From positions 1 to 59,611 of the forward strand of contig NZ_MSKS01000020.1 in the NCBI RefSeq assembly GCF_001937445.1: 59,611 bases of DNA, given 5' to 3'. Position numbers and translations under genes: made by a program. The notes under the pieces were generated by a model. The model was not told where the DNA came from, made no database searches, and was given only the letters and a program-made list of their open reading frames with translations. Shown here piece after piece: positions 1 to 59,611 of the stretch (positions are counted from its first letter, which is position 1; the number at the start of each line of letters is the position of its first letter). The stretch comes from Actinomyces oris (GTDB lineage: Bacteria; Actinomycetota; Actinomycetes; Actinomycetales; Actinomycetaceae).

Positions 1-601
<601 letters not shown>

Positions 602-774
602 GCTCCGATCGAATCACGCCGGCGCGGCGTTGACAACGAGCGCAGGGACACGTCGATGTGATCTCGGCGTGATCTCAGTGCGATCTCAGTGCGGCCTCGA
701 TTCCCCGCCAGCACCCCGACGAGCCCCATTCGTTCCCCGGGGATCGTCCGCCGCGCCTTGTCATTTGCGACACT

Positions 775-1758
775 GTGTCAGTGACATCCGAGCTGAGCGA
801 CCCGAGCGACCTGGGCTTCCCATGCGCCTCGCCCTACATCGAGCTGGACCGGGACCAGTGGTCCGCCCTGGCGTCCTCGGCACCACTGCCGCTGACCCAG
901 GCCGATGTCGAGAAGCTGCGGGGACTGGGCGACCCCATCGACCTGGCTGAGGTCGACGCCGTCTACCGGCCCCTGACCGCGCTGCTGGAGGACTACATCA
1001 CCACCTCGCGCGAGCGGGCGCACCGCACTGGCGCCTTCCTGGGGGTGAGGGAGCCGCCCACGCCTTTCATCGTTGCGGTGGCCGGCTCGGTCGCCGTGGG
1101 CAAGTCGACGACGGCGCGCCTCATCGCCCACCTGCTCGCCCGCTTCCCGGACACGCCCCGGGTGGACCTGGTGACCACCGACGGCTTCCTGCTGCCCAAC
1201 CAGGTCCTTGAGGAGCGCGGGCTCATGGCCCGCAAGGGATTCCCCGAGTCCTACGACCGTCGCGCGCTGCTGGAGTTCGTGGCGGCGGTGAAGTCCGGCA
1301 GCGAGTGCGTCCGGGCGCCCGTCTACTCGCACACGGTCTACGACATCGTCCCGGACCGGCAGGTGACGGTGGAGCGTCCCGACATCCTCGTGCTGGAGGG
1401 GCTCAACGTGCTCCAGCCCGCCCCGCGGGGGTCGCGGCCGGGGGTCTCGGCGCTGGCGGTGAGCGACTTCATCGACTTCTCGATCTACGTCGACGCCGAC
1501 CCCGGCGACATCCGCCGCTGGTACCTGGACCGGTTCCTCACCCTCAAGCACACGGCCTTCACCCAGCCGGGCTCGTACTTCCGGCGCTTCGCCGAGATCC
1601 CCGACGACGTTGCCCTAGCCGGGGCCAGCGAGATCTGGGAGAGCGTCAACCTGGTCAACCTGCGCGAGAACATCGCCCCCACCCGGGGGCGGGCCACCCT
1701 GGTCCTGACCAAGGACGCCGAGCACCGCATGAGCCGGGTCCTGCTGCGCAAGTCCTGA
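775..1758 (+). CDS. coaA: Type I pantothenate kinase
   Basis: This 327-aa protein phosphorylates pantothenate, the first committed step of coenzyme A synthesis in the cytoplasm. It is the normal length for bacterial CoaA. The P-loop GSVAVGKST is at about residues 104-112. The family blocks DLVTTDGFLLPN, KGFPESYD, APVYSHTVYDI and LEGLNVLQ are all present, as is the C-terminal region SYFRRF...IWESVNLVNLRENIAPTRGRA. The start is GTG; a second in-frame GTG two codons later is equally possible, and no clear ribosome site decides. The last 72 bp occur again, degenerate, at 3986-4057. The gene is divergent from glmS, a common actinobacterial arrangement. Confidence 0.95.
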   Translation: MSVTSELSDPSDLGFPCASPYIELDRDQWSALASSAPLPLTQADVEKLRGLGDPIDLAEVDAVYRPLTALLEDYITTSRERAHRTGAFLGVREPPTPFIVAVAGSVAVGKSTTARLIAHLLARFPDTPRVDLVTTDGFLLPNQVLEERGLMARKGFPESYDRRALLEFVAAVKSGSECVRAPVYSHTVYDIVPDRQVTVERPDILVLEGLNVLQPAPRGSRPGVSALAVSDFIDFSIYVDADPGDIRRWYLDRFLTLKHTAFTQPGSYFRRFAEIPDDVALAGASEIWESVNLVNLRENIAPTRGRATLVLTKDAEHRMSRVLLRKS

Positions 1759-1880
1759 TTCCTCATCCTCCTCGTCCTCGCGTTGAGACTCCAGTGGGGT
1801 GAGCTGCCTGGGGTGAAGTCATCAACCGGTTCACCGGACATAGTGGGCGTGGTCGCCCGCAGCCGCCTTGCCGGCCTTGG

Positions 1881-1998
1881 GCGTGCACTGCACGAGGGTC
1901 GGGTGCTACTGCGGGAGGGTTGGGTGTACTCCAGGTAGGTAGGACCTTCGTGCAGTGCGCACAACCCCTGGCCAGTAGATCCCCACCCTCGTGGAGTA
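1881..1998 (-). repeat. Dispersed ~118-bp element, family 2, copy 1
   Basis: The reverse complement matches 32155-32273 over its full length. It shares the blocks CCACGAGGGTGGGGAT, GGTTGTGC, ACTGCACGA, GGAGTACACCC and GACCCTCGTG. The two ends are related in inverted orientation (ACCCTCGTGGAGTA against TGCACGAGGGT). A motif like CACGAGGGT recurs inside, so the element could fold extensively. It has no ribosome site or sustained open frame. It lies downstream of coaA, 78 bp from a family 1 element. Confidence 0.75.
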
Positions 1999-2075
1999 GA
2001 CCGCACCAGAAGAGGGACATGCCCGAACCGGCATCAAGCGTGCACCGTCAGCAAACCCGAAGAGGGGCCATGGAC

Positions 2076-2193
2076 GTCCACTTCGGTGACAAAGGCTCAA
2101 ACCGTTCTCGTGGTGACGAAGCAAAACCGCATGATCCAAGATTCTCGTTCACGCGATCTGGGGTCCGAACGTCCCTTTGTCACCGATGTGGAC
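2076..2193 (+). repeat. Dispersed 118-bp inverted-repeat element, family 1, copy 1
   Basis: The element is bounded by 20-bp inverted repeats at 2076-2095 and 2174-2193 with one mismatch (core CGGTGACAAAGG). The same arms bound a 119-bp element at 15846-15964. The interior matches that copy in reverse complement around ATCATGCGGTTT. It lies between convergent genes, so it could act as a two-way terminator. It could instead be a non-autonomous mobile element. Confidence 0.8.
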
Positions 2194-2305
2194 ACCAACA
2201 GGCCGATTCCCCGAAGAGTCCAGTGCAGCACCCAGCGTTAACATCGTGGTGTCGGCACCGATTTTGATTTTCAGAAAATACTCCTATCCCACTCCTGCAA
2301 CAAGG

Positions 2306-3427
2306 TTAACGAAGATCATCGACAGCCTTGATAAAAACCTCAGGTTGCTCAGAATGAATATCATGACCGCTTTTAATGTTGTCGACTAGGGTGCTATGAG
2401 AGAGAAGCGAGTGGACACGTGACGCATCACGATCATCCATGGCGCCGAGCAGTACCCCACGACCATCATAGTAGCCCTGCATATTTGACGGATGAGCAGC
2501 ATGTAAAATAATTGACGGACAGTGCACGGCCTTCAGCGTCTCCGCCTGATCAAAACCTGCAAACCACGAGAAATCATAAAAAGTCTCACCGAATCGCAAA
2601 TCATAGGAGCCCGTACCATCCTGCAAGTTCGCCGTCAAATCGAAGAATTCGTTGACATGCAACTCAGGAGGATAATACCAAAGGCGCGGTATTTCGCCGG
2701 GATGGCGCCTCATGTAATCGAGGGCAGGACGCTTAACAAACGCATCAAAGTTCTTTTTCCCAAGAACTTGCGCAAGATAGGTGTGCTCAAGCGAGTAGCG
2801 GGTGAAATTTCGTTCACCGCTTCGCAAAAAATGATGCATATCGCGAAACCCGAGCCAGGCGAATGTCTTCTCAGCCCTTCCAGGTTCAGTCGCAAAGAAT
2901 GGCGCATCCTCGATCAATAAACCAGTGACAAGCTGCGGAGCCCTGGCGGCAACGATAGTCGCCAACAGACCTCCCGAAGAGTGACCGGAGATCAAGACTG
3001 GAGACTTGACAACATGCTGGATAAACCACACGAAATCAATCGCATTCTTGATCGCCGTATAATCTGCCGGATTTTTACTCGATCCACCATGGCCATAACA
3101 GTCGACCGCAAACACGTGATAGCGTTGAGATAGTTCTCCGAGCACCGCACTATAGTCCCTCCACGTTGTTTGCTGGCCATGGACCAACATGAGCGGCGAA
3201 CCATTGGCCGGCCCCTCACCATAGTGAATGATTGCACCACTCGGCAGCATTACCTGCCTTTCAACAAAACCAGCACGACGAACAACCGCCTCCGCCGCCC
3301 GATCATACGTCATATTTCGATGAGCATAATAAATCACTCCTCCCCCGAGCAGGCCAAGCACGGCGCAAATGATTATCAGCACACGCACCCTCTTTCGCTT
3401 AGTTTTCAGTATTGTCACGTGCCGCAC
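2306..3427 (-). CDS. Membrane-anchored alpha/beta hydrolase, probably acquired
   Basis: The protein has about 373 aa: a short basic N-terminus, one membrane segment (VLIIICAVLGLLGGGVIYY), then an alpha/beta hydrolase fold. Visible motifs are LVHGQQTTWRDY (oxyanion region), DCYGHGGS, the nucleophile elbow GHSSGG (Ser about 150) and a late SGHDIH with the likely catalytic His (about 355). The acid residue cannot be assigned. Substrate is unknown; the anchor suggests an outward-facing esterase, lipase or peptidase. GTG at 3427 is chosen because GGAGGGGG lies just upstream; ATG at 3445 is an alternative. It overlaps the end of the upstream regulator gene by about 29 bp, so the two are probably coupled. 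The region is clearly AT-richer than the flanking genes. Confidence 0.8.
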   Translation of the reverse strand: MRHVTILKTKRKRVRVLIIICAVLGLLGGGVIYYAHRNMTYDRAAEAVVRRAGFVERQVMLPSGAIIHYGEGPANGSPLMLVHGQQTTWRDYSAVLGELSQRYHVFAVDCYGHGGSSKNPADYTAIKNAIDFVWFIQHVVKSPVLISGHSSGGLLATIVAARAPQLVTGLLIEDAPFFATEPGRAEKTFAWLGFRDMHHFLRSGERNFTRYSLEHTYLAQVLGKKNFDAFVKRPALDYMRRHPGEIPRLWYYPPELHVNEFFDLTANLQDGTGSYDLRFGETFYDFSWFAGFDQAETLKAVHCPSIILHAAHPSNMQGYYDGRGVLLGAMDDRDASRVHSLLSHSTLVDNIKSGHDIHSEQPEVFIKAVDDLR

Positions 3428-3839
3428 GATGGTCCCCCTCCACATGAAGAGCAGCCTGCACAAAGAACTGCGTATCCATCAAAGCGAGCCCCCGGTCGAT
3501 GTCGCCAATAAGTAGGAGCTCGTCACCAGCCTTAATGTTGAAAACCTTTCTGGCACGCACTGGAAGCGTGAGTCTCCCATCCTGATCGATCACAACGGTG
3601 CCAAATATGTATTTGCCGGGGCGATCGAGCATCGCAACAAATGAAGTGTCGCCGTTGACAAGATCGTCGATCGAAACATCGAACACATGTGCCAACCGAA
3701 CGCATGAGGAAATGTCGGGATTACCACCCGGAGCCTCCCACTTGGCAATGGTCTGCCGAGAGACACCGACCTTGTTTGCCAACGCTTCCTGAGTCCAGCG
3801 ATGCTTTTTACGCAAGGCGGCGATGTTACTACTAATCAC
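3399..3839 (-). CDS. XRE-family regulator with C-terminal AbrB-like domain
   Basis: The first ~60 residues form a Cro/C1 helix-turn-helix (IAALRKKHRWTQEALANKVGVSRQTIAKWE). A beta-rich segment follows, VVIDQDGRLTLPVRARKVFNIKAGDELLLI, which matches the AbrB/SpoVT swapped-hairpin pattern. It is therefore expected to be a small cytoplasmic DNA-binding regulator with two DNA-contacting or dimerising modules. GTG at 3839 places the HTH right at the N-terminus, as is usual; an upstream ATG at 3926 would add 29 residues of no clear identity. Its 3' end overlaps the hydrolase gene, so it most likely controls that operon and itself. Composition is AT-rich, like the hydrolase. Confidence 0.75.
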   Translation of the reverse strand: MISSNIAALRKKHRWTQEALANKVGVSRQTIAKWEAPGGNPDISSCVRLAHVFDVSIDDLVNGDTSFVAMLDRPGKYIFGTVVIDQDGRLTLPVRARKVFNIKAGDELLLIGDIDRGLALMDTQFFVQAALHVEGDHRAARDNTEN

Positions 3840-3985
3840 AAATGAATGATAAAACAACACACCATGGTCGTCAATCAAACACAACAGACATAATGAAGCC
3901 TGTATGTCAAAAATAGTGGCATTCATGCCTGTTTGAATTACACCAGAACCCACCCTTCACCGGTCCAGATCTGATGACCTTCCCG

Positions 3986-4057
3986 GGGCGGGCAGCCCTG
4001 GTCCTGGCCAAGGACGCCGAGCACCGCGTGAGCCGGGTCCTGCGGCGCAGGTCCTGA
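3986..4057 (+). pseudogene. Degenerate copy of the 3' end of coaA
   Basis: These 72 bp match the last 72 bp of coaA (1687-1758) at 66 of 72 positions, up to and including the TGA. The translation GRAALVLAKDAEHRVSRVLRRRS parallels the true CoaA end GRATLVLTKDAEHRMSRVLLRKS. Similarity stops abruptly upstream of 3982, where AT-richer sequence begins. The two copies are direct repeats around the hydrolase/regulator segment. It may be an attachment-site-like duplication, or the scar of a recombination that replaced the end of coaA. Confidence 0.8.
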
Positions 4058-4119
4058 GCGGACCTTGAGCACCAGACACTGAAACCGGTCTGAAACCGGA
4101 GGGCCACAGGCTCACGGTC

Positions 4120-5157
4120 ATGACAACGCAGGCAACACCTACAGCTCCCATGAACGTCCTTGTCGTCGGCCTGGGGGTGATCGGGACGACGTACGGATAC
4201 CTCTTTCAGAAGGCCGGTCACCACGTCGAGCACCTGGTGCGACAAAGCAGCACGAGGGCCTCAGTCAGCTCGCTCGAGGTCGAGATCCTCGATGGCAGGA
4301 CTGACCCGAAAGGCTCGCTGACCCGTGACCAGTACACCGTTCACCACCAGAGACGCACCAGCTACGACCTCATCGTGGTCTCAGTGCCGCAGGGCAGGAT
4401 CGCCGAGGTGATGGCCGACCTCCGCACAAGCGGGATCGAGGGGCCCGTGCTTCTGTTCTGCGGGTTCTGGGGAGAGCGCGAGGAGCTCGACCGTTTGATG
4501 GCCGGCCGCGACGTCCTCCTGGGGTACCCGGTGGCGGGCGGGAGCATCACGGGGGAACAGCTCACCTGCTGCGTCTTCGACCACATCATGCTGGAGCGGC
4601 AAGACAGAGCCCGTTTCCCGGGCTACGAGAGGGTGGAGGCGCTGTTCGGCTCCTGCGGTGTCGGCCTCGAGCGCCCCCATGACATGCTCGAGTGGATCTG
4701 GCTGCATATGGCGATCAACGCCGGCGTCGGTGCCGTGGCAGCAATGTACGGCGACATCGAGGACACGACGCGCGCCGCCGAGCAGCTCATGGGCTCTACC
4801 AGGATGCTCGCCCGGGTGGTCAAGGCGATCCGGGAAACATCGAGGATCGTGGCCTCGCGCGGCGTTGATCTGAGGCGCTACCGCGGTGAGATGCTCGCCT
4901 ACCGGCTGCCGACCGCCGTGTCCGCGCCCCTCATGAAGCGGATGTTCGCCAGGAATCTCCTCACCCGACGGATCATGACGCTGCATGGCAACACCGCTGA
5001 CCTGCTGTTCGTGTGCCGGACCGTCTACGAGCAGGGCCGGACCAACGGGATCTCTGCGCCCATCTTCTACAAGAGCTACGAAGCGGCCCGTGACAAGGCC
5101 GCCCGCCGCGATCAGCACCTCCCTGACATGGTCCGTGAGCGGAACGAAACGGCGTGA
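4120..5157 (+). CDS. Ketopantoate reductase (ApbA/PanE)-like oxidoreductase
   Basis: The 345-aa protein begins with a Rossmann NAD(P)-binding fold. GLGVIG is at residues 17-22 after a beta strand (MNVLVVG), and the YDLIVVSVPQGRI strand is typical of the ApbA/PanE family. The C-terminal half is helical, as in the 6-phosphogluconate-dehydrogenase-like fold, but it lacks an obvious canonical PanE active-site block. It may therefore act on a different 2-keto acid or alcohol. ATG at 4120 is taken; ATG at 4150 is possible. It lies just after the coaA 3' remnant. True PanE would make pantoate for the same CoA pathway as CoaA, but the link is only positional. Confidence 0.7.
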   Translation: MTTQATPTAPMNVLVVGLGVIGTTYGYLFQKAGHHVEHLVRQSSTRASVSSLEVEILDGRTDPKGSLTRDQYTVHHQRRTSYDLIVVSVPQGRIAEVMADLRTSGIEGPVLLFCGFWGEREELDRLMAGRDVLLGYPVAGGSITGEQLTCCVFDHIMLERQDRARFPGYERVEALFGSCGVGLERPHDMLEWIWLHMAINAGVGAVAAMYGDIEDTTRAAEQLMGSTRMLARVVKAIRETSRIVASRGVDLRRYRGEMLAYRLPTAVSAPLMKRMFARNLLTRRIMTLHGNTADLLFVCRTVYEQGRTNGISAPIFYKSYEAARDKAARRDQHLPDMVRERNETA

Positions 5158-5215
5158 AACCGGACGGTGCCGCGCTGAAGCCGCTGTGAAACCACGGGGG
5201 TCCAGCCTTGGCGGC

Positions 5216-6253
5216 ATGGCAACACGAACAGTAAGCGAATCACCCTCACCGGGCGAGGCACCGGCCATCAGAACCGATGGCCTGACCCGCACCTTCGGCT
5301 CCTTCACCGCCGTTGACGGCCTTGACCTGGAAGTCCCCACCGGCATCGTCTACGGCCTGCTCGGCCCCAACGGTGCCGGCAAGTCGACGGCGCTGCGCAT
5401 GATCACCACCCTGCTGGCGCCCACTCGCGGTCAGGCAATGGTCCTGGGGCACGACGTCGTCCGCGAGCGCCATGCGGTGCGCAGCCTCATCGGGGTGACG
5501 GGCCAGTACGCCAGCGTCGACGAGACGCTCACCGGGGTGGAGAACCTGCGACTCTTCGGGCGCCTTCTAGGTCTTGGCCGGCGCCGGGCGCGTGAGCGGG
5601 CCGACGAGCTGCTGGCCGCCTTCAGCCTCACTGAGGCCGGTGGCAAGCGGGTGAGCGGCTACTCCGGTGGGATGCGGCGCCGACTGGACCTGGCGGTCTC
5701 GCTCATCTCCCGTCCCCCGCTCGTCTTCCTCGACGAGCCCACCACTGGTCTGGACCCGCGCACGCGCGAGCAGATGTGGGACGTCATCCGCTCCCTGGTG
5801 GAGGGCGGCTCCACGATCCTGCTGACCACCCAGTACCTGGAGGAGGCCGACCGCCTGGCTCACCGGGTCGGCATCATCGATGCCGGACGGCTCATCGCCG
5901 AGGGCACACCCGATGAGCTCAAGGACCGGGTGGGCAGCAGCTCCCTGGTGCTGACGCCGGCGACCCCCGAGGACCAGGCGGCCACCGCCGCCATCATCGA
6001 GCGGGTGACCGGTCACGCCCCGGCGACCGTCGATCAGGGCACCCACTTGCAGGCGCCGCTGAACAAGGCCTCGGTGGCCACCGAGGTGCTCGTGGCCCTG
6101 CGCGACGCCGGCCTGTCCCCCAGAACCGTCTCGGTGGACCGCCCCAGCATGGACTCGGTCTTCATGGCCCTGACCGGACAGCAAGGGCACGACGACGCGG
6201 CCTCGCCCGCTTTCCCATCCGCCCGTCCTTCAGATGTCAAGGAGCAGTCATGA
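5216..6253 (+). CDS. DrrA-type ABC transporter ATP-binding protein
   Basis: This is a 345-aa ATPase subunit of an ABC-2 exporter of the daunorubicin-resistance (DrrA) type. The Walker A motif GPNGAGKST is at about 50-58; the signature SGYSGGMRRRLDL and Walker B VFLDEPTTGLD follow. The DrrA-typical tail is LIAEGTPDELKDRVG...VDRPSMDSVFMALTG. The ATG at 5216 is chosen because the homology starts soon after it; an open frame extends further upstream but overlaps the preceding gene. The stop overlaps the start of the permease gene (ATGA), so the two are translationally coupled. The substrate cannot be told from sequence. Confidence 0.93.
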   Translation: MATRTVSESPSPGEAPAIRTDGLTRTFGSFTAVDGLDLEVPTGIVYGLLGPNGAGKSTALRMITTLLAPTRGQAMVLGHDVVRERHAVRSLIGVTGQYASVDETLTGVENLRLFGRLLGLGRRRARERADELLAAFSLTEAGGKRVSGYSGGMRRRLDLAVSLISRPPLVFLDEPTTGLDPRTREQMWDVIRSLVEGGSTILLTTQYLEEADRLAHRVGIIDAGRLIAEGTPDELKDRVGSSSLVLTPATPEDQAATAAIIERVTGHAPATVDQGTHLQAPLNKASVATEVLVALRDAGLSPRTVSVDRPSMDSVFMALTGQQGHDDAASPAFPSARPSDVKEQS

Positions 6254-7083
6254 CCGTCCCAGCAGCCACAACCACATCGACCAGCGCCTCCCTGTCCTCC
6301 GGCGTCTCGCGTTTCAGCGAGGCCCGACTCGTCCCGGACACCCTGGCCATGGCCTGGCGCTCACTCATCACCATGGTGCGCAACTTTGGGGAGTCCTTCG
6401 ATGTTCTTCTCCAACCGATCATGTTCACCGTCATGTTCGGCGAGCTCTTCGGCGGCGCCATTGCCGGGGACGTCAAGGCCTACCTACCCACGATCGTCCC
6501 CGGGCTCGTCATCATGAACGCGCTGACCACGAGCCAGAGCGTGGGCGTGGACCTGCGCGAGGACATGGACAAGGGGGTCTTCGACCGCTTCCGCGCCATG
6601 CCGATGTCGCGGGTCGCTCCCGTCCTGGGCCCCATGGTCTCCGACGTGCTGCGCTACCTCATCTGCACCTCGCTGACCGCGCTCACCGGCTACATCCTGG
6701 GCTACCGACCTGAGAACGGCTGGTCAGGCACGCTCGGCGCCATCGCCCTGGCGACGGGCTGCGCCTGGGCCATCGCCTGGCTCTTCCTGCTGCTGGGAAC
6801 GGTCTTCTCCTCGGCCCAGGCGGTCACCTCCTTCTCGGTGATCATCATGTTCCCGTTGACCTTCCTGTCCAACGCCATGGTGCCCACCTCGACGCTGCCG
6901 GGATGGCTCAAGGTCTTCGTGCGCCACAACCCGGTCTCGCACATCGTGGACGGGTGCCGCTATCTGCTGGACGGAACGGCGGGCTCGGCCGGGGACGTGC
7001 GTGCCGCGATCATCGGCTCGCTGCTGGTCCTGGCCATCACGGCTCCTCTGACGGTCTTCCGCTACCAGCGGCGCAACGCCTGA
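6250..7083 (+). CDS. DrrB-type ABC-2 permease
   Basis: The protein has 277 aa and about six hydrophobic segments, fitting the ABC-2 exporter permease family. The conserved stretch DKGVFDRFRAMPMSRVAPVLGPMVSDVLRY and the C-terminal NAMVPTSTLPGWLKVFVRHNPVSHIVDG are typical of DrrB/NodJ-like proteins. It pairs with the ATPase encoded immediately upstream, with a 4-bp ATGA overlap. It would form the membrane channel of a drug, lipid or peptide exporter. It runs convergently into the large regulator gene, with only 16 bp between the stops. Confidence 0.92.
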   Translation: MTVPAATTTSTSASLSSGVSRFSEARLVPDTLAMAWRSLITMVRNFGESFDVLLQPIMFTVMFGELFGGAIAGDVKAYLPTIVPGLVIMNALTTSQSVGVDLREDMDKGVFDRFRAMPMSRVAPVLGPMVSDVLRYLICTSLTALTGYILGYRPENGWSGTLGAIALATGCAWAIAWLFLLLGTVFSSAQAVTSFSVIIMFPLTFLSNAMVPTSTLPGWLKVFVRHNPVSHIVDGCRYLLDGTAGSAGDVRAAIIGSLLVLAITAPLTVFRYQRRNA

Positions 7084-7099
7084 GCCGCAGATCAGGGAC

Positions 7100-10000
7100 T
7101 CAGCCGACCTCGCCCGCCAGACGGCCGGCGAGGTCGGCCGCGTGAGCCACGAGCTCGCTGCGGTCCAGACCCCGAATCCTCTCCTCGGCCTGACCCAGCG
7201 CCGGTGCGTCGAGCCGCTCGGTGCGGCTGCGCAGGTAGTTGTGGGAGAGCAGACGGTAAGTCTGATTAGTACCCACGGCCAGGGCAGTGGCGACCAGCTC
7301 GGCTCCCACTGCCCGTCGTTGGGAGCCGGGCTCCGCGGCTGCTGCTGCCGACAGACCGACAGCTGCGGCGAAGCCCATGATCGTGGGGATGTCACGCTGC
7401 CGCGGAGCGGGGTCGGACAGGATGTCACGTAGCAGCGAGGTGGCTCGGGCGCGGATGGCTCCAGCATCGAGCTCGACGGCGTCGTCGGGGCTGAGCTCGA
7501 CGTCAGTGACCAGGCACATACCCAGGTTGTAGAGCTCCCACTGGGAGCCGGCCCCCAGGATGGATCGCCAGTGCCTGGCGTAGTGCAGGCTCACGCGCTG
7601 GATGAGGGCGGCGGTGCGCACGTTCCCGCGGGTGAGCTCCAGCTCGCCGCGCACGGAGCGGAGGATGAAGCGTATGGTTCCCGGCAGGTCGACGGACTCG
7701 AGCCTCTCCAGCAGGTCGGTTGCAGTCTCAGGGCGCGGATCGAGGTAGACCGTGCAATAGGCGTCCCCCCACTGCAGCGTCGTGCGGAAGAACTCGCCCC
7801 AGCTGGGCAGGACCCGCTCCAGGAGCACCTGGGCGCGCGAGCAGGCGTCAATGACCTGGCTGTAACGCCCCAGGGACATGAGCACCTGCAAGCGGTGGAG
7901 GTGGAGCTCAAGCAGGTGAATGCCGGCCAGGTCGTGACTGTGGAGCCGCCCCAGCAGGGCCTCGATGGTCTCCAGGGAGGCCTGAGGGTCGCCGTCGTCC
8001 TCCTGCTGGGCGGCCAGACAGCGGGTCGCCGCCCAGGCCACCCAGGGGTCGGCGTCGTCTGCCAGCTCGGGCCACTGCTCGTCGCCCGCACGCAGGAAGC
8101 GCCGCACCCGGGCGAAGGTGCCCTCGCCGTCGAAGGACGCAGGCAGACGTGAGCGGACCTGCGCGGGCACGTGGCTCAGGAGCCCGAAGAGGGTGACGCA
8201 CAGGGCCAGGACGCTCAGGCCCGCCTCGTTGCCGCGCAGGTCCTGGGCCGGTTGGACGGCGGGACCGATGAGGCGCGCACCGTAGTCGGCGATGCGCTCA
8301 TAGCTCCAGGTAACGCTCCACAGGCGCATGAGTGCGGCGCCGATGAGGCAGATCGCGTCGCGCAGCTCCGCCGGCAGGCGATCCGAGCCGTGGCCGTCGG
8401 CCTGCGCCAGGAGCCGGTCGAGCTGCTGAAGGATGACGGCCTCATTGTCGGCAACCTGCTGGAAGAGACGGTCGTGGTGGCGCGCCTCAGGGTGACTGGC
8501 ATCGCCGAAGTCGCCGGAGTCCACGGGAAAGCGGATCTGGGAGCACAGGTCCACCGCCCACTGGTGCAGGGCCGCGCGGGCCTCGGCCTCGTCGCCGGAG
8601 GCGGACAGTTGCGCCAGAGCGAAGTCGCGGACGGTGACAAGCATGTGGAAACGGGGCAGGCCGTGGTCGCGCACCACGAGCAGGGAGTGGGAGACCAGGG
8701 CGTCGAGGAGGTCGGCGGCCTGCGCACCGATGAGCGCCTCCGCGGGCAGGAGGGTGAAGCCGTCGGCGAGCAGGGCCAGCCGGGCCAGGGCGCGACGCTC
8801 GGCGGCGTCGAGCAGGTTCCAGGACCACTCGATGACCGCCCTCAGAGTGCGTTGACGGGCCGGGGCGTCGCGGGCGGCGGTGAGCAGATCGGGTCTGCCG
8901 GGCAAGCGCTCGGCGATCTGGCCGACCGACAGGCTGCGGGTGCGCGCGGCGGCCAGCTCAATGGCCAGGGGGATGCCCTCCAACCTCCCCAGGAGCTCGC
9001 CTAAGTCATCATCGTCGATGACCTGGCCGGGGCGAGCGGACAGAGCGCGGGCGCGGAACAGCTCGGCGGAGGAAGTGGCATCGAGGGCATCGAGGCGGTG
9101 GACGTGCTCCGCGGCCAGGTCGAGGGGGCGGCGCGAGGTCGCCAGGACGCGCAGGTCGGGGCAGGCGGCCAGGAGCGGCCCGATGAGGTCGGCGACCTGG
9201 TCAGCCAGGTGCTCGCAGTTGTCCAGCACCAGGACGGTTCCGGGCTGGGAGAGGGCGGCGGCCAGATCGCGGCGTGGGTCGCCGTTGACGACCGCGGAAC
9301 CTCCGACGGCGTCGAGCAGGACTTTGGTCAGATCGGCCCCGGGCAGCACCTCGGCGAGGGCGACGACGTAGACGGCGGGGCGGCGGCTGCGGGCCGCCAC
9401 CACCTGAGCCAGGGTCGTCTTGCCGACCCCGCCGGGGCCGGTGATCGTCACCAGATGATGGGTGCTCAAGGTCTTGAGAACACCGGTCACGTCCGCCTCA
9501 CGCCCCAGGAAGTGCTCGGGCTCGGGCTCCAGGCCGTGGCGCACGGGGTTTTCGGCGGCCAGGACGGCCTCGTGGGCGGCGCGCATGGCGGGGCCGGGCA
9601 CGGCTCCCAGCTCGCGCAGCCGACGGCGGTACTGCTCGTAGATCTTCAGGGCCGCAGCGGGTGAGCGCGCCCAGGACTCGGCGCGCATGAGGGCGGCCAG
9701 GACGGTCTCGTCTCCGGCGTCTCGCTGGGCGGCCTGGCGCAGCAGGTCCGCGGCCTGCTCGTGCTCACCGGTGGCCTCCAGGGCGAGCCCCCGGTCGCGG
9801 CGGGCCCCCTCGGTCAGGGCTGCGGCCCGCTCCCGCAGGAGGACCACAGGGGCGTCTCCCGCTCCACCGTTGTCATCGGCTTCGTCGGGAACGGGCACTG
9901 GTGGCAGGGAGTCGGTGAGATCGAGGACCTGCTCCCACTGGCCGGCGGCGGCGCAGGCCCGGGCCCGGTGCGCCCTGCCCGACAAGTCCCGGACATCGAC

Positions 10001-10318
10001 CTCCGCCTCCGCCAGCTCCAGCCGGTACCCGTCGCCGCTGCGCTCGACGACACCCTCCCCCACGACGGCGCGCAGCCGGGAGACGACGACGTGCAGTGCC
10101 CGCAGGGGGCGGGCCGGGGCATCCTCGGGCCACAGGGCCTCAACGAGGGCGCCGTCGCTCACCCTGGCGTCTTGGCTGCCGGCGAGCACGGCGAGCAGGT
10201 CAAGGCTCCTCCCGCTCAGGGCCCTGCCATGCCAGGTTGGCGGCTCCGTCAGGAGAGTCATGCGGTACGGGGAGGTCACGGGTCCATTCTCACCCATCAC
10301 CATGAGGAGGTGCTCCAC
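7100..10318 (-). CDS. SARP/AfsR-like regulator: BTAD plus NB-ARC ATPase and helical repeats
   Basis: This large cytoplasmic regulator has about 1072 aa. Residues ~20-105 form an OmpR-like winged helix (GRSLDLLAVLAGSQDARVSDGALVEALWPEDAPARPLRALHVVVSRLR...DGYRL). Residues ~115-255 are a bacterial transcriptional activator (BTAD) domain. A NB-ARC/STAND ATPase follows, with Walker A GPGGVGKTT (294-302), LVLDNCEHL and ATSRRPL. The remaining ~500 residues are alanine-rich helices of TPR-like character. Such proteins activate adjacent operons, often for secondary metabolites or export; the adjacent DrrAB-type exporter is the obvious candidate, though it is convergent. The first start is GTG at 10318; ATG at 10297 or GTG at 10279 are also possible. 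Confidence 0.88.
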   Translation of the reverse strand: MEHLLMVMGENGPVTSPYRMTLLTEPPTWHGRALSGRSLDLLAVLAGSQDARVSDGALVEALWPEDAPARPLRALHVVVSRLRAVVGEGVVERSGDGYRLELAEAEVDVRDLSGRAHRARACAAAGQWEQVLDLTDSLPPVPVPDEADDNGGAGDAPVVLLRERAAALTEGARRDRGLALEATGEHEQAADLLRQAAQRDAGDETVLAALMRAESWARSPAAALKIYEQYRRRLRELGAVPGPAMRAAHEAVLAAENPVRHGLEPEPEHFLGREADVTGVLKTLSTHHLVTITGPGGVGKTTLAQVVAARSRRPAVYVVALAEVLPGADLTKVLLDAVGGSAVVNGDPRRDLAAALSQPGTVLVLDNCEHLADQVADLIGPLLAACPDLRVLATSRRPLDLAAEHVHRLDALDATSSAELFRARALSARPGQVIDDDDLGELLGRLEGIPLAIELAAARTRSLSVGQIAERLPGRPDLLTAARDAPARQRTLRAVIEWSWNLLDAAERRALARLALLADGFTLLPAEALIGAQAADLLDALVSHSLLVVRDHGLPRFHMLVTVRDFALAQLSASGDEAEARAALHQWAVDLCSQIRFPVDSGDFGDASHPEARHHDRLFQQVADNEAVILQQLDRLLAQADGHGSDRLPAELRDAICLIGAALMRLWSVTWSYERIADYGARLIGPAVQPAQDLRGNEAGLSVLALCVTLFGLLSHVPAQVRSRLPASFDGEGTFARVRRFLRAGDEQWPELADDADPWVAWAATRCLAAQQEDDGDPQASLETIEALLGRLHSHDLAGIHLLELHLHRLQVLMSLGRYSQVIDACSRAQVLLERVLPSWGEFFRTTLQWGDAYCTVYLDPRPETATDLLERLESVDLPGTIRFILRSVRGELELTRGNVRTAALIQRVSLHYARHWRSILGAGSQWELYNLGMCLVTDVELSPDDAVELDAGAIRARATSLLRDILSDPAPRQRDIPTIMGFAAAVGLSAAAAAEPGSQRRAVGAELVATALAVGTNQTYRLLSHNYLRSRTERLDAPALGQAEERIRGLDRSELVAHAADLAGRLAGEVG
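7103..7138. terminator. Hairpin between convergent exporter and regulator genes
   Basis: A perfect 12-bp stem (GCCGACCTCGCC with its complement, 7103-7114 and 7127-7138) and a 12-nt loop lie just past the permease stop. They sit within the last codons of the convergent regulator gene. It probably ends exporter transcription, but has no T-tract. Confidence 0.5.
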
Positions 10319-10403
10319 ACGCCGGGGCCGGTCGCGACGCCGGCCACCGTACTGGTGGCGCCAGCCGCGACCGGCCCCGGGGTCCGCAGGTGAGACTCAG
10401 GCG

Positions 10404-10865
10404 CTAGGAAGCAGCGAAAGCTTGAGACGACATGTGCCTGAGCAGGGCAGACACATCCGGAACGTCATCGTGGGGACCGTCGTCAGAAAGAGTAAAACGT
10501 TGAGCCTTCATCGTATCCATGACAGCGCCGATGGACGATGTGTGGCCCTGAGGCCCGGCCCCGAGCGTCACCCCTTCGGCAGCACACCAACCTTCGGGGG
10601 CCTGCTTTGAAGGCATCTCCCACCTGAAAAAGCCGAAGCGCTTGCTTCCCTGACGATCGGGGAAGAACACGGCGACTATCGTGTCGGCACCGTGATCGAG
10701 GTGATCGGCGATCACGGAGCCGATGGGCTCGGACTCAGGGACCGCAAGGATCCTGGTGTCATTGAGGTAGCGGTTGCGCCTGAACAGCTCCCGCCCCTGA
10801 GTCGTACCGAGGAAGAGCCCCACAGCGCGCGCCGCATCACGCCGCGTCGTCTTGGTGTCACTCAT
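10404..10865 (-). CDS. Small protein of unknown function
   Basis: This is a 153-aa soluble protein with no signal peptide or membrane segment; I do not recognise the family. It is mixed alpha/beta in appearance, with a central VIADHLDHGADTIVAVFFPDRQGSKRFGFFRW strand-rich part and a tail rich in Asp, His and Ser. The ATG is supported by CTGGCAGAG upstream and by a 4-bp ATGA overlap with the 3' end of a truncated upstream frame (10862-10957). That coupling suggests it was the second gene of a pair, as in toxin/immunity or chaperone/partner modules, but nothing in the sequence proves this. Confidence 0.6.
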   Translation of the reverse strand: MSDTKTTRRDAARAVGLFLGTTQGRELFRRNRYLNDTRILAVPESEPIGSVIADHLDHGADTIVAVFFPDRQGSKRFGFFRWEMPSKQAPEGWCAAEGVTLGAGPQGHTSSIGAVMDTMKAQRFTLSDDGPHDDVPDVSALLRHMSSQAFAAS

Positions 10866-10957
10866 CTCTGCCAGCTCCTGAAGTGCTGTTCCATCCAGTC
10901 GATTACCTGCTTGTATGACTCGTCGTAAGACGCCCCCAGTATGGCATGGTCATTTTG
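10862..10957 (-). pseudogene. Possible 3' remnant of a lost gene
   Basis: A 31-codon frame follows an in-frame TAG and ends in TGA inside the ATGA start of the next gene. It reads with natural-looking composition (ASYDESYKQVIDWMEQHFRSWQR at its end). It has no ATG or GTG start and no room for one, so it looks like the tail of a gene whose 5' part was deleted. The surrounding 10900-11000 is AT-rich for this window. Confidence 0.35.
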
Positions 10958-11080
10958 CTAGACGCTGTATCCCAACGGTTATATCAGAAGTAGATCGGCA
11001 ATAACATTGGGGCTGAGGCATAGACGTCGACCACTACACGACCGCGCCGTGCACCTGCAGTCCCAGAACCTTCAGTGCCC

Positions 11081-11113
11081 TGTGCCCCGCCCATAGGTTC
11101 TGGGCGGGGCACA
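11081..11113 (-). terminator. Hairpin downstream of glmM
   Basis: A perfect 13-bp stem (TGTGCCCCGCCCA at 11081-11093 with its complement at 11101-11113) and a 7-nt loop lie 51 bp beyond the glmM stop. There is no T-tract, which is common for actinobacterial terminators. Confidence 0.65.
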
Positions 11114-11163
11114 TAGATCGGGCATGATGCCTTCTGAAGGCCGGGAAGGAACCCGCCGTCAGC

Positions 11164-12525
11164 TCACAGGCTGAGGTTGTTCTTGACGGTGTCGGCCAGG
11201 GAGCGGGCCACGCGGTCGGCCTCCTCCTGGGTGGCGGCCTCGACCATGACGCGTACGAGCGGCTCGGTGCCCGAGGGGCGCAGCAGGACCCGGCCGGTCT
11301 CGCCCAGGTCCTTCTCCGCGGAGGCCACGGCGTCCTGCACGGCCTTGTTGGTGCTGGCGGCGCCCTTGTCGACGTTCTTGACGTTGATGAGGGTCTGGGG
11401 CAGGCGGGTGACGACGCTGGCCAGCTCGGCCAGCGTCTTGCCGGTGCGCTTGACGCGCGCGGCCACGTGCAGGGAGGTGAGCACGCCGTCACCGGTGGTG
11501 GCGTGGACGGTGTCGATGACGTGCCCGGACTGCTCGCCGCCCAGGGTGTAGCCGCCCTGGAGCATCCGCTCGAGCACGTAGCGGTCGCCCACGCCGGTCT
11601 GGACGGTGCGGATGCCGTGCTCGCGCATGGCCAGGATGAGGCCGAGGTTGCTCATGACGGTGACGACGAGCGTGTCGGAGCCGAGGGTGCCGTCGGCCTT
11701 CATGCCGATGGCGAGCATGCCCATGATCTGGTCACCGTCGACGAGCTGGCCGTCGGCGTCCACGGCCAGGCAGCGGTCGGCGTCACCGTCGTAGGCCACA
11801 CCCATGTCCGCTCCCACCGCCTTGACGTAGTTCTGCAGCTGCTCGGGGTGGGTGGAGCCGCAGTTGTCGTTGATGTTGAGGCCGTCCGGGGAGGCGTTGA
11901 TGACGATGACCTCGGCGCCGGCGGCCCGCAGCGCGGCAGGACCCACGACGGAGGCGGCACCGTTGGAGGCGTCGACGACGATGCGCAGCCCGGACAGGTC
12001 GGTGGCAGCGGAGTCGACGAGGTGGTTGATGTAGTTCTGGTCTGCGACGGTCTCACCCTTGATGACGCGGCCGACGTCGGCGCCGGTGGGGCGGTCACTG
12101 ATCTTGCCCAGGAGGGCCTCGATCTCGTCCTCGACGGCGTCGGCGAGCTTGTAGCCGCCGCGGGCGATGAACTTGATGCCGTTGTCCGGGAAGGGGTTGT
12201 GGGAGGCGGAGATCATGACGCCCAGCTCGATGTCCTGGGTGGCCGTCAGGTGGGCGATCGCCGGGGTGGGCAGGACGCCCACGCGGGTGACGTCGATGCC
12301 GGAGGAGGCCAGGCCCGCGCTGATGGCGTGGTCGAGGAACTCTCCGGAGGCGCGGGTGTCGCGGCCCACGATGGCGCGGGGGCGGCCTCTGCGTGAGCTG
12401 CGTGCGGCGGAAGTGTCCTTGGTCAGGACGCGGGCCGCGGCCTCACCGAGCTGCACGGCCAGGGTCGGCGTGAGCAGGTCGTTGGCCAGGCCGCGTACGC
12501 CGTCGGTTCCGAAGAGACGAGCCAT
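11164..12525 (-). CDS. glmM: Phosphoglucosamine mutase
   Basis: The 453-aa enzyme interconverts glucosamine-6-phosphate and glucosamine-1-phosphate on the way to UDP-GlcNAc. It starts MARLFGTDGVRG, as the family does. It carries the active-site phosphoserine loop ISASHNPFPDNGIKF (Ser about 108), the metal site DGDADRC and the sugar-specificity loop GEQSGH. The C-terminal phosphate-binding region is RPSGTEPLVRVMVEA. The start at 12525 has an ideal AGGAGG eight bases upstream. It follows rpsI in the usual actinobacterial order rplM-rpsI-glmM. A terminator-like hairpin separates it from rpsI, so it probably also has its own promoter. Confidence 0.97.
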   Translation of the reverse strand: MARLFGTDGVRGLANDLLTPTLAVQLGEAAARVLTKDTSAARSSRRGRPRAIVGRDTRASGEFLDHAISAGLASSGIDVTRVGVLPTPAIAHLTATQDIELGVMISASHNPFPDNGIKFIARGGYKLADAVEDEIEALLGKISDRPTGADVGRVIKGETVADQNYINHLVDSAATDLSGLRIVVDASNGAASVVGPAALRAAGAEVIVINASPDGLNINDNCGSTHPEQLQNYVKAVGADMGVAYDGDADRCLAVDADGQLVDGDQIMGMLAIGMKADGTLGSDTLVVTVMSNLGLILAMREHGIRTVQTGVGDRYVLERMLQGGYTLGGEQSGHVIDTVHATTGDGVLTSLHVAARVKRTGKTLAELASVVTRLPQTLINVKNVDKGAASTNKAVQDAVASAEKDLGETGRVLLRPSGTEPLVRVMVEAATQEEADRVARSLADTVKNNLSL

Positions 12526-12750
12526 GGAAATCCTCCTGAGGGGTGACGAAACAGCACCATCCTGCCACGGAGCGCCGAACATCGGGGCCCAACCTTCGGC
12601 CAGCGCACAAGGTCTGATGTCCTGCGGTGGCGCGCAGCCGGCGACGCGCGCCCGAGATGACGCCCTTCACCTGGGAGCATCGGCTTCATGCCGGCTGCTA
12701 TCGACTTTGGCGGCGCCGCCCGGGCGGCTCTCCTCCGCCCCTGACACATG

Positions 12751-12790
12751 ACGACGGCGGCCGCCCCGGGAAGGGGACGGCCGCCGTCGT
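12751..12790 (-). terminator. Hairpin downstream of rpsI
   Basis: ACGACGGCGGCCG (12751-12763) pairs perfectly with 12778-12790. The loop itself contains a CCCC/GGGG pairing. It lies 48 bp past the rpsI stop and ends the rplM-rpsI unit ahead of glmM. The rest of the 12526-12837 gap shows nothing else recognisable. Confidence 0.75.
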
Positions 12791-12837
12791 AGGCAAGCAG
12801 AGCGGGTCCCGGCCGGTTCGGCCAGGACCTGGCCCGA

Positions 12838-13332
12838 TCAGCGCTTGGAGTACTGGGGGGCGCGACGGGCCTTGTGCAGACCGGCCTTCTTGCGCTCCAC
12901 GATGCGCGAGTCGCGAGTGAGGAAACCGGCCTTCTTCAGGGTGGCGCGGTTGGCCTCACGGTCGATCTCGTTGAGGGCGCGGGCGATGCCCAGGCGCAGG
13001 GCGCCGGCCTGGCCGGAGACGCCACCGCCGTTGATGCGGGCGACGACGTCGAAACGGCCCTCGAGGTCCAGGATGGTGAAGGGGGCGCGCACGAGCTGCT
13101 GGTGCAGCTTGTTGGGGAAGTAGTCCTCCAGGGAGCGGCCGTTGAGCGTCCACTGGCCGGTGCCGGGAACGAGGCGCACGCGAGCGACGGCCTCCTTGCG
13201 GCGACCCAGGCCGGAGCCGGGGGCGGTGATGGACTGGCCGCGACCAGGAGCGGACTCCTCGGTCTCGGTGGTGTAGCTGGAGGGGGCGTTCTCCTCGTCC
13301 AGCGCGTCAATGTCGACAGTGGTCTCAGCCAC
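12838..13332 (-). CDS. rpsI: Ribosomal protein S9 with N-terminal extension
   Basis: This is the small-subunit protein S9, whose C-terminal tail ([14 protein letters not shown]) reaches the P site. The core begins at [24 protein letters not shown]. An acidic, Ser/Thr-rich extension of about 45 residues precedes it, making 164 aa against about 130 in E. coli; such extensions occur in actinobacteria. GTG at 13332 is chosen because AAAGGA lies 6 bases upstream; the longer open frame upstream runs through the intergenic region. It is cotranscribed after rplM, 43 bp away. Confidence 0.95.
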
Positions 13333-13375
13333 GATATGTCCTTTGCTTGTCGCGGGGTGCCGAGCGCTGGAGCGC

Positions 13376-13819
13376 TTACTGGGCGACCTGGGTGATCTCG
13401 AACGTCTTCGGGCTCTGGGAGGCGTGCGGGTGCTCGGCACCTGCGTAGACCTTGAGCTTCTTGAGCTGGGCGCGACCGAGCTTGGTGTGGGGAACCATGC
13501 CCTTGATGGCCTTCTCGACGGCGCGCTCAGGGCGGGTGGCCAGCAGCTCGCGGTAGGAGACGGCGGTCAGACCACCCGGGTGGCCGGAGTGGCGGTAGGC
13601 GAACTTCTTGTCAGCCTTGCCGTTGGTGAGAGCCACCTTGTCGGCATTGATGATGACGACGTAGTCGCCGCAGTCCTCGTTGGGGGCGAACTGGGGCTTG
13701 TGCTTCCCACGGAGCAGGGTGGCGGCCTGGGCCGCGAGTCGACCCAGGATGACGTCGGTGGCGTCAATGACGTACCAGTTCTTCTCGACGTCGCCGGGCT
13801 TCGGTGTATACGTGCGCAC
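13376..13819 (-). CDS. rplM: Ribosomal protein L13
   Basis: Large-subunit protein L13, 147 aa, the normal length. It shows [32 protein letters not shown], then [22 protein letters not shown] and the C-terminal [17 protein letters not shown] at 13819 is chosen because it begins the conserved N-terminus ([15 protein letters not shown]) and has GAAGG just upstream. First gene of the rplM-rpsI unit; the 258-bp gap upstream (13820-14077) presumably holds its promoter. Confidence 0.96.
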
Positions 13820-14077
13820 GGGCGTTGCCTTCGTTTCTCTTGGCGAGTGGGCACGCCGAAGCGCGGTGAAGCGTTCGCGGTTCGGCGAGACCACCATGGT
13901 CAGGTGAGTGGTCGGAGCACAGGCGACCCGGGGCGAGTGGGACGGCACCGCGGACACGCACACGTGTGCTGCACGACGATTGCCAACAGTACCGGGCGCC
14001 CCACGGGAGGGTCAAAAGGTGCGGCTTCCCAGTTCCGTGAATCGCACCACGCGGCCGGGCGGGCTCCTGGCCGCTGA

Positions 14078-14965
14078 TCAGCAGCTCAGACGCCGGGTGG
14101 TGCGGGCCCGCTCGGCCTGGGCGGCGAGCTCGTTGTCGGCCGGGTAGGTGACCTCCTCCAGGGTCAGCCCGTGCGGCGGGGCGACGGGGGCCGCACTCTG
14201 GCGCGTGCGGGCGTCCAGGAGCTCGCGCGGCCAGGTGACCGGCTTGCGTCCCTGCCCGACGGCCAGGCCCGCCCCCACCAGGGAGCGGACCATGGAGTGG
14301 CAGAAGGCGTCGGCGACGACGCTCAGGGTCACGAGCCCGGCGTCCGGCCCGGCCTGGGCCCGTCGCCACTGCAGGGTGCGCAGGGTGCGGATGGTCGTGG
14401 CGCTCTGGCGGGGCTTGCAGTAGGACAGGAAGTCGTGCTCGCCGAGCAGAGGCCGGGCACAGGCGTCCATGGCCTCGACGTCGAGCGCATCGGGCAGCCA
14501 CAGGACGGTGGCGCGCCGGACGGGGTCGCGCGGGGCGGCGGCGTCGGCGATCCGGTAGGTGTAGCGGCGGCTCAGGGCGCCGAAGCGGGCGTCAAATTCC
14601 TCCGGCACGGTGCGCGCCCCGGTGACGACGACGTCGCCGGCCCCGCGCGGCGTGCGCGTCAGGCTCTCCTGGGCCTCGCGGGCCAGGACGCCCGCCACCC
14701 GGGTGAGCAGGGCGGCCTCGGGGAGGCGCCCGGAGCGTCCGGGCAGTGCGGCCCAGGCCTCGGGGCTCGCATCGAGGTGGGCCACTTGGGCGGCGGCGTG
14801 GACGCCGGCGTCGGTGCGTCCGGCCACGGTGAGGCGGACTGGCTCACGCAGCACGGTGGCCAGGGCGGAGGTGAGGACCCCCTCGACAGTGCGCAGCCCG
14901 GGCTGGGCGGCCCACCCGGAGAAGAAGGTCCCGTCGTAGGCCAGGTCGAGGCGGATGCGTGGCAT
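14078..14965 (-). CDS. truA: tRNA pseudouridine synthase A
   Basis: The 295-aa enzyme converts uridines 38-40 of tRNA anticodon stems to pseudouridine. It begins MPRIRLDLAYDGTFFSGWAAQPG, and the catalytic motif AGRTDAGVHA (the Asp is the nucleophile) is intact. The tail HSMVRSLVGAGLAVGQG is also family-typical. ATG at 14965 fits the homology; ATG at 14974 would add MGG and cannot be excluded. In many actinobacteria truA follows rplQ directly. Here about 5.6 kb of accessory genes lie between them. It is divergent from the ROK kinase gene, whose GTG is only 50 bp away. Confidence 0.94.
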   Translation of the reverse strand: MPRIRLDLAYDGTFFSGWAAQPGLRTVEGVLTSALATVLREPVRLTVAGRTDAGVHAAAQVAHLDASPEAWAALPGRSGRLPEAALLTRVAGVLAREAQESLTRTPRGAGDVVVTGARTVPEEFDARFGALSRRYTYRIADAAAPRDPVRRATVLWLPDALDVEAMDACARPLLGEHDFLSYCKPRQSATTIRTLRTLQWRRAQAGPDAGLVTLSVVADAFCHSMVRSLVGAGLAVGQGRKPVTWPRELLDARTRQSAAPVAPPHGLTLEEVTYPADNELAAQAERARTTRRLSC

Positions 14966-15014
14966 GCCCCCCATTGAACCGCAACGGACTCGTGCTTCCA
15001 CTAGGCTCGCGGCC

Positions 15015-15770
15015 GTGAGCACAACGACTCTGTCCGTGGACTGCGGAGGCGGCGGCATCAAGGCCTCGGTGCTGGACTGCGAGGGCAACATCATCTCCCG
15101 CGCCGTGCGCACCCCGACCCCCTACCCGCTTCCGCCGACGAAACTGGTGGAGACCATCGCCTCGCTGGCCTCCCAGCTGCCGGGCGCGAACCGGGTGACG
15201 GTGGGGATGCCGGGCATGATCCGCCACGGGGTCGTCATCGCCACCCCGCACTACATCACCAAGGACGGCCCCCGTTCCAAGGTGTTGCCCGACCTGGTGG
15301 AGGCCTGGGCCCGCTTTGACATGGGCACCGCCATCTCCCGGGCCCTGGGCATCCCCTCCCTGGTCCTCAACGACGCCGAGGTCGCCGGGGCCGGCGTCGT
15401 CACGGGCCACGGCCTGGAGATGATCGTGACCCTGGGCACGGGCCTGGGCAACGCCGTCTTCGACAACGGGGTCCTGGCCCCGCACGTGGAGGTCTCTCAG
15501 GGGCCGGTGCGCTGGGGACTGACGTACGACGACTACATCGGCGAGCACGAGCGCCTGCGCCTGGGCGACGCCCACTGGTCGCGCCGGGTGCGCCGCGTCG
15601 TCGACGCCCTGCGCCCCATGTACCTGTGGGACCGCCTCTACCTGGGTGGCGGCAACTCGCGGCGGATCACGGCGGCCCAGCTGGCCAGGATCGGCGACGA
15701 CGTCGTCGTGGTCCCCAACGAGGCCGGCATGACCGGGGGCGCCCGCTGCTGGGACATGGCCCGTCCCTGA
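15015..15770 (+). CDS. ROK-family kinase, polyphosphate glucokinase-like
   Basis: The 251-aa sugar-kinase-fold protein begins LSVDCGGGGIKASVLDCEG, matching the first phosphate loop. It has the ROK catalytic block VLNDAEVAGAG (Asp) and the second phosphate loop TLGTGLGNAVFDNGVL. The stretch YDDYIGEHERLRLGDAHWSRRVRRVVDALRPMYLWDRLYLGGGN is close in pattern to polyphosphate glucokinases. It lacks the zinc-binding cysteines of ROK repressors and has no HTH. It probably phosphorylates glucose using polyphosphate and/or ATP. GTG at 15015 is the first start outside truA. It ends convergently to the MgtC-like gene. Confidence 0.8.
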   Translation: MSTTTLSVDCGGGGIKASVLDCEGNIISRAVRTPTPYPLPPTKLVETIASLASQLPGANRVTVGMPGMIRHGVVIATPHYITKDGPRSKVLPDLVEAWARFDMGTAISRALGIPSLVLNDAEVAGAGVVTGHGLEMIVTLGTGLGNAVFDNGVLAPHVEVSQGPVRWGLTYDDYIGEHERLRLGDAHWSRRVRRVVDALRPMYLWDRLYLGGGNSRRITAAQLARIGDDVVVVPNEAGMTGGARCWDMARP

Positions 15771-15845
15771 ACTCCGTTATTCCGTCCATCGCCGGAGCCC
15801 TCCCCGGAGCACTGGTTTGGAGCGGGCGTCAATATTGCCGAGGAT

Positions 15846-15964
15846 GTCCAAATCTGTGACAAAGGGCCTCCAGAGCCCTTGGTCTCGCTGGATGGAACGT
15901 TGGAATCATGCGGTTTCTACTCGTGGGCATGAACTCCTCCTGAGCCTTTGTCACAGATTTGGAC
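15846..15964 (-). repeat. Dispersed 119-bp inverted-repeat element, family 1, copy 2
   Basis: The 20-bp arms at 15846-15865 and 15945-15964 are perfectly inverted (core CTGTGACAAAGG). They match those of the element at 2076-2193, and part of the interior (ATCATGCGGTTT) matches that copy in the opposite orientation. It lies in the 281-bp gap between two convergent genes, where no other feature is visible. Confidence 0.8.
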
Positions 15965-16051
15965 ACCTCCGGACGATTCCACTCGGATCTGGCGTCTCGG
16001 CGTGGTGCGGTGGGCCTCGTTGAGGCACCCAGGCGCCCCCACCGGGCGGGC

Positions 16052-16756
16052 TCAGTCGAGCCGGCCGCCCTCGAGGCACTCGACGCCGTCGACACCGTCG
16101 AGCCCGGAGAGGGACTCGATGAGGTGGGCGGCGGGCCGCTGCCCGTGGAAGCGCATGACGGCGTTCATGGTGCGCCCGTGCTCGCCGCGGGTCATCTCGG
16201 TCTCCTCCAGGGTGGCCGTGAAGCCGGAGGCCGTGGCCGCCTGGAGGATCTCAGGCATGATGGCGCGGCCGACCTCGTAGTCGATGCGCACAGTCACCTC
16301 ACCGCGGCGGCGCTGCAGGCGTGAGGTGAGGGGCCCCAGCAGCAGGACGACGATGTAGTCCAGCGCGACCGCCGTGGCCGCCAGGGGGATCATGCCCGCC
16401 CCGCAGGCCATGCCGATGGCGGCGCTGAGCCAGACGGTCGCGGCAGTGGTCAGGCCCCGGACGGTGTCGTTGTTGACGAAGATGACCCCGGCTCCCAGGA
16501 AGCCGATGCCGGAGACGATCTGCGCGGCCACACGGCTGGGGTCCACCGCGACATCCGAGCCGGTGATCGGGGCGAAGCCGTAGGCGGACACGAGGGTGAA
16601 CAGGCACGAGCCCAGTCCCACCAGGACGTGCGTCTTGACGCCGGCGTCCTTGTGGCGCAGGTGGCGCTCGGCACCCAGCGTCAGGCACAGGAGGAAGGTG
16701 GCGAGCATCGCGACGACCTGAACCCCCACGTGGTTCAGGCTGAACAGCGCGTTCAC
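16052..16756 (-). CDS. MgtC/SapB-family membrane protein
   Basis: This 234-aa protein has four to five membrane segments in its first 150 residues and a soluble C-terminal ACT-like part. The MgtC family pattern is clear: LCLTLGAERHLRHKDAGVKTHVLVGLGSCLF, then AAQIVSGIGFLGAGVIFVNNDTVRGLTTAATVWLSAAIGMACGAG. Family members influence magnesium homeostasis or F-ATPase activity and survival in host cells; the exact role here is unknown. GTG at 16756 is preferred because GGGAAGGG precedes it and the first membrane segment follows closely. It is divergent from the TPR gene pair, with a 181-bp shared upstream gap. Confidence 0.88.
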   Translation of the reverse strand: MNALFSLNHVGVQVVAMLATFLLCLTLGAERHLRHKDAGVKTHVLVGLGSCLFTLVSAYGFAPITGSDVAVDPSRVAAQIVSGIGFLGAGVIFVNNDTVRGLTTAATVWLSAAIGMACGAGMIPLAATAVALDYIVVLLLGPLTSRLQRRRGEVTVRIDYEVGRAIMPEILQAATASGFTATLEETEMTRGEHGRTMNAVMRFHGQRPAAHLIESLSGLDGVDGVECLEGGRLD

Positions 16757-16937
16757 ACCGGTTCCCTTCCCTGTCGTCACCGTGCCTGTCCTGTCGGCAG
16801 CCGCCGGCCCCCGCCAGCACAGCGCCGATTCTAAAGGAGCCCTTGGCCGGGCGCGCCTTTGGTGATGTCTCCCCATCGCGGCGGCGCTCACGCACCGTTT
16901 AGCGTGAGCCCACCACCATTTCCCCAGTTCCTGAGGC

Positions 16938-18851
16938 TTGTCGGACGTGTCGACCTCCCCTTGCGTTGCCCCCGAGTGGGCTGCTCGCGCCGGTCGGCTG
17001 CTGGAGCTCAGTGAGCGCCTGGCCGAGTCGGGCCGTCGGGGGGAGGCGCTGGATGCCGCACGGGAGGCCTGCCAGGTTCTCCGGGGCCTGGCCCGGCTCG
17101 ATTCGGGCACGTACCTGCCCGATCTCGCAGGGGGGCTCTCCGTCATGGCAGCCCGCCTGCGCGAGACCCGCCGCAGGCGTGAGGGGGTTGCGGTCTCACA
17201 GGAGACGGTCCGGATCCGACGGCGCCTGACCCGGCACGACTACGACGCCCACGCCTCCGGTCTGGCGCAGGCGCTGTGCCGCCTCGCCGTCGACCTGAGC
17301 GCTTCCGGGGATCTGCGTGACGCCCTGGCCAGCGCTCAGGAGTCCGTGGACCTCTACCGGGGCCTGCGCCGGGATGATCCCGCCAACGACGAGTCCGGGT
17401 TGGTTCAGGCTCTGGTCACGCTCGCCTGCTGCCTGAGTGAGTCCGGTCGGCCGAGCGACGCCTTCGTCACCGCCCAGCAGGCCCTCACCGTCCGACGTCG
17501 TCTGGTCCGGGCTGATCCGGATGTGCACACGCACCGGCTCGCGGCGGACCTGGCCCGTCTGGCTCCCAGACTGCGCACGGTGGGCTATGTCGATGAGGCC
17601 CTCGAGATGGCCCGGGAGGCCGTGGGTCTCTACCGCCGCCTCGATGAGGAGGAGATCGGTTCGTGCACCGGTGATCTTGCCAGTGCCCTGGAGGTGCTGG
17701 CCTCTTGTGGGGCTTCCGTTGGGCGCCGAACCGAGGCCCTGGAGGCGGCTGAGGAGGCCGCTGCGCTCTACCGGGGACTGGCCCACCGCACGCCGGCGCT
17801 CTACTCGCCGAAGGCTGCCCACGCCCTGGGGACACTGGCTCGGCGCCTGAGCGACGTGGGTCGGCACCGTGAGGCGCTCGCCGCGGCCGAGGAGGCGGTC
17901 AACCTCGCTCGCGCTCTGGCCCACAGCGCCCCCGACACCCACCTGCCCGACCTGGCCGACACCCTCACGGTCCAGGCCGCCTGCCTGCGTGATGGCGGCA
18001 GCCTGAACCGCGCGCTGGCTGCCTCGCGGGAGGTGGTCAACATTCGGCGCACTCTGGTGAGCAGCAGTCCCGGCACTGACACCCCGGCCCTGGCCGAGTC
18101 CCTGTACGTCCTCGCCGTCTACCTGTACACGGCCGGGCAGCTGCAGGAGTCCTTCGCCATGGCCTGGGAGGCCATCGACATCTACCGGCGGCTGGTCCGT
18201 ACCAACCCGGCCCCTCATACCGCCGACCTGGCTCGGGCGCTCAACATCCTCACCTTGAACCTCAGCCGGGCCGGGCGTGCGCACGAGGCCTTGGCTGCGG
18301 TGCAGGAGGCGGTCACCTTCTACCGGAACCTGGCCCAGGTCGATCCGGCCGCCTACAAGCCGGACCTGGCGGCATGCCTGCACAACCTGGCCACGTGCCT
18401 GAGTGACGTCGGGGACCGCTCCGCCGCCTTGGCCGCGATCCGAGAGACGGCGGCTATCCGCCGGGAGTTGGCCGAGCGCGACCCGGCGACGCACGCCCCG
18501 GCGCTGGCCCCGTGCCTGCACCGGCTCGCCAAGCGCCTGGCCGAGGCCGGTCACCGGTGCGAGGCCCTGGAGACCGCACGGGAGGCGGTCATCGCCTACC
18601 GGGGTCTGGCCCGCAGGCGCCCGGAGGACTTCGGCCGGGGGCTCGCCTGCGCGCTGGGAACCTATGCCTCAGTCCTCGAGTGGACGGGCAGGGATGCCGA
18701 CGCCGCCCGCATCCGCCAGGAAATCAAGGACGTGACGGAGGATGTGGCTCTGGAGACCTCCGTCACGGGTTCTGAGTCATCCGACCACTCGCGTCGACGG
18801 GCTGAGGGCCCCGCTGATGGAGACCACTCCCCGCCTCCACCCCGCCTCTGA
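16938..18851 (+). CDS. Long tetratricopeptide-repeat protein
   Basis: The 637-aa protein is built almost entirely of about 12 TPR-like units of roughly 48 residues. Each carries a pattern like EALAAAEEAVNLYRxLA...P..H.PDLAxxLxxLAxxLxxxG. No signal peptide, membrane segment or catalytic domain is visible, so it is probably a cytoplasmic scaffold. Start is TTG at 16938 or, perhaps better, GTG at 16947, which has GAGG at a normal distance. A shorter paralogue follows 59 bp downstream. The C-terminal DADAARIRQEIKDVTEDVALETS is closely echoed in a fragment at 20034-20150, pointing to duplication and decay within this cluster. Partner and function are unknown. Confidence 0.85.
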   Translation: MSDVSTSPCVAPEWAARAGRLLELSERLAESGRRGEALDAAREACQVLRGLARLDSGTYLPDLAGGLSVMAARLRETRRRREGVAVSQETVRIRRRLTRHDYDAHASGLAQALCRLAVDLSASGDLRDALASAQESVDLYRGLRRDDPANDESGLVQALVTLACCLSESGRPSDAFVTAQQALTVRRRLVRADPDVHTHRLAADLARLAPRLRTVGYVDEALEMAREAVGLYRRLDEEEIGSCTGDLASALEVLASCGASVGRRTEALEAAEEAAALYRGLAHRTPALYSPKAAHALGTLARRLSDVGRHREALAAAEEAVNLARALAHSAPDTHLPDLADTLTVQAACLRDGGSLNRALAASREVVNIRRTLVSSSPGTDTPALAESLYVLAVYLYTAGQLQESFAMAWEAIDIYRRLVRTNPAPHTADLARALNILTLNLSRAGRAHEALAAVQEAVTFYRNLAQVDPAAYKPDLAACLHNLATCLSDVGDRSAALAAIRETAAIRRELAERDPATHAPALAPCLHRLAKRLAEAGHRCEALETAREAVIAYRGLARRRPEDFGRGLACALGTYASVLEWTGRDADAARIRQEIKDVTEDVALETSVTGSESSDHSRRRAEGPADGDHSPPPPRL

Positions 18852-18910
18852 GCCGATGAGCCTCGCTAAACTCTTGAGCGCACTCGCCCCCGCTCTGAAA
18901 GAACCGTCGC

Positions 18911-20032
18911 ATGTCCGCCTCCTACCCACAGGACAGAGCCCGGCACGACTACGCCTCCCAACAGCTGGATCTCAGTGCCGGCTTGTCGCACTCCGGCAGA
19001 TCGGAGGAGGCTGTCGCTGCCGCGCGTAACGCCGTCGGTGCCCTGCGTGACCTGGCGCGGTCCAACGGCGCCTACACTGCCGATCTCGCCACGACCCTGA
19101 ATCTTCTCGCAGTGCGCCTGGGCGAGGCCGGCTATCAGGACGAGGGCCTGGTCGCCGCCCAGGAGGTCGTCAGCATCCGACGTCACCTGGCGCAGATCGA
19201 CCCTGGCGCACACACCGCAGAACTCGCCGAGGCGCTGAACAACCTCTCGATCGACCTCCACACGGCCGAACGGGAGACCGAGGCCATGGCTGCCGCTGAG
19301 GAGTCCGTCAACCTCTACCGGCACCTGGCGCAGGCCGACTTCTCGGCCCACGCCTCCGGACTCACCATGGCCCTGAACACCTTCGCCAACCGGCTGCGCG
19401 GCTCCGGGCGGCGCGACGAGGCGCTGGCCGCCGCTCAGGAGGTCGTCAGCATCCGACGCCGACTGGTTCAGTCCGATCCCGGCGCCTACGTCGGTGAGCT
19501 TGCAGCATCGTTGACGAATCTGACCGGTCACCTGGCCGGTGCCGAGCAGTACAGGGAGGCCGCGGACACTGCGCAGGAGGCAGTCACCCTGTACAGGCGG
19601 CTGATCTGGGAGACCCCTGGTCAGTACACCTCCGATTTCGGGAAGGCTCTGAATAATCTCGTCATCGTGCTGACCCGGGGCGAGCGTTTCGACGAGGCAC
19701 TGGTCGCCGAGCAGGAGATGGTCTCGCTCTATCGGAGCCTGGCGCAGCACAACCCGGCCGCATACTCCCACAGGCTCTCCACGGAGCTCATCGATCTGGC
19801 CAAGCGCCTGTCCAACGCCGAGCGGAACGACGAGGCGCTGGCCGCCTCCCGGGAGGCCACGGCTCTTCTTCGTAGCCTCTCCGACCACGATCCGCAGTCC
19901 TTCAGCCGCTCCCTCATCAGCGCGCTTGACGTCAACGCGACGATCCTGGAGTTCTGCGGACTGGTTGAGGAGTCCTCCCGTCTGCGGCACGAGCGCGACA
20001 TGCTCGTCATGCGCCTCGGGGAGGGCCGGTGA
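18911..20032 (+). CDS. Second tetratricopeptide-repeat protein, paralogue of the preceding gene
   Basis: The 373-aa protein consists of about 7 of the same 48-residue TPR-like units as its neighbour (for example EALAAAQEVVSIRRRLVQSDPGAY). It has no signal peptide or membrane segment. It starts with ATG at 18911, with GAAAGA upstream. Its end (CGLVEESSRLRHERDMLVMRLGEGR) replaces the DADAARIRQEI tail of the first paralogue. A tail of that kind lies immediately downstream as a separate fragment. Tandem TPR paralogues of this sort are common in actinobacteria and have no established role. Confidence 0.85.
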   Translation: MSASYPQDRARHDYASQQLDLSAGLSHSGRSEEAVAAARNAVGALRDLARSNGAYTADLATTLNLLAVRLGEAGYQDEGLVAAQEVVSIRRHLAQIDPGAHTAELAEALNNLSIDLHTAERETEAMAAAEESVNLYRHLAQADFSAHASGLTMALNTFANRLRGSGRRDEALAAAQEVVSIRRRLVQSDPGAYVGELAASLTNLTGHLAGAEQYREAADTAQEAVTLYRRLIWETPGQYTSDFGKALNNLVIVLTRGERFDEALVAEQEMVSLYRSLAQHNPAAYSHRLSTELIDLAKRLSNAERNDEALAASREATALLRSLSDHDPQSFSRSLISALDVNATILEFCGLVEESSRLRHERDMLVMRLGEGR

Positions 20033-20033
20033 C

Positions 20034-20150
20034 ATGGCGCCTTCCACCCCTGCGTCTCCATCCGTGTCCGACGCCGCAGCCCGCATCCGCCAGGAGATCG
20101 AGGCCGCCACGGAGCAGAGGGCGTTGGAGGACTCCATCGTGAGCTTCTGA
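20034..20150 (+). pseudogene. C-terminal fragment of a third TPR paralogue
   Basis: A 38-codon frame starts one base after the stop of the second TPR gene and ends SDAAARIRQEIEAATEQRALEDSIVSF. This matches the C-terminus of the first TPR protein (DADAARIRQEIKDVTEDVALETS). It carries no TPR unit of its own. The simplest reading is the leftover 3' end of a deleted or recombined paralogue; a functional microprotein is less likely. Confidence 0.6.
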
Positions 20151-20203
20151 GGAGCGGCACCGGCCCGGCGGCGCGGACGCGGGTGTGGAACGCGAAGCCG
20201 AAC

Positions 20204-20321
20204 GGATCGGGGACTGCGTTCTCCGTCCAGAACGTACTTTTCCCACAAATGACTGCACTCCACCCCCAGTGGTCTGCAGGACATCGCAGTTCTCGTCGGA
20301 GAAGTACGTCCTCGATCAAGG
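20204..20321 (+). repeat. Dispersed 118-bp element, family 3, copy 1
   Basis: The element matches the reverse complement of 32021-32138 over its whole length. Shared blocks include GGATCGGGG, CTGCGTTCTCC, ACGTACTT, TCTGCAGGA, CGCAGT and CGATCA. Two inverted copies of ACGTACTTyTCC (20233 and 20298 regions) give it a palindromic layout. It sits in the 440-bp gap between the TPR fragment and the rplQ terminator, between convergent genes. A weakly similar peptide can be read in both copies (GSGxAFSxQxVLxPQ), but it has no start signals. Confidence 0.75.
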
Positions 20322-20523
20322 TCCCCCGACACGAAGGACCCCGGCCTGCCAGTCCCCGCGCTGATCTTCTCGGCTCTCTCATCAGCCTCGCCCAGTCACC
20401 GGCTGTCTGAGCGGTGAACATCGGCTGGTGCGGGGAGCCCGGCGCAGGCAGGCCGCTTTCGCCTCAGGGGCGCTTCAGGACCTGGCCGGTGACGACGCCG
20501 TCGGCCACCATCCACCGAGCACG

Positions 20524-20563
20524 CAGGGAGGGCCGGTCACCATTGGGTGACCGGCCCTCCCTG
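20524..20563 (-). terminator. Terminator hairpin of the alpha operon
   Basis: A perfect 18-bp stem (CAGGGAGGGCCGGTCACC at 20524-20541 with 20546-20563) and an ATTG tetraloop lie 28 bp beyond the rplQ stop. It ends transcription of the infA-to-rplQ unit and may also act on convergent transcripts. Confidence 0.85.
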
Positions 20564-20591
20564 AGTTCTCGCTCAGAGCGTCAGCTCTGGC

Positions 20592-21317
20592 TCATTTCTC
20601 GACCTTCTGGGCGGCGGCGCCGCCGGCGGGGGCGAAGCCCGCGGCCTCGGCGTCCTCGGCGCTGGCGAACCAGACCTCGGCGACCGTGGCGTCGTACCAG
20701 CGCGAGCCGGGAACGTGGTACTTCATGGAGTCCTCGTTGCCCTTGACCAGGTGGTCGTCGTCGGGAGCGTCAGTGGCGCCCTCCTCGAGGCGGACCGCGC
20801 CGGCGTACTCGGCCTTGTCAGCCTTCTCAGCCTTGTCGGCCTTCTCCTCAGCCTTCTCGGTCGTGGCCTTCTTCTCGGCCTTGTCCTCGTCGGCGACGGC
20901 CTTCTGGGCGGCCTTCTTGGCGGTGGCGACCGCGTCGTCCACGATCTCCTTGCGGGCAACCGGCTCCAGCACCAGGGAGATGACCGCCATGGGGGCGTTG
21001 TCGCCCTTGCGGGGGGTCGTCTTGATGATACGGGTGTAACCGCCCTCGCGGCCCTCGAACTTGGGGGCGAGCTCCTCGAAGAGACGGTAGACGGCGTACT
21101 TGTCCGTCACCTTCTTCAGCACGGTGCGGCGGGCGTGCAGGTCACCGCGCTTGCCCTTGGTGATGAGCTTCTCGACGTAGGGACGCAGGCGACGGGCGCG
21201 AGCCTCCGTGGTCTTGATCGACTCGTGGACGATGAGCTGCGTGGCCAGGTTGGCGAGCAGGTGACGCTCGTGCTGGGCACTGCCGCCCAGACGGGGACCC
21301 TTAGTGGGGCGAGGCAT
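20592..21317 (-). CDS. rplQ: Ribosomal protein L17 with long C-terminal extension
   Basis: Residues 1 to about 120 are a normal L17 ([34 protein letters not shown]...[19 protein letters not shown]). The protein then continues to 241 aa. An Ala/Lys/Glu linker of about 55 residues ([25 protein letters not shown] region) comes first. A compact final module follows, with the pattern [32 protein letters not shown], resembling the small sunset-type domain found appended to other actinobacterial proteins. The extension roughly doubles the family length. Start ATG at 21317. Last gene of the alpha operon, 30 bp after rpoA. Confidence 0.95.
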
Positions 21318-21347
21318 GGTTGTCTCCTAGGTGAATAACGAGCCGGC

Positions 21348-22349
21348 TCAGGCCTGGGTCTCGTCGCTGAACGTGGGGTTGGCGTAGTCGTCGTCCGAGA
21401 CGTAGTCGACCGGGGAGCCCTTGAGGGAGAGTCCCAGCTCGGCCAGCTTGTCCTTGATCTCGGAGATGGACTTGGCGCCGAAATTACGGATGTCGAGCAG
21501 GTCGGCCTCGCTGCGCGAGACGAGCTCACCGACGGTGTGGATGCCCTCGCGCTTGAGGGCGTTGGAGGAGCGGGCCTGCAGGTCGAGCTCGTCGATCATG
21601 AGGGCCAGGTCCTGCTGGAAGGCCTCGTCGATCGGCGAGGGGCCGACCTCGATGCCCTCGGCCTCGACGTTGAGCTCACGGGCCAGGCCGAAGAGCTCCA
21701 CGAGCGTCTTACCGGCGGAGGCCAGGGCGTCACGCGGGATGATGGAGGACTTGGTCTCGACGTCGACGATGAGACGGTCGAAGTCGGTGCGCTGCTCCAC
21801 ACGGGTCGCCTCGACGGAGTAGGAGACCTTCTTGACCGGCGAGTAGATCGAGTCCACCGGGATGCGGGAGATCTCCGCGTTGGGGTCCTTGTTCTGGTTG
21901 GCGGAGACGTAGCCGCGGCCGCGCTCGACGGTCAGCTCGATCTCCAGCTTGCCCTTTTCGTTGAGAGTGGCGATGACCAGGTCGGGGTTGTGGATCTCGA
22001 CGCCGGCCGGCGGGGTGATGTCACCGGCGGTGACCTCGCTCGGACCGGACTTGCGCAGGTACATGACGACCGGCTCGTCGTTCTCCGAGGACAGGACGAT
22101 CTCCTTGATGTTGAGGATGATCTGGGCGACATCCTCCTTGACCCCGGGGATCGTGCGGAACTCGTGGGGCACCCCGTCGATGCGGACGCTGGTCACGGCC
22201 GCCCCCGGGATGGAGGACAGCAGCGTGCGGCGCAGGGAGTTGCCGAGCGTGTAGCCGAAGCCGGGCTCGAGGGGCTCGAGCACGAAGCGCGAGCGGCGGT
22301 CCTCGACCACGACCTCCTCGGTGAGCGTGGGTCGCTGTGCAATGAGCAC
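21348..22349 (-). CDS. rpoA: RNA polymerase alpha subunit
   Basis: The 333-aa protein is the normal length for RpoA. The N-terminal assembly domain includes [35 protein letters not shown]. The C-terminal DNA-contact domain follows a short linker, with [35 protein letters not shown]. Start ATG at 22349, preceded by GAAAGGAAA. It follows rpsK directly. In E. coli and many other bacteria rpsD stands between rpsK and rpoA, but it is absent here. Confidence 0.98.
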
Positions 22350-22506
22350 GTGGTTTCCTTTCGTCGCGGCGCCCGCTATATGACGCCGTTCCTCATGGGT
22401 GGAGCAACCGGCCCGACCGGGCCGGCCCTACTCCGCGTCCCGCCGTGGGGGCGGAACGTGGTGGGACGACGACGCAGCAACCGGCTGCGCCGTCGTCCCG
22501 TGAAGC

Positions 22507-22908
22507 TCAGACGCGACGGCGCTTGGGCGGGCGGCAGCCGTTGAAGGCCTGGGGGGTGACGTCGGTGATCGAGCCGACCTCGAGGCCGGCGGCCTGGAGG
22601 GAGCGGATCGCGGTCTCGCGGCCGGAGCCGGGACCCTTGACGAAGACGTCAACCTTCTTCATGCCGTGCTCCTGGGCGCGCCGGGCGGCGGCCTCGGCGG
22701 CGAGCTGGGCGGCGTAGGGGGTCGACTTGCGCGAGCCCTTGAAGCCGACCTGGCCGGAGGAGCACCAGGCGATGACGGCGCCCTGCGGGTCCGTCAGCGA
22801 GACGATGGTGTTGTTGAAGGTGGACTTGATGTAGGCGTGACCGTGGGTAACGTTCTTGCGGTCCTTGCGGCGCGTCTTGCGCGCGGCGGCGCGGGTCTTG
22901 GGAGGCAT
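22507..22908 (-). CDS. rpsK: Ribosomal protein S11
   Basis: The 133-aa small-subunit platform protein S11 is recognisable from [53 protein letters not shown] and the C-terminal [16 protein letters not shown]. The N-terminus is rich in Arg and Lys, as usual. Start ATG at 22908 with GAAGAAGGAAG upstream. It lies between rpsM (61 bp upstream) and rpoA. Confidence 0.98.
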
Positions 22909-22969
22909 TCTTCCTTCTTCGTGATGAGGTCGTCACTGCGCCCTGCGCTGGGCGGGCGCGAGCTGCTGC

Positions 22970-23344
22970 TTACTTGGCCTTCTTCTTACCGGCCACGGTG
23001 CGCTTGGGGCCCTTGCGGGTACGCGCGTTGGTCTTGGTGCGCTGACCGTGCACCGGCAGGTGGCGGCGGTGGCGCAGGCCCTGGTAGCAGCCGATCTCGA
23101 TCTTGCGGCGGATGTCCGCCTGGACCTCACGACGCAGGTCACCCTCAACCTGGTAGTTGCCGTCGATGTGGGTGCGGAGCTTGACCAGCTCCTCCTCGGT
23201 GAGGTCCTTGACGCGGGTGTCGGGGTTGACGCCCGTCGCCTTCAGGGTCTCGTCCGCGCGGGTGCGTCCGATCCCGAAGATGTAGGTGAGTGCGACCTCG
23301 ACTCGCTTCTCGCGAGGCAGGTCGACACCGGAAATGCGTGCCAC
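22970..23344 (-). CDS. rpsM: Ribosomal protein S13
   Basis: The 124-aa protein S13, of the small-subunit head, starts [30 protein letters not shown]. It ends in the basic tail [23 protein letters not shown] that contacts tRNA. GTG at 23344 is chosen because it begins the conserved N-terminus and has AGGAG nine bases upstream; the frame extends 12 codons further without support. It follows rpmJ. Confidence 0.97.
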
Positions 23345-23509
23345 GGTGTGGTTCTCCTGTGTGCTCCCGGAGGTCGTCACCCATCTCCCCCACCTCGCCT
23401 GGTGGCCCCGGCCTCCGAGAACCGGGGGTTGCGGACCCGCGGTGCGGGTGCGCTGGGATGGGTGCTGGAAAGGGCCGTCCAGCTTACTGGGCGGCCCGGC
23501 GCCGGGGAC

Positions 23510-23623
23510 TCAGCCCTGACGCTGCTTGTGCCGCGGGTTCTCGCAGATGACCATGACGCGGCCGTGGCGACGAATCACCTTGCAGCTGTCACAGATCTTC
23601 TTGACGCTCGGCTTGACCTTCAT
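23510..23623 (-). CDS. rpmJ: Ribosomal protein L36, zinc-binding form
   Basis: This 37-aa protein reads [17 protein letters not shown], then a [11 protein letters not shown] tail. The four zinc ligands Cys11, Cys14, Cys27 and His32 are present (C+ form), so it should need zinc. GGAGGA lies 5 to 10 bases before the ATG. It lies between infA and rpsM, its usual place. A 165-bp gap containing an imperfect GGGCCGTCC/GGGCGGCCC hairpin separates it from rpsM. Confidence 0.97.
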
Positions 23624-23656
23624 GATGTTCCTCCGCCGGCTCTGGGAGCCGACATG

Positions 23657-23878
23657 TCACTTGTACCGGTAGACGATTCGGCCGCGGGACAGGTCGTAGG
23701 GGCTCAGCTCCACGACCACCCGGTCCTCGGGGAGGATGCGGATGTAGTGCTGCCGCATCTTTCCGGAGATGTGCGCGAGCACGACGTGCCCGTTGCTCAG
23801 CTCCACCCGGAACATCGCGTTCGGAAGGGCCTCGACGACCGATCCCTCGACCTCGATGACTCCGTCCTTCTTAGCCAT
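23657..23878 (-). CDS. infA: Translation initiation factor IF-1
   Basis: The 73-aa OB-fold initiation factor matches the family end to end: [27 protein letters not shown], then [25 protein letters not shown] and [14 protein letters not shown] lies 5 bases upstream of the ATG. It heads the alpha operon. The 269-bp gap to map (23879-24147) presumably contains its promoter, but I could not identify one with confidence. Confidence 0.98.
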
Positions 23879-24147
23879 GTTCCTCCATCGGTGCTTTCTC
23901 GCTCGAGTTCACCCCGACGACGTCGCCGCCGGGCAGCCGCGGTCGCCATTGCGCAGGCCCACCGCAGGTCCCCGTTGCCAGGGTCGTGAATGCGGCATGA
24001 GGGCATGCGTCATCGACGGACGCGCGTCCAGCGGATAACTTTACGGCAGACGGCCCGGGCTCCACCATGCCAGATGGCGCGATTACGCGGTGTTTCCTGA
24101 CACACCGCGGGTAAGCGCATCCTCGCAGCAGGTCCCGCCTCAGCGTC

Positions 24148-25029
24148 TCAGCCCAGTGCCTTGGGCTCGATGCTGTAGGGGGCCAGGCCCTCGGCGCCGC
24201 CGTCGGGCGCGGTGAGGACCCACACTCCGCCGGGGACGATGGCGACGGTGTGCTCCCACTGGGCGGCGTGGGAGCCGTCCCGGGTGACGACGGTCCAGCC
24301 GTCGTCGAGCTCGCGCGTGGCCGGGCTGCCGCCGGTGAGCATGGGCTCGATGGCCAGCACCATGCCGGGGCGCAGGCGGGGGCCGCGCCGTTTGACGGAG
24401 TAGTTGAGGACGTCGGGGGCCATGTGCATGCTCGTGCCGATGCCGTGGCCGACGTACTCCTGGAGAATCCCCAGCTCGTGGCCCTCCCGCTCGGCCACGT
24501 CCGCGACAACGGCCTCGACGGCGTCGCCGACCGCGTTGAGGCGCAGCTGGCGTCCGCGCCCCTCCCCCGCCGCGGCGCGGGCGACGGCGGCGATGGCCTC
24601 CCACAGGGCCTGCCGGGTGGTGGTGTCCACGAGCCGGTCGGTCTGGCTCAGGTACGTCCCGCCGACGACGGTGGTGAAGGCGGCGTCGCCGTGCCACTGG
24701 GTGCCGTCCTCGTCGAGGATGTAGGCGCCGCAGTCGAAGGTGACCAGGTCGCCGTCGGCCAGGACCCGCTCACCGGGGATGCCGTGGACGACCTCGTCGT
24801 TGACGGAGATGCACACGGTGGCCGGGTAGTCGTAGTAGCCCAGGAAGTTGGAGTGGGCGCCGGCGGCCTCGATGACCCCGGCCGAGACGGCGTCGAGCTC
24901 GGCGGTGGTGATCCCGGCGCGCACCGCCTTGCGCAGAGCGGCGTGGATGTCGGCGACGACGAGCCCGGCCCGGCGCATGAGGCGGACCTGCTCCGGCGTC
25001 TTGATCTGGATCTGTTCGCGTGAGAGCAC
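24148..25029 (-). CDS. map: Methionine aminopeptidase, type I
   Basis: The 293-aa metalloprotease removes the initiator Met from nascent proteins. Metal ligands appear in the standard order: the Asp of VTFDCGAY, the Asp of GDAAFT, the His of YVGHGIGTSMH, the Glu of AIEPML and a late Glu (QWEHTVAIV). The first 30 codons of the open frame upstream have no homology. GTG at 25029 is preferred because a perfect AGGAGG precedes it by 5 bases. The C-terminus is slightly longer than in E. coli. It follows adk, separated by a hairpin at 25125-25156. Confidence 0.96.
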   Translation of the reverse strand: MLSREQIQIKTPEQVRLMRRAGLVVADIHAALRKAVRAGITTAELDAVSAGVIEAAGAHSNFLGYYDYPATVCISVNDEVVHGIPGERVLADGDLVTFDCGAYILDEDGTQWHGDAAFTTVVGGTYLSQTDRLVDTTTRQALWEAIAAVARAAAGEGRGRQLRLNAVGDAVEAVVADVAEREGHELGILQEYVGHGIGTSMHMAPDVLNYSVKRRGPRLRPGMVLAIEPMLTGGSPATRELDDGWTVVTRDGSHAAQWEHTVAIVPGGVWVLTAPDGGAEGLAPYSIEPKALG

Positions 25030-25124
25030 GGGTGCCTCCTGGGTCGTGTGGAGCGGGCTGGGCCTGAGGCCTGGGGCGGTTCCGGCTCCCCCGTCAGGTA
25101 TGGGGACACACCGGAGCATGCGCA

Positions 25125-25156
25125 GGCGGGTCGTCCGCGTGAGCAGACGACCCGCC
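25125..25156 (-). terminator. Hairpin between adk and map
   Basis: An 11-bp perfect stem (GGCGGGTCGTC at 25125-25135, complement at 25146-25156) with a 10-nt loop lies 15 bp beyond the adk stop. It could terminate or attenuate the secY-adk message ahead of map. Confidence 0.55.
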
Positions 25157-25170
25157 GGTGAGCGTGGGCT

Positions 25171-25758
25171 TCAGGAGCCGGTGATGCCGCGGGAGGCGAG
25201 GGCCTCCATGATGCGGCCGGTGACGACGTCGATCTCGCCCATGCCGTCGACCTGGACGAGCAGGTCGCGCTCGGCGTAGAGGTCGGCCAGCGGCGCCGTG
25301 GACTCCGCGTAGACCTCGAGGCGGCGGCGGATGACGGGCTCGGTGTCGTCGGCGCGCCCCTGCTCGCCGGCCCGCTTGAGCAGGCGGGCGACGACGGCCT
25401 CGGCGTCGGCGGTGATCTCGACGACGACGTCGAGGGCCAGGCCCGCAGCCTTCAGCATGGAGTCGAGCTCGCCGACCTGGGCCGTGGTGCGCGGGTAGCC
25501 GTCCAGGAGGAAGCCGTTCTCGCAGTCGGCCTGGGCGATGCGGTCGGCCACCATGGCGTTGGTGATGGAGTCGGGCACGTACTCGCCCTTGTCCATGTAG
25601 GCCTTGGCCTGGGTGCCGAGCTCGGTGGCGCCGGCGACGTTGGCGCGGAAGATGTCTCCGGTGGAGATGGCCGGGATGTTCAGGCGCTCGGCGATCCGGG
25701 CGGCCTGGGTGCCCTTGCCCGCTCCGGGGGGACCGAGAAGAACCATGCGTGCGCTCAT
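25171..25758 (-). CDS. adk: Adenylate kinase
   Basis: The 195-aa enzyme interconverts ATP, ADP and AMP. It has the P-loop MVLLGPPGAGKGTQAARIAERL, the AMP-site block ISTGDIFRANV, and DGYPRTTAQ (as DGFPRT in other species). It is the short form, without the zinc-binding LID insertion, as in other actinobacteria. ATG at 25758 begins MSARMVLLG and overlaps the secY stop by 4 bp (ATGA), so the genes are translationally coupled. An in-frame extension upstream lies inside secY and is not real. Confidence 0.97.
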   Translation of the reverse strand: MSARMVLLGPPGAGKGTQAARIAERLNIPAISTGDIFRANVAGATELGTQAKAYMDKGEYVPDSITNAMVADRIAQADCENGFLLDGYPRTTAQVGELDSMLKAAGLALDVVVEITADAEAVVARLLKRAGEQGRADDTEPVIRRRLEVYAESTAPLADLYAERDLLVQVDGMGEIDVVTGRIMEALASRGITGS

Positions 25759-27047
25759 GACAAGAACCCTTCGTAGTGACGCTGCTGCAGCTGGGAGTTG
25801 ACTTCCTTGACGGTCTGAAGACCCACACCCACCATAATGAGGATAGTGGTTCCGCCGAAGGGCAGGTGGTGAGCCAGGTCCAGCCAGATGACGGCGAGCG
25901 TCGGGATGAGGGCAAGGACCATCAGGTAGATGGAGCCGGCCGTCGTGATGCGGTTGATGACGTAGGACAGGTAGCGCACGGTGGGCTCGCCGGCACGGAT
26001 GCCGGGGATGAAGCCGCCGTAGCGCTTCATGTTGTCCGCGATCTCCTCGGCGTCGAAGGTGATGGCCGTGTAGAAGAAGGCGAAGAACAGGATGAGGACG
26101 CCGTAGGCGGTCAGGTAGATCGGGTGCGTCTGCTGCAGGTTCCTCATGATCCACTGGACCCACGCGCTTCTGTCATCACCAAAGCCGGCGATGAGCTGGG
26201 GCATGGCCAGGATCGAGGAGGCGAAGATGACGGGGATGACGCCGGCGGTGTTGATCTTGACCGGGATGTAGGTGGTCGACCCGCCGTACTGACGGCGCCC
26301 GATCATCCGCTTGGCGTACTGCACGGGGATGCGCCGCTGGGCCTGCTCGATGTAGACGACCGCGAGGGTGGCCAGGAGGACGACGGCCACGATGATGGCG
26401 AAGTTGGTCGCACCGTTGTTGCCTCCGGCGATGGAGAACATGTTGGAGGGGAACTGGGCCACGATGGAGGTGAAGATGAGCAGCGACATGCCGTTGCCGA
26501 TGCCGCGCTCGGTGATGAGCTCGCCCAGCCACATGATGAGGCCGGTGCCGGCGGTCATCGTGATGATGATGAGCAGCAGGGTGACCACCGAGCCGTCGGG
26601 CAGAACCGGCTTGTTGCAAGTCGGGAAGAGCTTGCCGCTCTTGGCCGTGGCCACGATGGTGCTGGACTGGAGCAGCCCCAGGCCGATGGTGAGGTAGCGG
26701 GTGTACTCGGTGAGCTTGGCGGTGCCCGCCTGCCCCTCCTTGTGGAGCTCCTCGAAGCGGGGGATGACGACCCGCAGGAGCTGAATGATGATGGAGGCGG
26801 TGATGTAGGGCATGATGCCCAGCGCGAAGACGCTCAGCTGAAGCAGCGCACCACCGGAGAAGACGTTGACGAGGCTGAGAAGGTTCTGATCCTCGGCAGC
26901 GGCGATGCATTGCCGGGCGTTGACCAGGTTGACGCCGGGCGCCGGCAGGATGGACCCGAGCCGGAACAGGGCCATGATGCCGAGGGTGAAGAGCAGCTTC
27001 GCCCTGAGGTCTGGCGTTCTGAACGCCTGAGTGAACGCGCTGAGCAC
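25755..27047 (-). CDS. secY: Preprotein translocase subunit SecY
   Basis: The 430-aa channel subunit has ten membrane segments and is the normal length. It starts MLSAFTQAFRTPDLRAKLLFTLGIMALFRLGS. It shows the family regions LGIMPYITASIIIQLL (plug and TM2), ERGIGNGMSLLIF and the cytoplasmic loop YVEQAQRRIPVQYAKRMIGRR (as YIEQAQ here). AGGAGATC precedes the ATG. A 351-bp gap and a strong hairpin separate it from rplO, so secY-adk-map may have its own promoter. It overlaps adk by 4 bp. Confidence 0.98.
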   Translation of the reverse strand: MLSAFTQAFRTPDLRAKLLFTLGIMALFRLGSILPAPGVNLVNARQCIAAAEDQNLLSLVNVFSGGALLQLSVFALGIMPYITASIIIQLLRVVIPRFEELHKEGQAGTAKLTEYTRYLTIGLGLLQSSTIVATAKSGKLFPTCNKPVLPDGSVVTLLLIIITMTAGTGLIMWLGELITERGIGNGMSLLIFTSIVAQFPSNMFSIAGGNNGATNFAIIVAVVLLATLAVVYIEQAQRRIPVQYAKRMIGRRQYGGSTTYIPVKINTAGVIPVIFASSILAMPQLIAGFGDDRSAWVQWIMRNLQQTHPIYLTAYGVLILFFAFFYTAITFDAEEIADNMKRYGGFIPGIRAGEPTVRYLSYVINRITTAGSIYLMVLALIPTLAVIWLDLAHHLPFGGTTILIMVGVGLQTVKEVNSQLQQRHYEGFLS

Positions 27048-27288
27048 TCGATCTCCTGTGGACTCGGGGGTGGGTTCGGCCCTGCGGGCAGCAAGGCGGA
27101 GCGCAGGGGAACTGCGCCCGGCCCAGACTACCCCGCCGAGCTCACCACCCGGGCGCTGAGACGGGCTTGCAACGCGGCTGAGGTGCGGGTTTTCTCACGT
27201 CCCGTCCCGGTGAGCCGGCCCGGGGTGATCCAAGGCACCTCGCCGCCGGCGTGCAGGAGTCGTCTCTCTGTTCGACGTCGGGGCACGA

Positions 27289-27330
27289 CAGACCCCGGCG
27301 GCCCAGGTTTCCCTGGGCCGCCGGGGTCTG
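27289..27330 (-). terminator. Strong hairpin between rplO and secY
   Basis: A perfect 19-bp GC-rich stem (CAGACCCCGGCGGCCCAGG at 27289-27307 with 27312-27330) and a 4-nt loop lie 69 bp past the rplO stop. It would end the spc operon before secY. The rest of the 27048-27398 gap shows no other feature I can support. Confidence 0.8.
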
Positions 27331-27398
27331 TGATCTTGCGATGCGTCAGGACCGCTCCGTCAGGGAGTCACCCCTGTCGGGCACGGCATGACCGGCGT

Positions 27399-27875
27399 TC
27401 AGCGCGTGGCGATGGTGCCGCCGGCGGCCTCGATCTTCTCCTTGGCGGAGCCGGACCAGGCGTCGACCGTGACCGTCAGGGCCACGGTGACGTCGCCGCC
27501 GCCGAGAACCTTGACGAGCTGGTTCTTGCGAACCGCGCCCTTGGCGACGAGGTCCTCCACGGTCACCGTGCCGCCCTCGGGGAACAGCTCGGCGATGCGG
27601 CCGACGTTCACGGGCTGGAACTCGACCCGGTTGGGGTTGCGGAAGCCGCGCAGCTTGGGCAGACGCATGTGCAGCGGCATCTGGCCGCCCTCGAAGCCAG
27701 GACGGACCTGGTAACGAGCCTTGGTGCCCTTGGTTCCGCGACCGGCGGTCTTACCCTTGGACGCCTCACCACGACCCACGCGGGTCTTGGCCTTCTTGGC
27801 TCCGGGGGCGGGACGCAGGTGGTGCAGCTTGACGACGCGCACCTTCTCCTGCTGCGTGTTCTCGGTGTCAGCCAT
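27399..27875 (-). CDS. rplO: Ribosomal protein L15
   Basis: The 158-aa large-subunit protein has the hallmark [38 protein letters not shown] and [19 protein letters not shown]. The C-terminal half ends [18 protein letters not shown] at 27875 ([14 protein letters not shown]) is chosen for the GAGGAGG six bases before it; the 14 codons upstream overlap rpmD. Last gene of the spc operon before the 27289-27330 hairpin. Confidence 0.97.
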
Positions 27876-27876
27876 C

Positions 27877-28083
27877 TCAGACCTCCTCAACGGTGACCAG
27901 GTGGTGCACCGTGGCAATCAGGCCGCGCACGCTGGGGCTGTCCTCGCGCACGACGGACTGGCGGATCTTGCGCAGACCCAGGGTCTTGAGGGACTCGCGC
28001 TGGCGGTGGGTGCCCCCGATGCCAGAGCGGACCTGAGTGACCTTGAGCTGCTTGGTCATCTGCTTCGATGCGGACTCAGCCAT
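27877..28083 (-). CDS. rpmD: Ribosomal protein L30
   Basis: This 68-aa protein has the L30 core [56 protein letters not shown], slightly longer at the N-terminus than E. coli L30. ATG at 28083 overlaps the rpsE stop (TGATG), so translation is coupled. The next gene, rplO, starts one base after its stop codon. Confidence 0.96.
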
Positions 28084-28790
28084 CACGCACCCACTCCTTC
28101 AGCGGCCTTCTCGGCCTCCTGCTTCTCGGCCTGAGCGCGCTTGTCGGCCTCACCCTCGGCGCGGGCCCGCAGCATGGACTGCGGGGCGACGTCCTCCAGG
28201 GGCAGGCCACGGCGGGCCGCGACGGCCTCGGGCTGCTCGAGCTGCTTGAGGGCGTCCACCGTGGCATGCACGATGTTGATCGCGTTGGAGGAGCCCAGCG
28301 ACTTGGACAGGATGTCGTGGACACCGGCGCAGTCCAGCACGGCGCGCACCGGACCACCGGCGATAACACCGGTACCGGGGGACGCCGGGCGCAGGAGGAC
28401 GACTCCGGCGGAGTCCTCGCCCTGGACCAGGTGCGGGATGGTGCGGCGGATCATCGGGACGTGGAAGAAGTTCTTCTTCGCGATCTCGACGGCCTTGGCG
28501 ATGGCGGCAGGAACTTCCTTCGCCTTGCCGTAGCCCACGCCGACGGTGCCCTCACCGTCACCGACGACCACGAGGGCCGTGAAGGTGAAGCGGCGGCCGC
28601 CCTTGACGACCTTGGACACGCGGTTGATGGTGACGACGCGCTCGATGTACTTGTCGTCGTTGCCGCGACCACGGTCGCGGCGGTCGTTGTTGCGGTCGCG
28701 GCGGCCGCGGCCCTCGCCCCGGCGCTCGTCGTTCTCGCGCTGGGCCGAGCCGTCGGACGACGCGGACCTGTCTCGCTGCGGTGCAGCCAT
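28083..28790 (-). CDS. rpsE: Ribosomal protein S5 with extended ends
   Basis: The S5 core ([50 protein letters not shown]...[22 protein letters not shown]) begins at about residue 48. It follows an Arg/Asp/Asn-rich, disordered extension. A further ~35-residue Ala/Glu/Lys tail follows the core, giving 235 aa against about 167 in E. coli. S5 sits at the mRNA entry and decoding region. Start ATG at 28790, preceded by GAGGAAC. Confidence 0.97.
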
Positions 28791-28824
28791 CAGATGTTCC
28801 TCTGCTTTCTCGTCGTCTTAGTGC

Positions 28825-29205
28825 TCACAGCTTCAGGCCGCCCTCGCGGGCGCCCTCGGCGACGGCCGCGACACGGCCGTGGTACTTGTTGCCGCCGCGG
28901 TCGAACACGACTGCCTCGATGCCCAGCGCCTTGGCACGCTCGGCGATGAGCTCGCCGACCTTGTGGGCGGCGCCCACCTTGTGGCCCTCGACGCCCTTGG
29001 CGGCCTCCTCCAGGGTGGAGGCGGCGCACAGGGTGTGACCGATGGTGTCGTCCACGACCTGAGCCACCATGTGGCGGTTGGATCGGGTGACCACCAGGCG
29101 GGGGCGCTCGGGCGTGCCGGAGATGTGCTTGCGCACGCGCTGGTGACGGATCTTGCGGGCGATGGCGCGGGGGTTGCCCTTGCCCCTCTTGATCGAGTAA
29201 GCCAT
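28825..29205 (-). CDS. rplR: Ribosomal protein L18
   Basis: This 126-aa, 5S rRNA-binding large-subunit protein includes [94 protein letters not shown] at 29205 (MAYSIKRGK) is two bases after the rplF stop; a GTG two codons earlier overlaps that stop and is less likely. Confidence 0.97.
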
Positions 29206-29207
29206 GG

Positions 29208-29747
29208 TCACTTACCAGCCTTTCCGACCTTGCGGCGCACGTTCTCGCCGGCGTAGCGCACGCCCTTGCCCTTGTAGGGCTCCGGCGGACGGATCTTGCG
29301 GATGTTCGCCGCGACCTCGCCGACCTGCTCCTTGGAGATACCGGAGACGGTGATCTTCAGGTTGCCGTCGACCGTGAAGGTGATGCCCTCGGGGGGCTCA
29401 ACGGTCACGGTGTGGGAGAAGCCGAGGGAGAGCTCGATGCCCTGGCCCTTGGCGGCGACGCGGTAACCGGTGCCGACGATCTCGAGCTGCTTGGAGTAGC
29501 CCTCGGTGACGCCGATCACCATGTTGTTGATGAGGGTGCGCGACAGTCCGTGCAGCGAGCGCGAGCGGCGCTCGTCGTCGGGGCGCGTGACCAGGATGGA
29601 GCCGTCCTCCTGGCGGGTGACGCTCAGGGGCTCGCTGATCGTGCGGGACAGGGTGCCCTTGGGGCCCTTGACCGTCACGTCCTGGCCGTCGATGGTGACG
29701 TCCACTCCGGCAGGAACCGGAACGGGGAGCCGTCCAATACGAGACAT
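29208..29747 (-). CDS. rplF: Ribosomal protein L6
   Basis: The 179-aa large-subunit protein starts [37 protein letters not shown]. It carries the C-terminal signature [30 protein letters not shown] that binds 23S rRNA near the factor site. It has the normal length. It lies 21 bp after rpsH and is immediately followed by rplR. Confidence 0.98.
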
Positions 29748-29768
29748 GGTTTTCCTCCGTTCCTTCTC

Positions 29769-30167
29769 TTACCAGACGTAGGCGAGGACTTCGCCGCCCA
29801 CGCCACGCGACTCGGCCTGCTTGTCAGTCAGGAGGCCGGAGGAGGTGGACAGGATCGCCACTCCCAGGCCGCCGAGGACCTTGGGCAGGTTGGTGGACTT
29901 GGCGTAGACGCGCAGGCCGGGCTTGGAGATCCGGCGCAGGCCCTGGATGGCCCGCTGGCGGTTGGCTCCGTACTTGAGGCTCAGCGTGAGCGTCTTGCCG
30001 ACCTCGGCATCCGTGACCTCGTAGCCGGCGATGTAGCCCTCGGACTTGAGCATCTCAGCGATGTTCACCTTGAGCTTGCTCGACGGCATCGACACGGTGT
30101 CGTGGTAGGCGCTGTTTGCGTTGCGCAGACGGGTCAGCATGTCTGCGATGGGGTCTGTCATTGTCAT
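29769..30167 (-). CDS. rpsH: Ribosomal protein S8
   Basis: The 132-aa S8, a central-domain 16S rRNA binder, reads [44 protein letters not shown] and ends [26 protein letters not shown]. Either the ATG at 30167 or the second at 30161 may be used; neither has an ideal ribosome site. In E. coli S8 represses the spc operon; whether it does here cannot be seen. Confidence 0.97.
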
Positions 30168-30225
30168 GAGTGGGCCTTGGCCCTTCCTCGTCGTGGTTTC
30201 CTCAGCGGACCTGCGACGTAAGTTC

Positions 30226-30411
30226 TTACCAGCTGGACTTGCTCACGCCCGGGAGCTCGCCGCGAAGGGCCATCTCACGCAGGCAGATACGGCACAGGCC
30301 GAACTTGCGGTAGACCGAGTGCGGGCGGCCGCAGCGCTGGCAGCGCGTGTAGGCACGGACACCGAACTTGGGCTTGCGGTTCGCCTTCTCAATCAGTGCG
30401 GTCTTCGCCAT
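30226..30411 (-). CDS. rpsN: Ribosomal protein S14, type Z (zinc-binding)
   Basis: This 61-aa short form of S14 has four cysteines, CQRCG and CRIC, forming the zinc site (C+ form). The sequence [61 protein letters not shown] matches type Z proteins end to end. It sits between rplE and rpsH as usual, one base after rplE. With L36, this makes two zinc-dependent ribosomal proteins in the cluster. Confidence 0.97.
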
Positions 30412-30412
30412 C

Positions 30413-30970
30413 TCACTTCTCCTTGAAGGGGAAGCCGAGCTGCTTGAGCAGCGAGCGGGCCTCCTCGTCGGTCTTGGCCGTGGTCACCACGGTGATGTCC
30501 ATGCCGCGGACGCGGTCGATCTGGTCCTGGTCGATCTCGTGGAAGACGGCCTGCTCGGTCAGACCGAAGGTGTAGTTGCCGTTCCCGTCGAACTGCTTGG
30601 GGCTCAGACCGCGGAAGTCGCGGATACGGGGCAGCGAGATCGAGACCAGACGATCCAGGAACTCCCACATGCGGTCGCCGCGCAGAGTGGAGTGCGCACC
30701 GATCGGCATGCCCTCACGCAGCTTGAACTGCGCGATGGACTTGCGGGCCCGGGTCACCTGGGGCTTCTGGCCGGTGATGGCGGCGAGGTCGCGCACGGCG
30801 CCCTCGATCATCTTGGAGTCGTGGGCGGCCTCGCCCACACCCATGTTGACGACGACCTTGACGACGCGCCCGACCTCCATCACGTTGCCGTGCTGGAACT
30901 CCTTGAGCAGGGCGGGGCGCACCTCCTCGGTGTACTTCGTCTTGAGACGGGGGGTGGTCTTCTCAGCCAT
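30413..30970 (-). CDS. rplE: Ribosomal protein L5
   Basis: This 185-aa, 5S rRNA-binding large-subunit protein includes [33 protein letters not shown], then [65 protein letters not shown] at 30970 is two bases after the rplX stop and has GAGGA upstream within rplX. Confidence 0.97.
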
Positions 30971-30972
30971 GG

Positions 30973-31317
30973 TCACAGGTCCTCCCCGCTCTTCTTGGCG
31001 TAACGCACGCGGACGGTGCGCTTGCGGCCGTCGGGACGCACGCCCTCCTCGACGCGGAAGCCCACCCGGGTGCGCTTCTTGGTCTTGGGGTCGACGAGCA
31101 TGACGTTGGAGGCGTGGATGGGCGCCTCAACGGTCTCGATGCCGCCGGTGCGGGCGCCCTGCTGGGACTGCCCCACCTTGGTGTGCTTGGTCACGCGCTG
31201 GACGCCCTCGACGATGACACGGTCAGTGCCCTTGAGGACCTCCAGAACGCGGCCGGTCTTGCCCTTGTCCTTACCGGCGATGACGATGACCTGGTCGCCC
31301 TTCTTGATGCGTGCCAT
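30973..31317 (-). CDS. rplX: Ribosomal protein L24
   Basis: The 114-aa assembly-initiator protein begins with a KOW motif: [47 protein letters not shown]. It includes [34 protein letters not shown]. Normal length. It follows rplN by 2 bp and runs into rplE. Confidence 0.97.
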
Positions 31318-31319
31318 GT

Positions 31320-31688
31320 TCAGATCACCTCCGGGGCGAGCGAGACGATGCGCATGAACTTCTTCTCGCGAAGCTCACGGCCGACGGGGCCGAAGATGCG
31401 CGTACCGCGCGGCTCCCCGTCGTTCTTGAGGATGACGGCGGCGTTCTCGTCGAAGCGGATGTATGAGCCGTCGGGACGACGACGCTCCTTGCGGGCACGC
31501 ACGACGACGGCCTTGACGACCTCGCCCTTCTTCACGTTGCCGCCGGGAATGGCGTCCTTGACGGTGGCGACGATCGTGTCGCCGATACCCGCATAGCGCC
31601 GACCCGATCCACCGAGAACACGGATGCAAAGGATCTCCTTGGCACCGGTGTTGTCGGCGACCTTCAGTCGCGACTCCTGCTGGATCAT
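31320..31688 (-). CDS. rplN: Ribosomal protein L14
   Basis: The 122-aa protein is highly conserved: [87 protein letters not shown]. It is the first gene of the spc operon. ACAGGAGAAC precedes the ATG. The 711 bp upstream contain the end of the S10 operon, two repeat elements and presumably the spc promoter; TAGGCT at the complement of about 31893-31898 is a weak -10 candidate. Confidence 0.98.
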
Positions 31689-32020
31689 TGAGTGTTCTCC
31701 TGTCGTCGAGCCGGTTCTCAGGAAGCTCCTGAGCCTGGCCGAACGTTCTTCTGGTCTTGCACACGTCTCCCCCGGCCACAGACCGCACGAGGCCGCCCCA
31801 GGGATAGGGGATTCCCGCGATACGCTCTCCCGACAGACACAGGCGCAGACTGCACGAGGTCTCTGCCGGGCGCACCGAGGGCGCGCGCAACTCCATTAGC
31901 CTAGTCCAGCCGCCGTATCGCGCGGAACCTGAGATGACGACCAGGGCCTGTGCCATTGCTCACCGGCTTTTCCCGGGCCTCCTGCACCGACGCCGCGAGG
32001 CACCCGGCCGGCCCGCCGGC

Positions 32021-32138
32021 CCCTGATCGACGACATACCTGTCCGTCGAGGACTGCGCTTTCCTGCAGAGGACTGCGCTACGACCATCACCGTTTGCGGG
32101 AGAAGTACGTCCTGGCGGGAGAACGCAGCCCCCGATCC
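32021..32138 (-). repeat. Dispersed 118-bp element, family 3, copy 2
   Basis: Reverse complement of this stretch aligns throughout with 20204-20321, including the blocks GGATCGGGG, CTGCGTTCTCC, ACGTACTTCTCC, CTCTGCAGGA and CGCAGTCCTCG. It ends 16 bp before a family 2 element, so the two make a tandem composite of about 250 bp. Confidence 0.75.
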
Positions 32139-32154
32139 GCCTGACCGGCGACCA

Positions 32155-32273
32155 GACTCCACGAGGGTGGGGATGCACTGGCCGAGGGTTGTGCCTACTG
32201 CACGATGCCCCCACCCCCTTGGAGTACACCCGACCCTCTTCCATTAGCGCCCGACCCTCGTGGAGTACCACGC
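32155..32273 (+). repeat. Dispersed ~119-bp element, family 2, copy 2
   Basis: The element is bounded by a perfect 13-bp inverted repeat (ACTCCACGAGGGT at the left, ACCCTCGTGGAGT at the right). It aligns along its length with the reverse complement of 1881-1998. The internal copies of CACGA- and CCCTC-type motifs could pair in several ways. Confidence 0.78.
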
Positions 32274-32318
32274 GCTCCGGCGTCGGCGCCGCCCCGCGAG
32301 GAGCCGCCGTCAACAACG

Positions 32319-32358
32319 CCGATGCCGCAGCCTCCCGGGTGGGAGGCTGCGGCATCGG
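32319..32358 (-). terminator. Terminator of the S10 operon
   Basis: A perfect 18-bp stem (CCGATGCCGCAGCCTCCC at 32319-32336 with 32341-32358) and a 4-nt loop lie 41 bp beyond the rpsQ stop on the minus strand. No T-tract follows. It cleanly separates the S10 operon from rplN. Confidence 0.85.
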
Positions 32359-32399
32359 GGGCCGTCTCGACGACGTCGAGGGCGGCGTTCAGCCGAGGG

Positions 32400-32693
32400 T
32401 CACTTGGCGCGCTCGAGGATCTCCAGGAGGCGGAAGTGCTTGGTGGCGCTCAGCGGGCGGGTCTCCATGATGGAGACGAGATCGCCGACACCGGCCTCGT
32501 TGTTCTCGTCGTGGACCTTGACCTTCTTGGAGCGACGGAGGACCTTGCCGTACAGGGAGTGCTTGTAGCGCTCCTCGACGAGGACGACAACCGTCTTGTC
32601 CATCTTGTCGGAGACGACGTAGCCGCGACGCACCTTGCGCTGGGGGCGCTCGGTGGACTGCTCGACGTTCTCGGTGCTGGTCTGCTCGCTCAC
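32400..32693 (-). CDS. rpsQ: Ribosomal protein S17
   Basis: The 97-aa S17 core ([71 protein letters not shown]) follows a short polar N-terminal extension. It binds the 5' domain of 16S rRNA. The start overlaps the rpmC stop by 4 bp, so translation is coupled. It is the last gene of the S10 operon, followed by a strong terminator. Confidence 0.97.
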
Positions 32694-32935
32694 TTGGACT
32701 CCTCCGTGCTCGGGGCGGTGCGAATACCGAGCTCACGCTCGCGCACGATCGTGTAGATGCGGGCGATGTCGCGACGCACAGCCTTGAGACGTCCGTGGTC
32801 CTCGAGCTGGCCGGTCGCCGAGGCGAACCGGAGGTTGAACAGCTCGGCCTTGGCCTTGGAGAGCTCCTCGGAGAGGCGCTCGTTGTCCATGCCGTCGAGG
32901 TCGGCGGGGGTCAGACCCTTGGAACCGATTGCCAT
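32690..32935 (-). CDS. rpmC: Ribosomal protein L29
   Basis: This 81-aa helical-hairpin protein lies at the tunnel exit. It shows [63 protein letters not shown]. It is about 15 residues longer than E. coli L29 because of both ends. It overlaps rplP by one base (TGATG) and rpsQ by four. Confidence 0.97.
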
Positions 32936-33354
32936 CAGACGTCACCACCCTCACGAGTCACGAAACGGGTCTTCATCGGAAGCTTGTGCTGTGCGCGGCG
33001 CATGGCCTCGCGGGCGAGGGCCTCGTCGACACCGCCGAGCTCGAACAGGATGCGTCCGGGCTTGACGTTGGCGATCCACCACTCGGGTGCACCCTTACCG
33101 GAACCCATGCGGGTCTCGGCGGGCTTCTTGGTCAGGGGGCGGTCCGGGAAGATGTTGATCCACACCTTGCCGCCACGCTTGATGTGGCGGGTCATGGCGA
33201 TACGGGCCGCCTCGATCTGGCGGTTGGTGATGTAGGCGGGCTCGAGGGCCTGGATGCCGTAGTCACCGAAGGCGATCTGGTTGCCGCCCTTGGAAAGGCC
33301 CGTGCGGTGCGGGCGGTGCTGCTTGCGGAACTTGGTCCGGCGGGGGATGAGCAC
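32935..33354 (-). CDS. rplP: Ribosomal protein L16
   Basis: The 139-aa protein is near the A site and has the normal length. [91 protein letters not shown] is close to the family consensus. It lies 3 bp after rpsC and overlaps rpmC by one base. Confidence 0.98.
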
Positions 33355-33357
33355 GGC

Positions 33358-34179
33358 TCAGGCCTCCGTTCCCTGGTCTGCGGCAGCGGTCTCGGCGGCC
33401 AGCGTCTGCTCGGCTGCCTGCTGCTGCTCGGTGTTCTGACGCGAACCGCGCTCACCGCGGTCGCCACGACGGCCGCCGCGGCGCTCGCCCCGGCCCCGGC
33501 CACGGGAGCCGGACTCGGCCTGCTGGCGGGCGAACTCGCGCTCGGTGATGTCGCCCTTGTAGATCCACACCTTGACGCCGAGGCGGCCGAAGGTGGTCTT
33601 GGCCTCGTAGAAGCCGTAGTCGATGTTCGCGCGCAGGGTGTGCAGCGGCACGCGCCCCTCGCGGTAGAACTCGCTGCGGCTCATCTCGGCGCCGCCCAGG
33701 CGGCCGGAGCACTGCACCCGGATGCCCTTGGCGCCGGCGCGCATCGCGGACTGCATGCCCTTGCGCATGGCGCGACGGAAGGACACGCGGGAGGCGAGCT
33801 GCTCGGCGATGCCCTGGGCGACCAGCTGGGCGTCCAGGTCGGGGCTCTTGACCTCAAGGATGTTGAGCTGGACCTGCTTGCCGGTCAGCTTCTCGAGCTG
33901 ACCGCGCAGGCGCTCGGCCTCGGCTCCGCGGCGGCCGATGACGATGCCGGGACGGGCGGTGTGCAGGTCGACGCGCACGCGGTCACGGGTGCGCTCGATG
34001 TCGACCTTGGAGATACCGGCCCGCTCCATGCCGTCCTCCATGAGGCGGCGGATCTTGACATCCTCCTCCACGAAGTCGCGGTAACGCTGACCGGGCTTGG
34101 TGGAGTCGGCGAACCAGCGCGAGCGGTGGTCCGTGGTGATGCCCAGGCGGAACCCGGTCGGGTTGACCTTCTGCCCCAT
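33358..34179 (-). CDS. rpsC: Ribosomal protein S3 with long C-terminal tail
   Basis: The 273-aa protein has the S3 core ([26 protein letters not shown] domain [63 protein letters not shown]). An Arg/Gly-rich then Gln/Ala-rich tail of about 60 residues follows ([19 protein letters not shown]). S3 forms the mRNA entry helicase region. The tail resembles those of S5 and S9 in this genome. Its start overlaps the rplV stop by one base. Confidence 0.97.
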
Positions 34180-34556
34180 TACCGGGCTCCTTCCTTCGTT
34201 GCGGCGTCGGACTTGTCCCCGACGATGACGGTGATGTGGCTGGTCCGCTTGAGGATCCTGCTGGCCCGGCCCTGCGCACGGGGACGGAACCGCTTCAGGG
34301 TGGGACCCTCGTCGGCGAACGCCTCGATGATGAACAGGTCGTTCTCGTCGAAACGCTCACCGTCACGCTCGGCCTTGAACCGGGCGTTGGCGATTGCGGA
34401 CTCGAGGACCTTGCGCACCGGCACCGCAGCGGCCTGCGGGGCGAATCGGAGCACGTTGACGGCCTCGACGGCGCGCTTGCCGCGGACGACGTCCACGACC
34501 CGGCGCGCCTTCATCGGCGTGCAGCGCACGTACTTTGCCTGCGCCTTGGCTTCCAT
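34179..34556 (-). CDS. rplV: Ribosomal protein L22
   Basis: The 125-aa protein lines the exit tunnel. It shows [52 protein letters not shown] and the loop tip [40 protein letters not shown]. No deletion is seen in the macrolide-relevant loop. Start ATG at 34556 with GAGGCAGAG upstream. Confidence 0.98.
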
Positions 34557-34587
34557 GTTCTCTGCCTCTCAAACTTTCCGACGTCCG

Positions 34588-34866
34588 TCAGCGACGCGAC
34601 TTGCGGTCGTCCTTGACGTGCCCGCGGAAGGTGCGGGTCGGAGCGAACTCACCGAGCTTGTGGCCCACCATGGACTCGGTAACGAAGACCGGCACGTGCT
34701 TGCGACCGTCGTGGACGGCGAAGGTGTGCCCCAGGAAGTCCGGCGTGATGACCGAACGGCGGGACCAGGTCTTAATGACGTTCTTGGTGCCCTTCTCGTT
34801 CTGAGCGTCCACCTTCTTGAGGAGGTGGTCGTCGACGAAGGGACCCTTCTTCAGACTACGCGGCAT
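34588..34866 (-). CDS. rpsS: Ribosomal protein S19
   Basis: This 92-aa protein of the small-subunit head matches the family end to end: [96 protein letters not shown] precedes the ATG. It lies between rplB and rplV. Confidence 0.98.
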
Positions 34867-34880
34867 GATTCAGGCTCCTA

Positions 34881-35717
<837 letters not shown>

Positions 35718-35743
35718 ATCGATCCTTTACCTTCCGTGGCGCA

Positions 35744-36046
35744 CTAGGCCACATCACCGAAGATGTCGATGGTCCCCTCGCGCAGGGTGACGATCGCACG
35801 GCGGGTGTCCTTGGACTTGCCGATCCCGGTGCGGGTGCGGTGCGTCTTGCCCTTGCGGTTGATGGTGTTCACCGAGGAGACCTTGACATCGAAGATGGCC
35901 TCGACGGCCTGCTTGATCTCGGTCTTGTTGGATCCCGGCGCCACGATGAACGTGTACTGGCCACGGTCCATGCAGGCGTAGGACTTCTCGGAGACCACCG
36001 GCGCGATGATGACGTCGCGGGGGTTCTTGGACTTCTCGAGGCTCAC
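35744..36046 (-). CDS. rplW: Ribosomal protein L23
   Basis: The 100-aa tunnel-exit protein is the docking site for trigger factor and [85 protein letters not shown] is typical. The start overlaps the rplD stop by 4 bp. Confidence 0.97.
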
Positions 36047-36687
36047 TTGGACTCCTCCTCACCCTTGCCCAGGAACGCGTCCAGGCCAGAGGCCGTGAAG
36101 ACGACGTCGTCGGACTTGAGAACGTCGTAGGTGTTGAGCTGGTCGGCCCACAGGACGTGCGCCTCGGGGGCGTTGCGCAGGCTGAGCCTGGACAGGTCGT
36201 CCTGACGGTCCACGATCACCAGAGCCTTGCGGTCGGTGAGGTTGCGCAGCGCGACCAGGGCGTTCTTGGTGGAGGGCACCGTGGTGGTGACGAACTCGGT
36301 GATGACGTGGACGCGGCCGTTGCGGGCGCGGTCGGACAGGGCGCTGCGCAGGGCGGCGGCCTTCATCTTCTTGGGGGTCCGCTGGGTGTAGTCGCGCGGC
36401 TGCGGGCCGTGGACGGTGCCACCGCCGACGAACTGCGGGGCGCGGGTCGAGCCCTGGCGGGCGCGGCCGGTGCCCTTCTGGCGGTAGGGCTTGCGGCCAC
36501 CGCCGCGGACGTCGCCGCGGGTCTTGGTGGCGTGGGTGCCCTGGCGGGCCGCGGCCAGCTGGCCGACGACCACCTGGTGCATGAGCGGAATGTTGAGGGG
36601 GGCGTCGAAGATCTCGGCGGGCAGCTCGACGCTGCCGGTCTTCTTGCCCGTAGAGTCGACGACGTCGACGGTGAGTGCCTCAGTCAT
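36043..36687 (-). CDS. rplD: Ribosomal protein L4
   Basis: The 214-aa protein has the extended tunnel loop: [74 protein letters not shown]. The globular remainder is of normal length. In E. coli L4 represses its own S10 operon; no matching leader structure could be demonstrated here. It lies between rplC (4 bp gap) and rplW (4 bp overlap). Confidence 0.97.
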
Positions 36688-36691
36688 GGTC

Positions 36692-37360
36692 TCAGGCTCC
36701 CTTCACGGCGGTGCGGACGACGACGACCGAGCCCTTGGGGCCGGGGATCGCGCCGTTGACGAGCAGAACGCCCTTGTCAACGTCGACGCCGCGGATCTTG
36801 AGGTTCTGGACGGTGCGGCGCGCGTGGCCCATACGGCCGGCCATGCGCAGGCCCTTGAAGATGCGTCCGGGGGTGGCGCAGGCGCCGATGGAGCCGGGCT
36901 TGCGGTGGTTGCGGTGAGCACCGTGGGAGGCGCCCACACCGGCGAAGCCGTGGCGCTTCATGACACCGGCGAACCCCTTACCCTTGGAGGTTCCGGTGAC
37001 GTCGACCAGCTGGCCGACCTCGAAGGTGTCAGCGGCCAGCTCCTGGCCGGGGGTGAACTCCGACGCCAGGGAGGTGCGGACCTCCGCCACGTGGCGGCGG
37101 GGCTCGACCCCGGCCTTGGCGAAGTGACCGGCGAGCGGCTTGGTGACCTTGCGGGCGTCGATGTCGCCGAAGGCGAGCTGAACGGCCTCGTAGCCATCGG
37201 TCTCGATGGTGCGGACCTGGGTCACGACGTTGGTGTCGACCCGGACGACGGTCACGGGGCGCAGGACCCCGTTCTCGTCCCAGATCTGCGTCATGCCGAG
37301 CTTGGTGCCGAGCAGCGCCTTGGCAGGCGCGGCGGCAGCCGGCGTGTTAAGCGTTGTCAT
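36692..37360 (-). CDS. rplC: Ribosomal protein L3
   Basis: The 222-aa protein begins in its conserved part at [36 protein letters not shown]. It has the central [63 protein letters not shown] that reaches the peptidyl-transferase centre. It is 8 bp after rpsJ. Confidence 0.98.
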
Positions 37361-37368
37361 GGCAGTCC

Positions 37369-37677
37369 TCAGAGCTTGATCTCGATGTTGACGTCAGCGG
37401 GCAGGTCGAGACGCATGAGCGAGTCGACGGCCTTGGGCGTCGGGTCGACGATGTCGATCAGCCGCTTGTGCGTGCGCATCTCGAAGTGCTCGCGGCTGTC
37501 CTTGTACTTGTGCGGCGACCGGATCACGCAGAACACGTTCTTCTCGGTCGGCAGCGGCACCGGGCCCACGACCGTCGCACCAGCGCGGGTCACGACGTCG
37601 ACGATCTTGCGCGCCGAGGAGTCAATGACCTCGTGGTCGTAGGACTTGAGCCGGATGCGGATCTTCTGTCCCGCCAT
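37369..37677 (-). CDS. rpsJ: Ribosomal protein S10
   Basis: The 102-aa protein begins the S10 operon; it also serves as NusE in antitermination. [102 protein letters not shown] matches end to end. ATG at 37677 is the family start; the frame is open for 65 more codons upstream but without homology. GAGAGG lies about 11 bases upstream. Confidence 0.98.
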
Positions 37678-37934
37678 GGCGCCTAACCTCTCTTGTACTT
37701 GCTTCTGGCCGGTCCACGCGCTCGGGCGTGTCGCTTCAGGACGCGCGCCACTCCCGTGAGGGAAGGCGGTGAACCGGTCTGGACACACGGAAACCCGTTC
37801 AGGAGGAACGGGTCCGTCAGAATGAATCCCGGGGAGTCCCGGGGCGGCACAACCAGGGGCGCACAGGCGCACACCCTTGGCCGGCCGGATTACGTTATCA
37901 GGGCTCGCCCGGACAGCGGAACCCAGGATGGGGC
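37678..37934 (-). promoter_or_regulatory. Leader region of the S10 operon with a hairpin
   Basis: This 257-bp gap on the minus strand lies between the sortase stop and rpsJ. An 8-bp perfect stem (ACCCGTTC at 37793-37800, complement 37806-37813, loop AGGAG) could be a sortase terminator or part of the rpsJ leader. TAACGT at the complement of about 37891-37896 is the best -10 candidate. No -35 of quality was found. Confidence 0.4.
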
Positions 37935-39173
37935 CTAGAGCCTGTGAGTCCGCCCACTGGCCCCCGCGCTCGGGCGTGTCGCGTCCAGCACCGGGATCTC
38001 GGCGGTGTCGATGAGCTCCTCGTCATCCCATCGGGCGGACGGCGCCGACAGGGACGCGATCTCCTCCAGTAGCGCCAGGTTCTCCATCTCGGAGGGCTGG
38101 GGCGGGACCGGCAGGTCGGTGAACCACCGTTGGGGCTCGACACCGGCGTCGTCGTCCATCCAGATCCGCATCTGCTCCGCCCAGGTCTGGGGACGCGGCT
38201 CCTGCTCCGCCTCACGGGCCCTGGCCAGGCCCCGCTCCTTGACCCTCGCCGCCGCGTAGCCCGAGCGCCACAGGTACAGCCCGACGACGATGAGCCCCGC
38301 CGCCAGACCCACGGCCCACCAGGGGAAGTGGGGAACGTCAGGGCGCTTGCCCGCCGCCGCAAGGTCCTTTGCCGGGGTCGGGTAGATGCGCTCGCCGGTC
38401 AGCAGGATGCGGTGGGTGTTGATGCCCAGGGGCGTGCAGGTCACCAGGGTGAGCAGGTCCTTGCCCTCCTCGGCGCGCAGGGCCTCGGTCTCCTCGGGCT
38501 CGACGACCTTGGTGCTGGTGACCCGGTAGGTGAGGACCTCCCCGAAGACCTCAACGATGAGACTGTCACCGGTCTTGACCTTGTCCAGGTTGGTGAACAT
38601 GGTGGCCTCGGCCAGGCCGCGGTGCCCGGTGATGACCGAGCGAGTCCCCTTTCCCCCGACCGGCAGTGAGGTGCCCTCCAGGTGCCCCAGGCCCTTGAGC
38701 AGGGTGTCGTCGGCCGTGCCGTGGTAGACGGGCAGGTCCAGGGAGATGGAGGGAATCTTGAGCCGGGCCATGAGGCCCTCGTTGTTGGCCTTGAGGATGT
38801 TGGCGTACCTCAGGGAGCTGTCCTTGCTGGAGCCGGCGCCGGTGGGGACGTGGTTGTTGGCCTCCAGGACCGCTCCGGCAGACAGGGCGTCGTTGTACGC
38901 GTGAGCCTGCTCGATCTGGGTCTTGGCGTCGGGACGTGCCCCATCGACCTGGGCGGAGTAGTCGGCAGTCACCTTCGACTGGTTGTACTGGGAGATCCAG
39001 GAGGCCGCCGTCGGATAGGTCAGCAGCCCCATGCCGACGATCGCCATGATGGCGGTGATGAGCGCAGAGACCGATAGGCGCCAGGTACGGGGACGACGGT
39101 GCTTCTGGAGGCTCGAGGCGCGTGTTCGCGGAGTCCGGGCGGTGCGGGGTGTGCGTGCTTTGCGGGAGATCAT
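37935..39173 (-). CDS. srtC2: Class C (pilin-polymerising) sortase of the fimbrial operon
   Basis: The 412-aa transpeptidase links fimbrial subunits through their sorting signals. It has an N-terminal membrane segment (about 31-53), then the sortase fold. His about 184 lies in VITGHRG, catalytic Cys about 246 in TLVTCTP and Arg about 255 in [12 protein letters not shown] second membrane segment ([18 protein letters not shown]) lies near 283-302, as in class C enzymes. A cytoplasmic acidic tail of about 100 residues follows, longer than usual. The canonical DPW/DPF lid motif is not evident. ATG at 39173 has GAGG upstream; a longer start is possible. It is the last gene after fimB-fimA, behind a strong hairpin that should lower its expression. 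Confidence 0.88.
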
Positions 39174-39365
39174 GGGGCCTCGTGCGCTTCCAGGGTCGGG
39201 TGGACGGGGTGGGGATGGTGCGGGGTCGCACATGACGGTGCAGGCGCTCGACGGAACGAGGTCCGCCGAGTGCCTGCACCGCTTCCGCTCGGGCCACGAC
39301 CTCACGATCGAGACAGGCTCAGAACCCGGTCACGACGCGGTTGAGGCGAGGCTCTTGCGGTTGTG

Positions 39366-39401
39366 GCTGTCGGCCGGGGCCCACGGGCCCCGGCCGACAG
39401 C
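39366..39401 (-). terminator. Strong hairpin between fimA and the sortase gene
   Basis: A perfect 16-bp stem (GCTGTCGGCCGGGGCC at 39366-39381 with 39386-39401) and a CACG loop lie 8 bp past the fimA stop. It probably lets only part of the transcription pass into the sortase gene, or protects the fimA message 3' end. That would give abundant shaft pilin and little enzyme. Confidence 0.8.
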
Positions 39402-39409
39402 GGTTGTCA

Positions 39410-41017
39410 TCAGGCAGCGAGGTTCGCGCTGTGCTTGCGCTCGCGGTAGCGGGCCACCAGGACGGAGCCGACGGCGATCATCAGCAGGGACGCGCCGGAG
39501 GCGGTCAGGATGAGCATGCCGTTGGCACCGGTCAGGGGCAGGCCCGGGACCGACTGCTTGGTGTTCTCGACGGTGACGTTGTCCGTGGTCACGTCGCCTG
39601 CCTTGACCTGGACGGCGGTCACGGCATCGTCACCGGCGGGCAGGACGTAGCCGGCGGGCGCCTTGGTCTCAACCAGGACGTAGCAGCGCTCAGTGGCGTT
39701 GACCTTGTTGTCGCGGCTCGCGCCCTCAATGGAGTCAGAGACAAACAGGCCCTTGATGCCGATGGTGCCGTCGCTGCCCGTGGTCAGCGTGGTCTCGCCG
39801 TTGATGGCAATGGGGTCGCCCTCCTTCTCCTTGGAGCAGGTGCCGGCGTAGGCGTCCTTGGCCTTGTACAGCTGGAACTCAGCACCCTTGAGGCCCGCCT
39901 TGTCCTGGCCCTGCTGGTGGCTGTCAACCTTCTTGATCGTCAGGTCACCCCAGTGGGACGTCACCTCGTTGGAGGTCGGGGGGTTGTCGGGGTTCGTCGG
40001 GGGCGTCTCAGGAGTCGGGGGCTGCTCGGCGTAGACGGTGTCGCTGATCACCTGGGCCCGGTTCGTGATGGCGCCGTTGTTGCCGGTCTTGGTCACCTTG
40101 CCCTGGAAGACGGCGGACACCTTCTTGCCGGGGGCGTCCTTGATCTTCTGCAGACCGGAGGCGGTGAAGGTGACGGTCACGGTCTGACCGTTGGTGTCCA
40201 CCTTGTAGTCGGTGGGCTGCAGGGTCGTGCCCTCGAGGGAGACCTCAGTGGCGGTCACCTCCGTGAGGCGGTCGTCCAGGGTGTCCCGGAGCTGGAAGTA
40301 CTTGTAGTAGGACTTGGCGTCGAGAGTCGGCGCCGAAGAAGTCACCGGGAACTTGATGAGGGAGCCGACACCGTAGCCGTTGAGCTTCTGCTCCTGGATA
40401 CTCTTCTGAACGTCAATGGCCTCGTTCTTGGGGTAGGCGTGGACGTCGTAGATCCACTGGCCGTCGGCACCCGCAGCGGTGTTCGGGTGAGGAATCGTCA
40501 CCACGAAGGGCTTGGCCTTCTGAACGATGTCTCCAGGAGCCTTGGTCTCGCACACGAGGTAGGCCTGGACCGGCATGTCCGGAATCTTGGCGACGCCCTC
40601 ATCGCTGGTCTCCGGGGAGGCCATACCTTCACCGAACGTGTGCGTTCCCAGCGTGGGGGCCGCGGGGTTAGCGCAGGCGCTGTCCGGCACGCCGGCCTTG
40701 GACAGATTGTTGATCGTGTCCCACCCAGCGGGGTCCTTCAGGTTGATGTCGGTGATCGGGTAAGCAGTGAAGACGACGCCCGGGACGGGCTCGCCCTTGT
40801 TGTCATTGGTCACGGAGGCACCAGCGGGGGTTCCGATGGGATTGTCGTCTCCAATGATGTGCTTGTGGATGGTCAGGGAACCCTTCGCATCCTCCTTGAT
40901 GTTTCCGTAGTTGGCGTTCTCGGCCTGGGCCATGGGGGCCAGGCCGAGCACGGCCAGAGTGAGGACACCGGCTGCGGCAGCAGCCCGACGCCCCAGCGCA
41001 CTGGCGTTGTACTTCAT
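39410..41017 (-). CDS. fimA: Major fimbrial shaft pilin (FimA, type 2 fimbriae)
   Basis: The 535-aa precursor has a Sec signal ending MAQA/EN (about residue 32). The pilin motif WIYDVHAYPK with its likely linking Lys (about 197) and an E-box-like YVLVETKAPAGY (about 446-457) support intramolecular isopeptide bonds. The sorting signal is LPLTG (about 493-497), followed by a hydrophobic helix and RYRERK. The N-terminus strongly resembles what I recall of FimA of oral Actinomyces type 2 fimbriae, which bind galactose-containing receptors and support coaggregation. AAAGGA lies upstream of the ATG. It is the middle gene of fimB-fimA-srtC. Confidence 0.85.
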   Translation of the reverse strand: MKYNASALGRRAAAAAGVLTLAVLGLAPMAQAENANYGNIKEDAKGSLTIHKHIIGDDNPIGTPAGASVTNDNKGEPVPGVVFTAYPITDINLKDPAGWDTINNLSKAGVPDSACANPAAPTLGTHTFGEGMASPETSDEGVAKIPDMPVQAYLVCETKAPGDIVQKAKPFVVTIPHPNTAAGADGQWIYDVHAYPKNEAIDVQKSIQEQKLNGYGVGSLIKFPVTSSAPTLDAKSYYKYFQLRDTLDDRLTEVTATEVSLEGTTLQPTDYKVDTNGQTVTVTFTASGLQKIKDAPGKKVSAVFQGKVTKTGNNGAITNRAQVISDTVYAEQPPTPETPPTNPDNPPTSNEVTSHWGDLTIKKVDSHQQGQDKAGLKGAEFQLYKAKDAYAGTCSKEKEGDPIAINGETTLTTGSDGTIGIKGLFVSDSIEGASRDNKVNATERCYVLVETKAPAGYVLPAGDDAVTAVQVKAGDVTTDNVTVENTKQSVPGLPLTGANGMLILTASGASLLMIAVGSVLVARYRERKHSANLAA

Positions 41018-41171
41018 GGGTTGGGATTCCTTTCACTGTGCGCCGCGGGGAGATGCGAGCGCGTGGCAGAGGTGGGATGTGGATAGGGAGTGCTTCTCCG
41101 GTGGACGACTCCGTCTTGCCCGACGGCGTCACCGGCGCCTCCGACCTTTCATGCACGGGTCGGCGGACGAA

Positions 41172-44042
41172 TCAGTCCAGGTTGCGGTGACGGCGCCTCC
41201 TTAGGAGTCCGGTGGAGATCGCGACAGCGGAGACGACCGCGCCCGCGATCAGGAAGATGTGCGCACCGCGTCCACCCGTCAGAGGCAGGCGGGGGGTGGC
41301 CGCCTTCTCGTTGGTGAAGGCCTTCGAGAAGGAGTACTGGAGGGCATCGGGTTTGATGGCGAAGCTGCGGCTCGTCGTGTCAAGTCGGTAGCCCGCGGGA
41401 GCCCGCTTCTCCACCAGGGAGTAGGAACGCGTGTCCCAGGGCAGACCGGTCACGGTGAAGGAACCGGCTGCGGGGTCCGTGTCGGCGTAGGGGCCGCCCG
41501 GGCACCGTCCTCTGCCACCGGTGATGACACAGTCGGTGACGGTGGTCCTGGCCGGGACTCCGGGGCCGCTGAGCGTCCACTCCGAGCCGCCAAGGGCGTG
41601 CCCGCTCATGTCCTGCTTCTTCCAGGACACCGATCCGGTCAGACGCTGATTGGTCACGGCGCCCTTGGCGACGCCCGTGGTGTCCTTCAAGCCGGCTTTG
41701 AGGTTGGCGCCGGAGACGTCGTCGAAGGCCAGAGTCTTCTCCAGACGCTGGTAGCCGCTGGGAGTGGTCTTCTCGGTGATGGAGTAGCTCCCCCACGGCA
41801 GCCCGGTGACGTCGAAGACGCCGGGAGCCGGGTTGGTGTCCTTGTAGGCGCCGGTGCGGCAGCCGGCCGCCTGGCAGTCCTCGACGACGGTGCCGGCGGG
41901 GACGCCGGGACCGGTGAGCGTCCACGTGGTGCCGCCCAAGGGCGTCTTGCCGTCCTGATCGACCTTGGTCCAGGACAGCGCCCCGGGCTTGGTCGTGTTG
42001 GTGACCGAGCAGGTGATGCGATCGGTTCCCCTCACCCGGATAGTGGATCCGGACAGGCTCGAGCCGCCCCAGTTACCGACCGTGCCGGGGGTTTGAGAAC
42101 AGCGCCATGCGCTCGCCTCGTACCCTGGCGCCTGGGGATTCGTGGAGGACTCGCTGAGCCCGTACTGTCCTGGACGCGTGACCTTGATCCCGGTGTCGAC
42201 GGTGCCGGTCACCTGCAGGGATGCGGCGCCGCCGTTGCCCTGCTGGGCCTTGAGGGTCCACTGGTCGGCCCCGAGGGCCTTGACCTGCCCGGTGTAGGGG
42301 GCCTGGACGTTCTTGACGAGCTGGATGGTGGGGACGCGAACGGCGAGCCGGTAGTCCTCAACCTCACCGTCCATCGTGCTGCCGGTGGGTTTGAGGTCGA
42401 CACCTGCCTTAGCCGTCCGCACCCGCAGGTAGGTGTGGGGCTGAGATCCGGTTTCCCCGTCGATGCTGCGTACGACGTCCTCGGGCACGGTCCATCTCAA
42501 CGTGGCATTCGACCTGCCGTCACACGTCACCTGGGCGCTCTTCTCAGCGGGATCGAACACACCGTTGTGGTTCCAGTCGATCCAGCCGGCGACTGCTCCC
42601 CCTCCGTTGCAACGGGCGTTGAGGGTGACGTTCTGGCCCGGAGCGGTTTCGATGCCTGCGGCGGGGATGGTGACACCGTCCTCGTCGTTGCCGTACCAGC
42701 CGTCGTTGTCATCGCCGTCGGCCCCGTCGCTGAAATGCTGCTGAGGCTCGGCGTCGATCGAGGAACCCAGGTAGGGTCCTGAGGCGTACATGCGGGTGGT
42801 GTTGATGAGACGACCGCCGAAGAGGTCGTAGCCGTTGCGGCTCGTGACCTCACCACCGTCCCACTTGGGCTGCAGGAGAGCAGAGGCGCTGCCGTAGGAA
42901 GCGGGGGCATCCCCGAAGTCGGTGGCCAGGACCAGCCCCAGGGCGACGGCGGAGTAGCCGGATCCTTGCATGGTGATGGTGGCGCTAGTCGCCCCTTCCA
43001 TGAACATGGACACTGCGGGCCCGCCGATGCCGTTGGGCTTGGAGTAACCTCCGCCGTTCTGGTAGACGCACTCCTGCGCCGTGTTGTCCAACCGCAGGGT
43101 GCGGTTCCCGTCGGACAGGGTCGCGCGGGTAGTGACCGGCCGCCCAGTGCCTCCTCTCGTGTCGGTGCAGTTGTTGGAACGCCCGCCATCGAGGAGACGC
43201 CAGGTGACTCGCTGGTTGTTGGGGACCTGGGCCTGGATCCACTCGCCGTCGAAGGGCTCATTGGTGCTCCCGGGGTTGGAGGCCTCGGCGTCGGCGAAGA
43301 CCAGGCCGTTGAGACCCACCGGCGTGGAGCTGCCGTCGGGGGCCTGGAGGGTCGCCGAGCAGGAGACGTCGAAGCTGATGCGCGAGTATCCGCCCGTGGG
43401 GGTGCGGTCCGCCCGGCGGTCGTTCTTGTCCTTGCCGTCCCAGGTCTTGTCCCCGTTGTAGGCGTAGCCATTGGCCAGCCCAATGACCATCTGGTTGTGG
43501 TTGACGTAGTCCTTCGGGTACGTCAGACCACTGTGCCACTCCGAGCTGCCGTCGCTCCACCCCCCGGCGCCCCCGATGTTGTAGAGGTTGTCGAGGATGT
43601 CGCCGGCCCAGGTACCGGGAATGGTGGCGACCAGCGGGCCACGAGCAAGATCGTCAGGAAACCCCTTCTGATGGCCAATGTGCTTGAGATTGGACAGGTT
43701 GCAGGTGGTGACTAGATAGCCGGCCTCCCCCATGTCACGGTAGTTGGTGAAGGTCTTGCGCTGCCCGTAGTCGAGCACGGGGACATTCGGCTTGGTTTGG
43801 CCGGCGAAGTTGCTGTCATAGTCCGCCCACTGGAGCCACTGGATAGTGTCCCGGTACCAGCTGGTACCACCCTGGGCGAAGACCGCCGGAAGCGCATCGG
43901 CTGGAAGTCCCCTCGGGGCCGCCCCGGCAGAAGGCTGCTCAGTGCCCACAAGCGCCGCTGCGACGCAGGTGAGTGCCGCAGCGCCGGCGACGAGCTTACG
44001 CAGGCGAGGCAGGATGGCACGACGACGCAGCAAAGGAAACAC
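41172..44042 (-). CDS. fimB: Fimbrial tip adhesin (FimB-like), LPXTG surface protein
   Basis: The 956-aa secreted protein has a basic N-terminus and signal helix (LVAGAAALTCVAAALVG). A ~350-residue adhesin head follows, similar in pattern to surface-attached CshA/collagen-type heads (QGGTSWYRDTIQWLQWADY). Next is a GEVED domain with DFGDAPASYG and Asp-rich, possibly calcium-binding repeats (DGADGDDNDGWYGNDEDGV). Two or three SpaA/Cna-B-like domains follow (KVDQDGKTPLGGTTWTLTGPG; KKQDMSGHALGGSEWTLSGPG) with E-box-like SLVEKRAPAGY, then LPLTG (about 919-923), membrane helix and RRRRHR. It lies first in the operon, as expected for the type 2 fimbrial tip. Start ATG at 44042. Confidence 0.85.
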   Translation of the reverse strand: MFPLLRRRAILPRLRKLVAGAAALTCVAAALVGTEQPSAGAAPRGLPADALPAVFAQGGTSWYRDTIQWLQWADYDSNFAGQTKPNVPVLDYGQRKTFTNYRDMGEAGYLVTTCNLSNLKHIGHQKGFPDDLARGPLVATIPGTWAGDILDNLYNIGGAGGWSDGSSEWHSGLTYPKDYVNHNQMVIGLANGYAYNGDKTWDGKDKNDRRADRTPTGGYSRISFDVSCSATLQAPDGSSTPVGLNGLVFADAEASNPGSTNEPFDGEWIQAQVPNNQRVTWRLLDGGRSNNCTDTRGGTGRPVTTRATLSDGNRTLRLDNTAQECVYQNGGGYSKPNGIGGPAVSMFMEGATSATITMQGSGYSAVALGLVLATDFGDAPASYGSASALLQPKWDGGEVTSRNGYDLFGGRLINTTRMYASGPYLGSSIDAEPQQHFSDGADGDDNDGWYGNDEDGVTIPAAGIETAPGQNVTLNARCNGGGAVAGWIDWNHNGVFDPAEKSAQVTCDGRSNATLRWTVPEDVVRSIDGETGSQPHTYLRVRTAKAGVDLKPTGSTMDGEVEDYRLAVRVPTIQLVKNVQAPYTGQVKALGADQWTLKAQQGNGGAASLQVTGTVDTGIKVTRPGQYGLSESSTNPQAPGYEASAWRCSQTPGTVGNWGGSSLSGSTIRVRGTDRITCSVTNTTKPGALSWTKVDQDGKTPLGGTTWTLTGPGVPAGTVVEDCQAAGCRTGAYKDTNPAPGVFDVTGLPWGSYSITEKTTPSGYQRLEKTLAFDDVSGANLKAGLKDTTGVAKGAVTNQRLTGSVSWKKQDMSGHALGGSEWTLSGPGVPARTTVTDCVITGGRGRCPGGPYADTDPAAGSFTVTGLPWDTRSYSLVEKRAPAGYRLDTTSRSFAIKPDALQYSFSKAFTNEKAATPRLPLTGGRGAHIFLIAGAVVSAVAISTGLLRRRRHRNLD

Positions 44043-44290
44043 TCCACTTCATGAGAACTCAACGGCACTGGGTTCGCCCGCAAATGGGCGTCGACATCCA
44101 GGTGCCTGGTGACAGTGGATAACCTAGTTGACGAAATCGGGCAATACGGGGTCGGTGATGGATCTGAAATCGTCCGTTATGGCATTGCGACACCATTCAT
44201 TACGCTGGTATCACAAAAACTAAGAAATAGTGTCATTCACATTTCTATTCATATTCGCGGTAGGCCGCGCCATTGCCCATGGTGGAACAC
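44043..44290 (-). promoter_or_regulatory. AT-richer upstream region of the fimbrial operon
   Basis: These roughly 250 bp between the tuf terminator and fimB are markedly AT-richer than their surroundings, as expected for a promoter. On the minus strand TTGCCC followed 16 bases later by TTATCC (complement of about 44119-44146) is the best -35/-10 pair I can find. No coding sequence is seen. Confidence 0.35.
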
Positions 44291-44295
44291 AAAAA

Positions 44296-44337
44296 AGACC
44301 TCCCCGGTCAGAGCGGCTGCTCTGACCGGGGAGGTCT
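44296..44337 (-). terminator. Rho-independent terminator of tuf
   Basis: A perfect 19-bp stem (AGACCTCCCCGGTCAGAGC at 44296-44314, complement 44319-44337) is followed on the minus strand by T6. It lies 31 bp past the tuf stop. It separates the str operon from the fimbrial operon and is the most classical terminator in the window. Confidence 0.93.
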
Positions 44338-44368
44338 GTGCTACGCGGAGGCGCAGGGCGTCAGCGGG

Positions 44369-45559
44369 TCACTTGATGACCTTGGTGACGCGGCCGGAGC
44401 CGACGGTACGGCCACCCTCACGGATGGCGAAGCCGAGGCCCTCCTCCATGGCGATGGGCTGGATGAGCTCGACGGTCATCTCGGTGGTGTCGCCGGGCAT
44501 GACCATCTCGGTACCCTCGGGGAGGGTGATGACGCCGGTGACGTCCGTGGTACGGAAGTAGAACTGCGGACGGTAGTTCGAGTAGAAGGGGTTGTGGCGG
44601 CCGCCCTCGTCCTTGGTGAGGATGTAGACGTGGCCCTCGAACTCGGTGTGCGGGGTGATGGAGCCGGGCTTGCAGACGACCTGGCCGCGCTCGACGTCCT
44701 CGCGACGGGTGCCGCGCAGGAGCAGACCGCAGTTCTCGCCGGCCCAGGCCTCGTCCATCTGCTTGTGGAACATCTCGATACCGGTGACCGTGGTCTTCTG
44801 GGCCTCGCGGATACCGAGGATCTCGACCTCGGAGTTGATCGGGAGCTTGCCGCGCTCCACACGACCGGTGACGACGGTGCCGCGACCGGTGATGGTGAAG
44901 ACGTCCTCGATGGGCATGAGGAAGGGCTTGTCCATGTCACGCTCAGGGGTGGGGATGTACTCGTCCACCGCGTCCATGAGCTCCTTGATCTTGCCGGCCC
45001 ACTCGGCGTCGCCCTCGAGGGCCTTGAGAGCGGAGACGCGGATGACGGGAGCGTCGTCGCCGTCGTAGTCCTGGGAGGACAGCAGCTCGCGCACCTCCAT
45101 CTCAACCAGGTCGAGGAGCTCCTCGTCGTCCACCATGTCGGACTTGTTGAGGGCCACGAGGAGGGCGGGGACGCCCACCTGGCGGGCGAGCAGGACGTGC
45201 TCGCGGGTCTGGGCCATCGGGCCGTCGGTGGCGGCGACCACGAGGATCGCGCCATCCATCTGGGCGGCACCGGTGATCATGTTCTTGATGTAGTCGGCGT
45301 GCCCGGGGGCGTCGACGTGCGCGTAGTGACGCTTGGCGGTCTCGTACTCGACGTGCGCGATGTTGATGGTGATACCGCGCTGACGCTCCTCAGGAGCCTT
45401 GTCGATCTCGTCGAAGGGGGTGAAGGGGTTCAGCTCGGGGTACTCGTCGTGCAGAACCTTGGAGATCGCAGCGGTCAGCGTCGTCTTACCGTGGTCGACG
45501 TGACCGATCGTTCCGATGTTGACGTGCGGCTTGGTCCGCTCGAACTTGGCCTTGGCCAC
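44369..45559 (-). CDS. tuf: Elongation factor Tu
   Basis: The 396-aa GTPase delivers aminoacyl-tRNA. It has the G motifs [17 protein letters not shown] and NKSD, and the switch I region [26 protein letters not shown]. The domain 2/3 regions are intact ([18 protein letters not shown]). ATG at 45559, with AGGAGG 6 to 12 bases upstream. It follows fusA after a 200-bp gap that includes a hairpin, so it may have extra transcription of its own. A clear terminator ends the unit. Confidence 0.99.
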
Positions 45560-45707
45560 TGGTGTCCTCCTGGGACTCGGGTAGTTCTCTTCGTCGGGAT
45601 TCGACTAGCACACATGCTAGCCGCCCGGGCGTCGAGAGTCTCTACTGGTGGATGTTGGAAATCTTACTGAACTGGGTCCCGGTCGGCACCCGAGGGGCGC
45701 CGCCGGG

Positions 45708-45749
45708 CCGGGGTCCGCCACGGTTGCGTGCAGCCGGCGCGGACCCCGG
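45708..45749 (-). terminator. Hairpin between fusA and tuf
   Basis: An 11-bp stem (CCGGGGTCCGC at 45708-45718 with 45739-45749) and a 20-nt loop lie directly after the fusA stop. It may attenuate or stabilise the message; a full terminator is not proven. Confidence 0.5.
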
Positions 45750-45759
45750 TGGCAGGACG

Positions 45760-47901
<2,142 letters not shown>

Positions 47902-47946
47902 TGGTGGTGTCCTTCGTTCGTGTGGGGTACGGAGCTGATTCCGGCA

Positions 47947-48417
47947 CTACCAGCGGTAGTGGGCGAAGGCCTTGTTGGACTCGGCCATGCGGTGCATGTC
48001 CTCGCGGCGCTTGACCGCGGCGCCCAGGCCGTTGGAGGCGTCGAGAATCTCGTTCATGAGACGCTCGGTCATGGTGTTCTCGCGGCGCTGGCGGGAGAAG
48101 TCCACGAGCCAGCGCAGCGCCAGGGTGGTGGCGCGGCCGGGGCGGACCTCGACGGGCACCTGGTAGGTGGCGCCACCGACGCGACGGGAGCGAACCTCCA
48201 GGGCGGGGCGGATGTTGTCCAGAGCGCGCTTGAGGACCGAGACCGGGTCCTGGTCCGTCTTGGAGCGCACGCCCTCCAGGGCGCCGTAGACGATCCGCTC
48301 GGCGGTGGACTTCTTGCCGTCCAGCAGGACGCGGTTGACGAGCTGGGTGACGACCGGCGAGCCGTAGACGGGGTCGACGACGAGCGGGCGCTTGGGTGCG
48401 GGACCCTTACGAGGCAT
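47947..48417 (-). CDS. rpsG: Ribosomal protein S7
   Basis: The 156-aa protein of the small-subunit head includes [42 protein letters not shown], then [33 protein letters not shown] and the C-terminal [19 protein letters not shown]. Normal length. It shares one base with the rpsL stop (TAATG), so translation is coupled. Confidence 0.98.
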
Positions 48418-48791
48418 TACTTCTTCTCCTTCTTGGCGCCGTACTTGGAACGTGCCTGCTGGCGGCCCTTGACACCCTGGGTGTCGAGGGCGCCACGCAC
48501 GATGTGGTAGCGGACACCGGGAAGGTCCTTCACACGACCACCGCGCACGAGCACGATGGAGTGCTCCTGGAGGTTGTGGCCCTCACCGGGGATGTAGGCC
48601 GTGACCTCGATACCGGTGGACAGGCGCACACGGGCGACCTTACGGAGGGCGGAGTTCGGCTTCTTGGGGGTCGTGGTGTACACGCGGGTGCACACGCCAC
48701 GGCGCTGCGGACTTGCCTTGAGCGCCGGCGTCTTGGACGCGGAGCGCTTCGTCGAGCGGCCCTTGCGGACCAGCTGCTGAATGGTAGGCAC
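48417..48791 (-). CDS. rpsL: Ribosomal protein S12
   Basis: The 124-aa decoding-centre protein reads [58 protein letters not shown] and [17 protein letters not shown]. The lysine of [11 protein letters not shown] and the VKDLPGVRY segment, where streptomycin resistance changes arise, have the usual sensitive-type residues. GTG at 48791 is used, with GGAG eight bases upstream. It heads the str operon; its promoter should lie in 48792-49246. Confidence 0.98.
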
Positions 48792-49246
48792 TACTGATTC
48801 TCCATGGGGACGTGAGTCTATATCTGGCTGCTGCCTGCGTGCCGGGCCGCTCCCCCATTGGTGGCTCGACGGCGCACGCCACCGCGGAGAGGGCCGGCCC
48901 GCCGAGATCGGGGCGAGCCCGATGACGACGTCCGGAGCCCCGCAGTCAGGGGCCCGTCGGTTCCCGCCGCGGCAGACCCACGTCACGATGTCGCGCTTGA
49001 TTCGAGCCGGCCTGTGGCCTGGGCGAATCCGACGTCGCTGGGAACGGAATGGAGATGCGGTGACCCGTCTGCGGGCACCGCGGGCCAGGCTACCCGTTCG
49101 CCACGTCAGGGCGCCAGGGCGGAGGGCGAGGTGAGGGCGTGGTACTGGACACGCCATCTATGAACCGTACCGCCTGTTTCTCCCGTCAACGATGGGGCGA
49201 ACACCCCCTCACAGTACTCAAATCATCCCTTCTACCATCACTGAGC
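48792..49246. other. 455-bp divergent gap between rpsL and the Tad locus
   Basis: This gap should contain the str operon promoter (minus) and the first Tad promoter (plus). It is GC-rich near rpsL and becomes AT-richer from about 49140 to 49246. On the minus strand TTGACG (complement of about 49183-49188) is a possible -35, with no -10 at a good distance. No gene or structured RNA could be supported. Confidence 0.4.
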
Positions 49247-49693
49247 ATGAGCACGATGACACCCATCTGGTCCACCGCTCCGGTCGACGGCCTCCCCCAC
49301 CTCACCGTGGACGGGCGAGACACCGGACTGGCGCTGTGGAGCGCACACACCCGGCGCGAGCGCAACATCGGCCTGCTCGGCACCGACTCGATCGACGGCG
49401 CCCTGTGGATCACTCGCTGCAACTGGGTGCACTGCTTCCGCATGCGCCACACGATCGACGTCGTCTACGTGGGACGCCGAGGGAGGGTCGTCGCAGTGAC
49501 GACGATGCCTCCGAACCGGATGGGAATGCCCCGGCCGCTTGCGAGGGCCGTCGTCGAAATGCGACGGGGAGACGCCTCTCGCCTGGGAATCCACAAGGGG
49601 AGCATCCTGGCCACATCCCCTCCTGAACCACCCCCGCCATCGAACCCCGGCCCAGAAGGACACCAGAACAACATTCTCCGCCCGATTCGCTGA
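49247..49693 (+). CDS. DUF192-family protein at the head of the Tad locus
   Basis: This 148-aa protein is of the DUF192 family, recognised by RERNIGLLGTDSIDGALWITRCNWVHCFRMRHTIDVVYVGRRGRVV. In the family this is the core beta fold, with an invariant Met/His segment. No signal peptide is seen with the start at 49247; an upstream in-frame start exists but adds residues without homology. A proline-rich C-terminus follows the domain. The function of DUF192 is not established. It is 11 bp before tadV, so probably in the same operon. Confidence 0.8.
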   Translation: MSTMTPIWSTAPVDGLPHLTVDGRDTGLALWSAHTRRERNIGLLGTDSIDGALWITRCNWVHCFRMRHTIDVVYVGRRGRVVAVTTMPPNRMGMPRPLARAVVEMRRGDASRLGIHKGSILATSPPEPPPPSNPGPEGHQNNILRPIR

Positions 49694-49704
49694 AAGGCTC
49701 CCTC

Positions 49705-50517
49705 ATGTCCCTCCAACCCTGGTTACTCGGCGCCGCGGCACTCGGCTCCGTCGCACTCATCGCCGGTCCGGTCTCCGCGTGGACGCGGCGCTACGTGCGA
49801 GAGCCCTTCAACGACGCGAACACGACCGATGCCGGCACCCACGGCGCGACGGACACCCCGAGACACCCAGCGGACGGCATGACGAGCGACCCCCGAGACA
49901 GCGCCCAGGCGCCTTCACAGGCCCCCTCCACTCCTCCCCCTTCACCCGAGCACCCGACACTGAAGCATCCCGGTCTCCTCAACGCAGTACCCCAGGGACT
50001 GCTGGCCCTGCCCCTATGCCTCATCTGCGCCTGGTGGGGGAACCGAATAGGCGCCACCACCGCAACGCTCACTGCCATCCCCGTGTACGCACTGCTCGGA
50101 TGCGCCGGAAGCGTCGACGCCGTGGCGCACCTCCTCCCCAACCGCCTGCTGGGCGCCACGGCCGCCTGGCTGGCCGTATGCGGCGTGGTCGCCGTCGTTC
50201 TGGATCCCGACAGGGCTCACACCGCCCTCACCGCAGCTCTCTGCGCGCTGGCGGTGGGCGGCATCAGCCTGGCCCTGGCGTACTTCCGCACCGGCCTGGG
50301 GCTGGGAGACGTCAAGCTCGGCGCGGTGATCGGCCTCTGGCTGGGATGGCTCAACCCCTGGCTGCTCGTCTTCGGACTGTGCGCCGGGGTCTTCCTGGGT
50401 GGGATCGGCGCGCTGTTCCTGCTCATCACCCGCCAAGCGTCACGCAAGGACCCCATGGCCTACGGCCCCTACCTCATCGCCGGAGCCCTGCTCACCTGGC
50501 CGCTGGCGATCGTCTGA
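49705..50517 (+). CDS. tadV: Prepilin peptidase (A24 family) of the Tad pilus
   Basis: The 270-aa membrane aspartyl protease removes the leader peptide of Flp and the TadE-type pseudopilins. The two catalytic aspartates are visible: Asp138 in SVDAVAHLLPNRLL and Asp202 in the GxGD motif GLGLGDVKLG. There are about six membrane segments. An unusual polar, Pro/Ser/Thr-rich insertion of about 55 residues (40-90) follows the first membrane segment. There is no N-terminal methylase cysteine domain, as is typical of TadV/CpaA. Start ATG at 49705 with GAAAGG upstream. Confidence 0.9.
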   Translation: MSLQPWLLGAAALGSVALIAGPVSAWTRRYVREPFNDANTTDAGTHGATDTPRHPADGMTSDPRDSAQAPSQAPSTPPPSPEHPTLKHPGLLNAVPQGLLALPLCLICAWWGNRIGATTATLTAIPVYALLGCAGSVDAVAHLLPNRLLGATAAWLAVCGVVAVVLDPDRAHTALTAALCALAVGGISLALAYFRTGLGLGDVKLGAVIGLWLGWLNPWLLVFGLCAGVFLGGIGALFLLITRQASRKDPMAYGPYLIAGALLTWPLAIV

Positions 50518-50728
50518 CACGACGAACGCCATCACATCTTATGGGGAGAACTACACAGAGTCATAAGTAATACTTCATGATACCTTCAAGTCGCGTCACC
50601 TGATCATTACCTTTCGTAACTCTTGGGCTCATCGGCCATCCCCGCTCAGGACCGCCCCGCCTCCCCCTCCACCCACCCGTACCTATCGACTCCGCCTCCT
50701 GCAGAGCCACGACACCGTAAGGCCTCTC
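50518..50728 (+). promoter_or_regulatory. AT-rich gap before the second Tad gene block
   Basis: The first ~100 bp of this 211-bp gap are much AT-richer than their surroundings (around 50535-50625, with TAATAC and GATACC). They likely contain a promoter for the operon that begins at 50729. No coding frame or hairpin of note is visible. Confidence 0.35.
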
Positions 50729-51514
50729 ATGCTTGTACTCACCGCCTCCCGGCCCCACCCGGACGCCACTAAGGACTGGGACATGGGTCAGGCCGTCACC
50801 GTCCTCCAGCAATTCGGTCAGGGACCGGCCCTGCTGCTGTGCCGCACCGGGGAGGAGGAGCACGCCGCCCGCATGGTTCGGGGGATCCTCAAACGCAAGG
50901 ACCTCGGCATCCTGGCCCTCAATGAGCCCGAGACGCGATTCCGCGCCCTGGCCTACTGCCTGATGCAGCTTCACCCCCGGGCCTACGGTCAGGCACAGAC
51001 AGTGGTTGACGCATTGCAGCCCGCACTACGCACGAGGGTCGCTCTCAGCTCGGTCAGCAGGCTCACCAGCCCTTCACCCACCATCGGGCAGCACCTGCAG
51101 TCGATGCTGCCGGGCTCCTGCTTCACCCTCGACCTGGGGGAGGCGCGAAGCAGCGTCACCAAGGTCAAGGACGTGGTCTGGAACAAGCCGCCTCAGGGCA
51201 GTCTGGCGATCTGGGCCGCGGACGACGAGCAGAACCGAGTCACAGGCGGCCTGCCCTCCCTGGGGCTCCACCGAGAGCCCCTGCTCCCCATGTCTCGCAC
51301 CTGGCCGGCCAAGTCCTGGGCGGAAATGACCGTGCTCATCACCGACCCCGGCCCTCTTGTCTCGCAGGCGCTTGCGCCCCTCACCCGGACCTTCTGCCCC
51401 TACTGCGGTCAGCTAGCCGTCCCACAGGGATGTCTCCTGTGCGGCACGTGGCCCAACGTGCCCGCGCCGGCGCCCCGCGCTTCCGCACCCCACCCAGTCA
51501 AGGAGTCCTCATGA
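50729..51514 (+). CDS. Unknown Tad-locus protein with C-terminal zinc ribbon
   Basis: This 261-aa soluble protein does not fall in a family I recognise. The first 200 residues look alpha/beta, with short hydrophobic strands (ALLLCRTG, LGILAL, TVLITDPG) but no nucleotide-binding motif. The end carries a clear zinc ribbon, CPYCGQLAVPQGCLLCG (CxxC...CxxC), followed by a Pro/Ala-rich tail. ATG at 50729 has TAAGG upstream. Its stop overlaps the cpaB start (ATGA), so it is co-translated with core Tad genes. It is probably an assembly or regulatory factor of this pilus. Confidence 0.75.
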   Translation: MLVLTASRPHPDATKDWDMGQAVTVLQQFGQGPALLLCRTGEEEHAARMVRGILKRKDLGILALNEPETRFRALAYCLMQLHPRAYGQAQTVVDALQPALRTRVALSSVSRLTSPSPTIGQHLQSMLPGSCFTLDLGEARSSVTKVKDVVWNKPPQGSLAIWAADDEQNRVTGGLPSLGLHREPLLPMSRTWPAKSWAEMTVLITDPGPLVSQALAPLTRTFCPYCGQLAVPQGCLLCGTWPNVPAPAPRASAPHPVKESS

Positions 51515-52230
51515 ATCCGCGTCAACGTCGAGGTGTTCTGCTCATCCTCGTCACCGTCCTTGGAGCAGTGGTCACCTTCGTGGCCATGTTCAGCTACGTC
51601 CAGTCGATCTCCTCGCAGGTCGGCCCCATGACAACCGTCCTCAAGCTGTCCCAGCAGGTGACCGAGCTCAAGGAGGTCACTGCGGCCGACGTCGTGACCG
51701 AGCAGGTTCCCAAGCGGTGGGTTCCCGACGACGCCGTCCATGACGTCAATGACCTCAAGGGCAAGGTGGCGGCGTCCACCTACAACAAGGGGGCGGTGCT
51801 GCAGACCAGCATGCTTCAGGACCCACCACAGCTGGCGGAGGGGTATCGAGAGGTGTCGATCATGATCGACGCCGAGACCGGCGTCGCCGGCAAGGTCACC
51901 CCGGGCTCCCGAGTCGACGTCGTCTCCACGGTGGAGGACCCCAACACCAAGGGGCAGAAGGCCCAGATCATCATCCAGAACGCGCTCATCACCGAGGTCG
52001 GTGTGACCACGAAGGTGCAGGACAAGGACGAGAACGGGAACTTCTCCGAGGAGAAGGACAGCGTCCCCGTGACCTTCTCGCTCACGCCTGAGCAGTCGCT
52101 CAAGCTCGCCTATGCCGAGAGCTTCTCGAAGAAGGTGCGCCTCCTTCTGCGCCGCGACGGCGACCAGGGGAGCGCCCAGACCCCCGAGTACTCCGCCAAT
52201 CCCGGAGCACCTGCCCAAGGAGCGAACTGA
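51511..52230 (+). CDS. RcpC/CpaB-like Tad pilus assembly protein
   Basis: The 239-aa protein has an N-terminal membrane anchor (RGVLLILVTVLGAVVTFVAMFSYV). An SAF-like domain follows (VVTEQVPKRWVPDDAVHDVNDLKGKVAASTYNKGAVLQTSML), then the CpaB/RcpC region with REVSIMIDAETGVAGKVTPGSRVDVVSTV. In Gram-negative bacteria this partner links to the secretin. In actinobacteria there is no outer-membrane secretin, and its role in the cell wall is unclear. ATG at 51511 overlaps the preceding stop by 4 bp, and the stop overlaps the next start (TGATG). Confidence 0.88.
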   Translation: MNPRQRRGVLLILVTVLGAVVTFVAMFSYVQSISSQVGPMTTVLKLSQQVTELKEVTAADVVTEQVPKRWVPDDAVHDVNDLKGKVAASTYNKGAVLQTSMLQDPPQLAEGYREVSIMIDAETGVAGKVTPGSRVDVVSTVEDPNTKGQKAQIIIQNALITEVGVTTKVQDKDENGNFSEEKDSVPVTFSLTPEQSLKLAYAESFSKKVRLLLRRDGDQGSAQTPEYSANPGAPAQGAN

Positions 52231-53768
52231 TGCAGTACCTAGTCACCGATCATGAGGAGACCCGTCAGCAGGTACTGGCGGCGATGGCCGAGGCGGAGGG
52301 GCTTGGTGAGGTCCGTACTGTCGCCTCGCCTGAGAAGCTCAGAGAGCTTCTGGAACCGGACGTCACGTCGTGCATTCTGGTCGATGAGGCGCTGGAGGGG
52401 CATATCGCCCTGCCCACCGTTCAACAGCTCTCCCGATCCCTCCCGCTCATTCCCGTTGTTCTGCTGAGCCGGACCCGCACCTCCGAAAACGTTGTGGCGG
52501 CGATGGACACCGGAGCGCGGACCGTGCTGGGGCTGCCCTTGTCGCTCGAGGAGATCACGAACCGCCTGCTCCCGGTCCTGGCGTGGTCGCGCGCGGTACG
52601 CAGCGAGGCCTCGAGCCGGCAGGAGATCACAGCTCGCCGTCAAGGCACGATCACCGCCGTCGTCGGCGCCAAGGGCGGCGTGGGCACCTCGACGGTCGCA
52701 CTCATGGCTGCCGCCCAGCTCGCTCAGGGAGCTCGCACCTGCCTGGTGGATCTCGATGTTCGCGGTGGTGACCTCGCCGCCATGACCGGCATTTCGGTGC
52801 GCCGCTCCATCGCCGATCTGGCCGACATCGCAGCGGAGGTCAGCGCCCGAGAGATCTCCGAAATCCTGTACCCCCTCCCCGGCGGGATCGCGCTCTTGCC
52901 CGCTCCGGAGCAGGGCGAGACCGGTGAGCTGTTGACGGAGTCGGCCACGCGGCAGATCCTCACCATGCTGCGTTACCAGTTCGACCACGTGGTCCTGGAC
53001 TGCGGCAACCGCCTTGACGACATTCTGGCCATGGGGCTCGACTCCGCCGACCGAGCCCTCATCGTCGCAACCCCCGATGCTCCGGCACTGCGCTCGGTGC
53101 GCAGGCTGAGCGATGCGCTCGACCGCCTCGATATCGCCCGTGGACGCCCCTTCGGGCTGGTGGTCAACCTGACCAGCCGGCAACGCGAGATCCAGCCGGC
53201 CACCGCGGCGAAGATGACGGGAGTGGCACTGGCCGCCAGCATTCCCGATCTGACGACTCAGATCGAGATGGCCGTCAACTCCAACACATTGCTGACGTCG
53301 AGGGTTCCCGCCATGGCTAAGGCCGCACAGTCCATCGCCGGAGCCATCACGACCGGAACAGCGCCGAGTCCTGGCGGCGCTCCTGACCGGAGTGCGGCGG
53401 AGGGCTCGACCAAGGCCTCGCGACGAGGACGCAGGCGCCGCCGCTCGGAAAAGGGCCAGATCACGGTGGAGTTCCCCGTGGTCTTCGCCCTGGCCACTGC
53501 CGTGATTCTGATGTGCATCCAGGCACTGAGCCTCGGAGTCTCGTACATGTACGCCACTCATGCCGCCAACGAGGCGGCTCATGCCTATGGCGTCGGGAAG
53601 AGCCCCGGTCAGGTGCAGCAGGAAGTCACCAGTCGCCTGCCCAGCAGCTACGCCGCACGCACCAAGGTGACACGCTCCGGAGCGGACAGGGTGACCGTCA
53701 CGCTTCCGGTCCTCTCCGTTGTCGATATGGATACCTCCGCAAGTGCCGGAATCGTCTGGGAGAAGTGA
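52230..53768 (+). CDS. Fusion of TadZ/CpaE-type ATPase with a TadE pseudopilin
   Basis: One 512-codon frame holds two normally separate Tad components. Residues 1-125 form a receiver-like domain. Residues ~138-375 form a MinD/ParA-type ATPase (TadZ/CpaE) with P-loop GAKGGVGTST at 146-155, TCLVDLDVRGGDLA and FDHVVLDCGNRL. TadZ localises the pilus machine inside the cell. After a polar linker and RRGRRRRRSEKG comes QITVEFPVVFALATAVILMCIQAL. This is a class III leader with cleavage expected at G409/Q410, Glu at +5 and a membrane helix, then ~80 extracytoplasmic residues of TadE type. TadV could cut it into two proteins. Start and stop overlap both neighbours (TGATG), arguing against a local frame error. 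Confidence 0.88.
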   Translation: MQYLVTDHEETRQQVLAAMAEAEGLGEVRTVASPEKLRELLEPDVTSCILVDEALEGHIALPTVQQLSRSLPLIPVVLLSRTRTSENVVAAMDTGARTVLGLPLSLEEITNRLLPVLAWSRAVRSEASSRQEITARRQGTITAVVGAKGGVGTSTVALMAAAQLAQGARTCLVDLDVRGGDLAAMTGISVRRSIADLADIAAEVSAREISEILYPLPGGIALLPAPEQGETGELLTESATRQILTMLRYQFDHVVLDCGNRLDDILAMGLDSADRALIVATPDAPALRSVRRLSDALDRLDIARGRPFGLVVNLTSRQREIQPATAAKMTGVALAASIPDLTTQIEMAVNSNTLLTSRVPAMAKAAQSIAGAITTGTAPSPGGAPDRSAAEGSTKASRRGRRRRRSEKGQITVEFPVVFALATAVILMCIQALSLGVSYMYATHAANEAAHAYGVGKSPGQVQQEVTSRLPSSYAARTKVTRSGADRVTVTLPVLSVVDMDTSASAGIVWEK

Positions 53769-54184
53769 TGAGAACCATGTCCACAACCGGAGCCGCCCGC
53801 CCGGCCCGTGTCATCTCAACCCCGAAGCGTCTGATCAGCCGTCTACGTCACGATGAGCGAGGTGTCCTCGATATTGAGCTCATTGGATTCGTGCCGATTC
53901 TGGTCCTGGTCACCATGTTCCTCGTTCAGGGCTTCCTCGCCGTCTCCACGGTGACCTCCGTCAGCGCAGCCGCCCGAGACGGCGCTCGCGCGGCGATGCT
54001 GGGGCGCTCCCCCGAGCAGGCCGCGCACCAGGCCCTGCCCGACTGGGTACGCCTGGAGTCCGTATCGGATAGTTGCGGTCCGGGGCACTGCGTCCAGGTG
54101 ACCGCTCGGGTTCCGATCGGCATCCCTTCGATTACAAGCGAACACGTCACCGTGACTCGCACGGCCTACTTCCCCGAGGACTGA
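53768..54184 (+). CDS. TadE/TadF-like pseudopilin
   Basis: The 138-aa precursor has a basic leader ending RLRHDERG, expected cleavage at G32/V33, Glu at +5 (VLDIE), and a hydrophobic helix LIGFVPILVLVTMFLVQGFL. A ~90-residue extracytoplasmic part includes two Cys (SDSCGPGHC) that could form a disulfide. This is the minor pseudopilin pattern of Tad systems, partner to the TadE domain at the end of the preceding gene. ATG at 53768 overlaps that gene's stop. An earlier in-frame ATG lies inside the previous gene and is not used. Confidence 0.85.
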   Translation: MRTMSTTGAARPARVISTPKRLISRLRHDERGVLDIELIGFVPILVLVTMFLVQGFLAVSTVTSVSAAARDGARAAMLGRSPEQAAHQALPDWVRLESVSDSCGPGHCVQVTARVPIGIPSITSEHVTVTRTAYFPED

Positions 54185-54185
54185 C

Positions 54186-55493
54186 ATGGCACTACGAGAC
54201 CGGGTTGTCCATCCCCAAGAAGGAAAACGGCAGACTGCTGGAAGCCGAGAGGATCTGGTGGCCCTCTACCGAACCCGGCTGCTGGAGGAGATCGACCTAG
54301 AAGAGGTCGCAGGCCTAGAGCTGGCCCAGCAGCGAGCCCGTCTGGAGCGGGTGCTCTCACGGCTTCTGTCCCTCGAGGGCCCTGTCATGTCGCCACGAGA
54401 GCGGGCCTGGCTCATCAAACGAGTGATCGACGACGCGGTCGGGCTGGGAGTGCTCGAACCCCTCATCGCAGATCATTCCGTCACCGAGATCATGGTCAAC
54501 GGCATGGAGGATGTCTTCATTGAGCGCTCCGGACAGATCGAGCGGGTCCCCACCCGTTTCACGTCCGAGGCCGAGCTGTACCAGCTCATTGACCGCATCG
54601 TCTCCTCAGTCAACCGCCGTGTGGACGAGTCCAGTCCCATGGTCGACGCGCGTCTTCCCGGCGGAGAGCGTGTCAACGTCATCATCCCGCCGCTGGCGCT
54701 CGACGGGCCGACCATTACCATCCGCCGGTTCCCTCAGCCCTTCCGCCTCTCCGATCTCGTCGCTAGAAACAGCCTGCCCCAGGAAGCCGCCGATCTCCTG
54801 GGGACACTGGTAGCCGCTCGGTTCAATATTCTCGTCTCCGGCGGGACCGGATCGGGGAAAACCACCTTCCTCAACGCGCTGTCGGGAATGATCTCGAATC
54901 GAGAGCGAATCATCACCATCGAGGACGCGGCCGAGCTGTCTCTCCAGCAGCCCCATGTGGTCCGCCTGGAGGCCCGCCCGGCCAATACCGAGGGAGCAGG
55001 ACAGGTGACAATTCGTGATCTGGTGAGAAACTCGCTGCGTATGCGCCCCGACCGCATCATTGTTGGCGAAGTCCGCGGCGGAGAGACGCTCGACATGCTC
55101 CAGGCCATGAACACCGGCCACGAGGGCTCGCTGACAACCGTGCACGCCAACACCGCGACCGACGCACTGAGCCGCTTGGAGACACTGTCCTCCATGTCTG
55201 ATGTCACGCTACCGGTGGAGACCATTAGAGATCAGATCAATGGCGCAATCGATGTCATTGTCCAGCTGGAACGCGACTCCTCCGGCACGAGGCGAGTCCG
55301 CACGATCGAGGCAGTGACCTCACGACACCACGAGCACTATATGACCTCACTCATGATGCGTTACGTCCACACCGCCCAGAGAGGTCACGACAACTTCGAG
55401 TTCCATGGTGTTTCTCCGTCTATAGCAGACAGAGTCCGCCAGCACGGTCTACAGCTCCCGGCAGATCTGCTTGTGCAGGAGATGGCATCATGA
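54186..55493 (+). CDS. tadA: TadA/CpaF-type secretion ATPase
   Basis: The 435-aa hexameric ATPase powers Tad pilus assembly. It has an N-terminal helical region, then the type II/IV secretion ATPase core. Walker A GGTGSGKTT is at 219-227, the Asp-box region at IITIEDAAELSLQQPHVVRLEARP, Walker B at RPDRIIVGEVRGGE, and the His-box at NTGHEGSLTTVHANTATDALSRL. All catalytic motifs are intact. Start ATG at 54186, one base after the previous stop. The stop overlaps tadB by 4 bp. Confidence 0.96.
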   Translation: MALRDRVVHPQEGKRQTAGSREDLVALYRTRLLEEIDLEEVAGLELAQQRARLERVLSRLLSLEGPVMSPRERAWLIKRVIDDAVGLGVLEPLIADHSVTEIMVNGMEDVFIERSGQIERVPTRFTSEAELYQLIDRIVSSVNRRVDESSPMVDARLPGGERVNVIIPPLALDGPTITIRRFPQPFRLSDLVARNSLPQEAADLLGTLVAARFNILVSGGTGSGKTTFLNALSGMISNRERIITIEDAAELSLQQPHVVRLEARPANTEGAGQVTIRDLVRNSLRMRPDRIIVGEVRGGETLDMLQAMNTGHEGSLTTVHANTATDALSRLETLSSMSDVTLPVETIRDQINGAIDVIVQLERDSSGTRRVRTIEAVTSRHHEHYMTSLMMRYVHTAQRGHDNFEFHGVSPSIADRVRQHGLQLPADLLVQEMAS

Positions 55494-56416
55494 GCAATGT
55501 CCTTCTCGTCTACATCAGTGGTGCGGCCACCCTCATCATGGGGAGCGCAGCCCTCATCACCATGTCTGCCAATGCGGGGCGCACGGCCGAGCTCGCACAA
55601 GGCCTCGGAGCCACGGATATCGCCCAGGGAGTGGGGGCGGGGAGCCGTACTCTCGCCTTGATTCGCCGACTGCCCTTCAGTAAACCACTGAAGCGCAAGA
55701 TGTCCGGGGCCGGGCTGAGCTGGGATGTGGCCATCACCGAGCTGGTTCTCATCACAGCTATTACCGCAACCTTCTTCCTGGCGCGCCCGTTGATCGGACG
55801 AATCGCAGGAGGCATCCTGGCAGCACTCATTCCCTTGGTGTTCTTCCGATGGTTGCGTCGCCGTACGGCTCAACGAGTGGAACGATTCATCGCTCAGCTC
55901 CCGGAGGTCTCCCGCATACTATCTAACGGCACATCCGCAGGAGTGTCGATCGAGCGATCCCTCGCTCTGGTGGCGCAAGAGATGTCGGATCCGGCACGAG
56001 CCGAGCTCAGCCGGGCCACATCACAGCTAGCGCTTGGATGGTCCTTGGACGGTACGCTCTCTGACCTCGCTCAGCGGATGCCCTCACGCGAGCTGAATGT
56101 CCTCGTGCGTACGATCATTATTCAGTCAACAGCGGGAGGAGCATTGGCCGGTGCACTGCATGACATCGCACTCGCACTTGAGGACCGCAAGCAGTTGCAC
56201 CGCGAAGTCCGGACCGCCATCATTGGTTCAGCCTTCAGCGCCTACCTGGTCCCTATCATCGGCCTCGTGGCCATCATCCTCATGAACACGATGAAACCGG
56301 GAGTCTTAGACGACATGGCATCGTCACCTATCGGTCAAATCATCCTTCTCGCGTCACTCATCTGTTTTGGAATCGGAGCCCTACTCATGAAGATCGTCTC
56401 CCGGGTGGAGGTGTAG
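55490..56416 (+). CDS. tadB: TadB-type inner-membrane platform protein
   Basis: The 308-aa membrane protein has a T2SSF domain: RFIAQLPEVSRILSNGTSAGVSIERSLALVAQEMSDPARAELSRATSQLALGWSLDGTLSDLAQRMPSRELNVLVRTIIIQSTAGG. Two membrane segments precede it and two follow at the C-terminus. TadB and TadC form the base on which the ATPase acts. Start ATG overlaps the tadA stop (ATGA). The gene ends one base before tadC. Confidence 0.93.
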   Translation: MSNVLLVYISGAATLIMGSAALITMSANAGRTAELAQGLGATDIAQGVGAGSRTLALIRRLPFSKPLKRKMSGAGLSWDVAITELVLITAITATFFLARPLIGRIAGGILAALIPLVFFRWLRRRTAQRVERFIAQLPEVSRILSNGTSAGVSIERSLALVAQEMSDPARAELSRATSQLALGWSLDGTLSDLAQRMPSRELNVLVRTIIIQSTAGGALAGALHDIALALEDRKQLHREVRTAIIGSAFSAYLVPIIGLVAIILMNTMKPGVLDDMASSPIGQIILLASLICFGIGALLMKIVSRVEV

Positions 56417-56417
56417 C

Positions 56418-57308
56418 ATGCCCGCAATAATATACTCCACTGCAGCGGCATTCGTGGTGCTCCTTGCAGCCTACGGAATCCACCTCATCAAGGATGACGG
56501 CACTAGCCAGCCTGGAATCGCCGACCATGACGACAAGAAGGTCGAACGAAAAAGCGGCTTTGTCCTGCTGATTGACACACTTGGCATCAGGACGCAGCAG
56601 TCTCTCCGCCGCCTCTATGGGCCACTCCACCTAAAAAAGCTCGATCGTCGTTTAAAAAATGCAGGCAATCCAGAAGGCCTCACCCTCGACCTATTCATCC
56701 AGAGGGAGGCGGGATTCATTTCCCTCAGCATCCTTCTTATAGCAGTGTTCACCCTGTTAGGCCACCCCGTCTACGGACTAGCGTTTGGAACGATATTTTC
56801 AGGCTGGATGTACCTCTGGCTGTTTCAAGCGGTTCAGAAGCGACAGGCAGCGATCGACCGCGACCTACCCGACTTCCTGGACATTCTCGCCATTACAGTA
56901 TGCTCAGGTATGCCATTTCGCAGTTCGTTGGAACGAGTGTGCAACCATTTCGATGGGCCTGTGGCCGAAGAAATGCGTAAAACACTTCATGAGATGCGAC
57001 TCGGAGTTTCTCGTCGCGACGCCTTCACGTCCCTCAAGAAACGTTGCCGTTCCGACAATATCGACAACTTCGTCACCACGCTCCTCCAGTCCGAAGAATT
57101 AGGCACGCCGATCGGCGACGCCCTTACGTCAATCGTCAAGGAGATTCGTCGCGAACGCGCCCAGCAGGTCCGTCGTGCTGCAGCCAAGGCACAGCCCAAG
57201 GTAGCACTCATCGCCACGACCACCATGGTTCCAGGCGCCATGATCCTCATGCTCGGAGGGATGGTCTTCGCCAATCGGGACACTTTCGCGAAATTATTTG
57301 GCGGATAA
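56418..57308 (+). CDS. tadC: TadC-type inner-membrane platform protein
   Basis: The 296-aa partner of TadB has four membrane segments and a T2SSF domain: RDLPDFLDILAITVCSGMPFRSSLERVCNHFDGPVAEEMRKTLHEMRLGVSRRDAFTSLKKRCRSDNIDNFVTTLLQSEELGTPIGDALTSI. The loop RRERAQQVRRAAAKAQPKVALIATTTMVPGAMILMLG is typical of TadC. This gene and the next are somewhat AT-richer than the upstream Tad genes. Its stop is one base from the kinase ATG. Confidence 0.93.
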   Translation: MPAIIYSTAAAFVVLLAAYGIHLIKDDGTSQPGIADHDDKKVERKSGFVLLIDTLGIRTQQSLRRLYGPLHLKKLDRRLKNAGNPEGLTLDLFIQREAGFISLSILLIAVFTLLGHPVYGLAFGTIFSGWMYLWLFQAVQKRQAAIDRDLPDFLDILAITVCSGMPFRSSLERVCNHFDGPVAEEMRKTLHEMRLGVSRRDAFTSLKKRCRSDNIDNFVTTLLQSEELGTPIGDALTSIVKEIRRERAQQVRRAAAKAQPKVALIATTTMVPGAMILMLGGMVFANRDTFAKLFGG

Positions 57309-57309
57309 A

Positions 57310-58548
57310 ATGCAAGAAATTAATTCACAAGACTCGCAACCCCCATCGAGATTCATTCACCACCACGCCCTTTTTACCGCAGTGGCTCTGATCTGCGACA
57401 TACGGCTTGGCCTCATCCTGGCCTGCGAGCTAGGAATCATTGCATCAAGCACCGACAGAGGGGCTGTTGCGGTCCCCCTCCTGGGGCTAAGCATCAACTG
57501 GGCGACTTTGAGGGTGTTCAACAGGCATCCTCGCCTCATTGTCAATAACTGGACTTATTTATGCGCCGATCTGGTCACGACCTGCGTCATCACCAGCGCT
57601 CTTCCTGCAACATTCCCGGGAGGTCTTGCTCTTTCTCTTGCCTATCTTATCGCATCGTCGGTACTCATCGGCCTTGTAAGTCAAGCGTTCTGGGCGTCAT
57701 TGTGGTGCGTCGGTACTACCCTATCGCTCGCGCTCCTTAAGTTACATGACGCCTCAATTTCCACAGTTGTGGCCGCCACTATGGTTGCTGGAATCTTTTT
57801 CAGCGTCCTGCTCGGGAACCGATTGAACAGCCAGTTCACGGACATCAGTCGTCTTTCCGCCGAGGCCGCATTCGCCCGAGCAGAAGAACGCGCCACCGCC
57901 GAGAGACTCACGATTGCCAGAGATCTGCACGACTCGCTCGCCAAGAGCATCCATGGCATTCGCATGCTCGCCGAATCCCTGGACAGCTCTCTCGGTGCTG
58001 AGAACCACCCAGACGCTCCACTCAGTCACACGCTCCTCGAGGCCGCGGACGAAGCAAGCAGGGAAGCCCGACTCGTCCTTGACGGACTGCGTTCCGGGGG
58101 CGACGAGGACATCATTGGCGCTCTTGTCGAGGAAGCCACAAGATGGGGGGCACGCACAGGACTGTCGGTCACTGTCAACCGCGGCGACTCAGACACCCCC
58201 TTGCCCTGCTCGACCGAGGCGATGTGGCAGCTTCAGCGCATCCTGGGCGAGATCCTTGCCAATATTGAGAGGCACGCCCATGCCACGTCGGTCGACCTCT
58301 CAATACTCCACGACGACAGCTGCTTCCGCCTCGATGTCCGCGATAACGGCATCGGTTTTAGAGAGGATGTCAAAGGCCTCTACCGAGAGGGTCATTACGG
58401 ACTGGCAGGGTTGAAGGAACGTTCTGAAACACTGAACGGCGCCTTCAGTATCGATTTGCCCTCCGAACCGACTGCGGGGACCCGTGTTCGACTTCGTGTC
58501 CCCATCACATCGCTTCATTCCGCTAGCGACAAGGAGAAGATAGTATGA
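57310..58548 (+). CDS. NarL-type sensor histidine kinase of the Tad locus
   Basis: The 412-aa kinase has five or six membrane segments in its first ~170 residues and little extracytoplasmic sequence. A HisKA_3 dimerisation helix follows, with LTIARDLHDSLAKSIHGIRML (His about 207). The HATPase domain has EILANIERHAHATSV (N box), DNGIGF (G1) and GHYGLAGLKERSE (G2). The short loops suggest that it senses a membrane-internal or membrane-bound cue. ATG at 57310 is chosen over a TTG inside tadC. The stop overlaps the response regulator start (ATGA), so the two form a coupled two-component system within the pilus operon. Confidence 0.92.
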   Translation: MQEINSQDSQPPSRFIHHHALFTAVALICDIRLGLILACELGIIASSTDRGAVAVPLLGLSINWATLRVFNRHPRLIVNNWTYLCADLVTTCVITSALPATFPGGLALSLAYLIASSVLIGLVSQAFWASLWCVGTTLSLALLKLHDASISTVVAATMVAGIFFSVLLGNRLNSQFTDISRLSAEAAFARAEERATAERLTIARDLHDSLAKSIHGIRMLAESLDSSLGAENHPDAPLSHTLLEAADEASREARLVLDGLRSGGDEDIIGALVEEATRWGARTGLSVTVNRGDSDTPLPCSTEAMWQLQRILGEILANIERHAHATSVDLSILHDDSCFRLDVRDNGIGFREDVKGLYREGHYGLAGLKERSETLNGAFSIDLPSEPTAGTRVRLRVPITSLHSASDKEKIV

Positions 58549-59174
58549 AGGTGATGGTCGTTGACGACAACGCCATTGTCCGTATCGGACTCCGCTCGGT
58601 ACTCGACCGTATCGATGCTGTGGACGAGGTCATCGAGGCAGAGGACGCGTTCTCCGCACTCGAGGCGCACCACACACACTGCCCCGACATCATCCTGCTT
58701 GACGTTTCCATGCCTCCAGGACGCAGCGGACTTGACATCCTCCCAGAACTGAGTTCCGACGCCTCGGTCATTATGCTCACTTCGAATCGAGACCCCAGCA
58801 CTATCCGCCAGGCACTCGACACGGGAGCGCGAGGCTACTTGGTTCACGGTCAGTTGGGCATCAATGAGGTGGCCGGCGCCATTGAGACCTGCCGCAACGG
58901 AGGCCTGGTGCTCGGTAAGGAAGCCGCCGATGTCGTGCTCAATCCTTCGGCTCATAACGTTTCTAGCAACCCTTTGCGTGCGCGGGTCTCGGAACGGGAG
59001 GCTGAGATCCTCGACCTGGCAGCGACCGGTATGTCCAACCAGAGGATCGCCCAGCATCTGTTCCTGTCGGAACGTACGGTCAAGAACTACCTCAACAGCT
59101 CCTACCCTAAGCTGCACGTCCACAGCCGCGCTGAGGCGGTCGCCGTCTGGTTATCGCCGCCCCTTGCTCAGTAG
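58545..59174 (+). CDS. LuxR/NarL-family response regulator, atypical receiver
   Basis: The 209-aa regulator has an N-terminal receiver with acidic pair DD (7-8) and phospho-acceptor Asp53 (IILLDVSMPPG). The C-terminal LuxR helix-turn-helix is SEREAEILDLAATGMSNQRIAQHLFLSERTVKNYL. The receiver Ser/Thr is present (MLTSN), but the normally invariant Lys after GYLV appears to be His101 (GYLVHGQ). This may alter phosphorylation-driven switching. It is coupled to the kinase upstream. flp is the gene immediately downstream, with a dyad in its promoter region, and is the obvious target. Confidence 0.9.
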   Translation: MKVMVVDDNAIVRIGLRSVLDRIDAVDEVIEAEDAFSALEAHHTHCPDIILLDVSMPPGRSGLDILPELSSDASVIMLTSNRDPSTIRQALDTGARGYLVHGQLGINEVAGAIETCRNGGLVLGKEAADVVLNPSAHNVSSNPLRARVSEREAEILDLAATGMSNQRIAQHLFLSERTVKNYLNSSYPKLHVHSRAEAVAVWLSPPLAQ

Positions 59175-59184
59175 GCCGCAGGAC

Positions 59185-59198
59185 GGGGCGTACGCCCC
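59185..59198. other. Perfect 14-bp palindrome after the response regulator gene
   Basis: GGGGCGTACGCCCC lies 10 bp past the regulator stop. It may be a weak terminator or a binding site ahead of flp. Confidence 0.4.
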
Positions 59199-59229
59199 TA
59201 CCCGATGGGGCATGAGGCCTCCTAACTTA

Positions 59230-59257
59230 GTGAATGTCAGATACATCAGGCATTCAC
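59230..59257. promoter_or_regulatory. Dyad in the flp upstream region, candidate operator
   Basis: GTGAATG (59230-59236) and its exact complement CATTCAC (59251-59257) are separated by 14 bp, giving a 28-bp dyad. It is centred about 43 bp before the flp start, between the regulator gene and flp. The layout suits a dimeric LuxR-type regulator. The -10 and -35 of flp could not be assigned. Confidence 0.45.
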
Positions 59258-59286
59258 AACGATGCCACTCAGCGATGGAGGTCATC

Positions 59287-59499
59287 ATGAACAACAACGC
59301 ACTGCTCCGCCTTCAGGTTCGTCTCCAGCAGGCCTGGATCAACCTTCGCGATGGAGAGCGCGGTCAGACAATGGTCGAGTACGCCGGAATCGCCATCGTT
59401 GCGGCAACGATTATTGGCCTTATAATCACCGCTGCAAACGGGTCTGGTATTGGAGACACCATCATCGACAAGATCAAGGAAGCCCTCGGTAAATTCTAG
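59287..59499 (+). CDS. flp: Flp-type major pilin of the Tad pilus
   Basis: The 70-aa prepilin has a polar leader ending LRDGERG, expected cleavage at G26/Q27, and the Flp signature QTMVEYAGIAIVAATIIGLIITA with Glu at +5 and Tyr at +6. The 44-residue mature pilin ends in a short amphipathic stretch (DTIIDKIKEALGKF). GGAGG lies 5 bases before the ATG, an excellent ribosome site that suits a highly expressed subunit. It lies at the end of the locus, separated from the regulator by 112 bp, so it has its own promoter region and terminator. Confidence 0.95.
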   Translation: MNNNALLRLQVRLQQAWINLRDGERGQTMVEYAGIAIVAATIIGLIITAANGSGIGDTIIDKIKEALGKF

Positions 59500-59539
59500 T
59501 AAGTCCATCATTTACCTACAGCCTCTTGGTTGTATGCAC

Positions 59540-59585
59540 CAGAGTTTCCTCGTCGGAGATGATCATCTCTGATGAGGAAACTCTG
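59540..59585 (+). terminator. Long hairpin after flp
   Basis: CAGAGTTTCCTCGTCGGAGAT-type arm (59540-59560) pairs with 59565-59585 over 21 bp including two G-U pairs, loop GATC. The following sequence is moderately T-rich. It would end and stabilise the flp message. Confidence 0.85.
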
Positions 59586-59611
59586 CATATTCTTAGGAGT
59601 TCTTGTGTTGT

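Follow-up and report, generated by a model that had tools for sequence, protein, structure and literature searches.

A single gene for a TadZ ATPase and a TadE-like pseudopilin in Actinomyces oris and its relatives: a putative prepilin with an ATPase as its leader

The tad locus of Actinomyces oris (assembly GCF_001937445.1, contig NZ_MSKS01000020.1) contains a gene, referred to here as tadZE, which encodes a TadZ ATPase and a TadE-like pseudopilin in one intact reading frame of 512 codons without an internal stop. The protein consists, in this order, of a receiver domain, a MinD-type TadZ ATPase, a disordered basic linker, a class III prepilin segment, a membrane helix and a TadE-like head. 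Judged from the sequence comparisons described below, it is likely, with a probability of about 0.7, that this product is a prepilin with the whole ATPase as its leader, from which a prepilin peptidase produces separate TadZ and TadE proteins. The window, i.e. the whole stretch of 59,611 nucleotides under analysis, had been read before in a first-pass annotation, which proposed that both proteins share one frame, with a cleavage site between G409 and Q410 and a Glu at position +5. The joint frame is borne out by the single ORF, the domain matches and the cut-site motif, and no stop or frameshift separates the ATPase from the prepilin segment; the proposed site is present as well, and constraint on its motif is supported across 58 fused proteins. 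The features of the locus are listed in Table 1.

Table 1. The tadZE gene of Actinomyces oris and its surroundings, with positions in the window
Feature	Position	Strand	Basis or remark
Prepilin peptidase (TadV/CpaA type)	49705..50517	+	Pfam Peptidase_A24 33.2 bits; D138 and GLGD202
Uncharacterised 261-aa protein, C-terminal CxxC..CxxC tail	50729..51514	+	between peptidase and cpaB
cpaB/rcpC	51430..52230	+	TIGR03177 108 bits, cut-off 71
tadZE fusion gene	52230..53768	+	512 aa; single open frame; Pfam and NCBIfam domains
Receiver-like domain, residues 5-113	52242..52568	+	Pfam Response_reg 38.1 bits, cut-off 30.2
MinD/ParA-type TadZ ATPase, about residues 141-375	52650..53354	+	atypical P-loop, KGGVGTST, in residues 146-155
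Possible internal start, GAGGG then ATG (Met363)	53303..53318	+	sequence
Linker, residues 376-408, disordered, Ala/Gly/Pro then Arg-rich	53355..53453	+	pLDDT <50 for 377-412; length variable
Putative prepilin peptidase site G409^QITVE	53454..53471	+	Gly 58/58, Glu 57/58 and Asp 1/58 in fused relatives
TadE-like pseudopilin half, residues 410-512	53457..53765	+	long helix then three strands; AF2 pLDDT 88.1
Second pseudopilin, TadF-like by position	53768..54184	+	Pfam TadE 24.1 bits, cut-off 22.9
tadA assembly ATPase	54186..55493	+	T2SSE 236 bits
tadB platform protein	55490..56416	+	T2SSF 65.5 bits
tadC platform protein	56418..57308	+	T2SSF 79.4 bits
Flp pilin, ERG^QTMVEY	59287..59499	+	by motif

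The N-terminal part combines a receiver-like domain, for which the Response_reg match is also found in 20/20 genus members, with a MinD/ParA-type ATPase (Pfam AAA_31 at residues 141-299, 44.9 bits with a cut-off of 27), and it lies in a tad locus together with TadA, TadB, TadC, CpaB, TadV and Flp, the last of these by motif only. Its P-loop at residues 146-155 reads GAKGGVGTST, with a Thr in place of the lysine of the usual GK[ST]. The TadZ identity is claimed via this architecture and this locus, since the top-scoring NCBIfam model, TIGR03815 (septum site-determining protein Ssd), stays with 63.4 bits below its cut-off of 154.45 and names another branch.

The C-terminal part can be designated TadE-like with good confidence. 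It has the class III features of a Gly at -1, a Glu at +5 and a hydrophobic helix. Instead of a short hydrophilic leader, however, 409 residues including a folded domain precede the cut, which is far outside the 6-51 residues described for pilin leaders (PMC6916266). We chose the name TadE-like because the curated profile cut-offs are not reached: in the whole protein Pfam TadE matches residues 409-450 with 15.2 bits (cut-off 22.9) and NCBIfam TadE_Rv3655c residues 414-506 with 20.6 bits (cut-off 40), and when the half is searched alone the scores are 16.4 and 26.2 bits, respectively, against the same cut-offs. With cut-offs set aside, the 49 homologous halves collected at genus, family and order level give 31 matches to Pfam TadE at E 0.05 and 44 to TadE_Rv3655c at E 0.01. 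Furthermore, the free-standing TadE of a relative (L044) aligns with the A. oris half from the first mature residue on (33% identity, E 4e-11), and a profile of the 49 halves aligns in hhalign with the free-standing protein of a second relative (L067), again from the first mature residue, with a probability of 99.2%. Searches of the half against solved structures gave a best E of 0.48 by structure, which is uninformative, and a single match at E 0.88 by sequence; the lack of better matches is no proof of anything. Two further TadE-family matches lie elsewhere in the A. oris genome (L001 and L002, at C13:28858 and C32:11833), and therefore the fused half need not be the only TadE of this genome.

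The tadZE gene is tightly packed between its neighbors. At the 5' end its ATG overlaps the stop codon of cpaB (TGATG), and at the 3' end its stop codon shares one base with the start of the TadF-like gene, again as TGATG. This TadF-like protein is encoded separately and has its own 32-aa leader ending in ERG^VLDIEL. Another class III protein is encoded no more than 450 nt downstream in 56 of the 58 fused loci, which is what TadF would predict; in the loci L015 and L018 none was found within this distance. In the gene order of the locus, tadZE thus stands where one could expect both tadZ and tadE. The peptidase encoded upstream has both Asp residues, Asp138 and Asp202, and is the single Peptidase_A24 match in the A. 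oris genome at E 0.001; with only one such match in the genome, the L001 and L002 proteins may depend on it as well. An A24 peptidase is present in 20/20 Actinomyces genomes with the fusion, but its presence alone says little, since 24 of the 29 other Actinomyces genomes have one too. The 261-aa protein encoded between this peptidase and CpaB gave no Pfam or NCBIfam match at E 1; its CxxC..CxxC end is zinc-ribbon-like, and a similar tail is encoded upstream in 40 of the 58 fused loci. Between tadC and the flp gene, at 57298-59174, a sensor kinase and a response regulator, named by reading the sequence, probably control the tad locus. The matches of DUF4244 and Flp_Fap to the Flp pilin (residues encoded by 59347-59499) are below cut-off.

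From these features the following course of events can be proposed. One precursor would encode TadZ and the minor pilin TadE. The TadZ part would fold in the cytoplasm, and the basic tract together with the class III segment would put the helix into the membrane, so that TadZ faces the cytoplasm and the TadE head the exterior. Until cleavage TadZ would be tethered at the point where TadE enters the membrane. The A24 prepilin peptidase, the sole one found in this genome and with its gene 1.7 kb upstream, would then cleave after Gly409 at the cytoplasmic face, the side on which prepilin cleavage is established to take place (PMC10191384), releasing TadZ as a soluble protein that ends in a basic tail, and yielding a mature TadE with a free N-terminal Gln410 and its Glu5, ready for the base or the tip of the pilus. 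The fused gene would in this way be the functional equivalent of the adjacent and often overlapping tadZ-tadE pair of the relatives. Topology, cleavage and the fate of both halves are what we infer from the sequence.

The cut site is conserved among the fused proteins. In A. oris it reads RRRRRSEKG409^QITVEF, and among the 58 fused proteins Gly(-1) is found in all and the residue at +5 is Glu in 57 and Asp in one. Since these counts were obtained with the same motif finder as the fused and split calls, which demands Gly and Glu/Asp, we also aligned the hydrophobic segments free of any motif. In this alignment of 50 rows, taken from the first 53 members, which were collected before the class-level rows, and including for L067 a spurious Pro-rich stretch rather than a membrane helix, the Gly and the acidic residue are the two most conserved columns. 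The sequence in front of it is variable: between the TadZ domain and the cut the linker comprises 36-260 residues (median 58.5), and the genus alignment has no invariant column in residues 350-409. The 20 residues preceding the cut are basic, with 1-12 Lys/Arg and 7 as the median. The mature half is 103-127 residues long (median 106; all lengths and Lys/Arg counts from the 58 fused proteins).

Alternatively, the fusion might not be cut, or only partly, so that the TadE helix and head would keep TadZ in place as a membrane-bound hub of the assembly platform, by analogy with PulL, a PilM-PilN fusion of type II secretion (PMC10191384). The long flexible linker would suit a tether, and the fusion is kept in 58 of 78 members of the clade. 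We nevertheless regard this as unlikely: Gly(-1) and the acidic residue at +5 would be superfluous in a pure anchor, yet they are kept in 58/58 fused proteins. In pilins that are processed and assemble, the Glu at +5 has a known role, and its retention therefore speaks against a mere anchor, although the conserved Gly and Glu could in principle have some other role. Moreover, split relatives manage without a tether, as judged from 19 TadZ tails: none of them has a class III segment, and a hydrophobic stretch resembling a membrane helix was found in none except L067, where it is a Pro/Ala-rich run, and more weakly L065. In the unfused class members the strongest hydrophobic stretch reaches at most 1.22. 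The split TadZ proteins of L065 and L067 have Pro/Ala-rich tails of more than 200 residues, which end just beyond the overlapping tadE start.

The fusion is widespread. Within the genus, the search gave close TadZ matches (at least as good as E 4e-85) in 20 of 49 Actinomyces genomes, and all 20 carry the fusion; among the matches listed for the other 29, the best are at E 8.9e-13 or weaker and concern ATPase, response-regulator or short TadE-like regions. At family level 27 of 200 genomes have matches, 14 of them Actinomyces, and the other 13 comprise seven fused, one split (L044), one remnant (L047) and four of another CpaE clade. At order level there are 29 of 396, three of them Actinomyces; the remaining 26 comprise 21 fused genomes with 22 genes, two split (L065, L067), one cut by a contig end (L076) and two of the other clade. 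At class level matches occur in 70 of 197 genomes, and the best 30 places include 28 new ones, namely nine fused, 16 split and three of the other clade. The ten rows of the separate, unfused CpaE clade (L048-L052, L077, L078, L105-L107) were set apart. The remnant, a 93-aa piece of TadZ at L047:1492-1773 with KDGVG instead of KGGVG, is probably from a decayed locus and was left out as it has no usable TadZ domain. Altogether the TadZ clade has 78 members from genus, family, order and class, of which 58 are fused, 19 split and one, that of L076, truncated where its contig ends; since membership was decided by similarity to a fused protein, fused members may be favored.

The search in other Actinomyces proposed in the first-pass annotation therefore finds the fusion in every genome having this TadZ, and its caveat that the fusion might be unique to this assembly, with two genes in all relatives, does not apply. 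A fusion by chance is not compatible with an architecture shared by 20/20 of these Actinomyces and 58/78 clade members, and with fused members across family, order and class the idea of a single-genus oddity is ruled out. A sequencing or assembly error, or a recent read-through by chance in one strain, has practically no probability left. It would have to recur in 58 genes of 57 genomes from several families, and it is further opposed by the dN/dS values of five close Actinomyces, calculated from codons aligned according to the protein sequences. Both halves have lower values than the linker (0.13-0.63), with about 0.04-0.14 in TadZ, 0.02-0.24 for signal plus helix and 0.05-0.11 in the TadE-like head as far as synonymous change could be measured. 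No evidence was found in favor of such an error, and the relatives refute it. The linker values argue that the linker is translated in frame, its sequence being of little importance.

The split members show what the two halves look like as separate genes. In 19/19 the next gene beyond the tadZ stop encodes a TadE-like class III protein, and a start codon for it lies from 17 nt before to 22 nt after this stop, overlapping it in 13 of the 19, nine times by 4 nt. From that start the TadE leaders are 10-25 residues long in 16 members and longer in L091, L093 and L095. Profile or BLAST support for these TadE proteins comes from L044 and L067; the others are TadE-like by motif, size and position. 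In a tree of the TadZ domain with 88 rows, six changes between fused and split are required, five of them forced by well-supported branches, compared to about 24 with shuffled labels. One group with a single genus code (f37, g148; 15 genomes) contains three fused and 12 split genes. A smaller tree of 60 rows, in which two split groups are nested in fused ones, had suggested one fusion and two splits, but the larger tree, which adds split groups from other families, would allow several fusions as well. Six changes of state are as expected if both forms work, which suggests, on the level of sequence, that the fused gene works much like two separate genes and that the forms are interchangeable. 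A precursor cut into TadZ and TadE is thus the simplest account, because the forms seem interchangeable and the fused ones keep the residues that the peptidase needs. One could also imagine a timed cleavage, in which the uncut hub gathers TadA, TadB and TadC, and cutting then frees TadZ and at the same time supplies the platform with TadE pseudopilins as a stoichiometric pair, priming one pilus; such an ATPase-led prepilin polyprotein would tie machine placement to pilus start. This is conceivable but rather improbable. The repeated change between fused and split suggests equivalence to two genes and lowers the likelihood of a dedicated coupling of placement to delivery as envisaged in the first-pass annotation.

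If the precursor is cut, TadZ and TadE should arise in equal amounts, but an exact 1:1 output is not certain, because an ATG in the linker preceded by a Shine-Dalgarno-like (SD-like) tetramer, as present in 11 of the 58 fused genes including that of A. oris, could add free TadE. Taken further, TadE might come mainly from such an internal start, with the full-length fusion as a by-product or serving as TadZ only. In A. oris, GAGGG stands 8 nt ahead of the ATG at 53316, from which a leader of 47 aa would result, and good-looking sites are found in L060 and L061. The SD-like tetramer precedes 12 of 34 linker ATGs compared to 726 of 4220 linker codons, a modest excess (Fisher p 0.008, from rows that are related and not independent), and its share is also larger than at the ATGs of TadZ (40/370). 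On the other hand, 34 of the 58 fused genes have no linker ATG, and L011, L042, L080 and L085 have no linker ATG, GTG or TTG at all. Per 100 codons, the linker has 3.1 start-like ones and TadZ 7.0, so that they are less frequent in the linker, and Met363 is not conserved, being Leu or another residue across much of the genus. As the main source of TadE an internal start is hence quite unlikely; as a general rule it is not supported, and it is kept for some species.

TadZ, TadE and prepilin processing were known before, whereas the fusion of TadZ to TadE is apparently new: no description was found in full-text searches of open-licence papers, including passages of PMC3244431, PMC6916266, PMC10191384, PMC2947987, PMC4322843, PMC6668835 and PMC8467076, and an earlier report elsewhere is possible. 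If the fusion is cut, bacterial filament machines would include a polyprotein, namely a prepilin with a whole folded ATPase as leader, well past the described lengths. If it is uncut, it would reveal by what means TadZ is retained at the membrane, which a review calls an unanswered question for Tad pili (PMC6916266). As the split relatives suggest, two ordinary proteins from one gene are the most likely outcome. The joint gene is also a hint that both proteins function at one site and in comparable numbers, and its natural fused and split versions offer a ready comparison.

With TadZ/CpaE of tad (Flp, type IVc) pili the A. oris protein shares the receiver-like domain, the MinD/ParA/FleN-type ATPase, the atypical Walker A motif and a gene in the tad locus. 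The known TadZ/CpaE is a cytosolic stand-alone protein (PMC8467076), whereas the A. oris TadZ runs on into a linker and a pseudopilin. The TadE half shares with the minor pilin TadE of the Rv3655c type the class III site with Glu at +5, the membrane helix, a mature part of about 100 aa and the tad locus, but the minor pilin has a short leader, while the A. oris half is preceded by TadZ and has profile scores below cut-off. Gene order, TadZ clade and cleavage motif are the same as in the split pairs of the relatives (L044, L065, L067 and L086-L104 without L088, L099 and L101), which differ from the single frame of the fusion by having two reading frames and mostly short TadE leaders. The domains of PulL/GspL are not known to be related to TadZ-TadE or to contain a prepilin cleavage site. 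Like the A. oris fusion, PulL/GspL unites two proteins, here PilM and PilN, and it does so at the membrane within a type IV filament machine (PMC10191384), and among the tad proteins themselves a TadB-TadC fusion has been reported in Micrococcus luteus (PMC4322843).
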